Below are positions 1-64,000 of a stretch of DNA of 64,000 nucleotides, in pieces. Each line of letters begins with the position of its first letter. Within the stretch, counting starts at the first letter, position 1. A model generated the notes under the pieces. That model was given only the letters and a program-made list of their open reading frames with translations, had not been told where the DNA came from and did not search any database. Made by a program: the position numbers and the translations under genes. Origin of the DNA: Chloroflexota bacterium. Lineage in GTDB: Bacteria > Chloroflexota > UBA11872. Location of the stretch: positions 62,001 through 126,000 of the forward strand of contig JAJECS010000024.1 in NCBI GenBank assembly GCA_022821905.1, in the 5' to 3' direction.

Positions 1-308
1 ATCGGACTGGCAATGCCCAACCCGGCGATGATTGAAATCATGAAGAACGTGAACAGGGTTTCCGTGGGGGAAATCTGCTGCAAGATGGCCCCGCGCGGCA
101 GCGGATACTGCACGACCTCGAAGACGAAATCCTTGAACGGCCACACGATCAGGCTCGCCACAATGACGGCCAGCACGGCAATGGTGAGTCGGGTGCGCAG
201 CTCCTGGAGGTGCTCGCGCAGCGTCATCACGCCGCCGAGATCCTCCTGCGAGTCCTGCGACTCGTCCTCGGGCCCCTGCGGGGGTTCGGCCGGTCGGTCC
301 GCGTCCAT
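1..308 (-). CDS. tatC: Sec-independent protein translocase TatC (C-terminus outside the window)
   Basis: Membrane core of the twin-arginine export pathway, which recognises RR signal peptides of folded proteins. The ATG is at 308-306 and 102 codons are visible before the window edge. After an acidic Asp/Glu/Gln-rich head of about 20 residues comes MTLREHLQELRTRL, the typical TatC N-terminal segment. A first membrane helix follows at residues 36-51 (TIAVLAVIVASLIVW), then the periplasmic motif QISPTETLFTFF and the start of the second helix. It lies 15 bp downstream of nusB on the same strand, so it is probably the last visible gene of that run. The family call is firm; only the N-terminal 40% or so is visible. 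Confidence 0.9.
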   Translation of the reverse strand, partial: MDADRPAEPPQGPEDESQDSQEDLGGVMTLREHLQELRTRLTIAVLAVIVASLIVWPFKDFVFEVVQYPLPRGAILQQISPTETLFTFFMISIIAGLGIASP

Positions 309-323
309 AGCCAAGCCTACTGC

Positions 324-755
324 CTACGAGGCCGGTGAGTCGGTCTGGCGCCGCACGTGCGTGCCCAACGCCCCATTGACGAGACGCCGCCCGCCCTCCG
401 TGCAGTACTGCTTCGCAAGCTCAACCGCCTCGTTGATCGCCACCGCCGGCGGCACGCGACCGGAGTCGATCTCGGCAATGCCGATTCGCAAGATAGCCAC
501 CTCGAGCTGGGACATCTGCGCGATGGGCCACGCGGGGGCCAACTCGCTGATTGTCGCATCCAGGTCCCCCAAACGCGTGGCGACTTCCTCGATTAGGGTC
601 GCGGTATAGGCCCGCGCTTCGGCCGCCAGCCCCAACTCGTGCTGTCGCGACGCGAAGAGGTCCTGGGGATCACCGCCGCGAATCGACGCCTCGAACAGCA
701 GGCGCATGGCGGCTTCGCGGGCGGCGCGTCGGTCGCGGCGCGGGCGTGCAGCCAC
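324..755 (-). CDS. nusB: Transcription antitermination factor NusB
   Basis: RNA-binding all-helical protein that with NusE (S10) forms the boxA antitermination complex on rRNA operons. The product is 143 residues, the usual size. The arginine-rich N-terminus RRAAREAAMRLLFEAS is the boxA-binding signature, and the C-terminal half has the family pattern ILRIGIAEI...VAINEAVELAKQY. I chose GTG at 755: it lies 2 bp beyond the accC stop, and the longer open frame upstream overlaps accC and reads as arginine-rich antisense-like sequence. It is coupled to accC upstream and precedes tatC. Confidence 0.93.
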   Translation of the reverse strand: MAARPRRDRRAAREAAMRLLFEASIRGGDPQDLFASRQHELGLAAEARAYTATLIEEVATRLGDLDATISELAPAWPIAQMSQLEVAILRIGIAEIDSGRVPPAVAINEAVELAKQYCTEGGRRLVNGALGTHVRRQTDSPAS

Positions 756-757
756 CG

Positions 758-2116
758 CTAGGCCGTGACGCCGGCCACCCGCTCGTGCAGGGCTTCGACA
801 TATCCCACGTCGTAGGTGCCTTTGGCGAACTGCGCGTCGTCCAGCACCGTTTGGTGAAAGGCCAGGTTGGTGGCTGGGCCTTCGATCAGCGTCTCGCCCA
901 TGGCGCGACGCGCCCGATCCACCGCCTCGGCGCGAGTCTCGCCCCACACGATGAGCTTCGCCAGCAGCGAATCGTAAAACGGCGGCACGTCATAGCCGGC
1001 GTACACGTGCGTATCCACGCGCACCCCGTAGCCACCCGGAAGGTGCAGCCGCGCGATCCGCCCGGAATCCGGCCGAAAGTCGCGCGTCGGATCTTCGGCG
1101 GTCAACCGGAACTCGATCGCATGGCCGTTCCGGGCCACGTCCTCCTGGCATAGGCCGAGCGTGTCACCCCCGGCAATACTGAGCTGTGCGGCAACCACAT
1201 CGAGACCGGTGATCGCTTCGGTGATGGGGTGCTCCACCTGAATGCGCGCATTGGCTTCCATGAAATAGAAGTCGCCGCTCGCGTCGACCAGGAATTCGAC
1301 GGTGCCCGCGCTGCGATAGTGGAGCTCCTCCATCAGCCGCACCGCCGCCTGCGTGATGTCATCGCTCAGGCCATGCGGCAGATTGGGCGCCGGGGCCTCC
1401 TCGATCAGCTTCTGATAGCGGCGCTGAATCGAGCACTCACGATGCCACGCGTGCAGCACGGTTTTTCCGTCGCCGATTACCTGTACCTCGACGTGACGGG
1501 GCGACTCGATCAGCTTCTCGACGTAGAGGTCGCCGCTGCCGAAGGAGGCGCGCGCTTCGGCCTGCGCCAGTGAAAACAGCCCGGTCAGCTCGTCGGGATC
1601 GGCAACCGGTCGAATACCGCGCCCCCCGCCGCCGGCCGCCGCCTTGAGCACAACCGGGAACCCAATCTCGCGCGCGATTTCGCGCGCATGGGTGGCGTCG
1701 CGCACCGGCTCCTCGGACCCAGGAACGACCGGCAGGCCCGCCGCCACGGCCGCTGCCCGAGCCTGAACCTTGTCGCCCAACGCTCGAATGGTGTCGGGGT
1801 CCGGTCCCACGAACGTCAGGTCGTAGCGGGCGCACACCTCGGCGAAGTAGGCATTCTCGGCCAGGAATCCGGCGCCGGGGTGCACCGCGTCCGCACCCGT
1901 ATTGAGCGCCGCGCCGATGATATTGGGGACGTTCAGATAGCTTGCGCTCGAGGCCGCGGGCCCGATGCACACCGTTTCATCCGCAATCCGCACCGGAAGA
2001 CTGTCCGCATCGGCCTCCGAGTAGATGGCCACCGTATCGATTCCGAGGTCCTGACACGCGCGAATGACTCGCACCGCCATCTCGCCGCGATTGGCCACCA
2101 GCACTTTTTCAAGCAC
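758..2116 (-). CDS. accC: Acetyl-CoA carboxylase biotin carboxylase subunit (AccC)
   Basis: ATP-grasp enzyme that carboxylates biotin on BCCP, the first half-reaction of malonyl-CoA synthesis. 452 residues, the standard length of a free-standing AccC. Visible are the N-terminal biotin carboxylase domain (LEKVLVANRGEMAVRVIRA), the glycine-rich ATP loop KAAAGGGGRGIRP near residue 160, and the catalytic segment EANARIQVEHPITE near residue 290. The start is GTG, 6 bp after the fabG stop. The neighbours fabG and fabD support a fatty-acid role. No BCCP or carboxyltransferase gene is in view, so a propionyl-CoA or pyruvate carboxylase subunit cannot be fully excluded, but the length and context favour AccC. 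Confidence 0.9.
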   Translation of the reverse strand: MLEKVLVANRGEMAVRVIRACQDLGIDTVAIYSEADADSLPVRIADETVCIGPAASSASYLNVPNIIGAALNTGADAVHPGAGFLAENAYFAEVCARYDLTFVGPDPDTIRALGDKVQARAAAVAAGLPVVPGSEEPVRDATHAREIAREIGFPVVLKAAAGGGGRGIRPVADPDELTGLFSLAQAEARASFGSGDLYVEKLIESPRHVEVQVIGDGKTVLHAWHRECSIQRRYQKLIEEAPAPNLPHGLSDDITQAAVRLMEELHYRSAGTVEFLVDASGDFYFMEANARIQVEHPITEAITGLDVVAAQLSIAGGDTLGLCQEDVARNGHAIEFRLTAEDPTRDFRPDSGRIARLHLPGGYGVRVDTHVYAGYDVPPFYDSLLAKLIVWGETRAEAVDRARRAMGETLIEGPATNLAFHQTVLDDAQFAKGTYDVGYVEALHERVAGVTA

Positions 2117-2122
2117 TTGGCG

Positions 2123-2887
2123 TCATCCCATGTGGAGGCCGCCGTCGATCGTCATGACCTGCCCGGTGATATAGGAAGCGTCGCTGGATGCCAGAAACGC
2201 CACCGCGCCCGCCACATCGTCAGGCGTGGCAAAGCGCCCCAGCGGGATGCGGTCGATGATCCACTCGCGAAGCTCCCCCTCCAGGTCATCGGTCAGCGGA
2301 GAGATAACGAATCCCGGCGCGACGGCATTCACCGTGATTCCGCGAGCGGCCACCTCGCGGGCCAGCGCAAGCGTGAATCCGACCAATCCGGCCTTGGCGG
2401 CGGCGTAGTTTGTCTGTCCGGCATTGCCCCCGGTGCCGGCCACCGAGGAGATGTTGATGATCCGCCCGTCGCGCTGCCGCAGCATGCCCCGCACCGCTCG
2501 CCGGGAGCAGGCGAAGGCCGAGCGAAGATTCGTGCGAATCACGTCGTCCCAGTCCTCGTCCCGCATCCGCATCAGCAGCGAGTCGCGGATGATGCCGGCG
2601 TTGTTGATCAACACGTCCAGACCACCGAGGACTCGGATCGCCTCATCCACGACGTGGTTGGCGCCCTCGGTGGTCGACAGCTCGCCTCCAACGACCACGG
2701 CCGAGCCGCCCGCATCCTGGATGGCGGCGGCGAGCTCTCGCGCCTTGGCCTCGTTGCGGTTGTAGTGCAGCACCAGGCGCGCACCCTCGGCCCCCAGGCG
2801 ACGCGCGTACGCCTCACCCAACGCGCCCGACGCCCCCGTGATCAACGTCCGCCGATCGGTCAGGCGGCCAGCTATGGGGTCAGACAT
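2123..2887 (-). CDS. fabG: 3-oxoacyl-[acyl-carrier-protein] reductase FabG
   Basis: NADPH-dependent reduction of 3-ketoacyl-ACP in type II fatty acid synthesis. 254-residue classical SDR: cofactor motif TGASGALGEA at residues 17-26, NNAG near 95, catalytic Ser in INISSVAG and YxxxK as YAAAK near 160, and C-terminus GGLHMG. ATG at 2887 overlaps the fabD stop by 8 bp (ATGTCTGA), which argues for translational coupling and against longer upstream starts that run into fabD. Confidence 0.93.
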   Translation of the reverse strand: MSDPIAGRLTDRRTLITGASGALGEAYARRLGAEGARLVLHYNRNEAKARELAAAIQDAGGSAVVVGGELSTTEGANHVVDEAIRVLGGLDVLINNAGIIRDSLLMRMRDEDWDDVIRTNLRSAFACSRRAVRGMLRQRDGRIINISSVAGTGGNAGQTNYAAAKAGLVGFTLALAREVAARGITVNAVAPGFVISPLTDDLEGELREWIIDRIPLGRFATPDDVAGAVAFLASSDASYITGQVMTIDGGLHMG

Positions 2888-3872
2888 TGCGCAGTTCCTT
2901 CGCCGCGGCGACGGCCGAATCAGCATCGTAGACGTTGAGCAGGGAAACGTCTCGCGTTGCGCGGCGCAGCATGCTCGTCAGCAGGCCTTTGTGCCCGAAT
3001 TCCACGATGTGGGTCACACCCAACGCACCGAGTGTGCCCACCCCACGCCACCACTGCAACGGGGCCGCCACGTGCTCGGCAAGCTCCACGCGCAATTCGG
3101 CGGCCGTGTGCAGCGGCTGGCCGTCCATGTTGGCAATGACCGGAATCCGGGGATCGGCGAGCGGCGCGGCCAGCAAGCGCTCGCGCATCACGTCGCGCGC
3201 CGGCAGCATGGCAGCCGTGTGAAACGCCCCGGAGACTTCCAGGGGCACCACCCGCCGCGCTCCGGCCGCCTTCGCCGCCTCGGGAAGCTCATTCAGCGAC
3301 GCTAGGTCGCCGCCAACGACGACCTGGCCGGGCGTGTTCACGTTGGCGACGGAGAGATAGCTCCCCGGCACTCGCGCGCGAATCTCGGCCACGACGGACT
3401 CAGTCCGATCCGGGTCCAGACCCAGGACGGCGCTCATGCGACCCGGGCGGCGCGCCGCGGCCTGCTGCATCGCCTCACCTCGCACGGCAACCATGGCCAT
3501 TGCGTCGCCTATGTCGAGCGACCCGGCGACGGCAACGGCGGCCCACAAGCCCACGCTGTGCCCGGCCAGAGCGCGCACCGGAAGGGATTGGCCGTCGTTG
3601 CCTGCGGACCGGCCCAGGGCCTCGGTGAACGCGGCAAACGCCGCCAGGGCCACGGCCACCACGGCCGGCTGCTGCACGCGGGTAGGGTGCAGCGCCTCCG
3701 CCGGCCCGTGGAAACACAGCGCGGCCAGATCGTCGCCAAAAGCCGAGTTTGCGGCGTCAAACACCTCGCGCGCGGCGCTGGATCGGGCCGAGAGGTCCGC
3801 GCCCATCCCGGCCGCTTGAGCGCCCTGACCCGGAAAGACGTAGGCAATCCCAGGCTTGCCGGCGGTCATCAC
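2880..3872 (-). CDS. fabD: Malonyl CoA-acyl carrier protein transacylase FabD
   Basis: Moves malonyl from CoA to ACP. 330 residues with the acyltransferase hallmarks: FPGQGAQ at residues 13-19, the catalytic-serine elbow LAGHSVGLWAA near residue 105, and the later conserved segment VSGAFHTAAM with the catalytic His. GTG at 3872 and ATG at 3869 are both possible; no strong Shine-Dalgarno decides between them. It sits between rpmF and fabG. The usual plsX, fabH and acpP neighbours are absent here. Confidence 0.92.
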   Translation of the reverse strand: MMTAGKPGIAYVFPGQGAQAAGMGADLSARSSAAREVFDAANSAFGDDLAALCFHGPAEALHPTRVQQPAVVAVALAAFAAFTEALGRSAGNDGQSLPVRALAGHSVGLWAAVAVAGSLDIGDAMAMVAVRGEAMQQAAARRPGRMSAVLGLDPDRTESVVAEIRARVPGSYLSVANVNTPGQVVVGGDLASLNELPEAAKAAGARRVVPLEVSGAFHTAAMLPARDVMRERLLAAPLADPRIPVIANMDGQPLHTAAELRVELAEHVAAPLQWWRGVGTLGALGVTHIVEFGHKGLLTSMLRRATRDVSLLNVYDADSAVAAAKELRNV

Positions 3873-3887
3873 CGCCGCCCGCGCCCG

Positions 3888-4088
3888 CTACCGATACTTG
3901 GCAGCCTGCTCGCTCGGCTCAACGACCACCGTGCCGCGCAGATTGCCGCAGACTAGGCAAACGCGATGGCTTCGCATCAGCGCGTGACAGGTTGGACAAC
4001 GCACCAGCGTCGGGCTGGCGACGCGGATCTGATTTCGACGTCGGCGGCGGCGCGAGCGCGTCAGCCGACGTTTAGGTTGAGCTCCCAT
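3888..4088 (-). CDS. rpmF: 50S ribosomal protein L32
   Basis: Small zinc-ribbon protein of the large subunit, 66 residues. It has a basic N-terminus (PKRRLTRSRRRRRRN) and two Cys-x2-Cys knuckles, CPTC and CLVC, that would bind one zinc, so it is the zinc-containing (C+) form. Its position directly downstream of the YceD-like gene and upstream of fabD is the widely conserved yceD-rpmF-fab arrangement. Confidence 0.93.
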   Translation of the reverse strand: MGAQPKRRLTRSRRRRRRNQIRVASPTLVRCPTCHALMRSHRVCLVCGNLRGTVVVEPSEQAAKYR

Positions 4089-4097
4089 AGGCTCCCA

Positions 4098-4619
4098 TTA
4101 TCCCTTAGTTCCCGGCATTTCAGGAAACATTGTGGCGCGAAGCTCGGCCAGCCGGCTCCAGCGCGGATCGATTGCGGCTTCGGCGGGCTTCTCGGAACTC
4201 TCCAATCCGGGACACTCCGACCGGCAAACCGGCATGATCGGCAGCGCGGCAATCAGGCCCTCGGCCAGGAACGGCGTCAGATCGAGGTTGTGCTGATCGT
4301 CGAGCGGCCACACAGCTTCGAGACTCGATTCCTCGGTCGCAGCCCCGGCTGAGTCAATCAAGAATTCGCCGTCAGCCTCGAAGCGCAAGGTCTGGCGGGC
4401 GGGCTCCAGGCATCGCGCGCACGGTTGCTCGACCGACGCCTCGAACTCGCCGGATGCGTGGATGGCTCCGCTCAGGCGCACCAGGCGCACGTGGCCCGCC
4501 ACCGAGGTGACCAATTCGGCGACGTCGAGCGCCTCGGGCGGCGCAAGGACGTCGCACCGCCGGCTGGTCCCGGGCGGCTCGCGCACGAATGCCGCGACGT
4601 TGAACACGAAGTCGTTCAC
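4098..4619 (-). CDS. YceD/DUF177 family protein
   Basis: 173 residues of the DUF177 family, linked in other bacteria and plastids to 23S rRNA accumulation. Cysteine pairs are seen at EQPCARCLEP (near residue 85) and in CRSECPGL near the C-terminus, as is usual for the family. It is 9 bp upstream of rpmF, its canonical partner. The molecular function is still poorly defined; the family call rests on the cysteine pattern and the gene order. Confidence 0.85.
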   Translation of the reverse strand: MNDFVFNVAAFVREPPGTSRRCDVLAPPEALDVAELVTSVAGHVRLVRLSGAIHASGEFEASVEQPCARCLEPARQTLRFEADGEFLIDSAGAATEESSLEAVWPLDDQHNLDLTPFLAEGLIAALPIMPVCRSECPGLESSEKPAEAAIDPRWSRLAELRATMFPEMPGTKG

Positions 4620-4641
4620 GATGATCAGAGGGGTGAGCGGC

Positions 4642-5124
4642 CTAGACGGTCTCTTCGTCGCCGATTTCGGTGATTCCGGCGGAATCCTCGTCGAGCGCCG
4701 AAATGCCGCGGCGAATGCTCGCCAGGTGAGAAATCAGGCGATGCTCGATGTCGCGCAGCATGTTGAGCGCATAGACGTCCATTTCCTCCCGCGACGCCTC
4801 GGTTCGCTCTTCCGCCGCCTCGATGATCTGCTCGGCCCGCGCTTCGGCCTGGCGGACGATCTCCTCGTCGCGCAGCATTTGATCGGCCTGCTCACGCGCC
4901 TGCTGGATGATCTGCTCGGCCTCCATCTGCGCCGATTGCGGAATCTGCTCACGCTCCCGCAACACCCGCCGCGCCTCCCGGACTTCCTCCGGAATGCGAA
5001 TGCGCATTTCGTCGACGATCTCCAGCAATGCGCGCTCGTCCATCACGATGCGGCGCATCATCGGCACGCGCTGGGCAGCGGTCACCAGGGCCTCGAGACG
5101 TTCGATCAGGTTGATGAGATCGAT
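4642..5124 (-). CDS. Coiled-coil protein of the Chloroflexi/Actinobacteria 'cell division initiation-like' family; apparent ATC start
   Basis: Long charged helix (Glu/Arg/Ala/Gln-rich heptads from about residue 45 to 125) with no membrane segment; function not established. The reading frame includes the N-terminal stretch IDLINLIERLEALV ahead of AAQRVPMMRRIVMDERALL. From memory, homologues in related phyla begin just before this stretch, with the pattern L-E-L-V-x-x-x-R-x-P-M. Between the coaD stop (TAG, same frame) and this stretch there is no ATG, GTG or TTG. An ATC codon at 5124-5122 lies 9 nt after a perfect GAGGAGG (5134-5140). The first canonical start is a GTG at 5085, giving 147 aa without the conserved N-terminus. 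Such proteins are often mislabelled as ATP synthase b subunits. It lies between coaD and yceD. Confidence 0.75.
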   Translation of the reverse strand: MDLINLIERLEALVTAAQRVPMMRRIVMDERALLEIVDEMRIRIPEEVREARRVLREREQIPQSAQMEAEQIIQQAREQADQMLRDEEIVRQAEARAEQIIEAAEERTEASREEMDVYALNMLRDIEHRLISHLASIRRGISALDEDSAGITEIGDEETV

Positions 5125-5130
5125 GGCTAG

Positions 5131-5622
5131 CTACCTCCTCGGCGACGCATCGCCGTACTTTGCGGCCACGGCCGTGGCGACGTTTGCTGGCACAAACGGC
5201 GCCACGCTTCGGCCAAGGGCACCGATCTCCCGCACCAACGACGAACTGACGTAAGCATGCTCGGGCGCTGAGAGGAAGAACACCGTATCCAACTCCGGCG
5301 CCAGACGGCGATTCATGGCCGACAGCGCAAACTCATACTCGAAGTCAGACACTGCTCGCAGCCCGCGCACCAATATGCTCGCTCCAATGTCCCGCGCAAA
5401 GTCTACCGTGAGTCCCCGATAGTCGCGCACCGAGACGTTGGGCAAGTGGGCAGTTGCCTCCCGCACCAGCGCGACGCGTTCCTCGGTGGAAAAGAGCGTG
5501 CGCGATTCCGGCTGTTCGTAGACCCCGGCCACCACTTCGGCATGGCAGGCCGCGCTGCGCGCGATGAGGTCTAAGTGGCCGTTGGTGGCCGGGTCGAATG
5601 TGGCAGCAAAAAGCGCCCGCAT
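5131..5622 (-). CDS. coaD: Pantetheine-phosphate adenylyltransferase (PPAT)
   Basis: Penultimate step of CoA biosynthesis: 4'-phosphopantetheine plus ATP gives dephospho-CoA. 163 residues, the normal length. The nucleotidyltransferase motif TNGHLDLI sits at residues 13-20; the family usually has GSFDPxTxGH, here ATFDPATNGH. RGLRAVSDFEYE near residue 90 and the C-terminal EHAYVSSSLVREI are diagnostic. It follows rsmD by 30 bp; rsmD-coaD is a very common pair. Confidence 0.95.
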   Translation of the reverse strand: MRALFAATFDPATNGHLDLIARSAACHAEVVAGVYEQPESRTLFSTEERVALVREATAHLPNVSVRDYRGLTVDFARDIGASILVRGLRAVSDFEYEFALSAMNRRLAPELDTVFFLSAPEHAYVSSSLVREIGALGRSVAPFVPANVATAVAAKYGDASPRR

Positions 5623-5652
5623 ATGGCAACGCCGCTCGGGATGCGAGCGCGA

Positions 5653-6243
5653 TTATAGCGACGTTGGCTCGTCATCGGACTTCCCGTTCTCCAAGCGGCA
5701 ATAGATGGCGAACGCTCCGTCGCCATGACGTCGCATCTTCCACAACTGCCAAGCAGGCGGGGGATCGGGAGCGGCGCGGCGCGCGCTGAATTCAGCAACA
5801 ATCAAGCCGTCGGGGGCAAGCACGCCCGGCCGCGCCAGCCGATCCATCAGCGCAACCCACGGGTCATCGGCGTAGGGCGGGTCCGCCAGGACCATCCCGT
5901 AGGGCGCCCCTGCCGCCAGATCGGCGCGGAGCACATCGGCGCGCTCAACGCCGGCGGCATGTTCCAGCCCGAGCCGGCGCAGATTGGCGCGAATCACCCC
6001 GCACGCCCGGGAATCTCGTTCGATAAAGCGCACGCGCTCGGCGCCGCGGCTGAGCGCCTCGATCCCGAACGCGCCGGAGCCCGCATAGCAATCCAGCACC
6101 CGTGCTGGCGGTGGAGCGCCCAGCGAATCGAAAATGGCGGCCCGGAGGCGATCGATCGTGGGACGCGTGCCCGGCGCGACGTCGATGCCGCGCCCTCGCA
6201 GCTCACCCGCGACAACTCGGAGCCCGCGTCCCCTGGATGCCAC
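5653..6243 (-). CDS. rsmD: 16S rRNA (guanine966-N2)-methyltransferase RsmD
   Basis: SAM-dependent methyltransferase acting on G966 of 16S rRNA. 196 residues. The N-terminal LRVVAGELRGRGIDV and RPTIDRLRAAIFDSL are RsmD-specific. The SAM-binding loop is LDCYAGSGAFGIEALSRGA, and the catalytic motif IV is ADPPY near residue 120. It lies between recG (35 bp upstream) and coaD. Confidence 0.94.
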   Translation of the reverse strand: MASRGRGLRVVAGELRGRGIDVAPGTRPTIDRLRAAIFDSLGAPPPARVLDCYAGSGAFGIEALSRGAERVRFIERDSRACGVIRANLRRLGLEHAAGVERADVLRADLAAGAPYGMVLADPPYADDPWVALMDRLARPGVLAPDGLIVAEFSARRAAPDPPPAWQLWKMRRHGDGAFAIYCRLENGKSDDEPTSL

Positions 6244-6278
6244 TCAGGTCTCGCGGCGGGAGTCGATGGGCCGGGAGC

Positions 6279-8810
6279 CTAGCTCCATTCGCTCTCCTGG
6301 AGCATGGACTGAACGGCGGCCGCGAGCCGGGCGTGCTCCGGGCGCTCGAGCTCCGGGTCGGCCTGGATGATGGCTTCGGCATCCTCGCGGGTCCGCCAGA
6401 TCATCTCCATGTCGCTCACGCTCGCAAACTGAAAGCTGGTCAACCCGTGCTGACGCGTGCCCAAGATATCGCCGGGGCCGCGCAGCTCGAGGTCGCGCTC
6501 CGCGAGCTCGAAACCGTCGTGAACGTTCTGGAGGATGCGCAGGCGGGCATTCTCCGTGGCGTCCGTGGTGTCGCTCAGCAGCAGGCAATGGCTCTGCTGC
6601 CCGCCGCGACCGACGCGCCCGCGCAACTGGTGCAACTGCGACAGCCCAAAGCGCTCGGCGCCTTCGATCATGATCACGTTGGCCTGCGGGACGTCGATGC
6701 CCACCTCCACCACCGAGGTGCCGACGAGGATCTTCACCTCGCCATCCCGAAAGGCCCGCATCACCGCGTCCTTGGCCTTGGCGCTCAGGCGCCCGTGCAA
6801 GAGTCCGATGGCGTGCGCGAGATCGGGATAGACCTGCGTGGTGAGACGCTCGAACTCGTCCTTGGCCGATCGAACTTGAAGCGACTCCGACTCCTGGATC
6901 AGCGGACAGATGACGAATGCCTGGCCGCCGGACTCCACCTGCTGACGCACGAAGGCGTAGGCGTCGGCCCGGCGGGCCGACGGCACCCAGGCGGTGCGCA
7001 CCGGGCGTCGCCCGCTCGGCATCTCGCGGATCGACGTGACGTCCAGGTCGCCGTAGAAGGTCAGCGCCAGGGTGCGCGGAATCGGGGTGGCGGTCATGGC
7101 CAGCAGATGCGGGTTGTATCCCTTGGCCCGAATCTCCCCGCGCTGCTGCACGCCAAAGCGATGCTGCTCGTCCACGACGGCGAGGTTCAGGCGGGCGAAT
7201 CGCGCGCTCTGCTGGATGAGCGCCTGCGTGCCCACGACCACGCCGATTTCGCCGGCAGCCACCTCGCGCCATAGACGGCGCTTGGTCGCCGCGGGAACGC
7301 CGCCGCTGATGCGCTCGACGCGCACACCCAGCGGCTCCAGCAGGTCGGCGAGCGTCTGCGTATGCTGCTCGGCCAGCACCTCGGTCGGCGCCATCATGGC
7401 GCCCTGCCAGCCGGCGCGGCATACCGCGAACAGCGCGCCGGCGGCCACGGCGGTCTTGCCCGAGCCCACGTCGCCCTGCACGAGCCGGCTCATGGGGGTG
7501 TCGCGGCGCAGATCGGTGAGGACCGCCGCCAGCGCCGCGCGCTGATCGTCCGTGAGCTTGAACGGCAGCCTGGCGCCGAAGTCCGCCATCGCGTCGCGGT
7601 CGAACTCAATCCGTCGGCCGGGCTGAGCGTCACGCCAGCGCCCGCGGTGCGTGAGGATCGCCAGCTGGTAGACCAGTAGCTCGTCGAATGCCAGGCGCGC
7701 CATCGCCGCCTGGGCGCTCGCGGCCGACTCCGGGCGGTGCATCATCACGACTGCGTCCGCCAATGCGGGCAGGTCGCCGCGCTCTCGCAGAGCCTCCGGC
7801 AGGGGATCCTCCAGGAGTTGCGCGTGCGAATCCACGGCCGCGGACACCCACCGCCGCAGCTGGCGCTGCGTGATGCCCGCGGTCAACGGGTAGACGGGAA
7901 CCAAACGGCCGGCGTGGAGCCGCTCCGCGGCGTCCAGCTCGTATTCCGGGCTCGTCAGCTGCAGCCCGTGCCGGCCGTACTCCACGCGACCGGCAAGCGC
8001 CACGTTGGGCCGCCCGGACAGCGTGTTGGCGAGATACGGCTGGTTGAACCAGACGGCAGTGATCTGGCCGGTGTCGTCTTGCAATGCCGCCTCGGTGATG
8101 CTCAGACGACGGCTCAGCGCGCGTCGCGAGGCGACGTCCACGATCGACCCGACAAGCGTCACGTCGTCCCCGGCCTTGACGTCGGCGATGGAGACCGTGG
8201 CGCTGTGGTCGATGTAGCGGTGCGGGGCGTGTCGCAGCAAATCGCCGACGGTCGAAATCCCCAGGCTGCGCAGTCGCTTGGCCGCCGTTTCCCCGATTCC
8301 CCACAGCTCGGTGACCGGATCGGCCAGATTGCCCCTTGGCGCAGGACCGCCCTTGCGAAGTTGCAGGGCGGTGTCCGGCACGGTAACCGGATCAGCCACG
8401 CTGTCCCTTGGTGCGGGAGCACTGTCGGCCGTCAGCAGGGGCAGCACGGTTTCAATCAAGCGCTGCCGCGTCGCTGGCTTCAGCGATGAGTATTTTGAGA
8501 GGCGTCGCAGCGCGGCGGCAATGTCCGTGGGCAGGTCGGCAAGGTGGTAGTCGAGCCACCGAGCAATTCCGCCGTCGCCACCGTCCTCCTTGGAGTCGGC
8601 AAGGTGGTAGTCAAGCCACCGAGCAAATCGATCGGGATCGACGACTGGGTCAATTTCGACCAGCGGCGACTCGGCAAGGTTGATCGCAAGCCAGCGCGAA
8701 AGCCCCTCGTCCACGGTAGCGTCGCGATGTCCGGCGCGTTGCTCCGCGCGCAGGATTCCCGCTATCCGCTCGACCATCGCCTGCATGGCAGGCGCGCCGG
8801 CGCCGCTCAC
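6279..8810 (-). CDS. recG: ATP-dependent DNA helicase RecG
   Basis: Branched-DNA helicase that reverses stalled forks and processes Holliday junctions. 843 residues, longer than the usual 680-700 because of an N-terminal extension of about 160 residues. The wedge OB-fold follows (GIGETAAKRLRSLGI, then the TVSIADVKAGDDVTLVG region). The helicase core has Walker A GDVGSGKTAVA, the DEQH box (VVDEQHRFGVQQR), and ATPIPRTLALT and QLRGRVGRGG motifs. The N-terminal extension holds three RWL-centred repeats (see repeat entry). It starts 3 bp after the fakA-like stop. Confidence 0.95.
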   Translation of the reverse strand: MSGAGAPAMQAMVERIAGILRAEQRAGHRDATVDEGLSRWLAINLAESPLVEIDPVVDPDRFARWLDYHLADSKEDGGDGGIARWLDYHLADLPTDIAAALRRLSKYSSLKPATRQRLIETVLPLLTADSAPAPRDSVADPVTVPDTALQLRKGGPAPRGNLADPVTELWGIGETAAKRLRSLGISTVGDLLRHAPHRYIDHSATVSIADVKAGDDVTLVGSIVDVASRRALSRRLSITEAALQDDTGQITAVWFNQPYLANTLSGRPNVALAGRVEYGRHGLQLTSPEYELDAAERLHAGRLVPVYPLTAGITQRQLRRWVSAAVDSHAQLLEDPLPEALRERGDLPALADAVVMMHRPESAASAQAAMARLAFDELLVYQLAILTHRGRWRDAQPGRRIEFDRDAMADFGARLPFKLTDDQRAALAAVLTDLRRDTPMSRLVQGDVGSGKTAVAAGALFAVCRAGWQGAMMAPTEVLAEQHTQTLADLLEPLGVRVERISGGVPAATKRRLWREVAAGEIGVVVGTQALIQQSARFARLNLAVVDEQHRFGVQQRGEIRAKGYNPHLLAMTATPIPRTLALTFYGDLDVTSIREMPSGRRPVRTAWVPSARRADAYAFVRQQVESGGQAFVICPLIQESESLQVRSAKDEFERLTTQVYPDLAHAIGLLHGRLSAKAKDAVMRAFRDGEVKILVGTSVVEVGIDVPQANVIMIEGAERFGLSQLHQLRGRVGRGGQQSHCLLLSDTTDATENARLRILQNVHDGFELAERDLELRGPGDILGTRQHGLTSFQFASVSDMEMIWRTREDAEAIIQADPELERPEHARLAAAVQSMLQESEWS
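8535..8700 (-). repeat. Three in-frame repeats inside the recG N-terminus
   Basis: The segment at 8535-8566 recurs at 8595-8626 with one mismatch over 32 bp (60 bp period), and a more diverged copy is at 8671-8700 (75 bp further). All spacings are multiples of three, so the protein reads RWLDYHLAD twice and RWLAINLAES once. This looks like a recent tandem duplication of a short helix, not conserved RecG structure. Confidence 0.85.
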
Positions 8811-8813
8811 GCG

Positions 8814-10469
8814 CTATTCGACCGAGATGACGTAGTCGTAGAGCTCCTGGCCGCCCGATATCACTTCAAGCTCGAGGTCCGGAAAGCTCGCCTCGAGATC
8901 ATCGGTGAGTTGCTCAACGGTCTCCGAGGCCACCTGGCTGCCGTAGTAGATGGTGGCCAGTTCCGGCTCGTCGTCGGCGAGGCCCTCCAGCAAGCCCTTT
9001 ACCAGCGCGTTCGGGTCCTTGCCCGTGGTGGCCAAATCGTCGTCCTGGAGGCCGAGGTAGTCCCCCTGCTTGATGGACAAGCCGCCGATCGTGGCATCCC
9101 GCACGGCCTGAGTGATTTCGAGCGTGGTGATGTCGCCCGCCGCCGTCTGCATCATGCGTTCGTTCACATCCGCCTCGGCCGTGGCGTTGAACGCCACCAG
9201 CGCGGCCAATCCCTCCGGCACCGTCCGCGTGCCGACCACGCGCACATCCTTGCCGGACTGCTCCGCCGCCTGGCGCGCGGCCATCACGATGTTCTTGTTG
9301 TTGGGCAAGACCACCGCCCAGTCGCCGTCGAGGCCCTCTACAGCCTCCAGGATGTCGCCCGCGCTCGGGTTCATGCTGGCCCCGCCCGCGACAACGGTGG
9401 CGCCGAGGCTTTCGAAGACCTGGGTGAGGCCCTCGCCCGTTGCCGTCGCCACAACCGGAACCCGTGCGACCTTCGCCGTGGCGGCCTCCGAGGCTGCCGT
9501 GGCGAAGCTCTCCGCCTGTTGCATATCCATGTTTTCGGCCTTGACCGCGTCCAGCGGCCCATAGGTCATCGCCGCGGTCAGCGCCTCGCCCGGAGTCTCC
9601 GTATGCATGTGAACCCGGATCAGGGTCGGGTCGCCCACCACAAGCAACGAGCCCCCGTATTCGCCCATCTTCTCTCGCACTGCGTCGGGATCCATTTCCG
9701 TGCCCAGAATGACGAACTCCGTGCAATAGCCGTGCTCATCGGCGCCGTGAGCGACCGCGAACTCGGAAAAGGTCTCCAAGCCACGGTCTTCCGTGAGTAT
9801 TTCCGGCGGGGGCAGTCCCCGCAGGTTTCGCAGGAGGCCCTCGTAGATCACCAGCAGGCCTTGCCCGCCGGCATCGACCACACCGGCCTCCTTGAGCACG
9901 GCCAGTTGCTCGGGCGTCCGCTGAACCGATGTGCGCGCGGCCTCGACCACGGACGTCCCCAGGTCCTCCAGGTTGGTCTTGGCATTCGCGACCGCGGCCT
10001 TCGCCGCGTCCCGCGCCACCGTGAGGATGGTGCCCTCGACCGGATTCGTCACCGATTCGTCGGCGGCCCGCGACGCCTGCTCAATCCCACGGGCGAATTC
10101 GGACGGACCGCACTGCGCAACCTTCGCCAGACCCTCGCTCATCCCGCGCAGAATCTGGGAGAGGATCACCCCGGAATTCCCCCGCGCGCCGAGAAGGGAT
10201 CCGCGAGCCATCGCCTGGCCAACCTCGGCGACGGTGGGCGATTCCAGCCGGGAGACCTGCTCCACCGCCGCCCGCAGCGTCAGCACCATGTTGGTGCCAG
10301 TGTCCCCATCGGGTACCGGAAACACGTTGAGGCGGTCAATCCGTGCGGAGTTGGCCTCCAGCCATTCCAGGCTCGCGGCAATGCCGCGCTGGAAGGCCGT
10401 ACCGGAAACCACGTCCGGCGGCGCGGTGTCCGTCGCTTGCTCGTCGAGTAAGGCCACGGTTTTGCCCAT
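8814..10469 (-). CDS. DAK2/DegV-type kinase, YloV/FakA-like (fatty acid kinase catalytic subunit)
   Basis: 551 residues, the size of Firmicutes FakA (YloV). The N-terminal DhaL-type nucleotide-binding domain carries FPVPDGDTGTNMVLTL at residues 49-64 and GARGNSGVILSQI near 95, and the C-terminal half is the FakA/DegV-associated domain. In Firmicutes FakA phosphorylates fatty acids bound to FakB; no FakB/DegV partner gene is in the window, so substrate use here is inferred. The divergent rpmB neighbour and recG downstream repeat a well-known Gram-positive gene order. Its own promoter is predicted at 10495-10524, leaving a 5' UTR of about 20 nt. Confidence 0.87.
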   Translation of the reverse strand: MGKTVALLDEQATDTAPPDVVSGTAFQRGIAASLEWLEANSARIDRLNVFPVPDGDTGTNMVLTLRAAVEQVSRLESPTVAEVGQAMARGSLLGARGNSGVILSQILRGMSEGLAKVAQCGPSEFARGIEQASRAADESVTNPVEGTILTVARDAAKAAVANAKTNLEDLGTSVVEAARTSVQRTPEQLAVLKEAGVVDAGGQGLLVIYEGLLRNLRGLPPPEILTEDRGLETFSEFAVAHGADEHGYCTEFVILGTEMDPDAVREKMGEYGGSLLVVGDPTLIRVHMHTETPGEALTAAMTYGPLDAVKAENMDMQQAESFATAASEAATAKVARVPVVATATGEGLTQVFESLGATVVAGGASMNPSAGDILEAVEGLDGDWAVVLPNNKNIVMAARQAAEQSGKDVRVVGTRTVPEGLAALVAFNATAEADVNERMMQTAAGDITTLEITQAVRDATIGGLSIKQGDYLGLQDDDLATTGKDPNALVKGLLEGLADDEPELATIYYGSQVASETVEQLTDDLEASFPDLELEVISGGQELYDYVISVE

Positions 10470-10494
10470 TTTCCGTGCTAGCCTGTTGCGGGCG

Positions 10495-10524
10495 ATCTTA
10501 GGAACGCCTTGAATTCCCCGTCAA
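10495..10524 (-). promoter_or_regulatory. Predicted sigma70-type promoter of the fakA-recG-...-tatC run
   Basis: Reading on the minus strand: TTGACG at 10524-10519, an 18-bp spacer, then TAAGAT at 10500-10495; the fakA-like ATG is at 10469. The -35 matches 5 of 6 consensus bases and the -10 matches 4 of 6. The same -10 hexamer and spacer length occur in front of rpsU. Confidence 0.6.
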
Positions 10525-10545
10525 CGCAAGGAATTGGTGAGACCC

Positions 10546-10752
10546 GTGGCGACTTGTCAGGTCTGCGACACGCGTACGCAGTTTGGCCACCACATTCGTC
10601 ACAAGGCTTCCGGGCGTTGGGAACGGAAGGCCACCAAGAAGCCGCGCCGCTGGCGGGTCAACGTGCAGCGAAAGCGGGTGTTCCTCGATGGGCGCTACCA
10701 GCGCATGAGCATCTGCACCGGCTGCATCCGGACGCTCGATAAAGGGGACTAG
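10546..10752 (+). CDS. rpmB: 50S ribosomal protein L28
   Basis: 68-residue zinc-type L28: Cys pairs CQVC at residues 4-7 and CTGC near the C-terminus; the body KKPRRWRVNVQRKRVFLDG matches the family. GTG at 10546 gives the canonical MATCQVCD start; a TTG at 10534 and a GTG at 10537 are also in frame but add residues not typical of L28. It is divergent from the fakA-like gene, an arrangement shared with Bacillus, and its TAG overlaps the rpe stop on the other strand (shared CTAG, 10749-10752). Confidence 0.93.
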   Translation: MATCQVCDTRTQFGHHIRHKASGRWERKATKKPRRWRVNVQRKRVFLDGRYQRMSICTGCIRTLDKGD

Positions 10753-11420
10753 CCCAGCGCGCGCCTGAGCGCCCGCACCCCAGCAGCCGGCCCGTCCGGA
10801 TGGCCAAACACCGACGTTCCGGCGACCAGAACATTCCCGCCCGATTGGACTACGCTCGGGGCGGTTTCGGCGTTGATGCCGCCGTCGACGACCAGGTCGA
10901 CCTTCGACGACTGCGACTTGATGCGTTCGGCAAGCGACGCGATGCGGTCGAGCATCTCGGGCATGAACGCTTGCCCGCCGGCCCCAGGTTCGACGCTCAT
11001 CACCAACACGATGTCGAGGGCGTCCAGATGAGGCCACAGCAATGACTCGGGCGTCCCTGGTCGCAGCGTGAGCCCGGCACGCAACCCAAGCTCGCGGATT
11101 TGACGCAGCGTGGCGGCAGGGTTTGCCGCGGCTTCGACGTGGATTGTGATGGCGTCGGCGCCCGCGGCGGCGAAGTCCTCGATGTGCGGCTCGACCGGCT
11201 CGATCATCAGATGCACGTCCAGCGGCAGCTCCGTCGCGGACCGCGCGGCGACGACCGCGGGCGTGCCGAACGAGATGCTCGGCACGAACGCGCCGTCCAT
11301 CACGTCAATGTGAATCCAGTCGGCGCCGCCCGCGTCAACGGCCTGGATTTCTTGACCCAAATGGCCGAAATCCGCCGCCAGGATGGACGGGGCGATGCGC
11401 ACCGACCCCTCAGGAGGCAT
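10749..11420 (-). CDS. rpe: Ribulose-phosphate 3-epimerase
   Basis: Interconverts ribulose-5-P and xylulose-5-P in the pentose phosphate pathway. 223-residue TIM barrel: IAPSILAADFGHLG at the N-terminus, HIDVMDGAFVPSISFG (metal His and catalytic Asp), DVHLMIEP, MSVEPGAGGQAFMP, and VDGGINAETAP with the phosphate-binding glycines. ATG at 11420 overlaps the rlmN end by 11 bp; a GTG at 11402 is an alternative. Its stop overlaps the rpmB stop tail-to-tail. Confidence 0.94.
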   Translation of the reverse strand: MPPEGSVRIAPSILAADFGHLGQEIQAVDAGGADWIHIDVMDGAFVPSISFGTPAVVAARSATELPLDVHLMIEPVEPHIEDFAAAGADAITIHVEAAANPAATLRQIRELGLRAGLTLRPGTPESLLWPHLDALDIVLVMSVEPGAGGQAFMPEMLDRIASLAERIKSQSSKVDLVVDGGINAETAPSVVQSGGNVLVAGTSVFGHPDGPAAGVRALRRALG

Positions 11421-12540
11421 GGTGCGATGTGGTCAATGCCTGGGACCGTCGTCGCCAAATCGCGCCGTCGGCCCGAAGCTGCCCGCAGGCCCCGGCGATC
11501 TCTCGCCCCCGGGTCCGGCGAATCGTCGCGGACACACCGTGGCGCCGCAGCTCGTCACGGAAGCGACGCGTCGTGCCGGCCGCCGGCGCCTCGTAGGCCG
11601 CGCCGGGATAGGGGTTGAACGGAATCAAGTTCACGTGGCAGGTCTGACCGTCGATCAGCCGCGCCAGGTCGCGCGCCTGGGCGACATGGTCGTTGACGTC
11701 GCGAAGCATCGTGTATTCGTACGATACCCGCCGCCGCGTCGCCCGCTGGTAGGCGACGCTCGACGCCATCAACGTCGCCAGGTCCACGTGCTTGGCCAGC
11801 GGCACGAGCGTGGCGCGAATGTCGTCGCTCGCGGCGTGCAGCGAGATCGCCAGTCCGATCTGCCACGGCCAGCGGGTCAGCTCGGCGATTCCGGCCGGGA
11901 GCCCTACCGTCGAAACCGTGACGTGGCGCGCCCCAAGCCCGCCGCGCCCCGGATCGACCAGCGCCTCGATCGCGTCGTGCACGTTGGCGGTGTTGGCAAG
12001 CGGCTCGCCCATGCCCATGAAGACGATTCGATCCGGCGACGCGCGCGCCGGGCTCTCGCGCCGCACGTGCAGGAACTGGTCGACGATCTCCCCAACGCCG
12101 AGGTTGCGCGTCAATCCCAGGGTGCCGGTGGCGCAGAAGGTGCACCCCATCGCGCAGCCAGCCTGGGAGCTGACGCAAACCGTCGTGGCGGAGCCGCGCT
12201 CGCTCGGCAGCTGGACGGTTTCGAAGATCGTCCCGTCGGCGGTCCGAAAGAGGAAGGCCCGCGTTCCGTCGCCGGCGACGCGGACGCGATCCGGGCTGAT
12301 GCTGCTGAAGGCGAGCGTCATGTCGAGGCGTTCGCGCAGCCGCCGCGGCAGCGGCGTGATCTGATCGAAGCCGCGGGCCGCTCCATCGAAGATTCCACGA
12401 CGGACCTGGTCGCGTCGGTAGCGGGGCTCGTCGGGCAGAAGCCGAGCAAGCTCCGCGTCGGAAATGGCGCTCACCGCAGGCCGAGGCTCTCTCGCGGACT
12501 TCCGGTCGGCAAGGACGTTGGTCGTCACGATCTCAGGCAT
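11410..12540 (-). CDS. rlmN: Dual-specificity 23S rRNA A2503 / tRNA A37 C2-methyltransferase RlmN
   Basis: Radical-SAM methyl synthase. 376 residues. CAMGCTFCATG holds the CxxxCxxC iron-sulfur motif near residue 127; GMGEPLAN follows, and the C-terminal CGQL contains the second catalytic cysteine that forms the methyl-protein intermediate. An accessory N-terminal helical domain is present. The nearest co-directional neighbour upstream is a membrane zinc protease (gap 48 bp); rpe follows with an overlap. Confidence 0.93.
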   Translation of the reverse strand: MPEIVTTNVLADRKSAREPRPAVSAISDAELARLLPDEPRYRRDQVRRGIFDGAARGFDQITPLPRRLRERLDMTLAFSSISPDRVRVAGDGTRAFLFRTADGTIFETVQLPSERGSATTVCVSSQAGCAMGCTFCATGTLGLTRNLGVGEIVDQFLHVRRESPARASPDRIVFMGMGEPLANTANVHDAIEALVDPGRGGLGARHVTVSTVGLPAGIAELTRWPWQIGLAISLHAASDDIRATLVPLAKHVDLATLMASSVAYQRATRRRVSYEYTMLRDVNDHVAQARDLARLIDGQTCHVNLIPFNPYPGAAYEAPAAGTTRRFRDELRRHGVSATIRRTRGREIAGACGQLRADGAIWRRRSQALTTSHHAS

Positions 12541-12588
12541 TGCCCCGCGTGTCGTTCCGCGCCCACGACCTCCCGCGGCCCGGCCCGT

Positions 12589-13320
12589 CTAGCGCCGTCC
12601 TCCGGTCAAGGCCAGCAAGCGGAGCGCGAAATACAGCACCTGCATGAGCGCGATGAACATGGCCGCCACGTAGGTCAAGGCCGCCGCGTCGAGCACTTTC
12701 TTGGCGTGCACGCGCTCGGGGCTGCTGACGACGCGCACCGACTCCATCAGCTTGAGCGCGCGTGCGCTGGCATTGAACTCCACCGGCAGGGTGATCAGTG
12801 AGAACACGAACGCTGTGCTGAAGAGCAGCAGCCCGATGACGGCAACCGGAATGCCGATCTCGCTCTGCAGGAAGCCGGCCATCAGGAATCCGACGATCAG
12901 CAGCACGTAGCCAAACTTCGACCCGAACGTTGTGACGGGCACCATGGCGCTGCGCATCACGAGCCAGGGATACCGCGTCTGGTCCTGGACGGCGTGCCCG
13001 GCCTCGTGCGCCGCGATGGCGACGGCCGCCAGGGAATTGCTGTTGTAGACGCCCTCTGATAGGCGCAGCACCTTGTGCCGGGGGTCGTAGTGGTCGGTCA
13101 GCTCGCCGGGCACCTTCCGGACCTCGACGTTGTAGAGCCCCACCGCGTCCAGAATTCGCCGCGCGGCCATGGCCGCCGGCATGCCGGTTGACGAGACGAC
13201 CTGCGAGTACTTCTGGTAGGTGCTGCGCACGCGCGATTGCGCCCACATCGCCAGGATGAAGGCGGGCCCAATGAGCACGATGTACCAAATGTCGAAAAAG
13301 GGGAAAAACACCGCAGGCAT
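12589..13320 (-). CDS. YugP-type membrane zinc metallopeptidase (copy A)
   Basis: 243 residues of the neutral zinc metallopeptidase family (YugP, PF04298). A hydrophobic helix opens the protein (IWYIVLIGPAFILAMWA). The zinc motif is AIAAHEAGHAVQD (HExGH, near residue 112). A pair of membrane helices follows (residues about 135-190), and the C-terminal half ends with another helix around ALTYVAAMFIALMQVLYFALRLLAL. The physiological substrate is unknown. The adjacent gene at 13427 is a diverged paralogue. Confidence 0.87.
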   Translation of the reverse strand: MPAVFFPFFDIWYIVLIGPAFILAMWAQSRVRSTYQKYSQVVSSTGMPAAMAARRILDAVGLYNVEVRKVPGELTDHYDPRHKVLRLSEGVYNSNSLAAVAIAAHEAGHAVQDQTRYPWLVMRSAMVPVTTFGSKFGYVLLIVGFLMAGFLQSEIGIPVAVIGLLLFSTAFVFSLITLPVEFNASARALKLMESVRVVSSPERVHAKKVLDAAALTYVAAMFIALMQVLYFALRLLALTGGRR

Positions 13321-13426
13321 GCCCCGCGCGAACAGTGGTTCGCAGCCTCACAGCCGGTCGCTCAAGGTTAGCACCGGGGAGTCGCGCGGCTTGTGCCAAA
13401 TCTCGCCTAACGGGCGGCATTGGCAA

Positions 13427-14128
13427 TCACCGAATCCTCCCGAATCCGCGCAGCCCTCCAACCAGCATGCGGGCGAGCGTGCCCACCAGGGACGCGACAT
13501 AGGTCAAGGCCGCGGCGTGCAGCAACTCACGCACCCGAGGGCCCTCAGCCGCGGTGGTGATGCCCGCCGCTTCGAGCGATCGCTGCGCGCGGCGGCTGGC
13601 ATCCAGCTCGACCGGCAGCGCCACGGCGGCCAGCAGCAGTGCCAGCAGCAGACCAACAACGCCGGATGCCGCGATCGCGAAGGCCGTGGGGTGCCGGGTG
13701 GCGATGCCGCCGACGAGCCCCGCCACCATGATCAGGGGCGCGATGGCGGCGAAGCCTGACGCCGCCTTGGCCACGAGCACGCGCAGACGCAGCAAGGGAT
13801 GCCCCAGCGCGTCCTGCATGGCGTGGCCGACTTCATGCGCGGCGATGGCGACGGCAGCAATCGAGTCATCCGCATAGACGCCTTCGGAGAGACGCAGCTC
13901 ACGCCGTCCAGAATCGTAGTGATCCGTCAGCGTTCCCGGCACCGGGGTCACCGTGACATCGCGCAGCCCCACCGACGCCAGCAGATAGCGCGCCGCCAGG
14001 TGAGCGGGATGACCGAATTCGGAAACGATGTCCGCATGCCGCGCGAAGATGTTGCGCACGCGATATTGCGTCCACAGCACCGCCAGCATCGCCGCCAGCG
14101 GCACGGCCCCGGCCAGAATGACTGCCAC
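13427..14128 (-). CDS. YugP-type membrane zinc metallopeptidase (copy B)
   Basis: 233-residue paralogue of the downstream copy with the same layout: N-terminal membrane helix, TDHYD followed by LRLSEGVY, zinc motif AIAAHEVGHAMQD, a two-helix segment, and a C-terminal LTYVASLVGTLARML helix. GTG at 14128. The two copies are separated by 106 bp with no gene. Sequence divergence between the copies is substantial, so the duplication is not recent. Confidence 0.84.
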   Translation of the reverse strand: MAVILAGAVPLAAMLAVLWTQYRVRNIFARHADIVSEFGHPAHLAARYLLASVGLRDVTVTPVPGTLTDHYDSGRRELRLSEGVYADDSIAAVAIAAHEVGHAMQDALGHPLLRLRVLVAKAASGFAAIAPLIMVAGLVGGIATRHPTAFAIAASGVVGLLLALLLAAVALPVELDASRRAQRSLEAAGITTAAEGPRVRELLHAAALTYVASLVGTLARMLVGGLRGFGRIR

Positions 14129-14165
14129 TGAGTCCCTCGACGCCGCGCTAGACCCGCAACCGAAT

Positions 14166-15131
14166 CTAGCGCGCGGGACGCGTCAGCGGCGGCCGCGGTG
14201 CGGGCGATGGGTCGCCCCAAGTCGCTCGCAACAGGGCGTCGTAGCCGTTGGCAAAGGCGCGCGCCGACATCGCCTTGCGGCCTTCGGGCTGCAGCCGGGT
14301 CAGCCGGATCGCACCCGATCCGCAGCCAACGATGAGTGAATCGCCATCGAGCGACGCGCGCCCCACCGGACTGCCTTCTTCCAAGGGCTGATCCATATCC
14401 GCCACCACCACGCGCTGCCCGTCAACCCGCACGAAGGCTCCTGGCCACGGCTGAAACGCGCGCCACTGGTCGTAGAGCGCACGTGCCGGGCGCTGCAGGT
14501 CCAACTCGGCATCCGCCCGCTCCAGCGGTCGGGTAAGGGTCGCGGCCGCCGGGTCTTGCGGCTGCTCCGTCACCCGTCCGGCGATCCACGCTCCAAGCAC
14601 CTCATCCAGCAACTCGGCGCCGGCGTCGGCGAGCCGGTCGTGCAGGACAGGCGACGTGACGTCCGGACCGATGGACACCGCGCGCGCGGCAATCACGGGA
14701 CCCGTGTCGAGCCCGGCATCCATGCGCATCAGCGTCACCCCGGTGCGAGTCCGCCCGTCGTGGATCGCCGCCTGAATCGGGGATGCGCCGCGATACTCCG
14801 GCAGCAACGATGGATGCAGATTCACCACGCCAGCCGGGGCCAATGCAAGCAACGGTTCGCGCAGCAGGCGACCGTAGGCGACGACCACCAACACGTCCGC
14901 CCGTGCCGCTCGAATGCGATCCAGGCTCGCCGCGTCGTTCGGGTTGGAGGGTTGCATGGTCGGAATACCCAATTCCCGCGCCAGGCCGATCACCGCGGGC
15001 GTGCGGTCGACACCCCGACGGCCCGCAGGCCGATCAGGCTGTGACACGACCAGCTTCACGACGCCGCGCGGGTGGAGCCGGCGCAGCGTCGGGAGCGCGA
15101 ACTCCGGAGTGCCGAGGAAGACTGCGCGCAC
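14166..15131 (-). CDS. fmt: Methionyl-tRNA formyltransferase
   Basis: Formylates initiator Met-tRNA using 10-formyl-THF. 321 residues. MRAVFLGTPEFALP at the N-terminus and NLHPSLLPEYRGASPI (catalytic region, near residue 110) are diagnostic; GVTLMRMDAGLDTGP follows, then a C-terminal OB-like domain. It is 39 bp downstream of def, the enzyme that later removes the formyl group. Confidence 0.95.
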   Translation of the reverse strand: MRAVFLGTPEFALPTLRRLHPRGVVKLVVSQPDRPAGRRGVDRTPAVIGLARELGIPTMQPSNPNDAASLDRIRAARADVLVVVAYGRLLREPLLALAPAGVVNLHPSLLPEYRGASPIQAAIHDGRTRTGVTLMRMDAGLDTGPVIAARAVSIGPDVTSPVLHDRLADAGAELLDEVLGAWIAGRVTEQPQDPAAATLTRPLERADAELDLQRPARALYDQWRAFQPWPGAFVRVDGQRVVVADMDQPLEEGSPVGRASLDGDSLIVGCGSGAIRLTRLQPEGRKAMSARAFANGYDALLRATWGDPSPAPRPPLTRPAR

Positions 15132-15170
15132 GCCGTCAGCCGCTTCGTCCCGCGCGTCGCGGCGGCATGT

Positions 15171-15671
15171 TCAGGACGCCCGCAGGCGCCGCGCCTCGTC
15201 GGAGGCGGGATCCACGAAGCGCAGGGCGTCCGGATCCGTCAGCCGGTCCGTGAAGATCACGCCGTCGAGGTGGTCGATCTCGTGCTGAATGGCGCGCGCC
15301 AGGAGCCCGGTCGCCTCATGTCGCAGCGTCTTACCCTGCGCGTCCAGCGCACGCACCCGGATAGTCAGCGCGCGTTTCACGGGTCCGTACCAGTTGGGCA
15401 GGCTCAGGCAGCCCTCGTCGGCGACTTCCGATCCACTGGACGAAACGATTTCGGGATTCACCAATGCCATCCGGTCGTCGTCAACGCCCACCACGACCAG
15501 CCGCCAGGGACGTCCGATCTGGTTGGCCGCCAGGCCCACGGCTTGGTGATCGTCCATGGTGGCGAACATGTCGTCGATCATGCGGCGGATGCCCGGGGTC
15601 ACGCTGCGAATGCGGCTGGACTTTCGCCGCAGCATTGGGTGGTCGACCGGAAGCACGGGAAGGACTGGCAT
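15171..15671 (-). CDS. def: Peptide deformylase
   Basis: Metalloenzyme that removes the formyl group from nascent N-formyl-methionine. 166 residues with all three family motifs: AVGLAANQIG near residue 44, EGCLSLP (Cys ligand) near residue 86, and QHEIDHLDG (two His ligands and the catalytic Glu) near residue 129. It lies between priA (3 bp upstream) and fmt. Confidence 0.96.
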   Translation of the reverse strand: MPVLPVLPVDHPMLRRKSSRIRSVTPGIRRMIDDMFATMDDHQAVGLAANQIGRPWRLVVVGVDDDRMALVNPEIVSSSGSEVADEGCLSLPNWYGPVKRALTIRVRALDAQGKTLRHEATGLLARAIQHEIDHLDGVIFTDRLTDPDALRFVDPASDEARRLRAS

Positions 15672-15674
15672 ATG

Positions 15675-18077
15675 TTATGTCAACTCCATGGGGTCGACGT
15701 CAATCGTCCAGCCCCGGTGCAACTCCGGCAAGACCTTTCGGGCATCCGCGCCGAATAGCAAGAGTTGCCACACATATTGCCCCCGCCGCCGGTGCAGCGC
15801 AGCCGGAGCGGGTCCGAGAATCTCGAGATCCAGCGATTCAGCGGCGTCGGCCAGCGTCTCCAGCTCCCGCCGCGCCCGCCGCGCCTCCGCCGCCGCTCGA
15901 TCATCGTCGGCATGCGCGAATGTGGCGCGGGCTACCGGCCGGAACGGCGGCAGCCCCTCGGCCTGGCGCTCCTCAAGCTCCGTGCGAAAGAAGCACCGGG
16001 AGTCGCCGGTCTGCAGCGCCTGGGTCACGTGGTGGCGGGGCATCAGCGTCTGCACGACCATTCGGGCGCCGTCCTCGCCGCCGGTGACGAGGCGTCGCAG
16101 CCGCATGAGGTTGATGAACACTCGTTCCGGCGCCAGGAAGTCGGGGAACTTGAGCCCCACGTCGGCCTGCACGATGCCCAGCAACGAGGCGCGCAGGGCC
16201 TCGCCGAATCCCGCGAGCCGCTGGGTACCGACCAGCACGTCCACGCCCGCGCGTCGCTCGAATGCACTGACCGCCGCCTCGACGTCGCGCGCCGAACGGT
16301 CGCTGTCCACGCGCTCGACTCGGGATCTTGGGAATAGATGGCTCACCGCCTCCGCGACGGCCTCGGTGCCATATCCCCACAGCCGCAACCGGTCGCCATG
16401 ACACACGGGGCAGTAGCGCGGCGGGTCTTCACGCCAGTTGCACACGTGGCATTGCAGGCTCGCCGAATCCCGATGCTGGACCATGCCCGTGCTGCAACGC
16501 GGACAGCCAAACACATATGCGCAGTCGCGGCAGACGGTAAGCGTCGCCGTGCCCCGGCGATTGACAAAGAGCACCGCGCGCCCCTGGTCCTCCAGGACCT
16601 GTTGCAGGGCCTCGAACAAGCGCCGCGAGATGACGCCGTGACGGCCCAGCCGCACCGCACGGCGCATATCGACCAGGTCAACGCCGCCGCTCGGCTGCGG
16701 CGTCACCTCAGCCGATCTGGCGCTGACCAGGCGCGATCGCTCGACCTCGATGTCGTAGAACGACTGCACGCTTGGGGTCTCCGTTCCAAGCACGAGCGGA
16801 CAGCCGCTCAATTCGGCCAGGCGCCTCGCCACGACGCGCGCGTGGTAGCGCGGCGTCTGGCGGTGCTTGTGGCCCGCATCTTCCTCGCGGTCCACGATGA
16901 CGATGCCCGGCGTCGACACCGGCGCGTAAACGGCTGCACGCGTACCGACGAGGACGTCAACCTCCCCGTTGCGCACGGCCATCCACAGTGCGATGCGCTC
17001 AGCCGGCGTCCGCGCTCGTCCGACCTCCGCGACCTTGGCCGCGACTCGCAGCGCCAGCCAGTCGGCCAAGCGGGCCGAGGTTCGGCCGTCGGGAGCGATC
17101 ACCAGAGCCTGTCGCCCGGCGCGGACCGCACGCTCAATTAATTGCGCGTAGATGTGCCAGCGATCGGCTTCGTCACCCTGAACGATGCCGGCGCCGGCGT
17201 CGCCGCTCTCGAGCATGGATTGCATCTGCAGCCAGGCCGCCGAGTCGAGCGCCTCTTCAGGCGGCGCACCAGGCCCCGTGACATCGACGAGATATGGGGT
17301 GTTCGCGCGTCGCTCGACGCGGGCCAGCCCGCGTGTGGCCAGCGCGCGCAAGATTGGCTGGCCGACTCCCGCGGCGCTCAGCGCCTGGGACACGGGCACG
17401 GGTCCATCGGCGGCCCTGAGCACCCGCCATAGCTCGCGCTGCTTGGGCGCGCGAGCCAACTGCGCGTCAATGGCGCCGGCGTCATCGACCGCAGCCGCGG
17501 ACGCCATTCGCTCGCCCGCCGGCTGCGGCAAGTGCAGGGAGATGCGCCGGTTGACTAGCCCCATCGCCACGAGCCGGCGAACTCCCGCTCGGGCAGCCGT
17601 CTTACCGGCACGTCGGCGGATCTCGGCCTCGGACGCTTGCCCGCGTTGGCGGATCAATTCCAGGGTCCGAGACTCCGCTGGAGCCAGCGCGACTTGCGAC
17701 TGGCCGCAGTCGTCCGCGGGCACGTAGGTCGATCGCAGATGCCCCGCAAGTCCCGGCGGCGCCGCAAGATTGACCACGGTCAGGATCGGGGCCGCATAAC
17801 GACGCGCCGTCCACTCCACGAGCTCGCGATGAACCGCGTCCAGAACCTCCGCATCCCAGATGATGTCGAAGATGGGACGGGTCGCCTCAACCGGAGAGGC
17901 GTCGCGCACGCCCATGACGATTGCGTGCGATTGGCGGGTACCGAATGGCACGAGCACCAATTGACCCGCGCGCACCTGCCCTTCGAGATTTGCGGGTATC
18001 TCGTAGTGAAAGGTCTGCGCGCCGCGCACGTCGCCCGCGGCCACGACGACTTCCGCGAAGCTCCGCGCGGCTGTCAC
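15675..18077 (-). CDS. priA: Primosomal protein N' (PriA) with degenerate ATPase motifs
   Basis: PriA directs DnaB reloading at stalled forks. GTG at 18077 overlaps the gmk stop (GTGA) and gives 800 residues. The N-terminal DNA-binding domain (FHYEIPANLEGQVRAGQLVLVPFG) is intact, and so are eight zinc-binding cysteines in four Cys-x2-Cys pairs (CRDC, CPRC, CHVC, CPVC). The P-loop is lost, however: where family members have GVTGSGKTE this protein has QGDEADRWH (residues 300-308). The DEEH box reads DREED (396-400), and the motif VI QVAGRAGR equivalent is absent. It therefore probably cannot hydrolyse ATP and would act as a loading scaffold, as has been described for actinobacterial PriA-like proteins. 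Confidence 0.88.
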   Translation of the reverse strand: MTAARSFAEVVVAAGDVRGAQTFHYEIPANLEGQVRAGQLVLVPFGTRQSHAIVMGVRDASPVEATRPIFDIIWDAEVLDAVHRELVEWTARRYAAPILTVVNLAAPPGLAGHLRSTYVPADDCGQSQVALAPAESRTLELIRQRGQASEAEIRRRAGKTAARAGVRRLVAMGLVNRRISLHLPQPAGERMASAAAVDDAGAIDAQLARAPKQRELWRVLRAADGPVPVSQALSAAGVGQPILRALATRGLARVERRANTPYLVDVTGPGAPPEEALDSAAWLQMQSMLESGDAGAGIVQGDEADRWHIYAQLIERAVRAGRQALVIAPDGRTSARLADWLALRVAAKVAEVGRARTPAERIALWMAVRNGEVDVLVGTRAAVYAPVSTPGIVIVDREEDAGHKHRQTPRYHARVVARRLAELSGCPLVLGTETPSVQSFYDIEVERSRLVSARSAEVTPQPSGGVDLVDMRRAVRLGRHGVISRRLFEALQQVLEDQGRAVLFVNRRGTATLTVCRDCAYVFGCPRCSTGMVQHRDSASLQCHVCNWREDPPRYCPVCHGDRLRLWGYGTEAVAEAVSHLFPRSRVERVDSDRSARDVEAAVSAFERRAGVDVLVGTQRLAGFGEALRASLLGIVQADVGLKFPDFLAPERVFINLMRLRRLVTGGEDGARMVVQTLMPRHHVTQALQTGDSRCFFRTELEERQAEGLPPFRPVARATFAHADDDRAAAEARRARRELETLADAAESLDLEILGPAPAALHRRRGQYVWQLLLFGADARKVLPELHRGWTIDVDPMELT

Positions 18078-18730
18078 GGCTCGACGGGAGGATCGCTCCA
18101 GGGACGCAGCGTCACGGGATCCACTCGCCGCGGGGGCTCCCGCAGTCGTTCGGCTTCGACGATGGCCCACACCTGGTCCGCCGCAGCGTCGAGCGCGCCC
18201 GTGGCGTTGGGCACCCGATAGTCCGCCCGGGAGGCAAAGTCCATTTCGAAATCGAGCATGGCCTGGAGACGCCGCTCGGCCTCGTCCGGAGACTCGGTGC
18301 CGCGCTGGCGGATGCGACGCACCGCCTCCTCCACCGACGGCGCCTCGATAAAGATCACAACGGCCGCCGGGATCCGGCGCTGCAACTCGCGCGCGCCCTG
18401 CACGTCCAGCCGCAACACCACGTCCTGGCCGGCTTCAAGCGGATCCTGGACCTGATGCAGCGGGGTGCCGTAGAGCCGCCCGTAGACGCGCGCCGACTCC
18501 AGGAACCATCCCGAGCGTAGGCGCGACTCGAATTCGGCCGGTTCGAGAAAGAAGTGATCGCGTCCGTCGACCTCACCTTCACGCGGCGCACGTGTGACCG
18601 CGGTCGTCACCCAGGTCAGATCGACGCCACGGCCTCGCAGGGTGCGGAGCACGCTGTCCTTGCCCGCCGCGGACGGCGCCGTCACCAGGAACAGCAGTCC
18701 GCGTGGCGGTGGGGCGGCATCGAGGCTCAT
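18074..18730 (-). CDS. gmk: Guanylate kinase
   Basis: Phosphorylates GMP to GDP. 218 residues. The GMP-binding lobe is typical (VTRAPREGEVDGRDHFF, then FLESARVYGRLYGTP). The P-loop is unusual, APSAAGKDS in place of GPSGxGKxT/S: the first glycine is Ala and an Asp follows the Lys, a GKDS ending also seen in PhnN-type kinases. Overall the lid and GMP site favour Gmk over PhnN. ATG at 18730 overlaps the prmC stop (ATGA) and its own stop overlaps the priA start (GTGA). Confidence 0.88.
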   Translation of the reverse strand: MSLDAAPPPRGLLFLVTAPSAAGKDSVLRTLRGRGVDLTWVTTAVTRAPREGEVDGRDHFFLEPAEFESRLRSGWFLESARVYGRLYGTPLHQVQDPLEAGQDVVLRLDVQGARELQRRIPAAVVIFIEAPSVEEAVRRIRQRGTESPDEAERRLQAMLDFEMDFASRADYRVPNATGALDAAADQVWAIVEAERLREPPRRVDPVTLRPWSDPPVEP

Positions 18731-19635
18731 CGCGAGCCTACCGGGCGAAACTCGATCACACGCGAAATGCCCGCCAGGTCTCGGTGCACGGCATGGCAGC
18801 CGAAGCCCGCGGCCGCGGCCAGGGCGGAGACTCGTACGCGCTGGTCATGGGCCACTTCAAGCAGCACGGCAAGGGGTTGGGTGTCGGCGCATTGACGCAT
18901 GAGGCTGCGGACGGCAGCAAGTCCATCCGGGCCGCCGTCAAGCGCCTGGCGCGGCTCCCAGCGCGAGACTTCCGGCTCCAGCGTCGGAATCACGGCGGAC
19001 GGAACGTAGGGGAGATTTGCGGTCACCACGGTCTGCCTCGGGCACACCGCGCTCAAACCGTCGGCCCGCATCAGACGAACCGTCGAGGTCACGCCCCAGG
19101 CCTCGAGGTTGCGTCGGGCGACGCCAAGCGCCGCGCGTGACACGTCGCTCGCAATCACCGGAGTCTCCGGCAGCTCGCGGGCCAGCGCCACAGCCACGGC
19201 GCCCGACCCCGTGCCCACGTCGATCACGGCCCGCGGTCGCACCTCGTGAGCAGCGGCGAGCGTCGCGGACACCAGCGTTTCGGACTCGGGGCGCGGCACC
19301 AGCACATCCGCCGTCGTCTGAATCGAGCCGTTGGCAAACGCCTTGCGTCCGACGATGTAGGCCACCGGCTCGCGCGCCGCGCGCCGTTGCACCATGGCCG
19401 CGACACGCCGCGACTGGCCCGCCGTCAAGCGTCGATCGCCGCAGAGCGGGATCCGACCCGGATCGACGTCCAGCACGTCGCCCAGGAGGACGTTGGCGTC
19501 GAGCAGCGGCGAGTCGACTCCCGCCGCGCGCAGCTGGGTCACGGCCTCGCGCCGACACGCGTCGACGGTCCGGGGTCTGGTCTCAGTGAACGGCAGCCGC
19601 GACCCGCTCCTCCGCCGCGCGAGCGTGCAAGGCAT
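18727..19635 (-). CDS. prmC: Peptide chain release factor N5-glutamine methyltransferase PrmC
   Basis: Methylates the GGQ glutamine of release factors; its substrate gene prfA is directly upstream. Visible are the N-terminal helical domain (SPLLDANVLLGDVLDV), the SAM site VIDVGTGSGAVAVALA, and catalytic NLPY near the middle (the family has N-x-P-Y). The start is uncertain. ATG at 19635 (302 aa) overlaps prfA by 53 bp and lacks a Shine-Dalgarno. GTG at 19542 (271 aa) would cut the first conserved helix. A CTG at 19596 lies 10 nt after GGAGGAG. Homologues start just before the segment TVDACRREAVTQL, so the first or third option fits best. Confidence 0.88.
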   Translation of the reverse strand: MPCTLARRRSGSRLPFTETRPRTVDACRREAVTQLRAAGVDSPLLDANVLLGDVLDVDPGRIPLCGDRRLTAGQSRRVAAMVQRRAAREPVAYIVGRKAFANGSIQTTADVLVPRPESETLVSATLAAAHEVRPRAVIDVGTGSGAVAVALARELPETPVIASDVSRAALGVARRNLEAWGVTSTVRLMRADGLSAVCPRQTVVTANLPYVPSAVIPTLEPEVSRWEPRQALDGGPDGLAAVRSLMRQCADTQPLAVLLEVAHDQRVRVSALAAAAGFGCHAVHRDLAGISRVIEFRPVGSR

Positions 19636-20650
19636 CGACCAGCCGATCCAGGTCGCCGTCCAGGATCCCGTCCAGATTGCGCAGCGTGAGTCCGATCCGG
19701 TGATCCGTAACGCGGTCCTGCGGGAAGTTGTAGGTGCGGATTTTCTCGCTGCGATCACCCGAGCCGATCTGTCCGCGGCGCAGCTCACCGCGCTCGGCAG
19801 CCTGGCGCTCGCGCTCCGCCTGCAGCAGCCGAGCACGCAGGATGGCCATGGCCTTGGCGCGATTCTGGAGCTGCGATTTCTCGTCCTGCATGCTCACCGC
19901 CGTGCCGGTGGGCAGGTGCGTCACGCGCACGGCGGAGTCGGTGGTATTCACGCTCTGTCCGCCGTGGCCGCTCGACCGAAACACGTCCACGCGGATGTCG
20001 GCGTCGGGAATATTCAACTCGATGGCGTCGGCCTCCGGCAGCACGGCAACGCTCGCGGCGGACGTGTGAATGCGACCGCTCGCTTCCGTGACGGGCACCC
20101 GCTGCACGCGGTGCACGCCGCTCTCGTGCCGAAAGAGGCCATAGGCCCCCTCGCCGAGAATTCGCAACACGCCCTCCTTGAGACCGCCGATGCCGGTCTC
20201 GTTCGTCGACATCACCTCGGTCTTCAGGCGGCGTCGCTCGGCCAGGCGCATGTACATGCGCATGAGCTCTTTGGCGAACAGGCCGGCCTCGTCGCCGCCG
20301 GTGCCGGCGCGCAACTCGACGATGGCGTTGCGCTCGTCGTCGGGGTCGCGGCCTACGAGCCGCTCGCGCACGTCGTCCTCGATAGCGCTCAGCTCCTCCT
20401 CGCCAACCGAAAGTTCATCCGCGGCCAATTCGGCGAGCTCGGAATCCGGCGAATCGATCAACTCCCGCGCTTCCTCGATGCGGCCGATTGCTTCCAGCCA
20501 CCGCTCGCGCAGACGCACCAAGGGCGTAAGGCGCGAAAGCTCCTTCGACAGCGTCGCCAGCTGCGCCGGATCGCTGGTCACCGCGGGATCGGCCAGCTTG
20601 GCCGTGATTTCCTCGGAGCGCTCGTGCATCGCGTGCAGCCGGTCAAGCAT
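19583..20650 (-). CDS. prfA: Peptide chain release factor 1
   Basis: Recognises UAA and UAG and triggers peptide release. 355 residues. The anticodon-like tripeptide region and the GGQ motif (SSGHGGQSVNTTDSAVR, near residue 225) are present; EVMSTNETGIGGLKE and DRSEKIRTYNFPQDRVTDHR are RF1-type rather than RF2. ATG at 20650 overlaps the DUF1385 stop by 8 bp (ATGCTTGA); a longer frame upstream lies inside DUF1385 and was discarded. Confidence 0.95.
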   Translation of the reverse strand: MLDRLHAMHERSEEITAKLADPAVTSDPAQLATLSKELSRLTPLVRLRERWLEAIGRIEEARELIDSPDSELAELAADELSVGEEELSAIEDDVRERLVGRDPDDERNAIVELRAGTGGDEAGLFAKELMRMYMRLAERRRLKTEVMSTNETGIGGLKEGVLRILGEGAYGLFRHESGVHRVQRVPVTEASGRIHTSAASVAVLPEADAIELNIPDADIRVDVFRSSGHGGQSVNTTDSAVRVTHLPTGTAVSMQDEKSQLQNRAKAMAILRARLLQAERERQAAERGELRRGQIGSGDRSEKIRTYNFPQDRVTDHRIGLTLRNLDGILDGDLDRLVDALHARAAEERVAAAVH

Positions 20651-21599
20651 GCGGCACCACCACCGGCTGAACCTGGGGGCGCAGCGACGCCAGATGCCCC
20701 TCGTCCTCCAGCACGCGATCCATGGCGGCAATCGCCACCTCGACCTGATCGTCGTCCGGCTCTCGTGTCGTCAAGCGCTGCACCCACATGCCCGGCGCCG
20801 AAACGATCCGGGCCAACAGATTCGATCGGTACCGTGCCGTCAGCATGATCAACTCGAATCCGACGCCCGCGATGACCGGCAGCAGGGCGATTCGCGACAG
20901 CACGCGCAGGAAGAACGGCGGCCGCCCGAGAAATGCAAACACGATGATTGAAATCACCACCAGCATCACCAGAAACGCCGTGCCGCAACGGGGATGGGCC
21001 AGGCTCTGCCGCTGCACGTTGGCCGTCGTGAGGCGCTCGCCGGCCTCCAGGGCATTGATGGTCTTGTGCTCCGCGCCGTGATACATCCAGACGCGCCGAA
21101 TGTCGGGCATGAGGCCGATGCCGCCGAGGTAGGCAATGAACACCGCCAGCCTGACGCCGCCTTCGATGATGTTGCTGACGAGATCCGACTCCACGTTCGG
21201 ATCGGCGAATGAGGTGATGACGAGCGGAAGCACGAAAAACAGCCCCACGCCGAGCGCCAGTCCGAACACCAGGCTGCCGGTGACGTAGGCCGAGGACTCT
21301 TCGCTCTCGGTCTCGGCGCCGTCCTCCTCGACCATCTGCACGCGCGCCGAAAAGCTGAGCGACCGCATGCCGATGACCAGCATCTCCCACACGGCCACGA
21401 CGCCGCGCAGGAAATAGGCGCGGCGCAGCCGCTGCGAGAGCCTGTCGGGATCGAGCGTCTCCGCCCGCAGCACGATATGACCGGCGGGATGCCGCACGGC
21501 GGTCGCGAGCGCCTTGCGGCCGCGCATCATCACGCCTTCGAGCACGGCCTGGCCGCCGTAGTTGATGCGCAGCTCGTTGCTCTGGGCGTCAGCCGCCAT
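20643..21599 (-). CDS. DUF1385 family membrane protein
   Basis: 318 residues. The hallmark N-terminus YGGQAVLEGVMMRG and the central MYHGAEHKTINALEAGERLT are characteristic of DUF1385, as is HPRCGTAFLVMLV. About four membrane helices lie between residues 100 and 250. The position upstream of prfA is strongly conserved in Gram-positive and Chloroflexi genomes; the function is unknown. It is coupled to prfA through an 8-bp overlap. Confidence 0.88.
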   Translation of the reverse strand: MAADAQSNELRINYGGQAVLEGVMMRGRKALATAVRHPAGHIVLRAETLDPDRLSQRLRRAYFLRGVVAVWEMLVIGMRSLSFSARVQMVEEDGAETESEESSAYVTGSLVFGLALGVGLFFVLPLVITSFADPNVESDLVSNIIEGGVRLAVFIAYLGGIGLMPDIRRVWMYHGAEHKTINALEAGERLTTANVQRQSLAHPRCGTAFLVMLVVISIIVFAFLGRPPFFLRVLSRIALLPVIAGVGFELIMLTARYRSNLLARIVSAPGMWVQRLTTREPDDDQVEVAIAAMDRVLEDEGHLASLRPQVQPVVVPHA

Positions 21600-21658
21600 C
21601 AGGCATTCCGTCGATCATGCCGGGAAGGGATCACGGCGAACACGCCGCGTATCCGTCG

Positions 21659-21871
21659 CTAGGCCTGGACGCGCGCTCGCCTGCGGCGTCGCTCGAACCG
21701 CTCCACCTGGCCGGCGGTGTCGACCAGTCGCTGCTGTCCGGTGAAGAACGGGTGGCACTCGGCGCACACGTCAACGTTGATGGCGGGCACCGTGGCGCGC
21801 GTCGTAAAGCTGTTGCCGCAGGCGCACGTGACGGCGCACTCGACGTAGTCAGGGTGGATCTTGGGCTTCAT
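21659..21871 (-). CDS. rpmE: 50S ribosomal protein L31 (zinc type)
   Basis: 70 residues. [22 protein letters not shown] and [27 protein letters not shown] match L31; the cysteines (C-A-C and C-x2-C) identify the zinc-binding, non-stress form. L31-DUF1385-prfA is a recurring order. Confidence 0.95.
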
Positions 21872-21910
21872 GCAGCGTCTCCCGTGGACACCAGCAAACC
21901 TATCACAGGG

Positions 21911-22948
21911 CTAGTGTTCGGCCATGGACGACGAATCGGACTTGCGACCGATTAACCGGCGCCGGGGCAGGCGCGCCAGCACCAGAAGCAGCACCAGCAG
22001 GAGGGCCATGAGGCCGACGAATGCGTAGACCTTGTTCACGCGCTCGACGAGAAGCGCAATGATCCCCAGACCCGCCGCCAGCACGTAGTAGAGCAGCGCC
22101 ACCACGGGCTGTGCCAGCCCCGCTTCCCACAGCCGATGATGCAGGTGCCGCGCGTCACGAGTGCTCATGCTTCCGCCTCGCGCCACCCGACGCACGATGG
22201 ACCAGGCGACCTCCAGGATCGGCACACCAAGCACGAGCATTGCCGTCGCGATCTTCGCCGGCCCGAGAATGGCGATCACGGCCAGGCTAAATCCGAGAAA
22301 GTGGGAGCCGCTGTCGCCCATGATGATGCTCGCGCGGTAAAAGTTGAGCGGCAGGAATCCAAGCGACACGGCCGCAAGCGCCAGCGCGAGCGTCGCCACG
22401 TCGGGAAGACCCAGGCGGCTGGAAAGGATCACGAGCACCAGGGCGGCGATCGTCGACACGCCGCCCGCCAGCCCGTCCTGTCCATCCGTGAAGTTGATGG
22501 CGTTCATCATGCCGACGATCCAAAACAGGGTGAACGGCACCACGATCACGAGCGGCAGGTCGATCACGCCGCCGAACGGGTTGCTCACCGCATCGATGCG
22601 AATGCCGCAGGCCAGCGGAATGGCCGCGGCGACAAGCTGGGCGAGGAGCTTGTCGCGGGGACGGAGCCCGCGGATGTCGTCGACGAGCATCACGCCGACG
22701 ATCACCGTGGCGCCGCCGAGCAGACCGGCCAGCGCCAGGTCGTAGGGCTGGGCCACCACCAGCGCCACGACGACGAAGGCGGCGTACATGGCCACCCCGC
22801 CGAGCCGCGGCACGGGCTTGGCGTGAATCCGGTCCGGCCCCGGCTGGTGCATCCACCCGCGCCGACGAGCCACCGTGCGAGTCGCCAGCGTCATGACGAG
22901 CACCAGTGGCGCGCCAATGGCCAACGCGAGCCAGTTCACGTCGATCAC
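21911..22948 (-). CDS. Undecaprenyl-phosphate N-acetylhexosamine-1-phosphate transferase (WecA/TagO-like, MraY superfamily)
   Basis: Integral membrane enzyme that would start a cell-surface glycan by placing a sugar-1-P on undecaprenyl phosphate. 345 residues with about ten membrane helices. Catalytic motifs are DDIRGL near residue 92, NFTDGQDGLAGG near 153, MGDSGSHFLGF near 213, and the cytoplasmic HLHHRL near 275. The HxHH loop and length point to the WecA/TagO branch, not MraY (whose mur cluster is absent). GTG at 22948. It is divergent from rpsU across a 208-bp spacer. Confidence 0.87.
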   Translation of the reverse strand: MIDVNWLALAIGAPLVLVMTLATRTVARRRGWMHQPGPDRIHAKPVPRLGGVAMYAAFVVVALVVAQPYDLALAGLLGGATVIVGVMLVDDIRGLRPRDKLLAQLVAAAIPLACGIRIDAVSNPFGGVIDLPLVIVVPFTLFWIVGMMNAINFTDGQDGLAGGVSTIAALVLVILSSRLGLPDVATLALALAAVSLGFLPLNFYRASIIMGDSGSHFLGFSLAVIAILGPAKIATAMLVLGVPILEVAWSIVRRVARGGSMSTRDARHLHHRLWEAGLAQPVVALLYYVLAAGLGIIALLVERVNKVYAFVGLMALLLVLLLVLARLPRRRLIGRKSDSSSMAEH

Positions 22949-22979
22949 GAACTGCGCTCGGGCGCCACGAGGATTTGCA

Positions 22980-23009
22980 TTGACCGATGAATCATCCGGC
23001 TCCTAAGAT
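22980..23009 (+). promoter_or_regulatory. Predicted sigma70-type promoter of rpsU
   Basis: TTGACC at 22980-22985, an 18-bp spacer, and TAAGAT at 23004-23009. Initiation near 23016 would give an rpsU leader of about 140 nt, long for a ribosomal protein gene. The layout is the same as the fakA-run promoter (TTGACG-18-TAAGAT). Confidence 0.55.
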
Positions 23010-23106
23010 AGCTGCGGCTGCTGCGAGGCGGTTGATAAGACTGGCTGTGCGTCGCCAGGAGGCACGTTTTCCTTTACCCCCAGGCGTTGTTCGCGACCGA
23101 CTGAAG

Positions 23107-23144
23107 CCCGCCCAAGCGGCGGGTATTTTATTGGCGGAAACGCC
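23107..23144 (+). promoter_or_regulatory. Two hairpins in the rpsU leader (attenuator-like stem plus GAAA-tetraloop stem)
   Basis: First hairpin: CCCGCC (23107-23112), loop CAAGC, GGCGGG (23118-23123), followed at once by TATTTTATT, the shape of an intrinsic terminator. Second: GGCG-GAAA-CGCC (23133-23144), a GNRA-capped stem that ends directly before the Shine-Dalgarno GAGGAGGAG. No plus-strand gene ends upstream, so the terminator-like element would act on the rpsU transcript itself. Confidence 0.55.
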
Positions 23145-23156
23145 GAGGAGGAGTTC

Positions 23157-23372
23157 TTGGTTCACATCACCGTAGGCGCCAACGAGAGTTTCGACGCCGC
23201 GCTGCGACGCTTCAACAAGAAGGTGCAGCAGGAAGGCATTATCACGGAATCTCGACGGCGGAGCGCGTTCGACAAGCCCAGCGTGCTGCGCAAGAAGAAG
23301 GCGGCGGCCAAGCGCCGCAAAGCCCGACGCGCGGCGCTCAAGGCGATGCAGGCGGAGAGCCAGGCGCTCTAG
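23157..23372 (+). CDS. rpsU: 30S ribosomal protein S21
   Basis: 71 residues: VGANESFDAALRRFNKKVQQEGI and a C-terminal lysine/arginine helix (RKKKAAAKRRKARRAALK). Start is TTG at 23157, placed just after GAGGAGGAG (23145-23153). S21 is near the 16S 3' end and helps mRNA recruitment in bacteria that keep it. yqeY downstream is the standard partner. Confidence 0.93.
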   Translation: MVHITVGANESFDAALRRFNKKVQQEGIITESRRRSAFDKPSVLRKKKAAAKRRKARRAALKAMQAESQAL

Positions 23373-23412
23373 CGCGAATCCGCGCCGGCAGCGGCGCACT
23401 TCCATCCATCGC

Positions 23413-23868
23413 ATGAGCTTGCTCGATCAGATCTCCGGCGACCTCACGTCCGCGCTGCGCGGCGGCGACCAGCCACGCGTACGCCTCCTGCGGACGCTCC
23501 GGTCCGCCATTGCCTACGAAGCCAAGGACAAGCGGCAGGACGCCGACGACGACTTGGTGCGCGCCGTCCTCGCGCGCGAGTCCCGCCGGCGCGAAGAAGC
23601 CATCAAGCTCTACGAATCCGGCGGCCGCGCGGACAAGGCCGCTGACGAACAGGCCGAGCTCGCGGTCATCGCCACCTACCTGCCGCCCGTCATCGACGCC
23701 GAAGCCATCGAGGCGGCGGCGCGCGCCGTCATCGAGGACACCGGGGCATCCGGGCCGAGCGACATGGGCCGCGTGATGGGCCCCTTGATGGGCCGGCTGC
23801 GTGCGCAGGGCACCGTTGACGGCAAGGCCGTGAGCGCGACGGTGCGCGCGCTATTGACCGATTCGTGA
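23413..23868 (+). CDS. GatB/YqeY domain-containing protein
   Basis: 151 residues of the YqeY family, related to the tail domain of GatB. Recognised by LRTLRSAIAYEAKDKRQ, REEAIKLYESGGRADKAADEQAELAVIATYLP (split here only by my quotation) and the DMGRVMGPLM repeat region near the C-terminus. Function not settled. Its TGA overlaps the ybeY GTG (GTGA). Confidence 0.9.
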   Translation: MSLLDQISGDLTSALRGGDQPRVRLLRTLRSAIAYEAKDKRQDADDDLVRAVLARESRRREEAIKLYESGGRADKAADEQAELAVIATYLPPVIDAEAIEAAARAVIEDTGASGPSDMGRVMGPLMGRLRAQGTVDGKAVSATVRALLTDS

Positions 23869-24332
23869 AGCGGGCGGCGCTGACGCTCGATCTGGTCGAC
23901 GCACAGGACTTGCCCGAACCATTGCGCGCTCTAGCCACGCGGGTCGCTGCGGCGGTGGCCGACACCTCCGGGCTGCGGGGCACGGCCGCTCTGAGGATTT
24001 GCAGCGATGCCGAAATGCAGCAGCTCAACCGGCAGTTCCGCCATGTCGACAAAGCGACGGACGTGCTCGCCTTCCCGGCCGACGCCGCCGGGTCTGGACG
24101 CGACCCCAAGTCCATTGGTGACGTGGCGCTTTCGTACGAGCGCGTGGTCGTCCAGGGGCGGGCGCACGGCCATGGCCCTGAGCGCGAGTTCGCCTATCTC
24201 GTCACCCATGCGTTGCTCCATCTCGCCGGCTTCATGCACGACAACGCGCCTGACTATCGCCGCATGCGGTGCGCCGAGGAGGAGATCCTGGCGTCAATTG
24301 GGTTGACGCGCGACCAGACCGCTGCGGCGTAG
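23865..24332 (+). CDS. ybeY: Endoribonuclease YbeY (rRNA maturation factor)
   Basis: Metal-dependent RNase involved in 16S 3'-end maturation and ribosome quality control. 155 residues. The zinc site HALLHLAGFMH (H-x3-H-x5-H) is near residue 122, preceded by TDVLAFPA and GDVALS. GTG start overlapping the yqeY stop. Next gene ispE begins right after its TAG. Confidence 0.93.
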   Translation: MKRAALTLDLVDAQDLPEPLRALATRVAAAVADTSGLRGTAALRICSDAEMQQLNRQFRHVDKATDVLAFPADAAGSGRDPKSIGDVALSYERVVVQGRAHGHGPEREFAYLVTHALLHLAGFMHDNAPDYRRMRCAEEEILASIGLTRDQTAAA

Positions 24333-25190
24333 ATGATGCGCCGCCTCACGCGTGCGGCCCCGGCCAAGATCAACCTCGGATTGCAGGTCACCGGCCGCCG
24401 TCCGGACGGATATCACGAGCTCGTGACCGTGATGCAGACGCTGGAGCTGGTCGACGAGGTGAGCGTGGAATCCGCCACAACGGTGAGCGGTCCACCGTCG
24501 CTTCCCGACCTGGCGCCGGAGGACGACCTGGCGCTGCGAGCGGCGCACCTGCTGCGCCGAGAGCTCGGCGTGACGTCCGGGGCGCGCGTTAGCGTCGAGA
24601 AACGAATTCCGGCCGCCGCCGGATTGGGAGGCGGCAGCGCCGACGCCGCCGCAGTGCTTAGGGCTCTGAACCACCTGTGGGACACCGACGTCGATCATTT
24701 GCGGCTCGTACAGTTCGCGGCAGAGTTGGGCTCCGACGTGCCGTTCTTTGTACGTGGCGGAACCGCGCTGGCCACCGGCCGCGGCGAAGTCCTGCGCCGG
24801 CTGCCGCCGGCTCCCATGCGTCACGTCGTGCTCGTGCGACCGGGTGTTTCCCTGGCAACCGCCGCTGTCTATGGCGAGTTGCGGCCGTCCGAGTGGAGCG
24901 ACGGCAGCCACACCCTGGCCTTAGCCGAAGCAATCACCGAAGGCTCATTCTCGGAGGAGCTCATGTGCAACGACCTCACGCCGCCTGCCATCCGGCTGGC
25001 GCCCGCCATCGGCGACATCCTGGATGACCTTCACGCGGGGGGCGCTCGTCCGGCGTTGATGGCCGGCAGCGGCGCCACCTGCTTCGGTCTCTTTACGGAG
25101 ATGGCGGCTGCCGAACAGGCCGTCCAGAGCGGGCGAGCCGCCGGTCACTGGGCGCATCTCACCCGGTTTCGTCCCGCCGCCGACGCGTAG
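24333..25190 (+). CDS. ispE: 4-diphosphocytidyl-2-C-methyl-D-erythritol kinase
   Basis: GHMP-type kinase of the MEP isoprenoid pathway. 285 residues. APAKINLGLQVTGRRPDGYHEL at the start (shown as a family signature), glycine-rich ATP loop AAGLGGGSADAAAVL near residue 92, and C-terminal AGSGATCFGLF. It follows ybeY with no gap. Isoprenoid precursors link to the undecaprenyl-based pathway seen at 21911. Confidence 0.94.
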   Translation: MMRRLTRAAPAKINLGLQVTGRRPDGYHELVTVMQTLELVDEVSVESATTVSGPPSLPDLAPEDDLALRAAHLLRRELGVTSGARVSVEKRIPAAAGLGGGSADAAAVLRALNHLWDTDVDHLRLVQFAAELGSDVPFFVRGGTALATGRGEVLRRLPPAPMRHVVLVRPGVSLATAAVYGELRPSEWSDGSHTLALAEAITEGSFSEELMCNDLTPPAIRLAPAIGDILDDLHAGGARPALMAGSGATCFGLFTEMAAAEQAVQSGRAAGHWAHLTRFRPAADA

Positions 25191-25210
25191 CAGGTGGGGC
25201 GTTGCATCCG

Positions 25211-25239
25211 TTGACCCGTTGGGGTCCGATCTCTACGCT
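25211..25239 (+). promoter_or_regulatory. Predicted promoter of tRNA-Gln
   Basis: TTGACC (25211-25216), 17-bp spacer, TACGCT (25234-25239); the mature tRNA 5' end is 10 nt further at 25249. The -35 is good, the -10 weak (3 of 6), but the distance fits a tRNA start. Confidence 0.45.
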
Positions 25240-25248
25240 GAACCTGGA

Positions 25249-25320
25249 TGGGGAGTAGCCAAGGGGTAAGGCAGCGGACTTTGAATCCGCGATTCGGAGG
25301 TTCGAATCCTCCCTCCCCAG
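25249..25320 (+). tRNA. tRNA-Gln (anticodon UUG)
   Basis: 72-nt cloverleaf. Acceptor TGGGGAG pairs with CTCCCCA; the anticodon stem GCGGA/TCCGC encloses loop CTTTGAA with anticodon TTG at 25281-25283; the T-arm is GGAGG-TTCGAAT-CCTCC. Discriminator G at 25320; CCA is not encoded. It stands between ispE and glmU on the same strand. Confidence 0.95.
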
Positions 25321-25333
25321 CCGTGAGCCGCTC

Positions 25334-26665
25334 ATGACGTGTACAGCCGTAATTCTTGCCGCCGGACGCGGTGTGCGCATGGCCGCCTCCGGCCCGAAGG
25401 TGCTGCATCGAGTCGCCGGCTGGCCGCTGGTGACGCACGTCGTGGCGACGGCGCGCGAAGCCGGCTGCGACCCGATCGTGGTCGTCGCGTCGCCCGAGGT
25501 CGACTTGCGCGAAGCCGTGGGCGAGGACGTTTGCATCGTCGAGCAGCCCGCTGACGACTACGGAACCGCGGCGGCCGCGCAGGCTGCCGGGGTCTCGCAA
25601 TGTTCCGACACAGCCGTCGTGATGTTCGGCGACTCCCCACTGCTCACGGCCCAGACCGTGCGTGAGATGGCGGACTTGCGCGATGAACGAGACGCGGCGA
25701 TCGTCGTGGGGTGGACCCAGGCGCCCGCGCCGGGCGACTACGGCCGGGTGGTGATGTCCGACGACGGATCGGTGCAGGCCATCGTCGAGGCGGCCGACGC
25801 CGACCCAGCCACCCATGCCCTGACCTCGTGCAATTCCGGCTTGATGGCGTTCGATGCCGAATGGCTGGGCGCCGCGCTGCCGCGGGTGCCCCGCAGCCCG
25901 GCGACGGGCGAGCGCTACCTGACGGCGGTCGTCGAGCTTGCCGTCGCCGATGAACGCCGGGTGGTCTCCCATCTGATCGCCGACGACGCGGAGACCATCG
26001 GCTGCGACGACCTCTCTCGTCTGGCGGACGCGGAGCAGGCCATGCAGAACCGTTTGCGCCAGTCCCTGCTGGCGCGGGGCGTGCAACTGCGCGACCCGGC
26101 AACGACCTATCTGCACCGCGGCGTGGCGGTTGGTGCAGGTTCCGTGCTGTTGCCAGGCACGTCGCTCGAGGGCGCCACCTCGATCGGCGCCGGATCGACC
26201 ATTGGTCCAAACAGCCGGCTCATCGACGCGACCGTGGGCGATGGCTGCGACGTCGAGTCGTCGCGGGTGTCTAGGTCGAGCCTCGGCGACCGCGTCGTTG
26301 TCGGCCCGTTCGCTCATGTGCGCGACGGCTGCGACATCGGTCCCGACAGTCGCCTTGGATCGCAGACCGAACTCAAGGCGGCCAAGCTGGGAAATGGCGT
26401 GCACGTGCACCATTTCGGCTATCTTGGAGACGTGGAGATCGGCGATGGTGCAAACATCGGCGCGGGTACGGTGACGTGCAATTTCGACGGCACGGCCAAG
26501 CACCGCACCGTGATTGGCGCTGAAGCCTTCATCGGCAGCGACACCATGCTGATCGCCCCCGTGACGGTTGGCGAGGGCGCGCGAACCAGCGCCAGCGCTG
26601 TCGTCACGCGGGATGTTCCGCCGGGCATGTTAGCGGTGGGCATTCCGGCGCGAATCCGTCGCTAG
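25334..26665 (+). CDS. glmU: Bifunctional UDP-N-acetylglucosamine pyrophosphorylase / glucosamine-1-P N-acetyltransferase (GlmU)
   Basis: Makes UDP-GlcNAc. 443 residues. Residues 1-225 form the nucleotidyltransferase (AVILAAGRGVRM, UTP site QPADDYGTAAAAQAA, GDSPLL). From about 240 a left-handed beta-helix follows with the acetyltransferase signature: FAHVRDGCDIGPDSRLG, VHHFGYLGD (catalytic His) and NIGAGTVTCNFDG. The usual NYDG is NFDG here. It begins 13 nt after tRNA-Gln and precedes prs, the classical glmU-prs pair. Confidence 0.92.
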   Translation: MTCTAVILAAGRGVRMAASGPKVLHRVAGWPLVTHVVATAREAGCDPIVVVASPEVDLREAVGEDVCIVEQPADDYGTAAAAQAAGVSQCSDTAVVMFGDSPLLTAQTVREMADLRDERDAAIVVGWTQAPAPGDYGRVVMSDDGSVQAIVEAADADPATHALTSCNSGLMAFDAEWLGAALPRVPRSPATGERYLTAVVELAVADERRVVSHLIADDAETIGCDDLSRLADAEQAMQNRLRQSLLARGVQLRDPATTYLHRGVAVGAGSVLLPGTSLEGATSIGAGSTIGPNSRLIDATVGDGCDVESSRVSRSSLGDRVVVGPFAHVRDGCDIGPDSRLGSQTELKAAKLGNGVHVHHFGYLGDVEIGDGANIGAGTVTCNFDGTAKHRTVIGAEAFIGSDTMLIAPVTVGEGARTSASAVVTRDVPPGMLAVGIPARIRR

Positions 26666-26686
26666 CGGAGTAGGTGGGAGGCCTCC

Positions 26687-27628
26687 GTGGACGGCGAGCT
26701 GAAGATCTTTTCGGGAAGCAGCAATCGGGGCCTGGCCGCACGTATTGCCCAAACGCTCGGGCGTCCCCTGGGCGAGGCCAGGGTCGAGCATTTTCCCGAC
26801 GGCGAGGCAGACATCCAGATCCTGGAAAACGTGCGCGGCACGGACGTCTTCGTCGTGCAGTCCACCTGCGCGCCGGTCGACCGAAACCTGATGCAGCTGC
26901 TGATCATGATCGACGCGCTGCGGCGTGCCTCCGCCGGCCGCGTCACCGCGTTGATTCCCTATTTCGGTTATGCGCGCCAGGAAAAGAAGTCCACCGGGCG
27001 CGAGCCGATCACGGCCAAGCTCGTCGCCAACATCCTCGAGGCGGCCGGCGTCTCGCGCATGGTCACGCTCGATCTCCACGCTCCCGCGGTGCAGGGGTTC
27101 TTTGACATTCCCGTCGATCATCTGCTGGCCGCGCCGCTGCTGGCCGATGCCATCGATCGAATGGGACTTCAGAATCCAGTCATCGTGTCGCCGGACGCGG
27201 GCGGGGTGACGCGAGCGCACGACTTCAGCCAGCGAGTTGCCGGCGCTCCTCTCGCCGTGGTGTTCAAGAACCGCACCGCGGCGGATAGGATCGAGCACCT
27301 GCAAATCGTCGGGGAGGTCGAAGGACGTGACACGATCGTCGTCGACGACCAGGTCTCAACCGGCCACACGCTGGTCGAGGCCAGCGAGGCCCTGCGGGAA
27401 CGCGGCGCCCGCAGCGTCTACGGCTGCGCCGTACACCCGGTATTCGCCAGCGACGCGCTCGAGCGGATTCAGGACTCCGCGATCGAGAGGCTCTTCATCA
27501 CCGACACGATTCCGATTGAAGACGGACTCATGAACGGCAAAATACAATTGGTCCACACGCACGAATTGTTCGGCGAGGCTGTCCGCCGGATTCACAACGA
27601 CGAATCCGTCACGGCACTGTTCAAGTGA
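26687..27628 (+). CDS. prs: Ribose-phosphate pyrophosphokinase (PRPP synthetase)
   Basis: Makes PRPP from ribose-5-P and ATP. 313 residues, normal length. Markers: FSGSSNRGLAARIA, FPDGEADIQI, YFGYARQEKKSTGREPI (flexible loop), and VVDDQVSTGHTLVEA (PRPP-binding loop; usual form DDxxxTGGT). GTG start at 26687, 21 bp after glmU. Confidence 0.95.
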   Translation: MDGELKIFSGSSNRGLAARIAQTLGRPLGEARVEHFPDGEADIQILENVRGTDVFVVQSTCAPVDRNLMQLLIMIDALRRASAGRVTALIPYFGYARQEKKSTGREPITAKLVANILEAAGVSRMVTLDLHAPAVQGFFDIPVDHLLAAPLLADAIDRMGLQNPVIVSPDAGGVTRAHDFSQRVAGAPLAVVFKNRTAADRIEHLQIVGEVEGRDTIVVDDQVSTGHTLVEASEALRERGARSVYGCAVHPVFASDALERIQDSAIERLFITDTIPIEDGLMNGKIQLVHTHELFGEAVRRIHNDESVTALFK

Positions 27629-27735
27629 GAGCCCAAACGTGGGGAATCGAGAGTGGGCGCGCGAACGCGGACCGCGCGGCACCCGAGGGCGAACGCACCC
27701 GTCAGTGCGGCGTCTGAACGAGGAGCGGATCCTTC

Positions 27736-29013
27736 TTGGATCCCGTTAGTTGGCTCGGTCTCGTCGGTATTTTCGTTCTGACCGGATTCTCGGCGCTCGC
27801 CAGCGCAAGCGAGAGCGCGCTCAACGAGACTGCACGCACCGATCTGGAGCCGCCGGCGCCGGATGCTCCGGGCGCGGCGCGGCGGCGGCATGAGCTTCTG
27901 ACGAACCGATTCCGATTCTGGGTCGGGCAGCGCCTCAGCGATACGGTTGTGATTCTCGTATCGGCCACGCTCACGGCCACGCTATTGGCCGACGCCTTGA
28001 CGACCCTCGTTCCAAACCGCGCCGGGAGCGTGGCCATTGCCATCGGCGCGCTCGCCGTGCTGCATTCAGGCCTGGCCCGGATCCTGCCGCGCATCCTGGC
28101 GCAGCGGTATCCGCGGACGTTGGCGGAACGACTCACCTTCGTCCCATGGGTGATCTATGCCGCATTCCTCCCGGTTACCCGACTCTTCGAAAAGCTGCTG
28201 AGCCCGGCGGAACAAGAAGCCTGGAAGGCGCCCGATCCGGAGGACGCCGCCGTCTTGAATGCGGTGGAGGCCGGCACGCGTGAAGGCACGATCGACGCCT
28301 ACGACTCGGCGATGATCGCCAACGTGATCGAACTTGGCGATCGCGTCGCGCGCCAGGTCATGACGCCCCGGCCCGACATCCTGGCCATGCCGCGGACGCA
28401 GCCCGTGCGGACGGCGCTGGCGCTGGCGCACGAACATGGTCTGTCGCGGCTTCCGGTGTACGACGACGACCTCGATTCCGTGATTGGCATTCTTCACGTC
28501 CGCGAGGCGAGCGCCGCGCTGCTGGACGGACAACCTCCGTCGGACCTCTCATCCCTCGTTCGTCCGCCGCTCTTCGTGCCGGAGATGCAGCGCGTCGACC
28601 TGCTCTTGCGCGAGCTGCGCGCCCGCAACACCCATATGGCCATCGTGGTCAACGAGCACGGCGAGACCGAGGGCCTGGTGACCATCGAGGATCTCTTGGA
28701 GGAGATCGTGGGCGAGATCGAGGATGAGTTCGACTCGCCCGAGGTCCAAATCGAGCCGATGGGCGCCGGAGTCATCGAGACGGACGCGAGCGTGCTCATC
28801 GCCGACGTCAACGAGGCGCTGGGGCTGGAGCTCGCCGCCGATGACGTCGACACGATCGGCGGTCTGGTCTACAACACGATGGGCGCGGTGCCAAAACCGG
28901 GCGATTCCGTGGCCGTCGACGGCGCGGCGCTCGAGGTGCTCACCACGAAGGCCAATCGGATTCTGCGCGTGCGGGTGCGCAAGATTCCCGTGGAGCCGGC
29001 GCATGGAGGCTGA
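27736..29013 (+). CDS. CNNM/CorC-type membrane protein with DUF21, CBS pair and CorC_HlyC domains (copy 1)
   Basis: 425 residues. N-terminal DUF21 region with three to four membrane helices (residues 6-140), a CBS pair at about 195-310 (VMTPRPDIL, LSRLPVYDDDLDSVIG, LVTIEDLLEEIVGEIEDEFD) and a C-terminal transporter-associated domain. The family includes magnesium/cobalt-efflux and magnesium-transport proteins; the substrate is not evident from sequence. TTG at 27736 with GAGGAG 11 nt before. First of three consecutive paralogues. Confidence 0.85.
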   Translation: MDPVSWLGLVGIFVLTGFSALASASESALNETARTDLEPPAPDAPGAARRRHELLTNRFRFWVGQRLSDTVVILVSATLTATLLADALTTLVPNRAGSVAIAIGALAVLHSGLARILPRILAQRYPRTLAERLTFVPWVIYAAFLPVTRLFEKLLSPAEQEAWKAPDPEDAAVLNAVEAGTREGTIDAYDSAMIANVIELGDRVARQVMTPRPDILAMPRTQPVRTALALAHEHGLSRLPVYDDDLDSVIGILHVREASAALLDGQPPSDLSSLVRPPLFVPEMQRVDLLLRELRARNTHMAIVVNEHGETEGLVTIEDLLEEIVGEIEDEFDSPEVQIEPMGAGVIETDASVLIADVNEALGLELAADDVDTIGGLVYNTMGAVPKPGDSVAVDGAALEVLTTKANRILRVRVRKIPVEPAHGG

Positions 29014-29112
29014 CCAGCCTCCCGATACAGCGCCCGCAGCCGCCTGCCGCACACGAGTTGCCTGCCGGCGCGGCTGGTTGCGTCGGCCTAGGGTCACGTA
29101 GGGGACGCCGCC

Positions 29113-30420
29113 ATAGAAATCCTCGTCGGCCTCGCGGTATTCGTGGTGCTCATCGCGATCAACGCCCTCTTTGCCGGGGGACAGTTCGCCTTGGTCGCGG
29201 TGGATCGCTATCGCATCGACGACATGGTCAGCCGCAACGTCCGCGGCGCACGCCCCGTGCAACAGGCCCTGCGGACACTCTCGTTCCAGCTCTCGGGCGC
29301 CCAACTCGGCATCACCATCAGCTCCCTGATTCTGGGATGGGTCGTCGACGGCGCCCTGTCGCCATTGCTTCGGCCACTGCTCGGCTGGCTGCCGCCAGGG
29401 GCCATCGGCGCCGCAACCGCCGCAATCGCCCTTACGCTCGCCACCGCGCTGCAGATGGTCTTCGGCGAGCTGGCGCCAAAGAACCTCGCCATCGCGCGTC
29501 CCGCCCGCACCGCCGTCGTCTTCGTCCCGCCCGTGGTGCTCATCAACACCCTCGCAGGCCCCCTCATCCGCTTCCTGAATGCGGCGGCCAATTGGTCCAT
29601 GCAGCGCGTGGGAATCCAGCCGCGCGAGGAGCTCCCCGGCGTCGAGTCGCTCGAGGAGCTCCGTGGCACGCTTCGCTGGGCGGCGCTGGAGGGTGAGATC
29701 GAGGGGGTGGAACACACCCTGCTGGATCGGGCGCTCAGCCTGCGGGACAGCGTGGCGCGCGACGTCCTGGTCCCCCGCTCGTCGGTTGCCTCGTTAGCCG
29801 GCGACGCCACCTACGCGGACTTGATCGAGGCGGCACGGGACACCGGACACTCGCGCTTCCCGATCCAGGACGCCGGCGGATCGGGCTTCGCGGCCATCGC
29901 GCACGTCAAGGACGCTCTCCGGGTCGCGGCGGAGGATCGAGCGCGGACGGCGCTTACGCCCAATGGCCAACCGCTGGTCGTCGTCCCGGAGTCAACCGAT
30001 TTGCACAGCTTGCTGGTCGAGTTGCAGCGGCAGGGGCAGGCGATGGCCATCGTGCTCGACGAATTTGGCAACGAATCCGGCATCGTCACCATCGAGGACA
30101 TCGTGGAAGAGGTGCTGGGCGCGATCGAGGACGAGTACGACCCCCCAGCCGTGCGGCTGGCGACGCCGACCGGCACCGGCGTGTACGAGGCGGACGGACG
30201 CATTCGGGGACCCGAGCTGCTCGAAGCCACCGGGTTCGAGATGCCCGACGGCCGCTATGACACCTTGGCGGGGCTGTTGATCATGCGCTTCCAACGAGTG
30301 CCGGACGTTGGCGACCGCGTGGACATCGACGGCTGGCGCTTTCAAGTTCTCGAGATGGACGGGCCGCGCATTGCGCAGGTTCTGCTCACGTCGCCGGCTC
30401 GGCTGCGGGGTCGCGCATGA
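29113..30420 (+). CDS. CNNM/CorC-type membrane protein with DUF21, CBS pair and CorC_HlyC domains (copy 2); apparent ATA start
   Basis: Same architecture: DUF21 helices (residues 3-150), CBS pair with VLVPRSSV, HSRFPIQDAG and IVTIEDIVEEVLGAIEDEYD, then CorC_HlyC. The frame opens at 29113 with ATA, 7 nt after AGGGGA (29100-29105). This gives MEILVGLAVFVVLIAIN as the first helix and puts the conserved Asn at position 17, against 16 in copy 3. In-frame GTGs at 29143 and 29146 lack a Shine-Dalgarno and remove half of that helix. No other ATG/GTG/TTG exists back to an in-frame TAG. Its TGA overlaps the copy 3 ATG (ATGA). Confidence 0.82.
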   Translation: MEILVGLAVFVVLIAINALFAGGQFALVAVDRYRIDDMVSRNVRGARPVQQALRTLSFQLSGAQLGITISSLILGWVVDGALSPLLRPLLGWLPPGAIGAATAAIALTLATALQMVFGELAPKNLAIARPARTAVVFVPPVVLINTLAGPLIRFLNAAANWSMQRVGIQPREELPGVESLEELRGTLRWAALEGEIEGVEHTLLDRALSLRDSVARDVLVPRSSVASLAGDATYADLIEAARDTGHSRFPIQDAGGSGFAAIAHVKDALRVAAEDRARTALTPNGQPLVVVPESTDLHSLLVELQRQGQAMAIVLDEFGNESGIVTIEDIVEEVLGAIEDEYDPPAVRLATPTGTGVYEADGRIRGPELLEATGFEMPDGRYDTLAGLLIMRFQRVPDVGDRVDIDGWRFQVLEMDGPRIAQVLLTSPARLRGRA

Positions 30421-31748
30421 ACGTCGTGTTTCTCATCGCGGCAGTGCTGCTGCTCGCCGTGAACGCGTTCATGGTCGGAGCGGAGGTGGCCATCACCGCG
30501 GCCGCCGGTCGACGCTCGGCCATCGAGGCTGAGGCCGCGCGGGGTGGCTATCGCGCGCGATTGGCCAGCACGTCGCTGCGCGAGCTCGCCTTCATGCTCA
30601 CCGGCGCGCAGTTTGGAATCACCTTGGCCTCGCTGGGACTCGGATTCGTCGCGGAACCGGCCATCGCCGACTTGATCGTCCACGCGGTGGGCGACCACGT
30701 CGACATTCCCGAAAACGTGATCCACGTCATTGCCTCGGCAATCGCCCTCACGCTGGTCGTCTTTCTCCACATGGTGCTCGGCGAAATGGCGCCCAAGAAC
30801 ATCGCTATTGCGGAGCCCATTCGAACCATGCTGTGGGTGGCAGTGCCGTACCGCGGCTACGCCAACGCGATTCGACCCGTGCTATGGGTCCTCAACGGCA
30901 TGGCCAACCTGGTGCTGCGTGCGTTCGGCATTGCCCCGCGCGAGGAGCTGCGGGCGCGCTACACGGCGTCGCAGATCGCGGAGATGCTCTCGGCGTTGCG
31001 CCGCATCGGGGCCATCGACATATCCGACTACCGGCTGGTGCAGGGCGCGATCGGGCTCGAGTCGCGCAAGGCCCGCGACATCATGTTGCCGCGATCATCG
31101 GTCGTGACCGTGCCCGCCACCGCGACCATTCGCGAGATCGAGGCCCTCGCCGCCGACACCGGGCACTCCCGACTGCCCGTGCTCGGCAGCCAACCGGACG
31201 ACTTTCGGGGATTCGTGCACATCAAGGACCTGCTGACTCGCACCGACCTGCGCCCGTCGTCGCCGCTGCCGGCCGCCATGATTCGCCCGTTGCCGGTGGT
31301 GCCCGAGACCGCCACGCTGGGCGCGCTGCTGCTCGACATGCGACGCCGACGCAGCCACATGGGGCTCGCCATCGACGAGCACGGCAGCCCGGCGGGCGTC
31401 GTGACCCTGGAGGATCTACTGGAGGAGCTGGTGGGCGAAATCGCCGATGAGTTCGATCGGCAATCCCAACTGCCGTCGGATCAGCCCGGGCGCGTCGTGG
31501 TGGCCGGCAGCCTGCGTCCCGCCGACCTCGAGGACCGGACGGGCCTCCGGCTGCCCGAGGGCCCCTATTCCACCGTCGCCGGGTATGTCATGCAGCAACT
31601 GGGCGCCATGCCCCGCGTCGGACAGATGGTGAATCACGCCGGGTGGCAACTCCGCGTGCGCCGCATGCAGGGTCCGCGCGTGGTCGAAATCGAGCTGGTG
31701 TCTCCGGAAACGACCTCGGAGACCGACGATGGCGCTGCTCCTGCGTGA
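30417..31748 (+). CDS. CNNM/CorC-type membrane protein with DUF21, CBS pair and CorC_HlyC domains (copy 3)
   Basis: 443 residues, ATG overlapping copy 2 by 4 bp. DUF21 with MLTGAQFGITLASLGLGF and VFLHMVLGEMAPKNIAIAEP, the most family-typical of the three. CBS pair with IMLPRSSV, HSRLPVLGSQ and VVTLEDLLEELVGEIADEFD, and C-terminal domain ending near residue 430. Copies 2 and 3 are likely co-translated and may form a heteromeric membrane complex. Confidence 0.87.
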   Translation: MNVVFLIAAVLLLAVNAFMVGAEVAITAAAGRRSAIEAEAARGGYRARLASTSLRELAFMLTGAQFGITLASLGLGFVAEPAIADLIVHAVGDHVDIPENVIHVIASAIALTLVVFLHMVLGEMAPKNIAIAEPIRTMLWVAVPYRGYANAIRPVLWVLNGMANLVLRAFGIAPREELRARYTASQIAEMLSALRRIGAIDISDYRLVQGAIGLESRKARDIMLPRSSVVTVPATATIREIEALAADTGHSRLPVLGSQPDDFRGFVHIKDLLTRTDLRPSSPLPAAMIRPLPVVPETATLGALLLDMRRRRSHMGLAIDEHGSPAGVVTLEDLLEELVGEIADEFDRQSQLPSDQPGRVVVAGSLRPADLEDRTGLRLPEGPYSTVAGYVMQQLGAMPRVGQMVNHAGWQLRVRRMQGPRVVEIELVSPETTSETDDGAAPA

Positions 31749-31792
31749 CGGCGCCCATTGCTCGCGGAACTGCCGCCGCTTAGGCTGAAGCC

Positions 31793-32575
31793 ATGCCGGA
31801 AATGGGACGGTCGCAAACCTATCGCGCCGAGGGCATCGTGCTGGGTCGGCGCGACCTGGGCGACGCCGACCGCATCGTCACGCTCTTCACGCGTGAGTTC
31901 GGTCGACGCCGCCTAGTGGCGCGCGGCTCGCGGCGACCGGCCAGCCATCTGGCGCCAAGCATCGAGCTCTTCAACCGCGTCCGCATTCTGGGCGTCGTGG
32001 GCTCGTCCCTCGACATCCTGTCGCAGGTCGAAGAGCTGGAGTCGCATCCGCGTTTGCGGACCGATCTGGCGGCGTTCGCCGCCGCCGGGTGGTCCGTTGA
32101 ATTGCTCGATGGTCTGAGCGAAGACAACGAGCCGTCGCTGGACGCCTACGACGCCGTGCTCACGTTTCTCCGGGGGCTCGACCTGAGCAGCGACCCGCCG
32201 GAGCTCTGGCTCACGGCGCTGGCGCTCATCCTCCTGCAGTTGCACGGCTATTCGCCCGAGCTTGGCCGCTGCACCACGTGCGGACAGCCACTGCAGCCCG
32301 GCGACCATCGCTTCGCCAGCGCGGCGGGAGGAGTGGTGTGCCGGACTGACAGCCGTGAACATGATTCACGCCCCATCAGCGTTGCGGCGCTCAAGGTGCT
32401 GCGGTATCTCGCGCGCGAGGGGTTTCACGCAGCCTCGCGTCTGCGGGTGGACGCCGACGTGCGCGCCGAGGTTCGAGACATCCTGCGGGCCTACTCGGCC
32501 ACAATCCTCGAACGAGACGTGAAGTCCGCGCGCATGCTGACTCCGGCGGCGCCTGGGAAACTGGCAGCACGCTGA
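31793..32575 (+). CDS. recO: DNA repair protein RecO
   Basis: Annealing and RecA-loading mediator with RecR/RecF. 260 residues. The N-terminal OB-fold opens with RAEGIVLGRRDLGDADRIVTLFTREFG; the helical domain follows. Of the possible zinc cysteines only CTTC (near residue 162) and one Cys in VVCRTDS are present, so the four-cysteine site is incomplete. Start ATG at 31793; a second ATG is three codons on. Confidence 0.92.
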   Translation: MPEMGRSQTYRAEGIVLGRRDLGDADRIVTLFTREFGRRRLVARGSRRPASHLAPSIELFNRVRILGVVGSSLDILSQVEELESHPRLRTDLAAFAAAGWSVELLDGLSEDNEPSLDAYDAVLTFLRGLDLSSDPPELWLTALALILLQLHGYSPELGRCTTCGQPLQPGDHRFASAAGGVVCRTDSREHDSRPISVAALKVLRYLAREGFHAASRLRVDADVRAEVRDILRAYSATILERDVKSARMLTPAAPGKLAAR

Positions 32576-32621
32576 CCGAGCCAACCTCCGGCGGGTCGTC
32601 GCCGTATCGGAAGGACTAGAC

Positions 32622-33926
32622 ATGGCCGCGCCGGATCTCGACACGCTGGTCGCTCTGGCTAAGCGACGCGGCTTCGTATTCGGAAGCTCGGAGATTTACG
32701 GCGGATTCGCCAGCACCTGGGACTACGGCCCGCTGGGCGCCGAGCTGATTCGCAACGTCAAGGAGGCCTGGTGGCGCCGTGTGGTCATGGCGCGCGAGGA
32801 CGTGGTGGGGCTGAACGCCTCGATCCTCATGCATCCCCGGGTCTGGGAGGCTTCGGGACACGTCGAGAACTTCAACGACCCATTGGTCGAATGCCCCGTT
32901 TGCCGGCGGCGCTTTCGGCTGGACGACGTTCCGGACGGCGTCTGCCCGTATGACGGCGCGACGCTCACCGACCCGCGACGCTTCAACACCATGTTCAGCA
33001 CGCAGGTCGGACCGGTAGAGGAGTCGGCGGCCACGGCCTACCTGCGACCCGAGACGGCCCAGGCGATCTTTGTGAATTTCAAGAACGTCCTCGACTCCAC
33101 GCGCGTGCGACTGCCGTTTGGCATCGCCCAGATCGGCAAGGCCTTCCGCAACGAGATCACCACGGGCAACTTCATCTTCCGCAGCCGCGAGTTCGAGCAG
33201 ATGGAGCTGGAGTATTTCGTTGAGCCTGGTGAGGACGCAGCCGCCTACCAGACCTGGATCGACGATCGCCTGGCCTGGTGGCAGGAGTTTGGAATCGACT
33301 CCAGTCGTCTTCGGCTGCGCCCGCACGGTGCCGACGAGCTCTCGCACTACTCGAAGGGCACCACCGACATCGAGTACGAGTTCCCCTTCGGCTGGGGTGA
33401 GCTCGAAGGCATCGCCAACCGCACCGACTTCGACCTGGCGCGTCACGCGGAGGCCAGTGGCGAGACGCTGACCGTGTTCGACGAAGCCTCCAAGTCCCAC
33501 ATTCGGCCCTACGTCATCGAGCCGTCGAGCGGCGTCGACCGGGCCGCCCTTGCGTTCCTCGCCGACGCCTACACCGAGCAGGAGGTACGCGGCGATTCCC
33601 GCGTGTTCCTGAACCTCGATCCGCGTCTGGCGCCCATCAAGGCCGCAATCTTTCCGTTAGCGCGCAACAAGCCCGACCTGGTCAAGCTTGCGCGCGACGT
33701 TCGAGCGCGACTGGCCGCGTCGTGGCCCGTCTTCTACGACGCCGGCGGGTCGATTGGGCGGCGCTACGCCCGCCAGGACGAGGCCGGCACGCCGTTCGGC
33801 ATCACCGTGGACTACGACTCGCTGGACGACCACTCCGTGACCGTCCGTCACCGCGACACCATGGACCAGGAGCGCGTCGCGGTGGACGATCTGCACGGCT
33901 ATCTGGCCGAGCAGCTGGCCTGGTAG
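32622..33926 (+). CDS. glyQS: Glycyl-tRNA synthetase, dimeric (alpha2) class II type
   Basis: Charges tRNA-Gly. 434 residues, single-chain type. Motifs: SSEIYGGFASTWDYGPLG, the Cys pairs CPVC/CPYD in the insertion, FGIAQIGKAFRNEITTGNFIFRSREFEQME (motif 2 region; described not quoted in full by others), and GVDRAALAFLADAY (motif 3). The C-terminal anticodon-binding domain starts near residue 335. The single-chain type is shared by Chloroflexota, Actinobacteria and eukaryotes. Confidence 0.94.
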   Translation: MAAPDLDTLVALAKRRGFVFGSSEIYGGFASTWDYGPLGAELIRNVKEAWWRRVVMAREDVVGLNASILMHPRVWEASGHVENFNDPLVECPVCRRRFRLDDVPDGVCPYDGATLTDPRRFNTMFSTQVGPVEESAATAYLRPETAQAIFVNFKNVLDSTRVRLPFGIAQIGKAFRNEITTGNFIFRSREFEQMELEYFVEPGEDAAAYQTWIDDRLAWWQEFGIDSSRLRLRPHGADELSHYSKGTTDIEYEFPFGWGELEGIANRTDFDLARHAEASGETLTVFDEASKSHIRPYVIEPSSGVDRAALAFLADAYTEQEVRGDSRVFLNLDPRLAPIKAAIFPLARNKPDLVKLARDVRARLAASWPVFYDAGGSIGRRYARQDEAGTPFGITVDYDSLDDHSVTVRHRDTMDQERVAVDDLHGYLAEQLAW

Positions 33927-33930
33927 CCGC

Positions 33931-34569
33931 GTGAACGGCGAGGGCGGTCAGCCGGCGGCAGGATCCTACTCGAGGGCCGAGCGCATCATCCTCGGGCCGT
34001 TCCGACGGGGAATGGCGGTTGTCCTTGCGCCGGTGGTTGCCGCGCTTGCTCGGCTCGGCGTGCCGCCGACGGCCGTGTCGTTGAGCCAGATTCCCATCGG
34101 ATTCGCCGCCGCGGCGCTCATCACGCACGCGCCGCGCGTGGCTCTGGGACTGTTCGTGGGCACGCTGCTGCTGGACGCCATCGACGGCGCGCTCGCGCGA
34201 AAGACTGGCCGTGCGTCGTCCTTCGGTGCGCTCGCCGACCAGGTTTCCGATCACATCCGCGAAATCACGTTTGTCGGCGGCCTGGTGGCCGCCGGGGCGA
34301 TGCGAGGCGAGATCGGCGTGGCCTACGCGCTGCTGTATCCGCTGGTGAACTTCCTGCTCTACGCCGCCAATCGCTACGGCGCCGACGTGCCCCTGGCGAT
34401 CAAGACCTGGATGTCGTTCTACCCGTTTCTGCTGATTTACCTGGCGTTCGAGATCAACTGGCTGGACTTTGCCGGCGCGGCGTCCGCCGGCTTCATGGCC
34501 GCAACGTCGATGACGGCGCTGGTGCTCATGCGGCACCGAATCAATGCCGAGGACGTGTCGGCCGACTAG
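33931..34569 (+). CDS. CDP-alcohol phosphatidyltransferase family protein
   Basis: 212 residues with about six membrane helices. The complete catalytic signature D-x2-D-G-x2-A-R-x8-G-x3-D-x3-D is present as LLDAIDGALARKTGR followed by FGALADQVSD, near residues 80-110. The acceptor alcohol (glycerol-P, inositol-P or other) cannot be told from sequence. GTG start 4 bp after glyQS. Its TAG overlaps the SDR stop tail-to-tail (shared CTAG). Confidence 0.86.
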   Translation: MNGEGGQPAAGSYSRAERIILGPFRRGMAVVLAPVVAALARLGVPPTAVSLSQIPIGFAAAALITHAPRVALGLFVGTLLLDAIDGALARKTGRASSFGALADQVSDHIREITFVGGLVAAGAMRGEIGVAYALLYPLVNFLLYAANRYGADVPLAIKTWMSFYPFLLIYLAFEINWLDFAGAASAGFMAATSMTALVLMRHRINAEDVSAD

Positions 34570-35348
34570 TGCATCACCATGCCGCCGTCGACGCTGACTG
34601 ACTGCCCAGTCATGTAGGAGGCGTCATCCGACGCCACCAAGACCGCCGCGTTCGCCACATCCTCGGGCTGCTCGTAGCGACCAAGGGGTATGCGCTCCAG
34701 CCCGCGTTCCCAGGCGCCGCCCGCTGGATTGGCCTCCAGGCTGGACAGCACGGGATCGAGCATCTCCCAAAACCGGGTGTCCACAATGCCGGGGCACAGG
34801 GCGTTGACGCGGATGCCGTGAGGTGCAAGCTCATGCGCCGCCGCGCGCGTGAGCCCAATCACCGCGTGCTTGGTCGCGCAGTAGGCGGTGAGGTTGGCGC
34901 GGCCCTGCTTGCCCGCAGAGGAGGCGATGTTGATCACGCAGCCGGAGCCCCGCGGAATCATGCATCGCGCCGCGTGCCGGAGTCCCAAAAACACGCCCCG
35001 AACGTTCACCGCAAACATGGCGTCCCAGGATTCGACGGTCTCGTCGACGAGGGGCGCCGCTCCCACGTATCCGGCGTTGTTCACAATGATGTCGACGGGG
35101 CCTAGCGCCGCCTCGGCGGCCTCGAACATCGCCGCGACCTGCCGCTCGTCACTTACGTCGCACACGTTCAGCGCCGCCCGGCCGCCGTTGCCTTGAATCG
35201 CCGCAACCGTTTCGTGTGCCGGATCAGGGTCGATGTCCGAGACGAGCACGGACGCGCCTTCGCGTGCGAAACGCCGCGCAATCGCACGGCCGATGCCGCG
35301 TCCGGCCCCGGTCACTATCGCCACTTTTTCGTCAAGACCGCGCGCCAT
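34566..35348 (-). CDS. SDR family NAD(P)-dependent oxidoreductase
   Basis: 260 residues, classical SDR: TGAGRGIGRAIARRF at residues 13-27, NNAGYVG near 93, catalytic Ser in INIASSAGKQG, YCATK near 160, C-terminus ASYMTGQSVSVDGGM. Asp at the end of beta-2 (VSDIDPD) suggests NAD(H). ATG at 35348 has GAAGGGGG before it; the open frame upstream is not protein-like. Substrate unknown. It lies 71 bp downstream of a lipoprotein gene. Confidence 0.9.
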   Translation of the reverse strand: MARGLDEKVAIVTGAGRGIGRAIARRFAREGASVLVSDIDPDPAHETVAAIQGNGGRAALNVCDVSDERQVAAMFEAAEAALGPVDIIVNNAGYVGAAPLVDETVESWDAMFAVNVRGVFLGLRHAARCMIPRGSGCVINIASSAGKQGRANLTAYCATKHAVIGLTRAAAHELAPHGIRVNALCPGIVDTRFWEMLDPVLSSLEANPAGGAWERGLERIPLGRYEQPEDVANAAVLVASDDASYMTGQSVSVDGGMVMH

Positions 35349-35419
35349 GGCGCCCCCTTCACTTCGACAAACCGCCGTGATCGTGGCACATGCCACAGCA
35401 CGGCTGGTCCCCCCTTGGG

Positions 35420-36304
35420 TCAGCCCTCGGGCTGTTGACCGCCGGCGGTGTCCACCACCCATTGCCACGGCCGGAATCGCTGTATCGGCGAATCCGGACG
35501 GGCGCCGTCCCAAATGATGACCAGCGGCGGACCAAGTCGGTCCAGGGGCGGAAACTGGAACCAGCCGCGCTCAACCGCCCCGGATTCCACCCGACCGCGC
35601 GGCGGCGGCACGCCGTGTCCGGTGGGGAAGACCGCGCGGAATTCCACCTCGCCCCGCTGCATTCGCACTCCCGTGCCGATGGCGCTGATCGTCTCGTCGC
35701 TCCGGTTGTCCACGGCAAACAGGAGCCGGGTTTCCTCCGCCGCGAACTCGATTCGCTCCAGCGTCACGCGAATGTCGGCCTGGGTGAGCGTCTGTCCGAC
35801 GTCGACCACCCACACCGCCGGACGAATGCCGAGCCGATCGGTGATCGTGAGCGCCGTCACGCGGACTCTGGGGATGAGCGCCTCGCGGCCATCCGGATAC
35901 GTGTGCGGCTCGGTGCCCTCCACGACGCCGCGCACGACGACGAAGGCATTCGCCTCGAGCTCCGGCGGCGCACCCTGGATGACAAACGCCGTCGGCAGAT
36001 CGTCGTTGTCAAAGTCGACCCAGACGAGGAATGCCGTCTCGTCGCCATCCGGGATGCTGGCAACGTCGAAGACCCAGCCACGCAGCTCCACCTGCCGGCC
36101 GATCGTCTCGGCGGCCTCGGGGTGCGACAGCATCCAATCGCCGTTGGTGAGCGGCGTCTGCACGGCCAGAGGCGTCGCGGTCGCCGCAGGCGCGTCGCCG
36201 CCCAGTCCGCACGCAGCAAGCAGGGCCACGCCGACAGCAAGCCCCGCCAGAACCGTGCACGCCACGCTCCGGCCGGTCATACTGCGGCGGTTGGGCACCG
36301 GCAT
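35420..36304 (-). CDS. Predicted lipoprotein with OB-like and DUF4352-like regions
   Basis: About 294 residues. The signal peptide ends in the lipobox LLAAC-G near residue 32, then a short Thr/Ala/Pro linker. Residues about 65-160 form a beta-rich segment (VELRGWVFDVASI, FVVVRGVVEGTEPH) reminiscent of OB-fold modules. Residues about 170-240 (VDVGQTLTQADIRVTLERI, LLFAVDNRSDETIS) resemble a DUF4352-type immunoglobulin-like domain. ATG at 36304 or 36280. No enzymatic motif. It is divergent from the Gfo/Idh gene at 36319 with 14 bp between starts. Confidence 0.75.
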   Translation of the reverse strand: MPVPNRRSMTGRSVACTVLAGLAVGVALLAACGLGGDAPAATATPLAVQTPLTNGDWMLSHPEAAETIGRQVELRGWVFDVASIPDGDETAFLVWVDFDNDDLPTAFVIQGAPPELEANAFVVVRGVVEGTEPHTYPDGREALIPRVRVTALTITDRLGIRPAVWVVDVGQTLTQADIRVTLERIEFAAEETRLLFAVDNRSDETISAIGTGVRMQRGEVEFRAVFPTGHGVPPPRGRVESGAVERGWFQFPPLDRLGPPLVIIWDGARPDSPIQRFRPWQWVVDTAGGQQPEG

Positions 36305-36318
36305 CTCCAGGAGGCTCC

Positions 36319-37434
36319 ATGGCGCGCACACGGGCAGCAGTCATTGGTCTCGGACGCATAGCGAGCACCATCGACGACGAGATTCAGGTCTACGACGGGC
36401 ACTCGCTCCCCTATTCCCACATTGCCTGCTTTCGGGCCGTTCCCGAGGTCGAGATCGTTGGCATGTCCGACACCTGGGAGGAGCAACGCGAGGCCGCGCG
36501 CCAGCGCTGGGGCTTCGATGCGATCTACGCGGACTACCGCGCGATGCTCGACGAAACGCGCCCCGACATCGTGAGCGTGTGCACCTCCGCGGAGCCTCGC
36601 GCCTCCATCCTCATCGACATCGCCCGGGGAGGGTACGGCGTCAAGGCCATTTGGGCGGAGAAGCCGATCACCATCTCCCTGCAAGAGGCCGACGACGTGG
36701 TGAATGCCTGCAACGACGCGGGCATCGCCCTGGCCGTCAATTGCACCCGCCGCTGGATTAACACCTATACCCAGGCCCTGCGCATGGTCAACGACGGGCA
36801 CATCGGCGACGTGCAGCACGTCGTGGCCCGGGCGCGATCCGGTCTCTCGCACAACGGCAGTCACATGCTCACCACACTCACCATGTTCACCGGCGGTCGA
36901 GCCGAATGGGTCGTGGGTGAACTGGGTCCCGACGAAGACCCCATGAGCGACAACGATTTCACCGCCAGTGGCTTTCTTGCGTTTCCCAACGGCGTGCGCG
37001 GCTATTTTCGCGCGTTGGACAACGGCCCGAATGACCACTCGTACGACATCACCGGCACGACCGGAATGATCCGCATCATGGGGGACGGGCGCGCGACCGA
37101 GCTCTGGACACTTGAGGCGCCTGTCGCCGGACAGCGGAATTCGCAGGCGGCGCGTCGCTTCTTCCCGCCCGAGCGCCAGATGCGCGCCGGAGCCGTGAAT
37201 GTGATCTACGACTTGATGCACTGCATCGAGACCGGCGACGCCCCCAAGTGCAGCGGCGAGGACGCGCGCGAGGCGCTCGAAATCGCCATCGCCACGCGGG
37301 AGTCGCACCGGCGCGGCAACGTGCGCGTGAACCTGCCCGTCGAGGACCGGCGCGAGCGCATCATTTCACAAGAAGTGATCAATAGCGGCGGCATCCCGCG
37401 CGCCATCCAGCGACAGCGCGACGCCCAAGGCTAG
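36319..37434 (+). CDS. Gfo/Idh/MocA family oxidoreductase
   Basis: 371 residues. Rossmann motif GLGRIAS near residue 10 (Gly-Leu-Gly-Arg-Ile variant), the catalytic-lysine motif EKP in WAEKPITIS near 115, NCTRRW near 140, and the C-terminal alpha/beta domain. ATG has AGGAGG 5 nt upstream. These enzymes oxidise or reduce sugars, inositols and related compounds with NAD(P); the substrate here is unknown. Its stop is 24 bp from the convergent HDAC-like gene. Confidence 0.88.
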   Translation: MARTRAAVIGLGRIASTIDDEIQVYDGHSLPYSHIACFRAVPEVEIVGMSDTWEEQREAARQRWGFDAIYADYRAMLDETRPDIVSVCTSAEPRASILIDIARGGYGVKAIWAEKPITISLQEADDVVNACNDAGIALAVNCTRRWINTYTQALRMVNDGHIGDVQHVVARARSGLSHNGSHMLTTLTMFTGGRAEWVVGELGPDEDPMSDNDFTASGFLAFPNGVRGYFRALDNGPNDHSYDITGTTGMIRIMGDGRATELWTLEAPVAGQRNSQAARRFFPPERQMRAGAVNVIYDLMHCIETGDAPKCSGEDAREALEIAIATRESHRRGNVRVNLPVEDRRERIISQEVINSGGIPRAIQRQRDAQG

Positions 37435-37458
37435 GCCGGCTCGGCAGCATCGCGGCCC

Positions 37459-38478
37459 TCAGGTGAGCGCGCCGACGTAGGCCACGGCGGACTCGCCCAG
37501 GCGGGCCAGGGCGTAGCCGCCCTCCAGCACGTGGAGCGTCGGGAGGTCCAGCGCGGCGATCTGGGCGCCAATGCGCGCGAAGTCCTCGCTGCGCAGGTCA
37601 AACGACGCGATGGGGTCGTCGGCGTGGGTGTCGAATCCCAACGAGACGACGAGCCCGGCCGGCGCGAACGCCGCGATCCGTTCGCAGGCGCCCGAGAGCG
37701 TGGCGGCGTAGTCGTCGATCGCGGTTCCGGGCCACAGCGGGTAGTTGTGGTTGTACCCCTCGCCATCGCCCGAACCCCGTTCGGCGGCCATACCGGAGAA
37801 GCCCGGATAGGCAAACTTCGGGTCGGCGTGCAGCGACACGTAGAGCATGTCCGGCCTGTCGTACGTGAGGTGTTGCGACCCGTTGCCGTGGTGATAGTCC
37901 ACGTCCAGGATGGCGACCGGACCGGCTGGGAGCAGCTCGTGGGCGGCGATCACCGCGTTGTTGAAATAGCAGAATCCGCCCATTCGGTCGTGCTCCGCAT
38001 GGTGGCCGGGCGGACGGCACAGGGCGAACACGTGGGGCGATCCATTCTTGACGAGGCCGGCCCCGGTCACGGCGACGTCAACCGCCGAACGCGCCGCCCG
38101 GTAGGTCGCGCGCATCAAAGGCGCGTCGGCGCCGAAGGCGAAGTAGCTCGCTCGCACCGCCAGACTGTCGCTTTCGAGTACGGTCGGATCAGCGGAGACT
38201 CCGGCTGGCGCGAGCTGCTCATCGCCGGTCAGCTCGCCGCAGGCGCAATCGATGAACCGGCGGTACGCCGGGGCATGTACCCGATCCACCAGCAGGTCGT
38301 CGCATGGATTGGATGGGATCAGGTCGGCGAGACCCTCGGCAACCAGGGCGTCGCGGATCAGCCTGGGGCGTGACGGAACCTCGGGATGCGGATAATCGAC
38401 GCCGTCGATGGCCTGCAGCGTGGGTGCATGGTCGACATGAGCGTCGGACCACACCACCGGGATGCGGACTCCGGACAT
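37459..38478 (-). CDS. Histone-deacetylase-fold amidohydrolase (acetylpolyamine aminohydrolase-like)
   Basis: 339 residues. Zinc hydrolase of the arginase/deacetylase fold: RPPGHHAEHDRMGGFCYFNN carries the catalytic His pair near residue 155, DVDYHHGNG the metal ligands near 193, SLHADPKFAYPGFSG near 220, and LGFDTHADDP near 275. The YPGFSG segment is typical of polyamine-type bacterial members, which deacetylate acetylpolyamines or related amides. It starts 3 bp after the LigC-like gene, so the two are probably co-transcribed. Confidence 0.88.
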   Translation of the reverse strand: MSGVRIPVVWSDAHVDHAPTLQAIDGVDYPHPEVPSRPRLIRDALVAEGLADLIPSNPCDDLLVDRVHAPAYRRFIDCACGELTGDEQLAPAGVSADPTVLESDSLAVRASYFAFGADAPLMRATYRAARSAVDVAVTGAGLVKNGSPHVFALCRPPGHHAEHDRMGGFCYFNNAVIAAHELLPAGPVAILDVDYHHGNGSQHLTYDRPDMLYVSLHADPKFAYPGFSGMAAERGSGDGEGYNHNYPLWPGTAIDDYAATLSGACERIAAFAPAGLVVSLGFDTHADDPIASFDLRSEDFARIGAQIAALDLPTLHVLEGGYALARLGESAVAYVGALT

Positions 38479-38481
38479 TCG

Positions 38482-39429
38482 CTAGGGCGCCGCTTCGAGC
38501 GCGCTGCGCTCCAGGCGATCGAGCGTGCGCCACGAGGGCAGTAGCTCCGGCACTCCCGTCAGCGGCTCGCGACCGTCCATCACCGCGCTCACAAACTCCC
38601 GGTTCTGACGCGGCACGGCCCGCATCTGCTCCTCTTTGGCCACGACCTCTCCGGCATGGTTGACCAGCTCGTCATACAGGAAGGTGAACGTATCTTCCTC
38701 GCATATGAGCACCGTGCGCGTCGTCACCTTGTCGACCATCGCGTTGTACGAGAGCACCAGCGACGCCAGCCCGCCTCCGGGAAAGGCCATCTGCATCGAG
38801 AGGTCCAACGGCACCTGGTTGGGTCCGCTCGGCGGACCGTAGAGCCCGCGGGCGACATGCGGCTCTTCGCCAAACATCCAGACCGCGTTGTCGACCGCGT
38901 GGCCGCCGTGGTGCCACAGGATGTCGTCCACCCAGCTGCGCCGCCGTCCGGTCCAGCCGATGTTCTCCCGGCGGAAGAAGTGCCAGTCTCGATGCAAGTG
39001 CAGCGGGTGAAGGCTGCCTCGGGCGATGCGCTCATGGAGCCAGATGTTTGGCGCGTAGTAGCGCTCGGTGTGGCAGATCATCAACGTGATGCCGGCGGCG
39101 CGGGCCGCTCGATCCAGCTCCTCGGCCTGACCCAGGTCCAATGTCATTGGAATCTCGAGCAGCACGTGCTTGCCCGCCGCAATGGCCGCCATGGCCTGGT
39201 CGTAGTGCATCCGATTCGGCGAGGTGATGAGCACGGCGTCGACGTTGGGTCGCTCCAGCGCCTCCGCCAGGTCCGTTGTGGCGAACTCGGCGCGGCACGT
39301 ATCGGCGAACTCCTGCGCCGACGGCAGCAGGCGGCTCACGACGCTGTCGATGGCGACGCCGTCCATGTCGAGCAGCGCGTCCCGGTGAAACGTGGTGATG
39401 GCACCGGATCCAACAATGCAAAAGCGCAT
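38482..39429 (-). CDS. Gfo/Idh/MocA oxidoreductase, LigC-like
   Basis: 315 residues. GSGAITTFH near the N-terminus binds the dinucleotide; the usual EKP is EIP (LLEIPMTLD, near residue 93). FFRRENIGWTGRRRSWVDD followed by LWHHGGHAVD near residue 185 resembles, from memory, LigC (4-carboxy-2-hydroxymuconate-6-semialdehyde dehydrogenase of protocatechuate 4,5-cleavage), which also has an EIP motif and a similar FFRRKN...WHH stretch. No ring-cleavage dioxygenase is in view, so the substrate is unproven. It leads the HDAC-like gene. Confidence 0.8.
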   Translation of the reverse strand: MRFCIVGSGAITTFHRDALLDMDGVAIDSVVSRLLPSAQEFADTCRAEFATTDLAEALERPNVDAVLITSPNRMHYDQAMAAIAAGKHVLLEIPMTLDLGQAEELDRAARAAGITLMICHTERYYAPNIWLHERIARGSLHPLHLHRDWHFFRRENIGWTGRRRSWVDDILWHHGGHAVDNAVWMFGEEPHVARGLYGPPSGPNQVPLDLSMQMAFPGGGLASLVLSYNAMVDKVTTRTVLICEEDTFTFLYDELVNHAGEVVAKEEQMRAVPRQNREFVSAVMDGREPLTGVPELLPSWRTLDRLERSALEAAP

Positions 39430-39546
39430 GAGCGGGTGATCCTGCGGCGCAAGCGGCTCCCTAAGGTAGCGCGCCGGTCAACGAGTGAGCCACGGACCCG
39501 CGACGCGGGTCACATCGGGCGCGGACTTACCTCCGGCACGGTCCTG

Positions 39547-40848
39547 CTATGCGAACGCGATGTACCTGACCCAGATCCAAACGGTGGAAATCGCCATGCA
39601 CACCACGGCGACCGGCACGCCGTACTTCATGAATTGCCCAAAGCCGATCTTGTGGCCTTCGCGCTCGGCGATTCCCGCGAGAATCACGTTGGCCGACGCG
39701 CCGATGATCGTGGCGTTGCCGCCAAGGTCCGCACCGAGTGCCAGGGACCACCAGAGAATGTTGTCAGGATTGAGTCCGGCGGCCTCGAGGTTCTGCACCA
39801 CCGGCAGCATGGTGGCGGCAAACGGGATGTTGTCGACGATGGCCGAGGCTATGCCGCTCACCCAGATGGTCAGCGCCGCCGTCGCGAACACGTTGCCCTG
39901 GGTGAGGTCGCGAATGAAGTTGGCGACGGCGTCCAGCACCCCGAGCTCCACCAGGCCGCCGACCATCACGAACAGGCCGACGAAGAACATCACGCTCGGC
40001 CACTCGACTGCGGCGAAGGCCTTGTGTGGATTGGCCCGCATCAGCAACATCGCCAGCGCGGCGCCGCCGAGCGCGATCGTGGCGGGCTCCCAGTTCAGCG
40101 CGCCGTGAATCAGGAATCCGACGACCGTTAGCCCAAGCACGGCCAGACCAATCTTCAAGCCGCGTCGGTCGGTGATGTACTCCGCCGGGTCCAGCTTGGC
40201 CAGCGCGGCGGCATGCACGGGATCAACCGCCAGCTGCCTGCCAAACATCCAGCGCAAGCTCACCAGGAACAGCGGCAGCATGATGAGAATCGGCGGGGTC
40301 ATGTGTGCGGCGAATTCGGCGAAGTCAATGTTCCCGGCGCTGCCGATGAGGATGTTAGGTGGATCGCCGATCAGCGTGGCCGCGCCGCCGATGTTCGACG
40401 CCAGAATCTCGGCGATGAACAGCGGCACCGGATTGATATGCAGCTGGCGAGCCACCACGAGGGTGATCGGCGCGATCAGAATGACGGTCGTGACGTTGTC
40501 GAGAAACGCGGAGAGCACGGCGGTGATGACCGACAACGCCACCGCCAGGTGAAACCCGTTTGCGCCCGTGCGCTGGACCGTGACGATCGCGAGGTATTGA
40601 AACGCGCCGGTCTCACTGATCAACCCCGCCAGCACCATCATGCCGACGAGCAGGAAGATCACGTTGAGATCGATGTGCTCGAAACCGTGATGCTGATCCA
40701 TGACTCCGATCATGATCATCAGCACGGCGCCCGCGACGGCCACGGCCGACTTGGGCACGCGGTCGCTGGCAATGGCGGCGTAGGCGAGCGCGAAGATCAC
40801 GATGCCGGCGACGACGAGCCCCGTGCCGGGTTCAACGTGTTCGGTCAT
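39547..40848 (-). CDS. ArsB/NhaD superfamily permease (ion transporter superfamily)
   Basis: 433 residues with about eleven membrane helices. The inverted-repeat signature of this superfamily is seen: LSAFLDNVTTVILIAPI near residue 115 and SNIGGAATLIGDPPNILIG near 150 in the first half, then ASAIVDNIPFAATMLP and LGADLGGNATIIGASANVIL in the second half. Candidates are sodium/proton antiport, arsenite efflux or dicarboxylate transport; no ars genes are nearby. Monocistronic as far as can be seen. Confidence 0.85.
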   Translation of the reverse strand: MTEHVEPGTGLVVAGIVIFALAYAAIASDRVPKSAVAVAGAVLMIMIGVMDQHHGFEHIDLNVIFLLVGMMVLAGLISETGAFQYLAIVTVQRTGANGFHLAVALSVITAVLSAFLDNVTTVILIAPITLVVARQLHINPVPLFIAEILASNIGGAATLIGDPPNILIGSAGNIDFAEFAAHMTPPILIMLPLFLVSLRWMFGRQLAVDPVHAAALAKLDPAEYITDRRGLKIGLAVLGLTVVGFLIHGALNWEPATIALGGAALAMLLMRANPHKAFAAVEWPSVMFFVGLFVMVGGLVELGVLDAVANFIRDLTQGNVFATAALTIWVSGIASAIVDNIPFAATMLPVVQNLEAAGLNPDNILWWSLALGADLGGNATIIGASANVILAGIAEREGHKIGFGQFMKYGVPVAVVCMAISTVWIWVRYIAFA

Positions 40849-40967
40849 GGCATCCGTTCAAGTCAGGGGCGGCGCATCGAACGCCGCGGGCGGCACAACG
40901 CCAGCCGGCATGCCCGAGAGGACAGTCCAAGCTGGCCGACGCCATCGTAGCCTGTCGGGTTGCCCTG

Positions 40968-41690
40968 TCACCTCGTCAGCGCCTCGATCACAGGCGGCAG
41001 CGCGCGGCGGAGTCCTGCCAGGCCGTCGCGCAAGTCGCGTCGAAACCGGGCGACCTCGCGGATCTCGAGCGGCAGCCGCCACAGATCGAGCGCCTGCGGC
41101 CACCAGGCCGCGCCATTGACCCAGGCCAGCGCGGCGACTGAACGAGGCACGCCGCGGTCAACCGGATCGGCAACGACCCGCAGCGCGGCGGCGGGAACGC
41201 CGTGTGCCTGCGCCCGGTCGAGCACGGCAAACGACTCATTGTCGACCGTCAGCGTGCCGTCCGCGCCCAGTTGCCGCTTGGCGGCAGCATCCGCCACGCC
41301 GTCCACGGTCCAGCCGTCCCCGCGTCGCGCCGTGACCCCGGCGGTGCCCAGCGCCGCCTCTAGGGCATCGACCAGATCGGGAGCGGCCACTCTACGGGAT
41401 TGAGCGGCACGTACGGCGTCGAGCACCACGGGTGTGCCGGGCGGAACGTCGGGCTGCAGTCCTCCGGCGATCCCCGCCACCAGCACCGCCCGTGGCCGCC
41501 ATTGGGCAAGCGCCGCCTCCGTCCCGCGCGCGGCATTGACCGGACCGATGCCACAACGCGCGGCAACAACGCCGGGAGGCTCGTCGTCCAGGGCCTGGCG
41601 CCACCTCGACCCATGCCAAACCGATCCAGGAAGCTGGCGCACTTCGGCGCGAAGCGCCAGCACAACCAGAACCGGACCCGTCGCGGTCAC
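40968..41690 (-). CDS. Nucleoside phosphorylase family protein (PNP/MTAN-like)
   Basis: 240 residues. VLALRAEVRQL at the N-terminus, GIGPVNAARGTEAAL near 50, VAGIAGGL near 72, VDNESFAVL near 150 and ALRVVADPVD follow the PNP_UDP_1 fold order (base/ribose-binding Glu in the DNES segment). Similar stand-alone proteins are often annotated as MTA/SAH nucleosidase or as hopanoid-associated phosphorylases. GTG at 41690. Divergent from the fucosidase, 77 bp apart. Confidence 0.75.
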   Translation of the reverse strand: MTATGPVLVVLALRAEVRQLPGSVWHGSRWRQALDDEPPGVVAARCGIGPVNAARGTEAALAQWRPRAVLVAGIAGGLQPDVPPGTPVVLDAVRAAQSRRVAAPDLVDALEAALGTAGVTARRGDGWTVDGVADAAAKRQLGADGTLTVDNESFAVLDRAQAHGVPAAALRVVADPVDRGVPRSVAALAWVNGAAWWPQALDLWRLPLEIREVARFRRDLRDGLAGLRRALPPVIEALTR

Positions 41691-41767
41691 GCGTCCATCG
41701 CTTGCGAGGCGCCTAACGTGGGGTCGATGATGCGATCAATCCCAGACCCCGTGAAAGACCGGCAGCC

Positions 41768-42982
41768 ATGGCCACCTCCCACGCACTCCGCTGGTTCAAC
41801 GACGCCCGCTTCGGCATGTTCATCCACTGGGGTCTCTACTCCGTGCTGGCCCGCCACGAGTGGACCATGTACCAGGAGGAAATCCCCAACGAGGAGTACG
41901 CCCGCCTGGCCGACCGGTTCACCGCCGCCCGCTACTCCCCGGACGATTGGGTCGCACTGGCCCAGGATACGGGCATGCGATACATGATCCTGACCTCAAG
42001 GCATCACGAGGGCTTCGCGCTCTGGGATTCGAAGGTCTCCAACTTCACCGCGCCGAACTCCGCCGCCAAGCGTGACGTGCTGGGCGAGTTCGTCGCCGCC
42101 TGCCAGAAGCGGCGCATGCCCTATGGCTTCTACTTCTCGCTACTCGACTGGCGCTGGCCGGAGTACTTCCGCGGGCCGCAGGCCGACCCCGACGGATGGG
42201 CGCGATTCCGGGCCTACGTGCACGCGCAAGTCGAAGAGCTCTGCACCGACTATGGCGAGCTTGCGGTGCTCTGGTACGACGGCGGCTGGCCCTACACCCC
42301 CGAGGACTGGGACTCCGCCGCGCTCAACGCCCGCGTGCGCGAGCTGCGACCGAACATTTTGATCAACGACCGGTCGCTGCTTCCCGAGGACTTCGACACG
42401 CCGGAGCAGCACGTCACCGCGTCGCCCCCGGGCCGCCCCTGGGAAAGCTGCATGACCATGAACACCACCTGGGGCTACTCCACCATCGACCATGAGTGGC
42501 GCACGCCGCGACAGCTCATTCACTTCCTCGTCACCGCCGCCGCGGGCGGGGGCAACTACCTGCTCAACGTCGGGCCCGAACCCGACGGGCACATCCCATT
42601 CGAGTCCGTCGAGCGCCTGCGAGCCATGGGCGCCTGGATGCGCGTCAACAGCGAGTCGATCTACGGCTCCGAGCGCATGCCCGACCGCCTCATGCGCGTT
42701 GGCAGCGTCGGACGGCATCACACCATCAAGGGCAACACGCTGTACCTGCACTGCTGGCGCTGGCCCGGCCGGGAGATGGTGCTGGGCAACCTGGACGGCA
42801 CTTTGCTTTCGGCCCGGTTCCTGTATGACGGCACTCCCATCGACTTCGACCAGCGCCAAAATCGCATCTGGCTGCGCGATCTGCCGGCCTTCGCCCCGGA
42901 CCCCATCGACACGGTCATTGCCCTGGACTTCGACCGCCGCCCCGGCCTGCGCGATAGGTTCGGCGAGGGAGCGCCGGCGTAG
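41768..42982 (+). CDS. Alpha-L-fucosidase family glycoside hydrolase (GH29-like)
   Basis: 404 residues without a signal peptide, so probably cytoplasmic. WFNDARFGMFIHWGLYS at the N-terminus, TSRHHEGFALWDSKVSNF near residue 75, and VLWYDGGWP near 165 where the Asp aligns with the GH29 nucleophile (WFDG in most members). AAGGGNYLLNVGPEPDGHIP near 260 is the diagnostic block. A C-terminal beta domain is short. It suggests use of fucosylated glycans from algae or host mucus; the sugar specificity is inferred. Confidence 0.9.
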   Translation: MATSHALRWFNDARFGMFIHWGLYSVLARHEWTMYQEEIPNEEYARLADRFTAARYSPDDWVALAQDTGMRYMILTSRHHEGFALWDSKVSNFTAPNSAAKRDVLGEFVAACQKRRMPYGFYFSLLDWRWPEYFRGPQADPDGWARFRAYVHAQVEELCTDYGELAVLWYDGGWPYTPEDWDSAALNARVRELRPNILINDRSLLPEDFDTPEQHVTASPPGRPWESCMTMNTTWGYSTIDHEWRTPRQLIHFLVTAAAGGGNYLLNVGPEPDGHIPFESVERLRAMGAWMRVNSESIYGSERMPDRLMRVGSVGRHHTIKGNTLYLHCWRWPGREMVLGNLDGTLLSARFLYDGTPIDFDQRQNRIWLRDLPAFAPDPIDTVIALDFDRRPGLRDRFGEGAPA

Positions 42983-43029
42983 CGCGGTCGCTTCTTCATG
43001 CCCGCGCTGGGGCCGACGTACGGGAGTTT

Positions 43030-43054
43030 GACGAGACGGTGGCGATGTCTCGTC
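43030..43054. repeat. Perfect 8-bp inverted repeat downstream of the fucosidase gene
   Basis: GACGAGAC (43030-43037) and GTCTCGTC (43047-43054) around a 9-nt loop, 47 bp after the GH29 stop. There is no T-run, so it may be an operator, an RNA stem or a Rho-independent-like end without U-tract. Confidence 0.5.
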
Positions 43055-43148
43055 GGACGCTGGTGGCGCACGAAATTGCTGGCGGCGGGCGATTCTCGTG
43101 GTACCGTGTCCGGGCGCGACCGTCAGCGGGACGGTCATCGCGGGAGGC

Positions 43149-44027
43149 ATGGAGCTTGATTCCGTGCGCCGTGTCTCCGCGGTTCTATTGGTCGCATTCG
43201 TGGTCGGCGTGGGCGTTCAGAGCGCCTGCGGCGGCGACCGCGAAGTGCAAATCCCAACCAGTCAGGCAATAGCGTTCCCTGGGCTGTTTCAGATTCCCGC
43301 GCTGGCCTCCCCGAGGCCGACCGCCGAACCATTCCAGGCTCCCACGCCGGCCTTGCCTGCGTCAGCCATTCCCGCCCCAACCGCCGGGTGGTCCCACATC
43401 TCCACGCCGGCCGTAACCGCAAATGCCGTCACCGCGTCAGCCACCCCGGCGCCGACCGCCGCGCCGACCCCTGCTGCCACGCCCACGGCCACTCCCCCCG
43501 CAACCGCCTCGGCCGTCGCTGCGTCAGCGACGCCGGCACCGACCGCCGCGCCGACGCGCCCTGCCACACCGGCCGTGACCGCGTCAGCCACCCCCGCATC
43601 GACGGCGGTGGCGACTCCCACCCCCGAGCCGGACATCGCGTCGCCGGCCCAAGTCTCGCGGAAGTCGCGTGAGCAGGTTCCCGGGTTAATCCCAGTGCCG
43701 GCGCGGAGCAATCCCGAGGCGGAGTGCGAGGCCCTCGCCGACAACTACGCTGCCGCGCACAAGTTCTACGAGTCCGGCACGCCGGCCAGCAGCACGGCGT
43801 GGAATGCCTACCTCACCGCGCACAACGCCGGCCACGCCGACCGCGCCACGGTCTCGCGGCTGCAGGGTTCGTATGACCGGCTCTCGGCGAACCTCGATCG
43901 CTCACTCGCGTCCATGGCCGCCAGCGAGCAAGCCGCGCAGGAATTCGTGACCCAGAAAAGAGGACGGTGCAACCTCCATCAGGTCACGGGCAGCCGATAT
44001 GTCCCACTGCCGCCACCGCAGGGATAG
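43149..44027 (+). CDS. Predicted lipoprotein with Thr/Ala/Pro repeat stalk
   Basis: 292 residues from ATG 43149. Signal peptide RRVSAVLLVAFVVGVGV with lipobox VQSAC. Residues about 35-175 are a low-complexity Ala/Thr/Pro stalk with repeats of ATPAPTAAPT; the DNA shows two near-identical blocks around 43435-43480 and 43525-43570. A small globular C-terminal part with two Cys (EAECEALADNYAAAHKF ... KRGRCNLH) follows. Function unknown; the layout suggests a surface-anchored protein held off the membrane. Confidence 0.7.
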   Translation: MELDSVRRVSAVLLVAFVVGVGVQSACGGDREVQIPTSQAIAFPGLFQIPALASPRPTAEPFQAPTPALPASAIPAPTAGWSHISTPAVTANAVTASATPAPTAAPTPAATPTATPPATASAVAASATPAPTAAPTRPATPAVTASATPASTAVATPTPEPDIASPAQVSRKSREQVPGLIPVPARSNPEAECEALADNYAAAHKFYESGTPASSTAWNAYLTAHNAGHADRATVSRLQGSYDRLSANLDRSLASMAASEQAAQEFVTQKRGRCNLHQVTGSRYVPLPPPQG

Positions 44028-44359
44028 GAACTCCGCCGCCGGCGCTCTTCCACTGGCTGAACAGACGAAGGCATCCGTCATTCCCGTCTTGAGCCGGAAT
44101 CCAGTTTCCATCTAATCGGAAACCGCACAGGGTTTTCTCCAAGCACGCCTAGCCTGACCGAGCAATGCAAAGGTCTCTTGACAGGGGGGCGCGAGGCTTC
44201 CCGATACTCGATACGAGGTTGGAGTGGGTGGCGTCCGTCCCAAATGAGGCACGTCCGGCAACCTCACCGGATTGCCGGGGAGCTAACCGAGGATGCCGGG
44301 CTCGCCGATCCAACGGACATGGCGGGCGGCCTGGCTTGCGTCAACGACGCCAGCCCCCT
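44028..44359. other. 332-bp spacer without a supported gene
   Basis: Holds repeat copy A (44077-44104). A TTGACA at 44178-44183 with GATACT 19 bp later (44203-44208) looks like a plus-strand promoter but leads only into the antisense of the RHH gene. No open frame here looks protein-like. Confidence 0.5.
44077..44104 (+). repeat. Dispersed repeat, copy A
   Basis: 28-bp element beginning GTCATTCCCG and ending CGGAATCCAG, with an imperfect palindrome ATTCCCG/CCGGAAT. A second copy with 5 differences over 28 positions is at 44824-44851 in the same orientation. The two flank the RHH gene. Confidence 0.6.
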
Positions 44360-44662
44360 TCACGCCCCGCCCTTCAACTGGGTGTCACGCATCTCCCGCG
44401 CTTCCCGAATGACCGCAACGGAATCGCCGGGAAACACCCGGCTCCCCAATAGCTCGTCACGGCTCGCCTCCAGCCGCCCGAAGAAAAAACTGGTCGCGGG
44501 CGGACCGCCCGCGCCGTTGGACTCGTCCGTGGTCAATTCTCGGTCGATGGCCGTCTGGCAGTACTCCCGCATGCTGATGCCCTTGAGCGCAGCCATGTCC
44601 TTCAGGCGGCGCTGAAAGCCGGGCGCCAAGTCCAGGGTGAGTCGCTTCTTCCTGGCTGCCAT
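44360..44662 (-). CDS. Ribbon-helix-helix DNA-binding protein (antitoxin-like)
   Basis: 100 residues from the ATG at 44662, which has GGAGGG 7 nt before it; an ATG at 44668 abuts the Shine-Dalgarno and is less likely. RKKRLTLDLAPGFQRRLKDMA and KGISMREYCQTAIDREL form the strand and two helices of an RHH/CopG-like fold (residues 4-48). The C-terminal half (FFFGRLEASRDELLG, DSVAVIREAREMRD) is uncharacterised. RHH proteins of this size are often antitoxins or plasmid-type regulators, but no toxin gene is adjacent. The AT-rich stretch at 44697-44722 upstream probably holds its promoter. Confidence 0.7.
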   Translation of the reverse strand: MAARKKRLTLDLAPGFQRRLKDMAALKGISMREYCQTAIDRELTTDESNGAGGPPATSFFFGRLEASRDELLGSRVFPGDSVAVIREAREMRDTQLKGGA

Positions 44663-44823
44663 GGACATCCCTCCGCGACGATGACGGTCACCGCCCAAGA
44701 TATAGTAAAAATACGGAAAAGCGTGTGCCCGGCGAGCCTCGCGCAAGCTCAGGCATACGACAGCTTCATAGTTGGCGTTCACCACTGCTTGGACCATTCG
44801 GCGCTTCGCGCACAGGCGCGACA

Positions 44824-44856
44824 GTCTTTCCGGCCTTGAGTCGGAGTCCAGGCCGG
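44824..44856 (+). repeat. Dispersed repeat, copy B, with a 7-bp inverted repeat
   Basis: Matches copy A (44077-44104) at 23 of 28 positions. It also contains CCGGCCT (44830-44836) and AGGCCGG (44850-44856), a perfect 7-bp inverted repeat with a 13-nt loop. Resembles REP-type elements. Confidence 0.55.
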
Positions 44857-44898
44857 CTGTCGCCGAGGCGCCAGACTAACGGTAGGAATCAGCGAGCA

Positions 44899-45891
44899 CT
44901 ACCCAGGCGGCAAGCAGTCAGGGCCGCCTGGGACGTAGGGCACGGCAAGGCCAGCGTCCAGAAGCTCGCTCCCCAGGTCGAGCACGCGCCCGCCGCGCTG
45001 AAACTGCACCTCGGCCAGCAGTCGTCCGTAGACGTCCCATTCGGGCGTTCCAGACGGGAAGTTCAGCACGACCTGCTTGCCGGACACCCGCTCGCGCACG
45101 AATGCCGTCGCCGTGTCAAACAGCGGACAGCCACGCTCCGGCGTATCGACCTTCAGCAGACGGACACGCTCACGGTAGCCATTGACCCGCACGTCGATGG
45201 TGTCTCCGTCAATTACGTGCAGCACACGCGCCAACTCGCCGACCGGATCGGACCAGGGCGTGGCAGTGGGCGTGGGCGACGGGGTGGGCGACGGAGTTAC
45301 CGTGGGCGGCCGCCGCCGCGCGTCGATGGCCGGGGGCGAGGTCGGGAGTGGCGTGGAGCTTATCGATACGAAGTCCCTAGCTGCCTCGGAAGCACCCACT
45401 GCGATGACGGTGCGGAACTCCTCGGCCGGAGGGATCACGCCCTTGCGGGTGTATTGGTCCACAGTGGCGGCATCGAACACCGTCTCATAAGCCTTGCGGC
45501 GAGCTCTGGCCCGGGAGAGAAAGTCGGCTATCTGTGGGTCTGTGGGAGGTCGCCCGAGCCACTCACCCACAACCTTGCGAATCTCGTCTGCTGACATGAG
45601 GTCGAGGATTTCGATGCGCTGTTCGTCGCTAAGCCGCTGAAAATTGCCATAGGTCACTTGGCTCCTGCTTGGTGTGGCGACCAGCAGCGGCGCGGGTGAT
45701 CTGGTGGGCGTCGGGATCGGGGTAGCAGCCGTCACGGGTCCAGAATCCGCCGCCGGGTTTGGCGCTGGGGCCGTGGCCCGCAGCCACAGATACGAGGCGC
45801 CCACCACCACACAAGCGATCAGCGCTGCCCATCCCAACACCGGCAGGCTGATCGGTCCAGTCGGGCGACGACGGTCGTCGTGCTTGCTCAA
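44899..45891 (-). CDS. Membrane-anchored staphylococcal-nuclease-like (SNase/TNase) protein
   Basis: 330 residues. Single membrane anchor at residues 16-37 (LPVLGWAALIACVVVGASYLW), a Thr/Pro linker, an acidic helical stretch (residues about 75-175), a second Pro/Thr linker near 195-215, and a C-terminal SNase-like domain with VIDGDTIDVRVNG (calcium-site Asp residues), RVRLLKVDTPERG and DVYGRLLAEV. Likely acts outside the membrane as a calcium-dependent nuclease; the domain is compact and its second catalytic Arg region is only partly recognisable to me. Confidence 0.8.
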   Translation of the reverse strand: MSKHDDRRRPTGPISLPVLGWAALIACVVVGASYLWLRATAPAPNPAADSGPVTAATPIPTPTRSPAPLLVATPSRSQVTYGNFQRLSDEQRIEILDLMSADEIRKVVGEWLGRPPTDPQIADFLSRARARRKAYETVFDAATVDQYTRKGVIPPAEEFRTVIAVGASEAARDFVSISSTPLPTSPPAIDARRRPPTVTPSPTPSPTPTATPWSDPVGELARVLHVIDGDTIDVRVNGYRERVRLLKVDTPERGCPLFDTATAFVRERVSGKQVVLNFPSGTPEWDVYGRLLAEVQFQRGGRVLDLGSELLDAGLAVPYVPGGPDCLPPG

Positions 45892-45936
45892 CCGTCACTC
45901 CGCGCCGGTGGGTCTCGGCCCATCGAGCCGCAGAGC

Positions 45937-46140
45937 ATGACACACCGCCACGGTACTCCGCGTGAGCTTGTCGACTTTGACGACAGCGGCAGGTTGCTCG
46001 CCGCTGGCCGCAACGCGAAGGCGCAGCGGAGTAGGTTAGAGGAGCGGCTACGCCACGCTGGCATGGATAAGCTGATTCACGGACGGCCGATGCGACAAGC
46101 TGTGCAAGATGCCCTGGGGTACGGCAGGGATCCCGAGTAG
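45937..46140 (+). CDS. Small hypothetical protein
   Basis: Open frame of 67 codons from ATG, divergent from the nuclease gene. The product is charged (DFDDSGRLLAAGRNAKAQR, LRHAGMDKLIHGRPM), with no membrane segment or recognised motif. It could be the remnant of a larger gene or a real small protein; codon use is not out of line with neighbours. Confidence 0.3.
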   Translation: MTHRHGTPRELVDFDDSGRLLAAGRNAKAQRSRLEERLRHAGMDKLIHGRPMRQAVQDALGYGRDPE

Positions 46141-46266
46141 GAACATCCTGGGCCTTCGGTCGCTGGAGCTGTTCGTACTGGTGCTGGCCTCACCTTGATC
46201 TTGGAGATCCCAGGTTCGCTCTGGTGGAAGGATGTGGAGGGCCGCCAGCGGTATCGGGGACTCGCG

Positions 46267-48339
46267 TCAGCTAAGCCATTCAAGAGGGAATCCCTCAATG
46301 GTGATCTTGGTGAACGTGACCCTGCCACCCTCCCCCCAATTCTTGCAATTCAAGCTGACATACGCATCGTTACCGTAGGGTAGACCCTCTTCGACCCACA
46401 CGGTCTCTCCGTTTATCGCAAGGCTAATCCAACCATTGTGGTACGACAACCGAATCTCAAAGGGCTGATCATAGTCAATGGCAGGGATTTCACCCCAAGC
46501 CCAGTATGCGACATCGGACCAAGCGTCGTTGGCAAATCGATCCCATGTCATAGCAAAGCTCTCGGTGTCAGGATGGTGAGACTTGCCGTGCTTACCAATC
46601 GCAATATCATCAAATCCACTCTCAAGATCCCAGGCACCTAAAGCAAGCTCTACAATTGGAAGACTCTTCCCTGGATTTCTATGAAGCAACACAGTTGTCT
46701 GCAATGTTAATTGCTGTCCAAAAGCATACGCTAGGGAATTCGCGTCGTTGCTGCTATCGTGGCATTCCTCACGAGCGCTCTCGAACAGCACGACGGGCAA
46801 TGACGGAGGAACGGGCGGCGCGCCTCTTTGGCCAATCGTGCGAAGCCACGAGGTAATCACCGGCTCCGCTCGTGCGCTTGGGATCAGGAAATTGGTGTTC
46901 TGCAAGTCGCTCAACGATCCAACCGTGATCCCGACGACCTGCCCGCCCAGCGTGGCGACGGGACCGCCGCTCGTGCCCGGATTGAGCGCGGCGTCGGTTT
47001 GCAGGTAGTTCCCCCCGGGAAGATCGATGCGGTTCGATAGCAGGCCCGTGGTGACGGTGGGGCTGGGGGCGCAATTCTGATCGGTGAGCGTGTCTCCGTA
47101 GCCAATCGCCACTAGCTGCGATCCCAGCGGCAGGGCATCGGAATTGCCCCAGACGATTGGCGCTGCTTGAGTGACACCGCCGACGCCCAGCAGCGCCAGA
47201 TCGAGGTCCTTGTCGTCGGCCACCACGGACGCCGCGGCCCTGTGTCCGCTGGAAGTCGTGACGGTGATGGATCGGGCGCCTTCAACGACGTGCCAGGCCG
47301 TCACGGCCCAGCCGTTGCTAGTGACGAAGAATCCCGTCCCGCAAGCCTTGTCGGTCTCGATGCGCAGCAGGGACGGTCGCAGGTGTCGCACGGTGTCCGT
47401 AACGGAACTGCCGCCGGGCGCGCCCGTTCCGTGCGCTTCAAGCAGATCGAGGCGCGCGTCATCGCCGATGCTAAGCGCCGGCTTCGACGTGAAGGCCGGG
47501 TACCGCTCCCAGGCGTTGTTCGGATACTTGCGGTTGCGCAGCGTGTCACCGAGCAGGCGCAGCTTGACGGGAGAGTGCGGCGACTCCGGGTGAAGCTCCA
47601 GCACCGCCGCTTGGAAGTACTGCCGAATGCGACCGTCTACAGGGCGACCGGGATCGTGCAGCACGGCCTGGGGATGGTTGTCACGCCGCGCGTCGGTCTT
47701 GGGAAAGCCGAACGACGCCACCCCGCCCAGCCGATGGAAGAAGTCGGCAAATCCGGTGGCGATGCCTTCGACGGAACGGTTGGATACCTTATGCCCCCAC
47801 GGGCCGATGGCTTCGCCGGCATGCGGGTTGCGCAGGCCCGGCTCCACGCCTTGATCGCGCGAGCCGCCCAGGCCACCGCCCAGATGGTCCCACGCCAGGC
47901 GGCGCTGGAAGGTATGGCGGCCACCGCCCGGCGATGGTTGCCAATCGACCACGCCACGCTGGTAGTACTGCGTCAACGTGCCTCGAGTCTCCTCGAAGAT
48001 CGCCGACGTGGGAAAGCCCCAGCGCTCGACGCCGCCCGTCCGGTCAAAGTTGCCAAGAAAGTTGGCCTCATATGAGGCCCCGCTGGTGAACGTGCCGGCG
48101 AGATCAGCGACGTTTTGTCGCAACTCGGAGTAGAACCTCACGGCTGTCACTCGAGCCGTTTCGCCTACTCCAAATCCCAAGTCGCTCGCGGTGACGGGAG
48201 AAGCGTAGCTGGCCGCCAGGACTGCAAACACCAGCAGCGCGGCGGACCGGAGACCCCTTCTGACCAGACTTGCCAACGCTTGCGCTACCCCCCAATAGCT
48301 GCGCCGTACAACTGCTGGACGAAGCACCATTTGCCTCAT
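46267..48339 (-). CDS. Secreted trypsin-like (S1) serine protease with LGFP-like repeats and an AT-rich C-terminal domain
   Basis: 690 residues from ATG 48339 (ATG 48330 also possible). Signal segment LRSAALLVFAVLAASYASPVTA ends near residue 50. Two LGFP-like modules follow: GGVERWGFPTSAI...LTQYYQRGVVDWQP at about 100-135 and GGVASFGFPKTDA...IRQYFQAAVLELHP at about 205-252. The protease domain spans about 320-530 with triad His350 (AVTAWHVVEG), Asp380 (DDKDLDLALLG) and Ser457 (LNPGTSGGPVA). The C-terminal 150 residues form a beta-rich, Trp-rich domain (LamG-like in look) encoded by DNA far less GC-rich than its surroundings. Not a DegP type: no PDZ domain. Confidence 0.83.
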   Translation of the reverse strand: MRQMVLRPAVVRRSYWGVAQALASLVRRGLRSAALLVFAVLAASYASPVTASDLGFGVGETARVTAVRFYSELRQNVADLAGTFTSGASYEANFLGNFDRTGGVERWGFPTSAIFEETRGTLTQYYQRGVVDWQPSPGGGRHTFQRRLAWDHLGGGLGGSRDQGVEPGLRNPHAGEAIGPWGHKVSNRSVEGIATGFADFFHRLGGVASFGFPKTDARRDNHPQAVLHDPGRPVDGRIRQYFQAAVLELHPESPHSPVKLRLLGDTLRNRKYPNNAWERYPAFTSKPALSIGDDARLDLLEAHGTGAPGGSSVTDTVRHLRPSLLRIETDKACGTGFFVTSNGWAVTAWHVVEGARSITVTTSSGHRAAASVVADDKDLDLALLGVGGVTQAAPIVWGNSDALPLGSQLVAIGYGDTLTDQNCAPSPTVTTGLLSNRIDLPGGNYLQTDAALNPGTSGGPVATLGGQVVGITVGSLSDLQNTNFLIPSARAEPVITSWLRTIGQRGAPPVPPSLPVVLFESAREECHDSSNDANSLAYAFGQQLTLQTTVLLHRNPGKSLPIVELALGAWDLESGFDDIAIGKHGKSHHPDTESFAMTWDRFANDAWSDVAYWAWGEIPAIDYDQPFEIRLSYHNGWISLAINGETVWVEEGLPYGNDAYVSLNCKNWGEGGRVTFTKITIEGFPLEWLS

Positions 48340-48648
48340 CGATGCCCCAGCAACCCATTTCGAGACGCTGGCAACTGCGCCGACATTACGTGCAGAATCG
48401 TTCACGTGCGCTGTCGCCGCACAACGGTGCCGCAGCGTAGCACCGGGACCCTCACGCACCGCTGCAAGCAATTGGAGATTGCTGGAAACTAGGTCGTAAG
48501 AGTGCGCAGAATAGTTCACGCGTGCTCGCACCAATTGAGCGGACGGCGGGACAAGACCGAGGCGCGGATCCAGACTCACGACCAATCGAATCGATAGCGC
48601 GCGAGCGTGAGGCTCCAGAGCCCAGGCATCTCGCACGTCTCGGCTATC
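48340..48648. other. 309-bp upstream region of the protease gene, with a direct repeat
   Basis: No gene supported; the protease frame stays open here but reads unlike a secreted N-terminus. A 15-bp direct repeat with one mismatch, GCAGAATcGTTCACG (48392-48406) and GCAGAATaGTTCACG (48506-48520), is 114 bp apart and could be a regulator site. Confidence 0.45.
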
Positions 48649-49422
48649 TCAGATCGACACCTCGGTGATGTTCAGTCGGTCAGCCTCCACGTCCACCACC
48701 AGGAACCCCTGGTGCGCGTTCACATATGGATCGGCTCGATCTGGGCCGAGGGTGATCCATGTCGACGGGGCCGTCTCGGTCGAGGCGCCGCCCACCGTGG
48801 CGCTCGTGCGCCGATGGACGTGACCCGAGAAGACACGCAGCACGCGGTCGTGTCGCTGTAGGACGGCCATGAACTCAGCGGCATTCGTCAGCGCGACGGC
48901 GTCCAGCCAAGCGATACCGATCGGATGGCAGTGGTGGTGAACGAATACCACCGTTGACTCACGGGTGCGCGCGGCCAGGGTTCGGTCGAGCCAGTCGAGT
49001 TGCCTCGCATCGATCCGGCCTCCGGACACATTGCCGCCGGGGTTGGAATTGAGCACAACCAACTGCACCCCGCAACGGACGAGCGCGTAGTAACCGCCGG
49101 GCGCTCCCTCAGGCTCGACGTCGCTCGGAAGCGGCAGCGCCTCGGCGAGCATCGCCCCATCGTCGTGATTGCCCTGCACGAAGAGCTGCGGCATCGGCAG
49201 ATCGCGCGTGATCCGCACGAACTCGGCGTAGGCCGCCGGGCTGGGCGTGCTCACCTGGTCGCCGAGGTGTACGACGAGCTCCGGCGCCGGACGAATGCCG
49301 GCCAGCGTGCGCACCGCCGCTCCGAGATTCTCCCGTGGGTCCACGCCATTCTGCGGCGCCGCGCCGGGCGAAATGATGTGGGCGTCGCTGAGGATGGCGA
49401 AGCGCAGGGCGACCCGCTGCAC
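48649..49422 (-). CDS. Calcineurin-like metallophosphoesterase
   Basis: 257 residues. Dimetal motifs in order: SDAHI near residue 11, VVHLGDQVS near 50, QGNHDDG near 82, VHHHCHPIG near 165 and SGHVHRR near 200. Resembles cyclic-nucleotide or general phosphodiesterases of the CpdA/Icc group. GTG at 49422 shares a base with the stop of the DUF3105 gene (TAGTG), so the two are coupled. No signal peptide. Confidence 0.88.
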   Translation of the reverse strand: MQRVALRFAILSDAHIISPGAAPQNGVDPRENLGAAVRTLAGIRPAPELVVHLGDQVSTPSPAAYAEFVRITRDLPMPQLFVQGNHDDGAMLAEALPLPSDVEPEGAPGGYYALVRCGVQLVVLNSNPGGNVSGGRIDARQLDWLDRTLAARTRESTVVFVHHHCHPIGIAWLDAVALTNAAEFMAVLQRHDRVLRVFSGHVHRRTSATVGGASTETAPSTWITLGPDRADPYVNAHQGFLVVDVEADRLNITEVSI

Positions 49423-50048
49423 TAAGGCGCCTGCTCGGGGCCGCGGTCCACGTAGTCCCGATAGAACTCGCGTACCCGGTCCGGCTCGAAGCTGTCCATC
49501 GGTTCCTGCCAATGCCACGCGACGAGCATGAATTTGGGCGCCAGGCCGGTATAGGGAACGGCGATCAGCTTGACCTCGCCGAATGCCGCGTCGGGCAGAT
49601 CCTCATAGATCGCCTCCATCTGCGGCACGATTTCGTCGCAGTCGGTCTCGCAGCGATAGAGCAGCGCGATGGCCCCATGTTCCAGGTTGTGCACCCACAA
49701 GCCTTCCTCGACCGGCCGTTCGTAGACCCCGTACGGTGCAGTGATGGGGTAGTGGGTTCCGGATGCCGGCGGGACATTGGCGTACTGAATGGGCGTCCCC
49801 ACGGGAACGTGCTGGCGGCCCTCGTCGTCGATTCGAATGCGCCGCGCCGCCACTTCGGCGGACGGCGTGCTGGACACGATCAAGACGACGATGAGCGCGG
49901 CGACCGCACCCACCACGAGCAAGACGCCGCCGCCGATCAGCGAACGCCGAAGCCAGCGGCGACGTCGGGCGATTCGCTGCCGCTCTTGACGAGCCTCCCG
50001 GCGACGTTCGAGCTTTTCCGCCGCCCTGGACCCGCGTCGTCTCGCCAC
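49422..50048 (-). CDS. DUF3105 membrane protein
   Basis: 208 residues from GTG 50048 (GGGGA before it). A very basic cytoplasmic head (RRRGSRAAEKLERRREARQ), one membrane helix at about 37-60 (SLIGGGVLLVVGAVAALIVVLIV), then an external domain with the DUF3105 core SGTHYPITAPYGVYERPV and WVHNLEHGAIALLY, plus Cys pair ETDCDE near 145. Function unknown; common in Actinobacteria and Chloroflexota. Confidence 0.86.
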   Translation of the reverse strand: MARRRGSRAAEKLERRREARQERQRIARRRRWLRRSLIGGGVLLVVGAVAALIVVLIVSSTPSAEVAARRIRIDDEGRQHVPVGTPIQYANVPPASGTHYPITAPYGVYERPVEEGLWVHNLEHGAIALLYRCETDCDEIVPQMEAIYEDLPDAAFGEVKLIAVPYTGLAPKFMLVAWHWQEPMDSFEPDRVREFYRDYVDRGPEQAP

Positions 50049-50195
50049 GACGTCCCCCGCTCCCAATGCTTGGCGCCCGCGATTGTGCCACCGGCAAAGT
50101 GGCCACCGCGTCGCCAGGCTGGACCCACGGATCGCGGCTCGTGAGTGAGAATGAACGCTGACGGCCGCCGAACCCAATGAGAGGACTACCGCGAC

Positions 50196-51647
50196 ATGCC
50201 TGCCACCGCAGCCGCCGGATTGATCGGCCTGGGCGTCATGGGTCGAAACCTCGCCCTGAACATCGCCTCACGCGGCTTTCCCCTCACGGTTTACAACCGC
50301 ACCTACAGCCGTACGACGCAGTTCCTCGAGCGCGAGGCGTCCGGCACGGGTATCCGGGGCGTCGAGCATCTGGAGGATTTCGTCGACGCGCTAGAGCGTC
50401 CCCGGCGGGTGATCCTGATGGTCGACGCCGGCCGCGCCGTGGACGCCGTTCTGGATCAACTCGTCCCGCTGCTCCAACCGGGCGACACCATCGTGGACGG
50501 CGGAAACTCCTTCTACGCCGACACCGAGCGCCGCATCGACCTGGTCGAGGGCGCCCGGATGCACTACCTGGGAACGGGAATCAGCGGCGGCGAGACGGGC
50601 GCGCGCTACGGCCCCTCGATCATGCCCGGCGGCAACGAGGATGCCTATGCGCGGCTAGAGCCCATCCTCACCCGGATCGCGGCACAGGTGGACGACGGTC
50701 CCTGCGTGACGCACGTTGGGCACCGAAGCGCTGGGCATTATGTCAAGATGGTCCACAACGGCATCGAATACGGCGACATGCAGCTCATCGCCGAGGCCTA
50801 TAGCCTTCTGGCCGCGGCGGGTTATCGACCCGACGAGCTGGCCGATATTTTCGCCGCCTGGAACGAGGGCGTCCTCGAGTCCTATCTGATTGAGATTACG
50901 GCGGACATCTTCAAGGTGCGCGACGCCGGCGCCGACGGGTTCCTGGTCGATGCAATCCTCGATCAGGCCGGCCAGAAGGGCACCGGACGCTGGACCTCGC
51001 GCGACGCGCTGGATCTGGGCACACCGATCCCAACCATCGACGCCGCCGTGTGGTCGCGCCACATCTCGGCGCTCAAAGATGAGCGCGTCGCCGCAGCGCC
51101 AGTGCTCCGGCCCGACGGCGCTCCGCGGATCGAGCGTTTCGACGGACTGGTCGAGTGCGTGCGCCAGGCGCTCTACGCGGCCAAGGTGTGCTCCTACGCC
51201 CAGGGCATGTCCCTGCTGCGGGCCGCCTCCGAGGCCTACGCCTACGAGCTGAAGCCCGCGGAGCTGGCCCGAATCTGGAAGGGCGGCTGCATCATTCGCG
51301 CCCGGCTGCTGGGAGACATCCAACGAGCCTTCACCGCCGATCCGTCGCTGGTGAATCTCTTGCTGGATGAAGAGTTCCGAAGCCAAATCGAACAGGCGGA
51401 CGAAGGCTGGCGCAGGGTCGTGACCAGCGCCAAGAACGCCGGGCTGCCGTTCGCCGCCATGAGCGCCTCGCTGGACTACTACGACGCCTACCGCTCGGAC
51501 CGGCTGCCGATGAACCTCACGCAGGCGCAGCGGGACTACTTCGGCGCGCACACCTACCGACGCGTGGACCGCCCCGGCGTGTTCCACACGCAATGGGAGC
51601 AGGGAGCGGACACCGGCGCAGCCGGCAGCGATCCGGTTGACGCCTAA
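50196..51647 (+). CDS. gnd: 6-phosphogluconate dehydrogenase (NADP+, decarboxylating)
   Basis: Oxidative pentose phosphate step giving ribulose-5-P, CO2 and NADPH. 483 residues. GLIGLGVMGRNLALNIA cofactor loop, DGGNSFYADTERR, GTGISGGETGARYGPSIMPGG catalytic block (near residue 130), catalytic Lys in GHYVKMVHNGIEYGDMQ, and IWKGGCIIRARLL. Long helical C-terminal domain as in the dimeric (E. coli-like) class. rpe in this window uses its product. Confidence 0.96.
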   Translation: MPATAAAGLIGLGVMGRNLALNIASRGFPLTVYNRTYSRTTQFLEREASGTGIRGVEHLEDFVDALERPRRVILMVDAGRAVDAVLDQLVPLLQPGDTIVDGGNSFYADTERRIDLVEGARMHYLGTGISGGETGARYGPSIMPGGNEDAYARLEPILTRIAAQVDDGPCVTHVGHRSAGHYVKMVHNGIEYGDMQLIAEAYSLLAAAGYRPDELADIFAAWNEGVLESYLIEITADIFKVRDAGADGFLVDAILDQAGQKGTGRWTSRDALDLGTPIPTIDAAVWSRHISALKDERVAAAPVLRPDGAPRIERFDGLVECVRQALYAAKVCSYAQGMSLLRAASEAYAYELKPAELARIWKGGCIIRARLLGDIQRAFTADPSLVNLLLDEEFRSQIEQADEGWRRVVTSAKNAGLPFAAMSASLDYYDAYRSDRLPMNLTQAQRDYFGAHTYRRVDRPGVFHTQWEQGADTGAAGSDPVDA

Positions 51648-51767
51648 GGGAGCGCAATGGCGGTTCGCTACCGGCGAGTGCGGAGTCTAGTGTCCATGTC
51701 GTGCGGGCATGCATTCACCGAGGCACCGGAATAGACTCACCTCCGCCATAAACGGGAGACGCCCTTC

Positions 51768-52136
51768 ATGCAGCCGCTGCCCCCACCGCTCGACGTGGAC
51801 GAACCGACGTTGTTGGTCGGGGTGACTCAGACCTACCGAGATGGGATGTCGCTGTGCGAACTTTACCGGGCAGCTCGGTATGCCTGGCAGGTCAACGAAC
51901 CGCACCAATACAGCCTCGTGCTCGCCGTCGCCAACGGTCGCGTCGTGGGCGCATTCCGCGTCACCGCGTGACTGTCGGCGACGCGCGAACATTTCCCCGA
52001 TGAAGAGCCGAACCCCGGCCGGCACGGATTTATTGGGCAACTCGCCAATCCGGAGTGGTCTCGCTATGTCGGCTGTCGCCTGCCGGACTCCCAACGGCTA
52101 TACGGCCCCACGCGCCGCATTCCGCCTGCCGCCTAA
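51768..52136 (+). pseudogene. Hypothetical gene interrupted by an in-frame TGA
   Basis: From ATG 51768 the frame runs YRDGMSLCELYRAARYAWQV, LVLAVANGRVVGAFRVTA to a TGA at 51969-51971. It then continues in the same frame as LSATREHFPDEEPNPGRHGF, GQLANPEWSRYVGCRLPD to TAA at 52134. Family members I recall have a Trp at the place of the TGA (pattern YRI-x-x-W-x-PA), so a single TGG-to-TGA change explains it. The intact family is small and of unknown function. Alternatives are a consensus error or, less likely, recoding. Confidence 0.65.
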
Positions 52137-52334
52137 ATCGAACGGGGCGTTACAATACCGGGCGTGAGCGCCCGCGGGGCGGTGCGGTCCGGCCTGCTAG
52201 CGGAGAGTCGCCACCCCGCGGAACGCCCACGCCCAGCCCATCCATCGTAGCGGCACACTCAGTCGGCCGTAATGCAGCCGGAGTTCGTGGCGCGCGCAGA
52301 GTTCCTTGTAGCTCCCTCCCCTGCTCGCGTCGCC

Positions 52335-53237
52335 CTACAGCGCCGACTTGGGAAAACGCGCGTAGGCGCTCACCGGAACGCCATAACCCCCGGCCTGGCC
52401 GAGCCTGAGGTCCACGGCCGCCCCTGAGAGCATGCGGGCCTGTGTGGGCGTCACGTTGAGGTCGCGCACCAGCCGCTCTTCCATTCCGGACGTGGCCTGT
52501 TGGAGCGCCTCCGTCAGGTCGTCGGCAACACCAACGGTCATCACGTGCGTCGCCGTCTCGAACCAGGGGCGGGCGAGTGGCTCGCCCCGCAGCACGTCGA
52601 GCGTCACGTCGATCTCGGCGGTGATGTTGACCCCTGAGTGCGCCTCGCCGTCGCCCATGGTGGCGTGGACGTCGCCAATGCCGAACAGCGCGCCCGGCGC
52701 CCGCACCGGCAGGTACACCGTGGTTCCGGCGGCGATCTCGTTGAAATCCAGATTGCCCCCGTGATCGCCGAGGCTGAGAGTGATGATGCTGCCCGCGGCG
52801 GGCGCCACGCCGATCGTGCCCACCATGGGACGCGCCGGCAGACGGACGCGGCCCGCGAACTCGACGCCGTCGCCTTCCACGTCAAAGGGCTCGATGCCTG
52901 GATCCACCGCCTGATCGCCAAGGATGCCCGTGCCGGGGAGCGCCGCCACGTATCCGCGGGGCGCGAGGCGAACGGCTTCGATCGCCACGCGCAGCGTGTC
53001 ACCGGGCGCCGCATCCCTGACGCCGATCGGTCCCGTGCACGGGTTCATACGTCCGGGTGTGCGTCGGCGGGCAAAGGCCTCGACATCGAGGTCGTCGCAG
53101 TGCCCGTCGTAGGCGTCGCGCGCCTCGACGGTGAGCCGGGCGTGCGATGGAACCCAGACGACCGGCGACGCGTCCGCGTCGAATTCGCAGGTCGCATGAC
53201 GCAGGGAGATTCGCTGGCGCTCAGACGTTGAATTCAC
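52335..53237 (-). CDS. Acetamidase/formamidase family protein
   Basis: 300 residues of the FmdA/AmdA family, which hydrolyses short-chain amides. NPCTGPIGVRDAAPGDTLRV near residue 65, GDHGGNLDFNEIAAGTTVYLPV near 160, and DVHATMGDGEAHSGVNITAE near 190 (metal-site His/Asp region) are typical. GTG at 53237 overlaps the uvrC stop (GTGA), an unexpected operon partner. Substrate not determined. Confidence 0.88.
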   Translation of the reverse strand: MNSTSERQRISLRHATCEFDADASPVVWVPSHARLTVEARDAYDGHCDDLDVEAFARRRTPGRMNPCTGPIGVRDAAPGDTLRVAIEAVRLAPRGYVAALPGTGILGDQAVDPGIEPFDVEGDGVEFAGRVRLPARPMVGTIGVAPAAGSIITLSLGDHGGNLDFNEIAAGTTVYLPVRAPGALFGIGDVHATMGDGEAHSGVNITAEIDVTLDVLRGEPLARPWFETATHVMTVGVADDLTEALQQATSGMEERLVRDLNVTPTQARMLSGAAVDLRLGQAGGYGVPVSAYARFPKSAL

Positions 53238-55192
53238 AGGGCCTCCTTCAGCGCGCGCGCGGCGCTGGCGGTCATGCCGTCGACGGTCGCGAGTTCCGTG
53301 GCCGATGCTTGCCGAATCTGTTCGAGCGAGCCGAAGGCGCGAATCAGCGCCCGCTTGCGCTTCGGGCCGATGCCCGGAATCTCATCCAATATCGACCGTC
53401 GGCCCTTCTTGGTGCGCAGCTTGATGTGAAAGCTCACCGCGAACCGATGCGCCTCGTCGCGAATCCGTTGCGCCAGTCGCATGCCGTCGCTGTCGTGGGG
53501 GAGCCGAATCGGCGCCGAGCGGCCGGGAACGAACAGCTCCTCGTGCTGTTTGGCGATGGCGGCCAGCGGTATCTCCGCCGGATCGATAGCGAACTCCCGG
53601 AACACGTCCAGCGCCGCGCCGAGCTGGCCCTTGCCGCCGTCGATGAGCACCAGGTCCGGCGCGGAGCCCCACTCGTTGCTGGACCCTGCCGTCACGTTGG
53701 TCGGCGCGGGCAACTCCGTCTCAGGGTCCATCTCCCCAAGCGGGACAACGGCCAGCGCACGCGTCCCCAGTCCGACATTGGATGTCTCGCCGGCGGCCTT
53801 GGTGAAGCGAGTAAAGCGACGGCGCAGCACTTCCCGCATGGACTCAAAGTCGTCGTTGCCCGGCTGGTTTCTGATCTTGAAGCGCCGGTATTTGCCCTTC
53901 TTGGCCACCCCATCCTCGAAGACCACGAGCGAGCCCACGACCAGCGATCCCTGGATGTGGGAGATGTCGTAGGCCTCGATGCGCCGGGGCAGGCGTTCGA
54001 GCCCCAGCGCCGTGCCGATCTCGAGCAGGGCCTGGCGGAGCTTGCGGCCCGAGTTGAGCCAGCGAGCCCGCTCGAGCTGCAGCGAGTCTCGAACGTTGCG
54101 GGCGGCCATGGCCACGAGCTTTCGCTTTTGGCCGCGCTGCGGGGCGCGGACCTCGACCTTCGCGCCGCGCAGGGTGCTCAGCCACGCCGCCAGCGGTTCC
54201 GGATCCGACAGCCGGGCCGACGTGAGCACCAAGAGCGGCACCTCGGGCGCGCGGTCGTAGTACTCGCGCACGAAGTCGTCGAGCATTTCGCCGTCCGTCT
54301 CCTCGCCCGTCACCGCCAGCTCGTAGGTGCCGCGCCCAATCATCTTCCCGCCGCGGATTCGCAGCACGGTCGCCTGGGCCTCGCGGCCGTCGCGCGCCGC
54401 GGCGATGACGTCGATCTGGCCGCCGCGCAGGTCGGTGATCTTTTGCTCGGCGACGACCTTGTCAATCGCCTTGAGCCGGTCGCGATGCTTGGCGGCGGAT
54501 TCGTAGTCATGGGACTCGGCGGCGCTCCACATTTGGGCGGTGAGTCGCTCCACCACGTGGTCGTAGTCGCCGCGCATGAAGCCAACGGCGCCGTCGACGA
54601 CCGCCGCGTACTCCTCCACGGTGCAATGGCGCGTGCAGGGCGCAATGCACAGCCCCAGGTGAAACTTCAGACAGGGCCGCGGGATCGGCGTGCCCATGTC
54701 GATGGTGCAGGTGCGGTAGGGAAACAGCCGGTTGAGCAGCTTGAGCGTCTGTCGCACCGATTTGGCGCTGGTGAACGGTCCGAAGTACAGCGCGCCGTCC
54801 CTCAGGATGCGGCGGGTCGTGCCGACTCGCGGATAGGTCTCACCGACCGTGATCTTGACGTAGAGGTAGCCCTTGTCGTCGCGAAACGTGACGTTGAACG
54901 GTGGACGGTGTTCCTTGATGAGGTTGTTCTCCAGCAGGAGGGCCTCGACCTCGGAGTCAGTGATGATCACTTCGAGGTCGGCCACGCGCTGGACGAGCGA
55001 TACGGTCTTCGGCGAATGGTCGCCGCGCCGGAAATAGCTGCGCACGCGGCTGCGGAGGGAGCGCGCCTTGCCGATGTACACCACGTTGCCCCGCGCACCG
55101 CGCATGAGGTAGACGCCCGGCGCGTCGGGCAGCCCGGCGAGTTTTTCTTCAACGGCGGCGCTGACCGCGGCAGGCACGCTGGGGAGCGTCAT
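53234..55192 (-). CDS. uvrC: Excinuclease ABC subunit C (UvrC)
   Basis: Makes both incisions in nucleotide excision repair. 652 residues. The N-terminal GIY-YIG nuclease has GVYLMRGARGNVVYIGKA near residue 27. A Cys-containing segment follows (CLKFHLGLCIAPC). UVR motif near 210 (HDYESAAKHRDRLKAID), RNase-H-like nuclease with AYDISHIQG and VLIDGGKGQLGAAL, and a C-terminal HhH pair (IPGIGPKRKRALIRAFGS). ATG at 55192. Confidence 0.96.
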   Translation of the reverse strand: MTLPSVPAAVSAAVEEKLAGLPDAPGVYLMRGARGNVVYIGKARSLRSRVRSYFRRGDHSPKTVSLVQRVADLEVIITDSEVEALLLENNLIKEHRPPFNVTFRDDKGYLYVKITVGETYPRVGTTRRILRDGALYFGPFTSAKSVRQTLKLLNRLFPYRTCTIDMGTPIPRPCLKFHLGLCIAPCTRHCTVEEYAAVVDGAVGFMRGDYDHVVERLTAQMWSAAESHDYESAAKHRDRLKAIDKVVAEQKITDLRGGQIDVIAAARDGREAQATVLRIRGGKMIGRGTYELAVTGEETDGEMLDDFVREYYDRAPEVPLLVLTSARLSDPEPLAAWLSTLRGAKVEVRAPQRGQKRKLVAMAARNVRDSLQLERARWLNSGRKLRQALLEIGTALGLERLPRRIEAYDISHIQGSLVVGSLVVFEDGVAKKGKYRRFKIRNQPGNDDFESMREVLRRRFTRFTKAAGETSNVGLGTRALAVVPLGEMDPETELPAPTNVTAGSSNEWGSAPDLVLIDGGKGQLGAALDVFREFAIDPAEIPLAAIAKQHEELFVPGRSAPIRLPHDSDGMRLAQRIRDEAHRFAVSFHIKLRTKKGRRSILDEIPGIGPKRKRALIRAFGSLEQIRQASATELATVDGMTASAARALKEAL

Positions 55193-55337
55193 GGTGGGCG
55201 CGCAACGACAGGCAGGATTCCGCTCGATTCTAGTGTGAGAACGGCGGGGATCGCCCGCGCGTCATTCGGCGCTGGGTGACGAGGAGCACGGAACGCTGCC
55301 GTGCGCGCGGGTAGAATGCCGACTAGTCGACTACCTT

Positions 55338-55357
55338 CGCGGGCAGCGAAGCCCGCG
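55338..55357 (+). promoter_or_regulatory. GC hairpin directly upstream of the AI-2E-type gene
   Basis: CGCGGGC (55338-55344), loop AGCGAA, GCCCGCG (55351-55357): a perfect 7-bp stem ending 5 nt before the GTG start, where the Shine-Dalgarno would sit. It could block ribosome access. A -10-like TAGAAT at 55312-55317 precedes it. Confidence 0.45.
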
Positions 55358-55362
55358 CACGC

Positions 55363-56547
55363 GTGAACTACCTGCGTCTGCGGACGATCCTCATCGTTCT
55401 GGGGATCGGTGTCGCCAGCATCTGGCTGCTGCAGTTCCTCTGGGGGCTGGTCGGAAACTTCGCGGCCCTGGTCGTGACGCTGCTGCTCGCCTGGATCATC
55501 AAGCTCATCGCGCTGGGGCCCGTGCGGTTCATGCGCCGCTACCGGATACCGCACGCGCTGGCGGCCACCTTGGTATATCTGGTGTTCGCCGGTATCACGG
55601 CCCTATCCGCGTTCTTCATCCTGCCGCCGCTGTTCGCCGAGATTGGACGCGCGGCCGGCAACCTCTCGGCCGGCGCCGCGAACGCCACCCAGATCCTCGA
55701 AAATCTGCGCGCGCAGCTGCTGCAATGGGGCGTGCCCCAGGACACCGTGACCGAGGTGGTCACCGGCTTCAACGCGCAGATCATCACCCTCGGTCAGGAC
55801 ATCGCCGCCGGCATCCTGGCGTCCACGGGAGCCGTGCTCGGCGGACTTGGTCTGGCCATCCTGACGTTGATCATCTCGTTCTACATCCTGCTGGGATGGG
55901 ACACGAACCTGCAGCGGCTGCGCCGCGAGTTGCCCGCGGACTGGCGCGCGCGCTTCGACCGCGGCATTCGCTCCGCCGAGCGCACGTTCGGCGGCTGGCT
56001 CGGCGGCCAGGCCGTGGCGTCAACCATTTGGGGCGGCGCGGTGGTGTTGATCTTCTTCATCGCCGACATGCCGTTCGGTCTGCTCGTCGCCGTCGCGACC
56101 GGCTTGCTCATGTTCATCCCGTTCTTCGGCCTTGCCGCCGGCATTGGCCTGCCCATCGTGATGGCCCTGACGATCCGGGTGGATCTGGCGATCTGGGTTG
56201 GCATCAGCGTGGCCGTGCTCTCGCTCGTTATCGAGAACATCGTCAAGCCGCGAGTGATGGGCACCGCCCTTGGGGTCAACCCGCTGATCGTGATTCTGAG
56301 CGTGATCATTGGCGGTGTGGCCGCGGGATTCTGGGGCATCGTGTTCGGCATCCCGATCGGCGCCTTGATTTGGACGTTCGTGCGCTGGGGCACCCTCGAG
56401 ATTCTCCACGCGCAAGCCCGCCTGCTTGAGCACCCGGACGAGCCGTCGGCGCCGCCGGCCGCCGCAGCGGCGGAGCAAGCCGACGGGGCGAACGGCGCGC
56501 CGATGCCCGAAGAGGCCACAGAGCCTTCACAAGGGGTTCGCGCATAA
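55363..56547 (+). CDS. AI-2E transporter family (PerM/YdiK-like) membrane protein
   Basis: 394 residues, about seven to eight membrane helices. Two N-terminal helices (residues 7-50), a helix near 62-85, an extracytoplasmic/coil region to 150, then the conserved C-terminal half with GWLGGQAVASTIWG, LLMFIPFFGLAAGIGLPIV, ENIVKPRVMG and GVNPLIVILSVIIGG, all typical of PF01594. Family members have been linked to autoinducer-2 or sodium/proton transport; role here unknown. Start GTG without an obvious Shine-Dalgarno. Its TAA overlaps the next gene's apparent start (ATAA). Confidence 0.86.
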   Translation: MNYLRLRTILIVLGIGVASIWLLQFLWGLVGNFAALVVTLLLAWIIKLIALGPVRFMRRYRIPHALAATLVYLVFAGITALSAFFILPPLFAEIGRAAGNLSAGAANATQILENLRAQLLQWGVPQDTVTEVVTGFNAQIITLGQDIAAGILASTGAVLGGLGLAILTLIISFYILLGWDTNLQRLRRELPADWRARFDRGIRSAERTFGGWLGGQAVASTIWGGAVVLIFFIADMPFGLLVAVATGLLMFIPFFGLAAGIGLPIVMALTIRVDLAIWVGISVAVLSLVIENIVKPRVMGTALGVNPLIVILSVIIGGVAAGFWGIVFGIPIGALIWTFVRWGTLEILHAQARLLEHPDEPSAPPAAAAAEQADGANGAPMPEEATEPSQGVRA

Positions 56548-58325
56548 GGCCGCTCGTCCGGATCCTCAAATATGTCCGGCCGCATTGGCGTTGGGCGCTG
56601 CTGTCGCTCGCCATGTGGGGCATCGCCACCACCATGGACCTGCTGATTCCCCAGGTCATCGCGCGCGTCATCGACGAGGGCATTGGCGCCGGCGACCGTG
56701 CGCGCCTCGCCGCGCTGGTGGGCCTCACCGCCGCGCTCATCTTCGTGCGCGGCGCCGGATTCTTCTTCACCCGCATGACCATGCGGGTCTACGAAACGCG
56801 GGTTGCGTCCCGCATGCGTCTCGACTTCTACGCGCACCTGCAGCGTCTGCCATTCAGCTACTACGACCGCGTGGACAGCGGCGACATCATCACCCGGGCG
56901 GTCAGCGACCTGAACCGCGCCCGGATGTTTGCCGGCGTGGGCGTGACCGAGACGGTGCGCATTCTCGGTCTCTACGTCGCGATCATCGTGGGCATGGCCC
57001 TCACCAGCGCCACGCTGACGCTGATGATCGTTCCCGTGCTCGTGGTACTCGCGGGCATGTCGGTGTGGTACGGGAGCGTGGTGCGGCCCATGTGGCAGCG
57101 CATCCAGCAGCAGCAAGCCGCCCTCACCCGGGTGCTGTCCGAAAACCTCAACGGCGTGCGGGTGGTGAAGGCGTTTGCCAAGGAAGACGCCGAAACCGAG
57201 GCCTTCGACCGCTCCGCCGGCGAGCTCTTCGACCTATCCATGCGTCCCGCGCAGCTTCGCGCGCGGATCATGCCGTCCATGCTGGCCGTCGCCGGCATCG
57301 GCACGGTCATCGTCCTCGGGGTCGGTGGACGCCTGGCGCTCGAAGGCGCGGTGTCCGTCGGAGTGCTGGTGGCGTTCTATTACTACTTTGCCCGCCTGAT
57401 TCCACCGACGCAGCAGTTGGGATTCGTCGTGCAGCGCATTGCCATCGCCATCGCGTCGGGAGGACGCGTGTTCGAGCTGCTGGATGAGCCCGTGCGCATT
57501 GCCTCACCTCCCAACGGCCACGCGCCCGATCGAGTCGACGGGCGCGTTGAACTCGACGGCGTAGATCTTGCGTACGGACGCCGGGAGCCCGTGCTGCGCG
57601 ACGTCAGCGCCAAGGTTTCGGCGGGATCGGTCATCGGGATCGTTGGGCCCACGGGGTCCGGCAAGAGCAGCCTGGTACAGCTCATTCCGCGCTACTACGA
57701 CGCGACCGCGGGCACGGTGCGGATCGACGGCGTCGACGTGCGTCAGTTCGACCTGGCGAGCCTTCGGCGACAGGTGGCCATCGTTCCGCAAGACGCCATG
57801 CTGTTCTCGGACACCGTGCGCAATAACCTCGCCTATGGCGATCCAGAGGCGGAGATGGACCGAATCGTCGCGGCCGCGCGCGACGCCCAAGCGCTTGATT
57901 TCATCGAAGACTTGCCCGAGGGCTTCGAAACCGTCGTCGGAGAGCGCGGCGTGGGGCTCAGCGGCGGCCAACGGCAGCGGGTGACCATCGCCCGCGCGCT
58001 GCTCACCGAGGCGCCGGTGTTGATCCTCGACGACGCGACAGCCAGCGTGGATACCCAGACCGAACGCCGCATCCAGGAAGCGCTGCGGTCGCGGGCGCAG
58101 GGGCGCACCACATTCGTCATTTCCCAAAGAGTCAGCTCCGTCCAGGGCGCCGATCAGATACTCGTCATCGAGGATGGCCGCGTGACCGACCGCGGCACGC
58201 ACGACGAACTGGCTGCCCGTCCGGGCTTCTATCGCAGCCTCGTCGAGCGGCAGCGTCACTCCGAAGTCGATTCTCAAGACTCCCGGCACCAAAGCGCCGG
58301 AACCGCCGGCTCGGACCAGAGGTAA
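56544..58325 (+). CDS. ABC exporter half-transporter 1 (degenerate ATP site); apparent ATA start
   Basis: 593 residues with an N-terminal six-helix exporter domain and a C-terminal ATPase. The family-typical elbow helix RPLVRILKYVRPHWRW precedes the first ATG (56613), so the gene must begin earlier. ATA at 56544 follows AAGGGG (56531-56536) by 7 nt and overlaps the previous TAA. Walker A GPTGSGKSS and signature LSGGQRQRV are intact, but the Walker B ends in LILDDATAS (Asp for the catalytic Glu) and the H-loop His is Gln (VISQRVSS). This marks the degenerate half of a heterodimeric exporter with the next gene. Confidence 0.88.
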   Translation: MRPLVRILKYVRPHWRWALLSLAMWGIATTMDLLIPQVIARVIDEGIGAGDRARLAALVGLTAALIFVRGAGFFFTRMTMRVYETRVASRMRLDFYAHLQRLPFSYYDRVDSGDIITRAVSDLNRARMFAGVGVTETVRILGLYVAIIVGMALTSATLTLMIVPVLVVLAGMSVWYGSVVRPMWQRIQQQQAALTRVLSENLNGVRVVKAFAKEDAETEAFDRSAGELFDLSMRPAQLRARIMPSMLAVAGIGTVIVLGVGGRLALEGAVSVGVLVAFYYYFARLIPPTQQLGFVVQRIAIAIASGGRVFELLDEPVRIASPPNGHAPDRVDGRVELDGVDLAYGRREPVLRDVSAKVSAGSVIGIVGPTGSGKSSLVQLIPRYYDATAGTVRIDGVDVRQFDLASLRRQVAIVPQDAMLFSDTVRNNLAYGDPEAEMDRIVAAARDAQALDFIEDLPEGFETVVGERGVGLSGGQRQRVTIARALLTEAPVLILDDATASVDTQTERRIQEALRSRAQGRTTFVISQRVSSVQGADQILVIEDGRVTDRGTHDELAARPGFYRSLVERQRHSEVDSQDSRHQSAGTAGSDQR

Positions 58326-58329
58326 CGCC

Positions 58330-60171
58330 ATGTCATTGAGCGGCGCGGGCGCCCGCGGCACCTTTGCGGAAGAGTCGGCGGAAGCATCCGGCCTCGACGC
58401 TCGCGTGGCCCGGCGGCTGCTCCGGCTGCTGGCCGCCGACCGCCGGCGCATGAGCATCGCGCTCACGGCGCTCCTCGCCGTGGCCGGGTTTGGCGTGCTG
58501 CAGCCCATCATCATCGGACGGGCGATCGACGACGGCGTTCTGGGGAGCGACGGGACGGTGCTTCTGTATGCCGTGATCGCCTATGCCGGGGTGACGCTCG
58601 GCCATGGGATCGCCCTGGGCGTCCAGCGTCAGTTGACCGCGCGCTTGGGGAACCAGCTGCTGCATCGCTTGCGCACGGGGGTCTTTCGGCAGTATCAGCG
58701 CCTCTCGCTTGGGTTTTTCGACCGCCAGATCACCGGACGCCTGATCAGCCGCGTCGTTTCGGATATCGAAGCGATCGGCGAGGTGCTCACCGAAGGCGTG
58801 CTCGGTGCCGCGGCCGACGTGGCCTTGCTACTCGGGATCTTGGTTGCCATGAGCCTGCTGAGTTGGCAGCTCACCCTGCTCTGCCTGGTGGTGACGCCGC
58901 TGCTGTATGTCAGCGCCCGGATCGTGGCCGCCCTGGCGCGTCGGTGGTACCGAACCATGCGCGCCCGCACGTCGACGCTCAACGGCGTGCTCGCCGAGTC
59001 GGTGCTGGGCATGCGCATCACGCAGGCCTTTGCCCGAGAGGCAGCGAATCTCGAGCGCTTCGACGTGGTCAACCAGTGGCAGCTCCAGGCGCAGTTCCGC
59101 ACGTTCACGATCTCGTCCGCCACGGTGCCCGTGGTCGAAGTGTTCACCGCCATCGCCACCGGCCTGGTGCTCTGGTTTGGCGGCAGCTTCGTGATCGACG
59201 GGACCACCGGCCTGACGGTGGGTCTGGTGGCCACGTTCGCGCTGTTCATCGAGCGCTTCTTCGCCCCAATCCAGGAGCTCGCCACACGCTACGAAACACT
59301 GCAGAGCGCCCTGGCCTCGGGTGAGCGCATCTTCGAGGTGCTGGATATCGAACCGGAGATCACCGATGCCCCGGACGCGCAAGATCTCGGGGACATCAGG
59401 GGCGAGATCGTGTTCAGGCAGGTGAATTTCGGCTACGACCCCGAGTCGCCGGTGCTCCACGACTTCGACCTGCACGCCCGCCCTGGGGACACGATCGCGC
59501 TCGTGGGGGCGACCGGCGCCGGCAAGACCACCGCCATCAACCTGCTGTTTCGCTTCTACGACGTCACGTCAGGCTCGATCACGGTCGACGGTCACGATGT
59601 GCGCCGCGTGACCCAGCAATCGCTCCGACGGCGCATGGCCCTGGTGCTGCAGGAGCCGACGCTGTTCAGCGGGAGCATCCACGACAACATTGCGTATGGC
59701 CGACCGACGGCGACCCGCGACGAGGTAGTCGCCGCGGCGCAGGCCGTTGGGCTGCACGACTTCGTGCAGTCGCTGCCATTTGGGTACGACACGCAGGTCG
59801 AGGAGCGTGGCGGTGGACTGTCCATCGGGCAGCGGCAGCTGGTGTCGTTCGCCCGAGCGCTGCTGTTGGACCCACGCGTGCTCGTGTTGGACGAGGCGAC
59901 GAGCGCCGTGGACGCCCAGACCGAGGCGTACATTCAGCGCGGCCTCGAAACCCTCATGGCGGGACGGACGGCCATCGTGATCGCTCACCGCCTCTCGACG
60001 GTGCAGCGGGCTACGGAGATCGTCGTCCTGGAACACGGACGAATCGTGGAGCGCGGCACGCACGACGAGCTGCTCGACCGCGGCGGGCTGTATCACGGAC
60101 TGCATACCCTCGGGCTTGGCACGATGGACGAGCTCGACAGCGCCGCCGCCCGGAGCGCCGCCAGGGGGTGA
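58330..60171 (+). CDS. ABC exporter half-transporter 2 (catalytic half)
   Basis: 613 residues. Six-helix exporter domain (residues about 35-340) and ATPase with GATGAGKTT, Walker B VLVLDEATSAVD and H-loop IVIAHRLSTV all canonical, while its signature is LSIGQRQLV (Ile for Gly). Paired with half 1, the canonical ATP site is built from this subunit's Walker motifs and half 1's LSGGQ, and the degenerate site the other way round, as in TM287/288-type exporters. The exported substrate is unknown (lipid or drug). Confidence 0.92.
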   Translation: MSLSGAGARGTFAEESAEASGLDARVARRLLRLLAADRRRMSIALTALLAVAGFGVLQPIIIGRAIDDGVLGSDGTVLLYAVIAYAGVTLGHGIALGVQRQLTARLGNQLLHRLRTGVFRQYQRLSLGFFDRQITGRLISRVVSDIEAIGEVLTEGVLGAAADVALLLGILVAMSLLSWQLTLLCLVVTPLLYVSARIVAALARRWYRTMRARTSTLNGVLAESVLGMRITQAFAREAANLERFDVVNQWQLQAQFRTFTISSATVPVVEVFTAIATGLVLWFGGSFVIDGTTGLTVGLVATFALFIERFFAPIQELATRYETLQSALASGERIFEVLDIEPEITDAPDAQDLGDIRGEIVFRQVNFGYDPESPVLHDFDLHARPGDTIALVGATGAGKTTAINLLFRFYDVTSGSITVDGHDVRRVTQQSLRRRMALVLQEPTLFSGSIHDNIAYGRPTATRDEVVAAAQAVGLHDFVQSLPFGYDTQVEERGGGLSIGQRQLVSFARALLLDPRVLVLDEATSAVDAQTEAYIQRGLETLMAGRTAIVIAHRLSTVQRATEIVVLEHGRIVERGTHDELLDRGGLYHGLHTLGLGTMDELDSAAARSAARG

Positions 60172-60878
60172 TGACCGTGCCCGAACCATGGGATCCTATT
60201 CCGGCTCCGCTGGAGCACGTCATCGCCCCGCCGTCGAGGGTTGCCGAAACCTACGCCCTGCTCGTGCTGCTGCACGGTCGCGGGGCCGACGCGCACGACC
60301 TCCTGCCACTGGCGCACGAGCTCGGGCGCGACGACCTGCTCGTGGTGTCCCCCCAAGCGCCCTACGCGCTCCCGGGGCCATTCGGCATGGGCTATGCCTG
60401 GTACGACATGCGGGACCTCGACGATCCCGAGCCCACGACCTTTGAGCCGAGCCTGGCCCGGCTGCGTGAATTCCTCGACGCGGTGGTCGCAGGCTATCCA
60501 GTCGACCCGGAACGAGTGTTTCTGCTTGGCTTCAGCCAGGGCGCGGTGATGTCGCTGGCGACGGCCTCCACGGATCCGCGGCCATTGGCCGGCGTCGTCG
60601 CGCTGAGCGGCTACCTGCCCGGGGCTGTCAGCCACGCCGAGGGCGGGTGCCTCGACGACCTCCCCATTTTCGTCGGACACGGCACCGCCGACTCCTTGAT
60701 TCCCGTAACCGAGGGCCACAATGTCCGCGATGTCCTGACCGCCAAAGGGGCCGACGTCACCTATCGCGAATACTCGGTCGCGCACCGCATTGCTCCGAAC
60801 GAGCTGGACGACATTCGGGGTTGGCTTGGCGCCCGACTCAATGCGGCCGAGCCGCGGCAGCCCTCCGGCCGCGACTAA
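60168..60878 (+). CDS. Phospholipase/carboxylesterase family alpha/beta hydrolase
   Basis: 236 residues. Oxyanion region LLVLLHGRGADAHDLLPLA, nucleophile elbow LLGFSQGAVMSL (Ser near residue 122), Asp in VGHGTADSLIPV near 170 and His in EYSVAHRIAPNE near 205 complete the triad. PF02230 type. GTG 60168 or ATG 60171, both overlapping the ABC stop. The stop overlaps that of aspS tail-to-tail (CTAA). Confidence 0.9.
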   Translation: MMTVPEPWDPIPAPLEHVIAPPSRVAETYALLVLLHGRGADAHDLLPLAHELGRDDLLVVSPQAPYALPGPFGMGYAWYDMRDLDDPEPTTFEPSLARLREFLDAVVAGYPVDPERVFLLGFSQGAVMSLATASTDPRPLAGVVALSGYLPGAVSHAEGGCLDDLPIFVGHGTADSLIPVTEGHNVRDVLTAKGADVTYREYSVAHRIAPNELDDIRGWLGARLNAAEPRQPSGRD

Positions 60879-62704
60879 TCCGCCGGGGACTCTTCCGGTT
60901 CTTCGCGCACCATCAGATGCAACTCGTCCAACTGCTCAGGCGCCAGCGGCCCAGGCGCGCCCAGCATGAGGTCGAATCCGGCCTGGTTCTTGGGGAACAC
61001 GGTGACGTCGCGCAGGTTCTCGGTGCCGCCCAGCAGCATCGCCAGCCGGTCCACGCCCATCGCGATGCCGCCGTGCGGCGGCGCGCCGTAGGTAAACGCG
61101 TCCAACATGTGGCCGATGCTGTCGTCGATCTCCGCCTCGCTGTAGCCCATCACCTGGTAGATGCGCCGCAGGTCCTTGGCGCGATGAGCGCGGATGCTGC
61201 CGCCGCCGATCTCGTGCCCGTTGCCGATCAAGTCGTATTGCTTGGAGAGGGCGCGTCCGGGGTCCGTATAGAGCAGATCGAATGAGTCGTCGGCCGGCGA
61301 GCAAAACGGGTTGTGGCTGAACGTAAAGCCGCCGGTTTCCTCATCGATCTCGAAGAGCGGAAAGTCGATGATCCACACGAACGCCAACTGATTCGGCGGG
61401 ATCAAGTCAAGGGCCCGGCCCAGGTGCACGCGCAGGGCCCCAAGCGCTTCGGCCACGACCGGTGCGGATCCGGCGACGATGCAGACGAGGTCTCCCCGGT
61501 TCGCTCCGGCGTTCCGCGCCGCCTCGCGGAGCGCGTCCTCGCCGAAGAATCGGCTGAGCGGTGAGCGGATGGAGCCATCGTCGTTCAACGCGATGGTCGC
61601 CATGCCGGCCGCCCCGGCCTCTTGCACGATGTCCTGCAACGCGCTGACCTCGCGCCGCGAGTAGCCGGCGATGCCGGGAGCCACCACGGCCTTCACCTGG
61701 CCACCGTCGGCGATGGCGTCATCGAACGCGCGGAATCCACGACCGGATACATCCGGGGCCACGTCCACGAGCTCGACGCCGAAGCGCACGTCCGGTTTGT
61801 CGGTGCCGAACCGGCGGATCGCTTCCGCGTGACTGATGCGCGGGAAGGGAACCTCCGCCAGGTCCTGAGACGACAACTTGTCGACGATGTGCAGATAGAG
61901 CGACTCGATGAGTTGCAGCAGGTCTTCGCGCTCCACGAAGGCCATCTCGATATCAAGCTGGGTGTGCTCGAACACGCGGTCCGCCCGCAGGTCCTCGTCC
62001 CGGTAGCAGCGCGCCAACTGGAAGTAGCGGTCCAGTCCGGCCACCATGATCAGCTGCTTCATCTGCTGGGGCGACTGCGGCAGGGCGTAGAATTCCCCCG
62101 GATGCAGCCGGCTGGGCACGACGAAATCACGCGATCCCTCGGGCGTGCTGCGGACGAGCGTCGGCGTCTCCAGCTCCAGGAAATCACGCGCCCACAGGTA
62201 CTCGCGCATCTCGCGCACGACCTTGTGGCGCAGCTCGATCAGTTCACGCAGACGACGGCGACGCAGGTCCAAGTAGCGGTGGCGCAGGCGGACGCTCTCG
62301 TCCACGTTGGTCTCGGCCGTGATCTCGAACGGCGGCGCCTTCGACTCCGCCAGCACCGTCACGGCCTGCACGCCAAGCTCAACGTCGCCCGTTTCCAGGT
62401 CGGGATTGGCGGTGCCCGGCGGCCGGTCGCGAACCGGCCCGGACACGCTGAGCACAAATTCCGACCGCGCGCGGCTGGCGGCCGCGTGCGCTTCCGGCGC
62501 GTCGTCTCGATTGATCACAATCTGCGTGATGCCGTAGCGGTCGCGCAGGTCGATGAAGATCAGCCCGCCCTGGTCGCGTCGACGGTGCAGCCAGCCGTTG
62601 AGCGTGACAGCGTGGCCGGCGTGCTCAAGTCGCAATTCGCCACAAGTGTGCGTGCGCTGAGGCCATGTGGCGCGCAGCGGTGCGGGTCGTTCAGCGGAAG
62701 TCAC
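60875..62704 (-). CDS. aspS: Aspartyl-tRNA synthetase (bacterial type)
   Basis: 609 residues. N-terminal OB-fold anticodon domain (VTLNGWLHRRRDQGGLIFIDLRDR), class II core with EFYALPQSPQQMKQLIMVAG, RCYRDEDLRADRVFEHTQLDIE (motif 2 area), a bacterial GAD insertion at about 300-420, and motif 3 GIAMGVDRLAMLLGG. Whether it also charges tRNA-Asn is not decided from sequence; no gatCAB or asnS is in view. It lies 34 bp downstream of infC. Confidence 0.95.
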   Translation of the reverse strand: MTSAERPAPLRATWPQRTHTCGELRLEHAGHAVTLNGWLHRRRDQGGLIFIDLRDRYGITQIVINRDDAPEAHAAASRARSEFVLSVSGPVRDRPPGTANPDLETGDVELGVQAVTVLAESKAPPFEITAETNVDESVRLRHRYLDLRRRRLRELIELRHKVVREMREYLWARDFLELETPTLVRSTPEGSRDFVVPSRLHPGEFYALPQSPQQMKQLIMVAGLDRYFQLARCYRDEDLRADRVFEHTQLDIEMAFVEREDLLQLIESLYLHIVDKLSSQDLAEVPFPRISHAEAIRRFGTDKPDVRFGVELVDVAPDVSGRGFRAFDDAIADGGQVKAVVAPGIAGYSRREVSALQDIVQEAGAAGMATIALNDDGSIRSPLSRFFGEDALREAARNAGANRGDLVCIVAGSAPVVAEALGALRVHLGRALDLIPPNQLAFVWIIDFPLFEIDEETGGFTFSHNPFCSPADDSFDLLYTDPGRALSKQYDLIGNGHEIGGGSIRAHRAKDLRRIYQVMGYSEAEIDDSIGHMLDAFTYGAPPHGGIAMGVDRLAMLLGGTENLRDVTVFPKNQAGFDLMLGAPGPLAPEQLDELHLMVREEPEESPAD

Positions 62705-62738
62705 GGCGCGGCTGTGTCTGGTGGTTGCGGAGCGCTGC

Positions 62739-63299
62739 CTAGGCTCGCCCGCTCGGCGCCATGATCACGCTGAGCACCCGGCCGTCCTGCTCGGGCATGA
62801 TGTCCCGCTCGACCACCCCGCTATCGGCCAGCGTCTGCTTGACGCGCTCGAGAATGCGAACCCCGAACTCGGGATGGATGCGTTCGCGAGCGCGAAACCG
62901 AACCGTGGCCTTCACTTTATTCCCATCCTTGAGGAAACGCTCCAGCCGGCGGATGAGGAACTCAAGATCGTGCTCACGAGTGGCTGGGCGAAATCGAACT
63001 TCCTTGACCGTGCCGGCCTTCTGGCGCTTCTTGCCTTCCCCTTGCTTGCGTGTTTGGTGGTATTTGAACTTGCCGTAGTCGAGGATCTTGGTGACCGGCG
63101 GATGAGCGTCCGGCGAAACTTCCACCAGGTCAAGCCCGCGCCCGCGCGCCACCGCCAGGGCTTGCTCAGTCGGAACTATTCCGATCTGCTGACCGTCTTC
63201 GTCAATCAGGCGAACTTCGCGGATCCGGATCTCATCGTTGACCCGGGGGCCTTTGGGTCGCGTTCGCGGTTCCGCAAATCGATGGTGGGGGGCTCGCAG
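62739..63299 (-). CDS. infC: Translation initiation factor IF-3, apparent CTG start
   Basis: IF3 binds 30S and rejects non-canonical start codons and wrong initiator tRNAs. The first ATG/GTG in frame (63152) would drop the whole N-domain. The frame in fact continues through VNDEIRIREVRLIDEDGQQ and IGIVPTEQALAVARG. CTG at 63299 follows AAGGAG (63306-63311) by 6 nt, giving 186 residues. There is no ATG/GTG/TTG between it and the in-frame TGA upstream. Non-AUG starts at infC are well known as an IF3 autoregulation device. N-domain, lysine-rich linker (KQGEGKKRQKAG) and C-domain are all present. Confidence 0.93.
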   Translation of the reverse strand: MRAPHHRFAEPRTRPKGPRVNDEIRIREVRLIDEDGQQIGIVPTEQALAVARGRGLDLVEVSPDAHPPVTKILDYGKFKYHQTRKQGEGKKRQKAGTVKEVRFRPATREHDLEFLIRRLERFLKDGNKVKATVRFRARERIHPEFGVRILERVKQTLADSGVVERDIMPEQDGRVLSVIMAPSGRA

Positions 63300-63384
63300 A
63301 GACGACTCCTTGCGCCAAGGCGCATCACATCAACCAATACGTCGATTAACGCTAGCATATGAGGACCGGGGCACTCTGCAACCG

Positions 63385-63410
63385 CTGGACGGGCCGCATT
63401 GCGCGTCCAG
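63385..63410. promoter_or_regulatory. Inverted repeat in the infC / phosphatase divergent spacer
   Basis: CTGGACG (63385-63391) and CGTCCAG (63404-63410), perfect 7-bp dyad with a 12-nt spacer, centred between the two divergent starts. Possible operator. Confidence 0.4.
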
Positions 63411-63438
63411 TGCCATGGCTCGAAGGATATAGCTGCGC

Positions 63439-64000
63439 TTGGTTGACACTGGCCAGGCAAGCCTGAGAGGCGGCACACCCCGCCACGACAGCCCCCGAAT
63501 CCAGGTTGCCCGCGCGCCGACGGCTCAAGCCGCACTCGGGGATCTCTATGTCGTGGTGCAAGGCGGCACGGACCGCCAGGGACGCTCTTTTGTCAGCGCT
63601 GCCACCACGACCTACTACGGCGCTGAGTCCGATGACATCGCCGCGGCGCTGGTCAGCGGCCTGCGGCAAGCGTCATACAGCGTCGCCGTGGCGGCCGATC
63701 CGGGCGAGCCGTCGGCCATCATTGGCGCCACGGGAGCCGTCATCATCGACGGCATCGTCTACATCGCCCAAGTCATGCCCACGCAAGTCTTTTTCTTGCG
63801 CAACGGCACGATCAATGCCCTCCCCAACGAACCCGATTTCGACTCCGAATACCAATCCAGCCTTGACGTCGAGCAGGAGATTGACCTCTTTCGCGCGCAG
63901 TTGCAGGACGGTGACTGCCTGGTCTTGGCGTCCACGGACCTTCGGCATGAACTCACGGAGCGTGAGATTCGCGGCATGCTGCGCCGGCGCTCGGCGCAGG
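63439..64000 (+). CDS. PP2C-like protein phosphatase domain (C-terminus outside the window)
   Basis: 187 codons visible. TTG at 63439 with AAGGA 11 nt before it; a CTG at 63433 is an alternative. The segments GDLYVVVQGG, GATGAVIIDGIVYIAQVMPT and VFFLRNGTINALP, then DCLVLASTDLRHELTEREI, follow the order of PP2C-type phosphatase domains common in Chloroflexota. The usual metal-binding Asp motifs (DG and GD) are only partly visible (IDG, DGDCLVLASTD), so activity is uncertain. It is divergent from infC. Confidence 0.6.
   Translation, partial: MVDTGQASLRGGTPRHDSPRIQVARAPTAQAALGDLYVVVQGGTDRQGRSFVSAATTTYYGAESDDIAAALVSGLRQASYSVAVAADPGEPSAIIGATGAVIIDGIVYIAQVMPTQVFFLRNGTINALPNEPDFDSEYQSSLDVEQEIDLFRAQLQDGDCLVLASTDLRHELTEREIRGMLRRRSAQ

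Follow-up and report, generated by a model that had tools for sequence, protein, structure and literature searches.

Gene order and the start of gene X

The window, the whole 64,000-nucleotide stretch of Chloroflexota DNA analyzed here (positions 62,001 to 126,000 of contig JAJECS010000024.1), carries a coiled-coil gene, called gene X below, between coaD and yceD, all three on the minus strand. X occupies 4642..5124 and consists of 160 codons and a stop whose end lies at 4642. Its 5' neighbor coaD (5131..5622) matches TIGR01510 with 176.8 bits against a cut-off of 103.3, and its 3' neighbor yceD (DUF177; 4098..4619), which has a GTG start in the list of open reading frames, matches PF02620 with 67 bits against a cut-off of 33.2. 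A short frame downstream near yceD is, by its reading, presumably that of ribosomal protein L32.

Across the coaD/X junction the minus strand reads ...GCCGAGGAGGTAGCTAGCCATCGATCTCATCAACCTG..., and coaD ends in TCG CCG AGG AGG TAG (5145-5131). The first-pass annotation had proposed that X opens at an ATC directly behind a perfect GAGGAGG. Both elements are present on the minus strand, the ATC at 5124-5122 (5122..5124 in feature coordinates) and the Shine-Dalgarno (SD) motif at 5140-5134 (5134..5140), where it overlaps the final coaD codons. The distance of 9 nt between them was confirmed, as was the position of the coaD TAG (5131..5133), which lies in the X frame and is separated from the ATC by six bases (CTAGCC). 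No ATG, GTG or TTG intervenes, and the window sequence holds none in frame from the coaD TAG to codon 14 of X, a GTG (5083..5085) that is the first in-frame canonical start. No SD-backed canonical start was found at the conserved N-terminus of X in the window.

Conservation within the order

X is present in 6/6 genomes of the genus, 19/19 of the family, 24/24 of the order, 39/41 of the class and 343/400 of the sampled phylum genomes. The comparison of start codons across the family, which the first-pass annotation had recommended as a check, places ATC at codon 1 in 23 of the 24 order homologues and finds weak, near-cognate starts in many families of the phylum. The one exception in the order, G023, has an X with an N-terminal extension and an ATG 12 codons upstream. 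All 23 ATC loci carry GGAGG or GGGAG at an aligned spacing of 8-9. The other isoleucine codons near the N-terminus behave differently in the same 23 loci: that of Ile-4 is ATC in 8, ATA in 11, ATT in 3 and GTC in 1, and that of Ile-7 is ATC in 7 and ATT in 16. Because these codons vary while codon 1 is fixed, the ATC at codon 1 is conserved beyond chance. A sequencing error at the ATC is unlikely, as all six genomes of the genus and one single-contig genome (G018, locus L009) agree on it.

Start codons across the phylum

Start codons were read at 124 loci from the 343 phylum genomes with a match, comprising every match of the class (39) together with 85 of the 304 others, the latter mostly one per genus from the best rows listed, so that frequencies are not unbiased; a fragment lacking the start (L021) was left out of the counts. 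A near-cognate codon with an SD match occurs at 65 of the 124 loci (ATC 54, ACG 5, ATA 4, CTG 2), spread over 14 of 37 families, and a canonical codon with an SD match at 35 (ATG 27, GTG 6, TTG 2). The rest are canonical without SD (9), near-cognate without SD (3) or of another kind (12, for the most part N-terminal extensions). The CTG at L099, one of the two such loci, is in doubt, since the profile match there starts only at position 5 and X overlaps coaD; leaving this locus out reduces the weak-start families to 13. Homologues that use ATG, GTG or TTG mostly have that codon exactly at the ATC position, which bears out the earlier claim that the N-terminus of X coincides with the starts of its homologues; a minority have an N-terminal extension instead. 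At L104, L105, L110 and L116 (families f48, f29 and f45), codon 1 is GTC, the start codon of Streptomyces sigR, and an upstream ATG or GTG suggests that these are extensions instead.

The near-cognate and canonical classes are set by codon, and a check free of that definition comes from asking what stands at position 1. An SD match at a spacing of 3-11 is found at 104 X loci, and position 1 is ATG or a one-base neighbor of it in 100 of them; the other four (L074, L110, L115, L116) have an in-frame ATG upstream. A second collection, whose records are labeled Chloroflexi, Chloroflexota or groups such as Anaerolineae and Limnocylindrales and are nearly all metagenome-assembled, supplied 80 loci, of which 33 repeat sequences already counted, one is cut and 46 are new. 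Position 1 of the new loci is ATG in 17, ATC in 15, GTG in 6, ATA in 4 and TTG in 4. All 46 thus have ATG or a one-base neighbor there (19 weak, 27 canonical), and an SD match accompanies 17 of the 19 weak codons. Together, 100/104 and 46/46 fit a start position and not an internal isoleucine codon. The codon ATT is absent from position 1 (0 of 58 isoleucine-type codons) and makes up 175 of 789 elsewhere in X genes, a depletion with a Fisher p of 1.8e-6 when kinship is ignored.

At 45 of the 65 near-cognate loci with an SD match, no in-frame ATG, GTG or TTG precedes the start before the upstream stop. The other 20 have such a codon upstream, and in 11 of these (8/8 loci of family f4, L062, L065 and L086) it is a GTG three codons up that lies on the SD itself, where it could hardly use that SD for its own initiation.

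Comparison with coaD, yceD, infC and other genes of the window

A blind rule was applied to X and to three other genes, counting as positive a gene that has an SD-backed start while none of its SD-backed starts is canonical. Positives number 62/124 for X, 68/103 for infC, 9/114 for coaD and 3/89 for yceD. This rule does not separate the genes cleanly. For coaD the best SD-backed start is near-cognate in 20/114 loci, compared with 68/124 for X, and at 25 of the 124 X loci the rule finds no SD-backed start within its limits. By a looser count, some canonical start is available in 110/114 coaD and 87/89 yceD loci. To judge from these sequences, the start pattern of X resembles that of infC, unlike those of coaD and yceD.

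The window holds its own infC, the gene for IF3 (62739..63299, minus strand; TIGR00168 over cut-off), with an apparent CTG start at 63299-63297 preceded by AAGGAG (63311-63306). If it does start with CTG, as it appears to, the window has two genes with a weak start, X and infC. CTG stands at this place in all 19 f1 loci; a TTG two codons earlier does not occur in all of them. With canonical and near-cognate codons both considered, the best SD-backed infC start at 103 Chloroflexota loci is ATC in 29, ATA in 26, CTG in 25, ATT in 13, ACG in 1 and ATG in 3, with 6 not called; a stricter rule gives 69 near-cognate, 0 canonical and 34 without a start. The infC genes of L223-L225, L228 and L229 (f3/f4) and of L167 have no SD-backed start by the first of these two rules. 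Several f3/f4 infC frames open far upstream, reaching up to 539 aa, which suggests an N-terminal extension and perhaps another control. Co-variation of weak starts between infC and X seemed promising within the order, where the infC of G023 carries ATG and its X an ATG extension. By inspection, the relation fails more widely: G039 (f5) combines an ATG start of X with an ATA start of infC.

A scan of 54 conserved window genes, whose first-conserved-residue estimate is too loose for start calls, found near-cognate codons backed by an SD match of at least 6 in four, namely X, infC and candidates at 18358 and 38545; the latter two are taken for noise. In L022 (G022), coaD lacks a canonical start in the region of its N-terminus. 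It reads GCGAGGTAACCC ATC AAA GCA there and possibly has another ATC start.

Shine-Dalgarno strength and spacing

The mean exact SD match in X is 5.9 bases in near-cognate members, compared with 5.2 in canonical ones, and is only 4 bases in the f2 loci. Matches of at least 5 bases at canonical starts occur in 9 of the 54 conserved window genes, by a loose rule in a stretch of 67% GC; such matches are thus uncommon in the window, which makes the strong SD of X conspicuous. Mean spacing, in a comparison that ignores kinship, is 8.4 for weak X starts, 6.2 for canonical X starts and 6.3 for canonical coaD and yceD starts in the same loci. Across the 124 and the 46 loci, spacing is mostly 8-9 at weak X starts and mostly 4-7 at canonical ones. 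This long spacing and the short match in f2 count against the weak-start reading.

Codon switching and alternative explanations

A tree was built from X, with codon 1 excluded, and coaD by a quick method, with good support for 45 of its 120 inner branches. On it, the near-cognate or canonical state changes at least 8 times and the exact codon 1 at least 19 times. Sister loci differ, as L059 has ACG and L119 has ATC, and in the clade of f13 and f24 all 21 rows have ATC, ACG, ATA or CTG; one of these, L060, has no SD match and a GTG three codons up. The comparison suggests that weakness persists even as the codon itself changes. Two substitutions separate ATC from ACG or CTG, so that weakness was probably regained, perhaps by way of an ATG stage that was later left.

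These data bear on the possibility that the ATC start serves no regulation and is neutral drift tolerated thanks to a strong SD. Several lineages do use ATG, and strong SDs can offset weak codons. Many relatives with ATG also imply that a weak start is not required everywhere. Against drift, whole clades remain weak through at least 19 codon changes, including all 21 rows of f13 and f24 (with L060 among them despite its missing SD match), and the two-step changes probably required weakness to be regained. Unregulated drift is therefore unlikely, but it keeps a real share of plausibility.

Somewhat less probable is termination-reinitiation, in which ribosomes finishing coaD at its TAG would restart at the AUC and coupling would be required. 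The coaD stop lies 5-7 bases 5' of the ATC in the order's 23 ATC loci, and in the window it follows directly after the SD. Outside the order, however, 38 of the 42 weak-start loci have a coaD-X gap of 19-165 bases, although their SDs and codons are of the same types; the remaining gaps are 1 (L045), 294 (L119) and -4 (L099), and at L120 no coaD was found. Coupling to coaD may help in the order. It cannot explain the whole family.

A start at the GTG of codon 14, with the stretch 5' of it untranslated, is very improbable. This GTG is the first in-frame canonical codon, and in the window genome a GAGG lies five bases upstream of it. Close relatives that start at its equivalent, the case that the first-pass annotation had named as evidence against the ATC, were sought and not found: among the 23 order loci, only 7 have GTG as codon 14, while 11 have CTG, 2 have CTC, and GTT, TTA and ATT occur in 1 each. 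Selection on the preceding codons also speaks against it. In f1, codons 2-13 have a pS of 0.562 and a pN of 0.037 (18 distinct rows), and pN/pS ranges from 0.063 to 0.376 in six partly overlapping groups of families. Codons 2-13 change nearly only synonymously and are thus under strong purifying selection and translated. Furthermore, many homologues have ATG, GTG or TTG at the ATC position. The structure predicted for X (mean pLDDT 90.3, pTM 0.44) has one helix spanning residues 2-15 and a second, long one spanning 30-153, so that codon 14 falls at the end of the first helix and a start there would remove this predicted element. The non-conserved GTG was rejected as the start.

Read-through of the coaD stop into a CoaD-coiled-coil fusion without a separate X start can practically be dismissed: the TAG is in the X frame in 18/19 f1 loci, which have an in-frame stop two codons 5' of the ATC, but the identity of the coaD stop varies among relatives (TAG, TAA or TGA), coaD and X are in different frames at two loci, L009 with a gap of 5 and L023 with a gap of 7, an extra in-frame TAA immediately 5' of the ATC in L024 and L025 makes the frame unreachable from upstream without read-through, and the gaps in other families run to tens or hundreds of bases.

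A probable weak start with proposed control by IF3

The reading preferred here is that X starts at a weak AUC that is read as fMet, gives a low yield and depends on IF3, and that selection maintains the weakness and not the codon. It is judged probable as a whole. The position of the start is well supported by comparison, as are the frame, the SD, translation from codon 2 on and the recurrence of the weak start. Formylmethionine, low yield and IF3 control are inferred, the last two by analogy with infC, sigR and the staphylococcal genes below.

According to this model, the strong SD would position the 30S subunit at the AUC, and the ordinary initiator tRNA, with anticodon CAU, would read AUC with a mismatch at the third position. 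The first residue of X would then be fMet and not Ile. The initiator stem is the mark of an initiator tRNA. The window genome has one initiator-type tRNA, with anticodon CAU (L264), and the one tRNA-Ile(GAU) found in it has no initiator stem, so AUC is most simply read by the initiator tRNA. A dedicated AUC initiator tRNA was considered and rejected on the 48 tRNA places of one genome that is ~93% complete. IF3 rejects near-cognate starts. The weak codon would thus lead to a low yield of X, which would probably be limiting and sensitive to IF3. Selection would keep this weakness while allowing ATA, ACG or CTG to stand in for ATC elsewhere; some lineages have ATG, GTG or TTG. The purpose may be to keep X low relative to its operon neighbors or to tie it to initiation capacity. 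A further proposal, put forward tentatively and with rather less than even confidence, is that X is a second phylum-wide gene controlled by IF3 and that the brake within coaD-X-yceD tracks IF3 and initiation fidelity.

Profile searches found no family over its cut-off for X; DivIVA (PF05103) reached 15.8 bits and ATP synthase subunit b (PF00430) 15 bits, both below the Pfam gathering score of 28. Structural comparison of the X model with 9 chains found none at a Z of at least 5, the best rows being prefoldins with Z of 4.5 and 4.3. Coiled coils of the DivIVA and ATP synthase b type share with X the long helix and the weak profile hits. They differ in that X lies below both cut-offs, and a Z below 5 is compatible with a relation.

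Comparison with known weak starts

X shares with infC, sigR and ccpN a non-canonical codon at the start of its homologues, a strong SD at a usable spacing and conservation. The weak start of infC is well known, and its product IF3 represses infC. Both infC and X have near-cognate codons behind an SD, a phylum-wide distribution and codon switching. They differ in that infC represses itself through its product, whereas the X protein has no known link to initiation, and in that canonical starts are common in X (44/124) and rare in Chloroflexota infC.

Streptomyces sigR offers a second comparison. As described in PMC5472188, its start is a conserved GTC (32 of 34 GTC, 2 GTT) with an extended ribosome-binding site, AGGAGGTG, and is repressed by IF3; the paper also quotes a range of 3- to 15-fold for the effect of IF3 on weak starts in E. 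coli. Like X, sigR has a conserved non-canonical start. The sigR start is experimentally tested and belongs to one genus, while that of X is predicted from sequence for a phylum-wide family. Moreover, the SD-backed codons of X are nearly all one base from ATG, unlike the GTC of sigR.

In Staphylococcus aureus, weak starts with an extended SD are found in infC (AUA), cvfC1 (AUU) and ccpN (AUA), and reporters of Staphylococcus cvfC1 and ccpN gave ~10% of AUG output in poor medium, according to PMC13009471. These genes are like X in their conserved weak start and strong SD. They are other genes of another phylum, and the SD spacing of X is mostly 8-9.

Significance

Conserved near-cognate starts are known for few bacterial genes and are called rare in PMC5472188 and PMC13009471. 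Among the matches listed in the open-licence PMC literature, there was no prior report of a weak start in X and nothing on Chloroflexota start codons; the listed papers include one on the IF3 of Chloroflexus aurantiacus (PMC8270711) and one on anti-SD classes. By sequence comparison, X would add a gene to the known class whose weak, SD-backed starts are conserved, and its weak start is spread unusually widely. Gene finders limited to ATG, GTG and TTG are expected to start X 13 codons too far in, a mis-start that cuts off its predicted N-terminal helix. With its natural switches among ATC, ATA, ACG, CTG and ATG at the start codon, X lends itself to comparative study of why weak starts persist.
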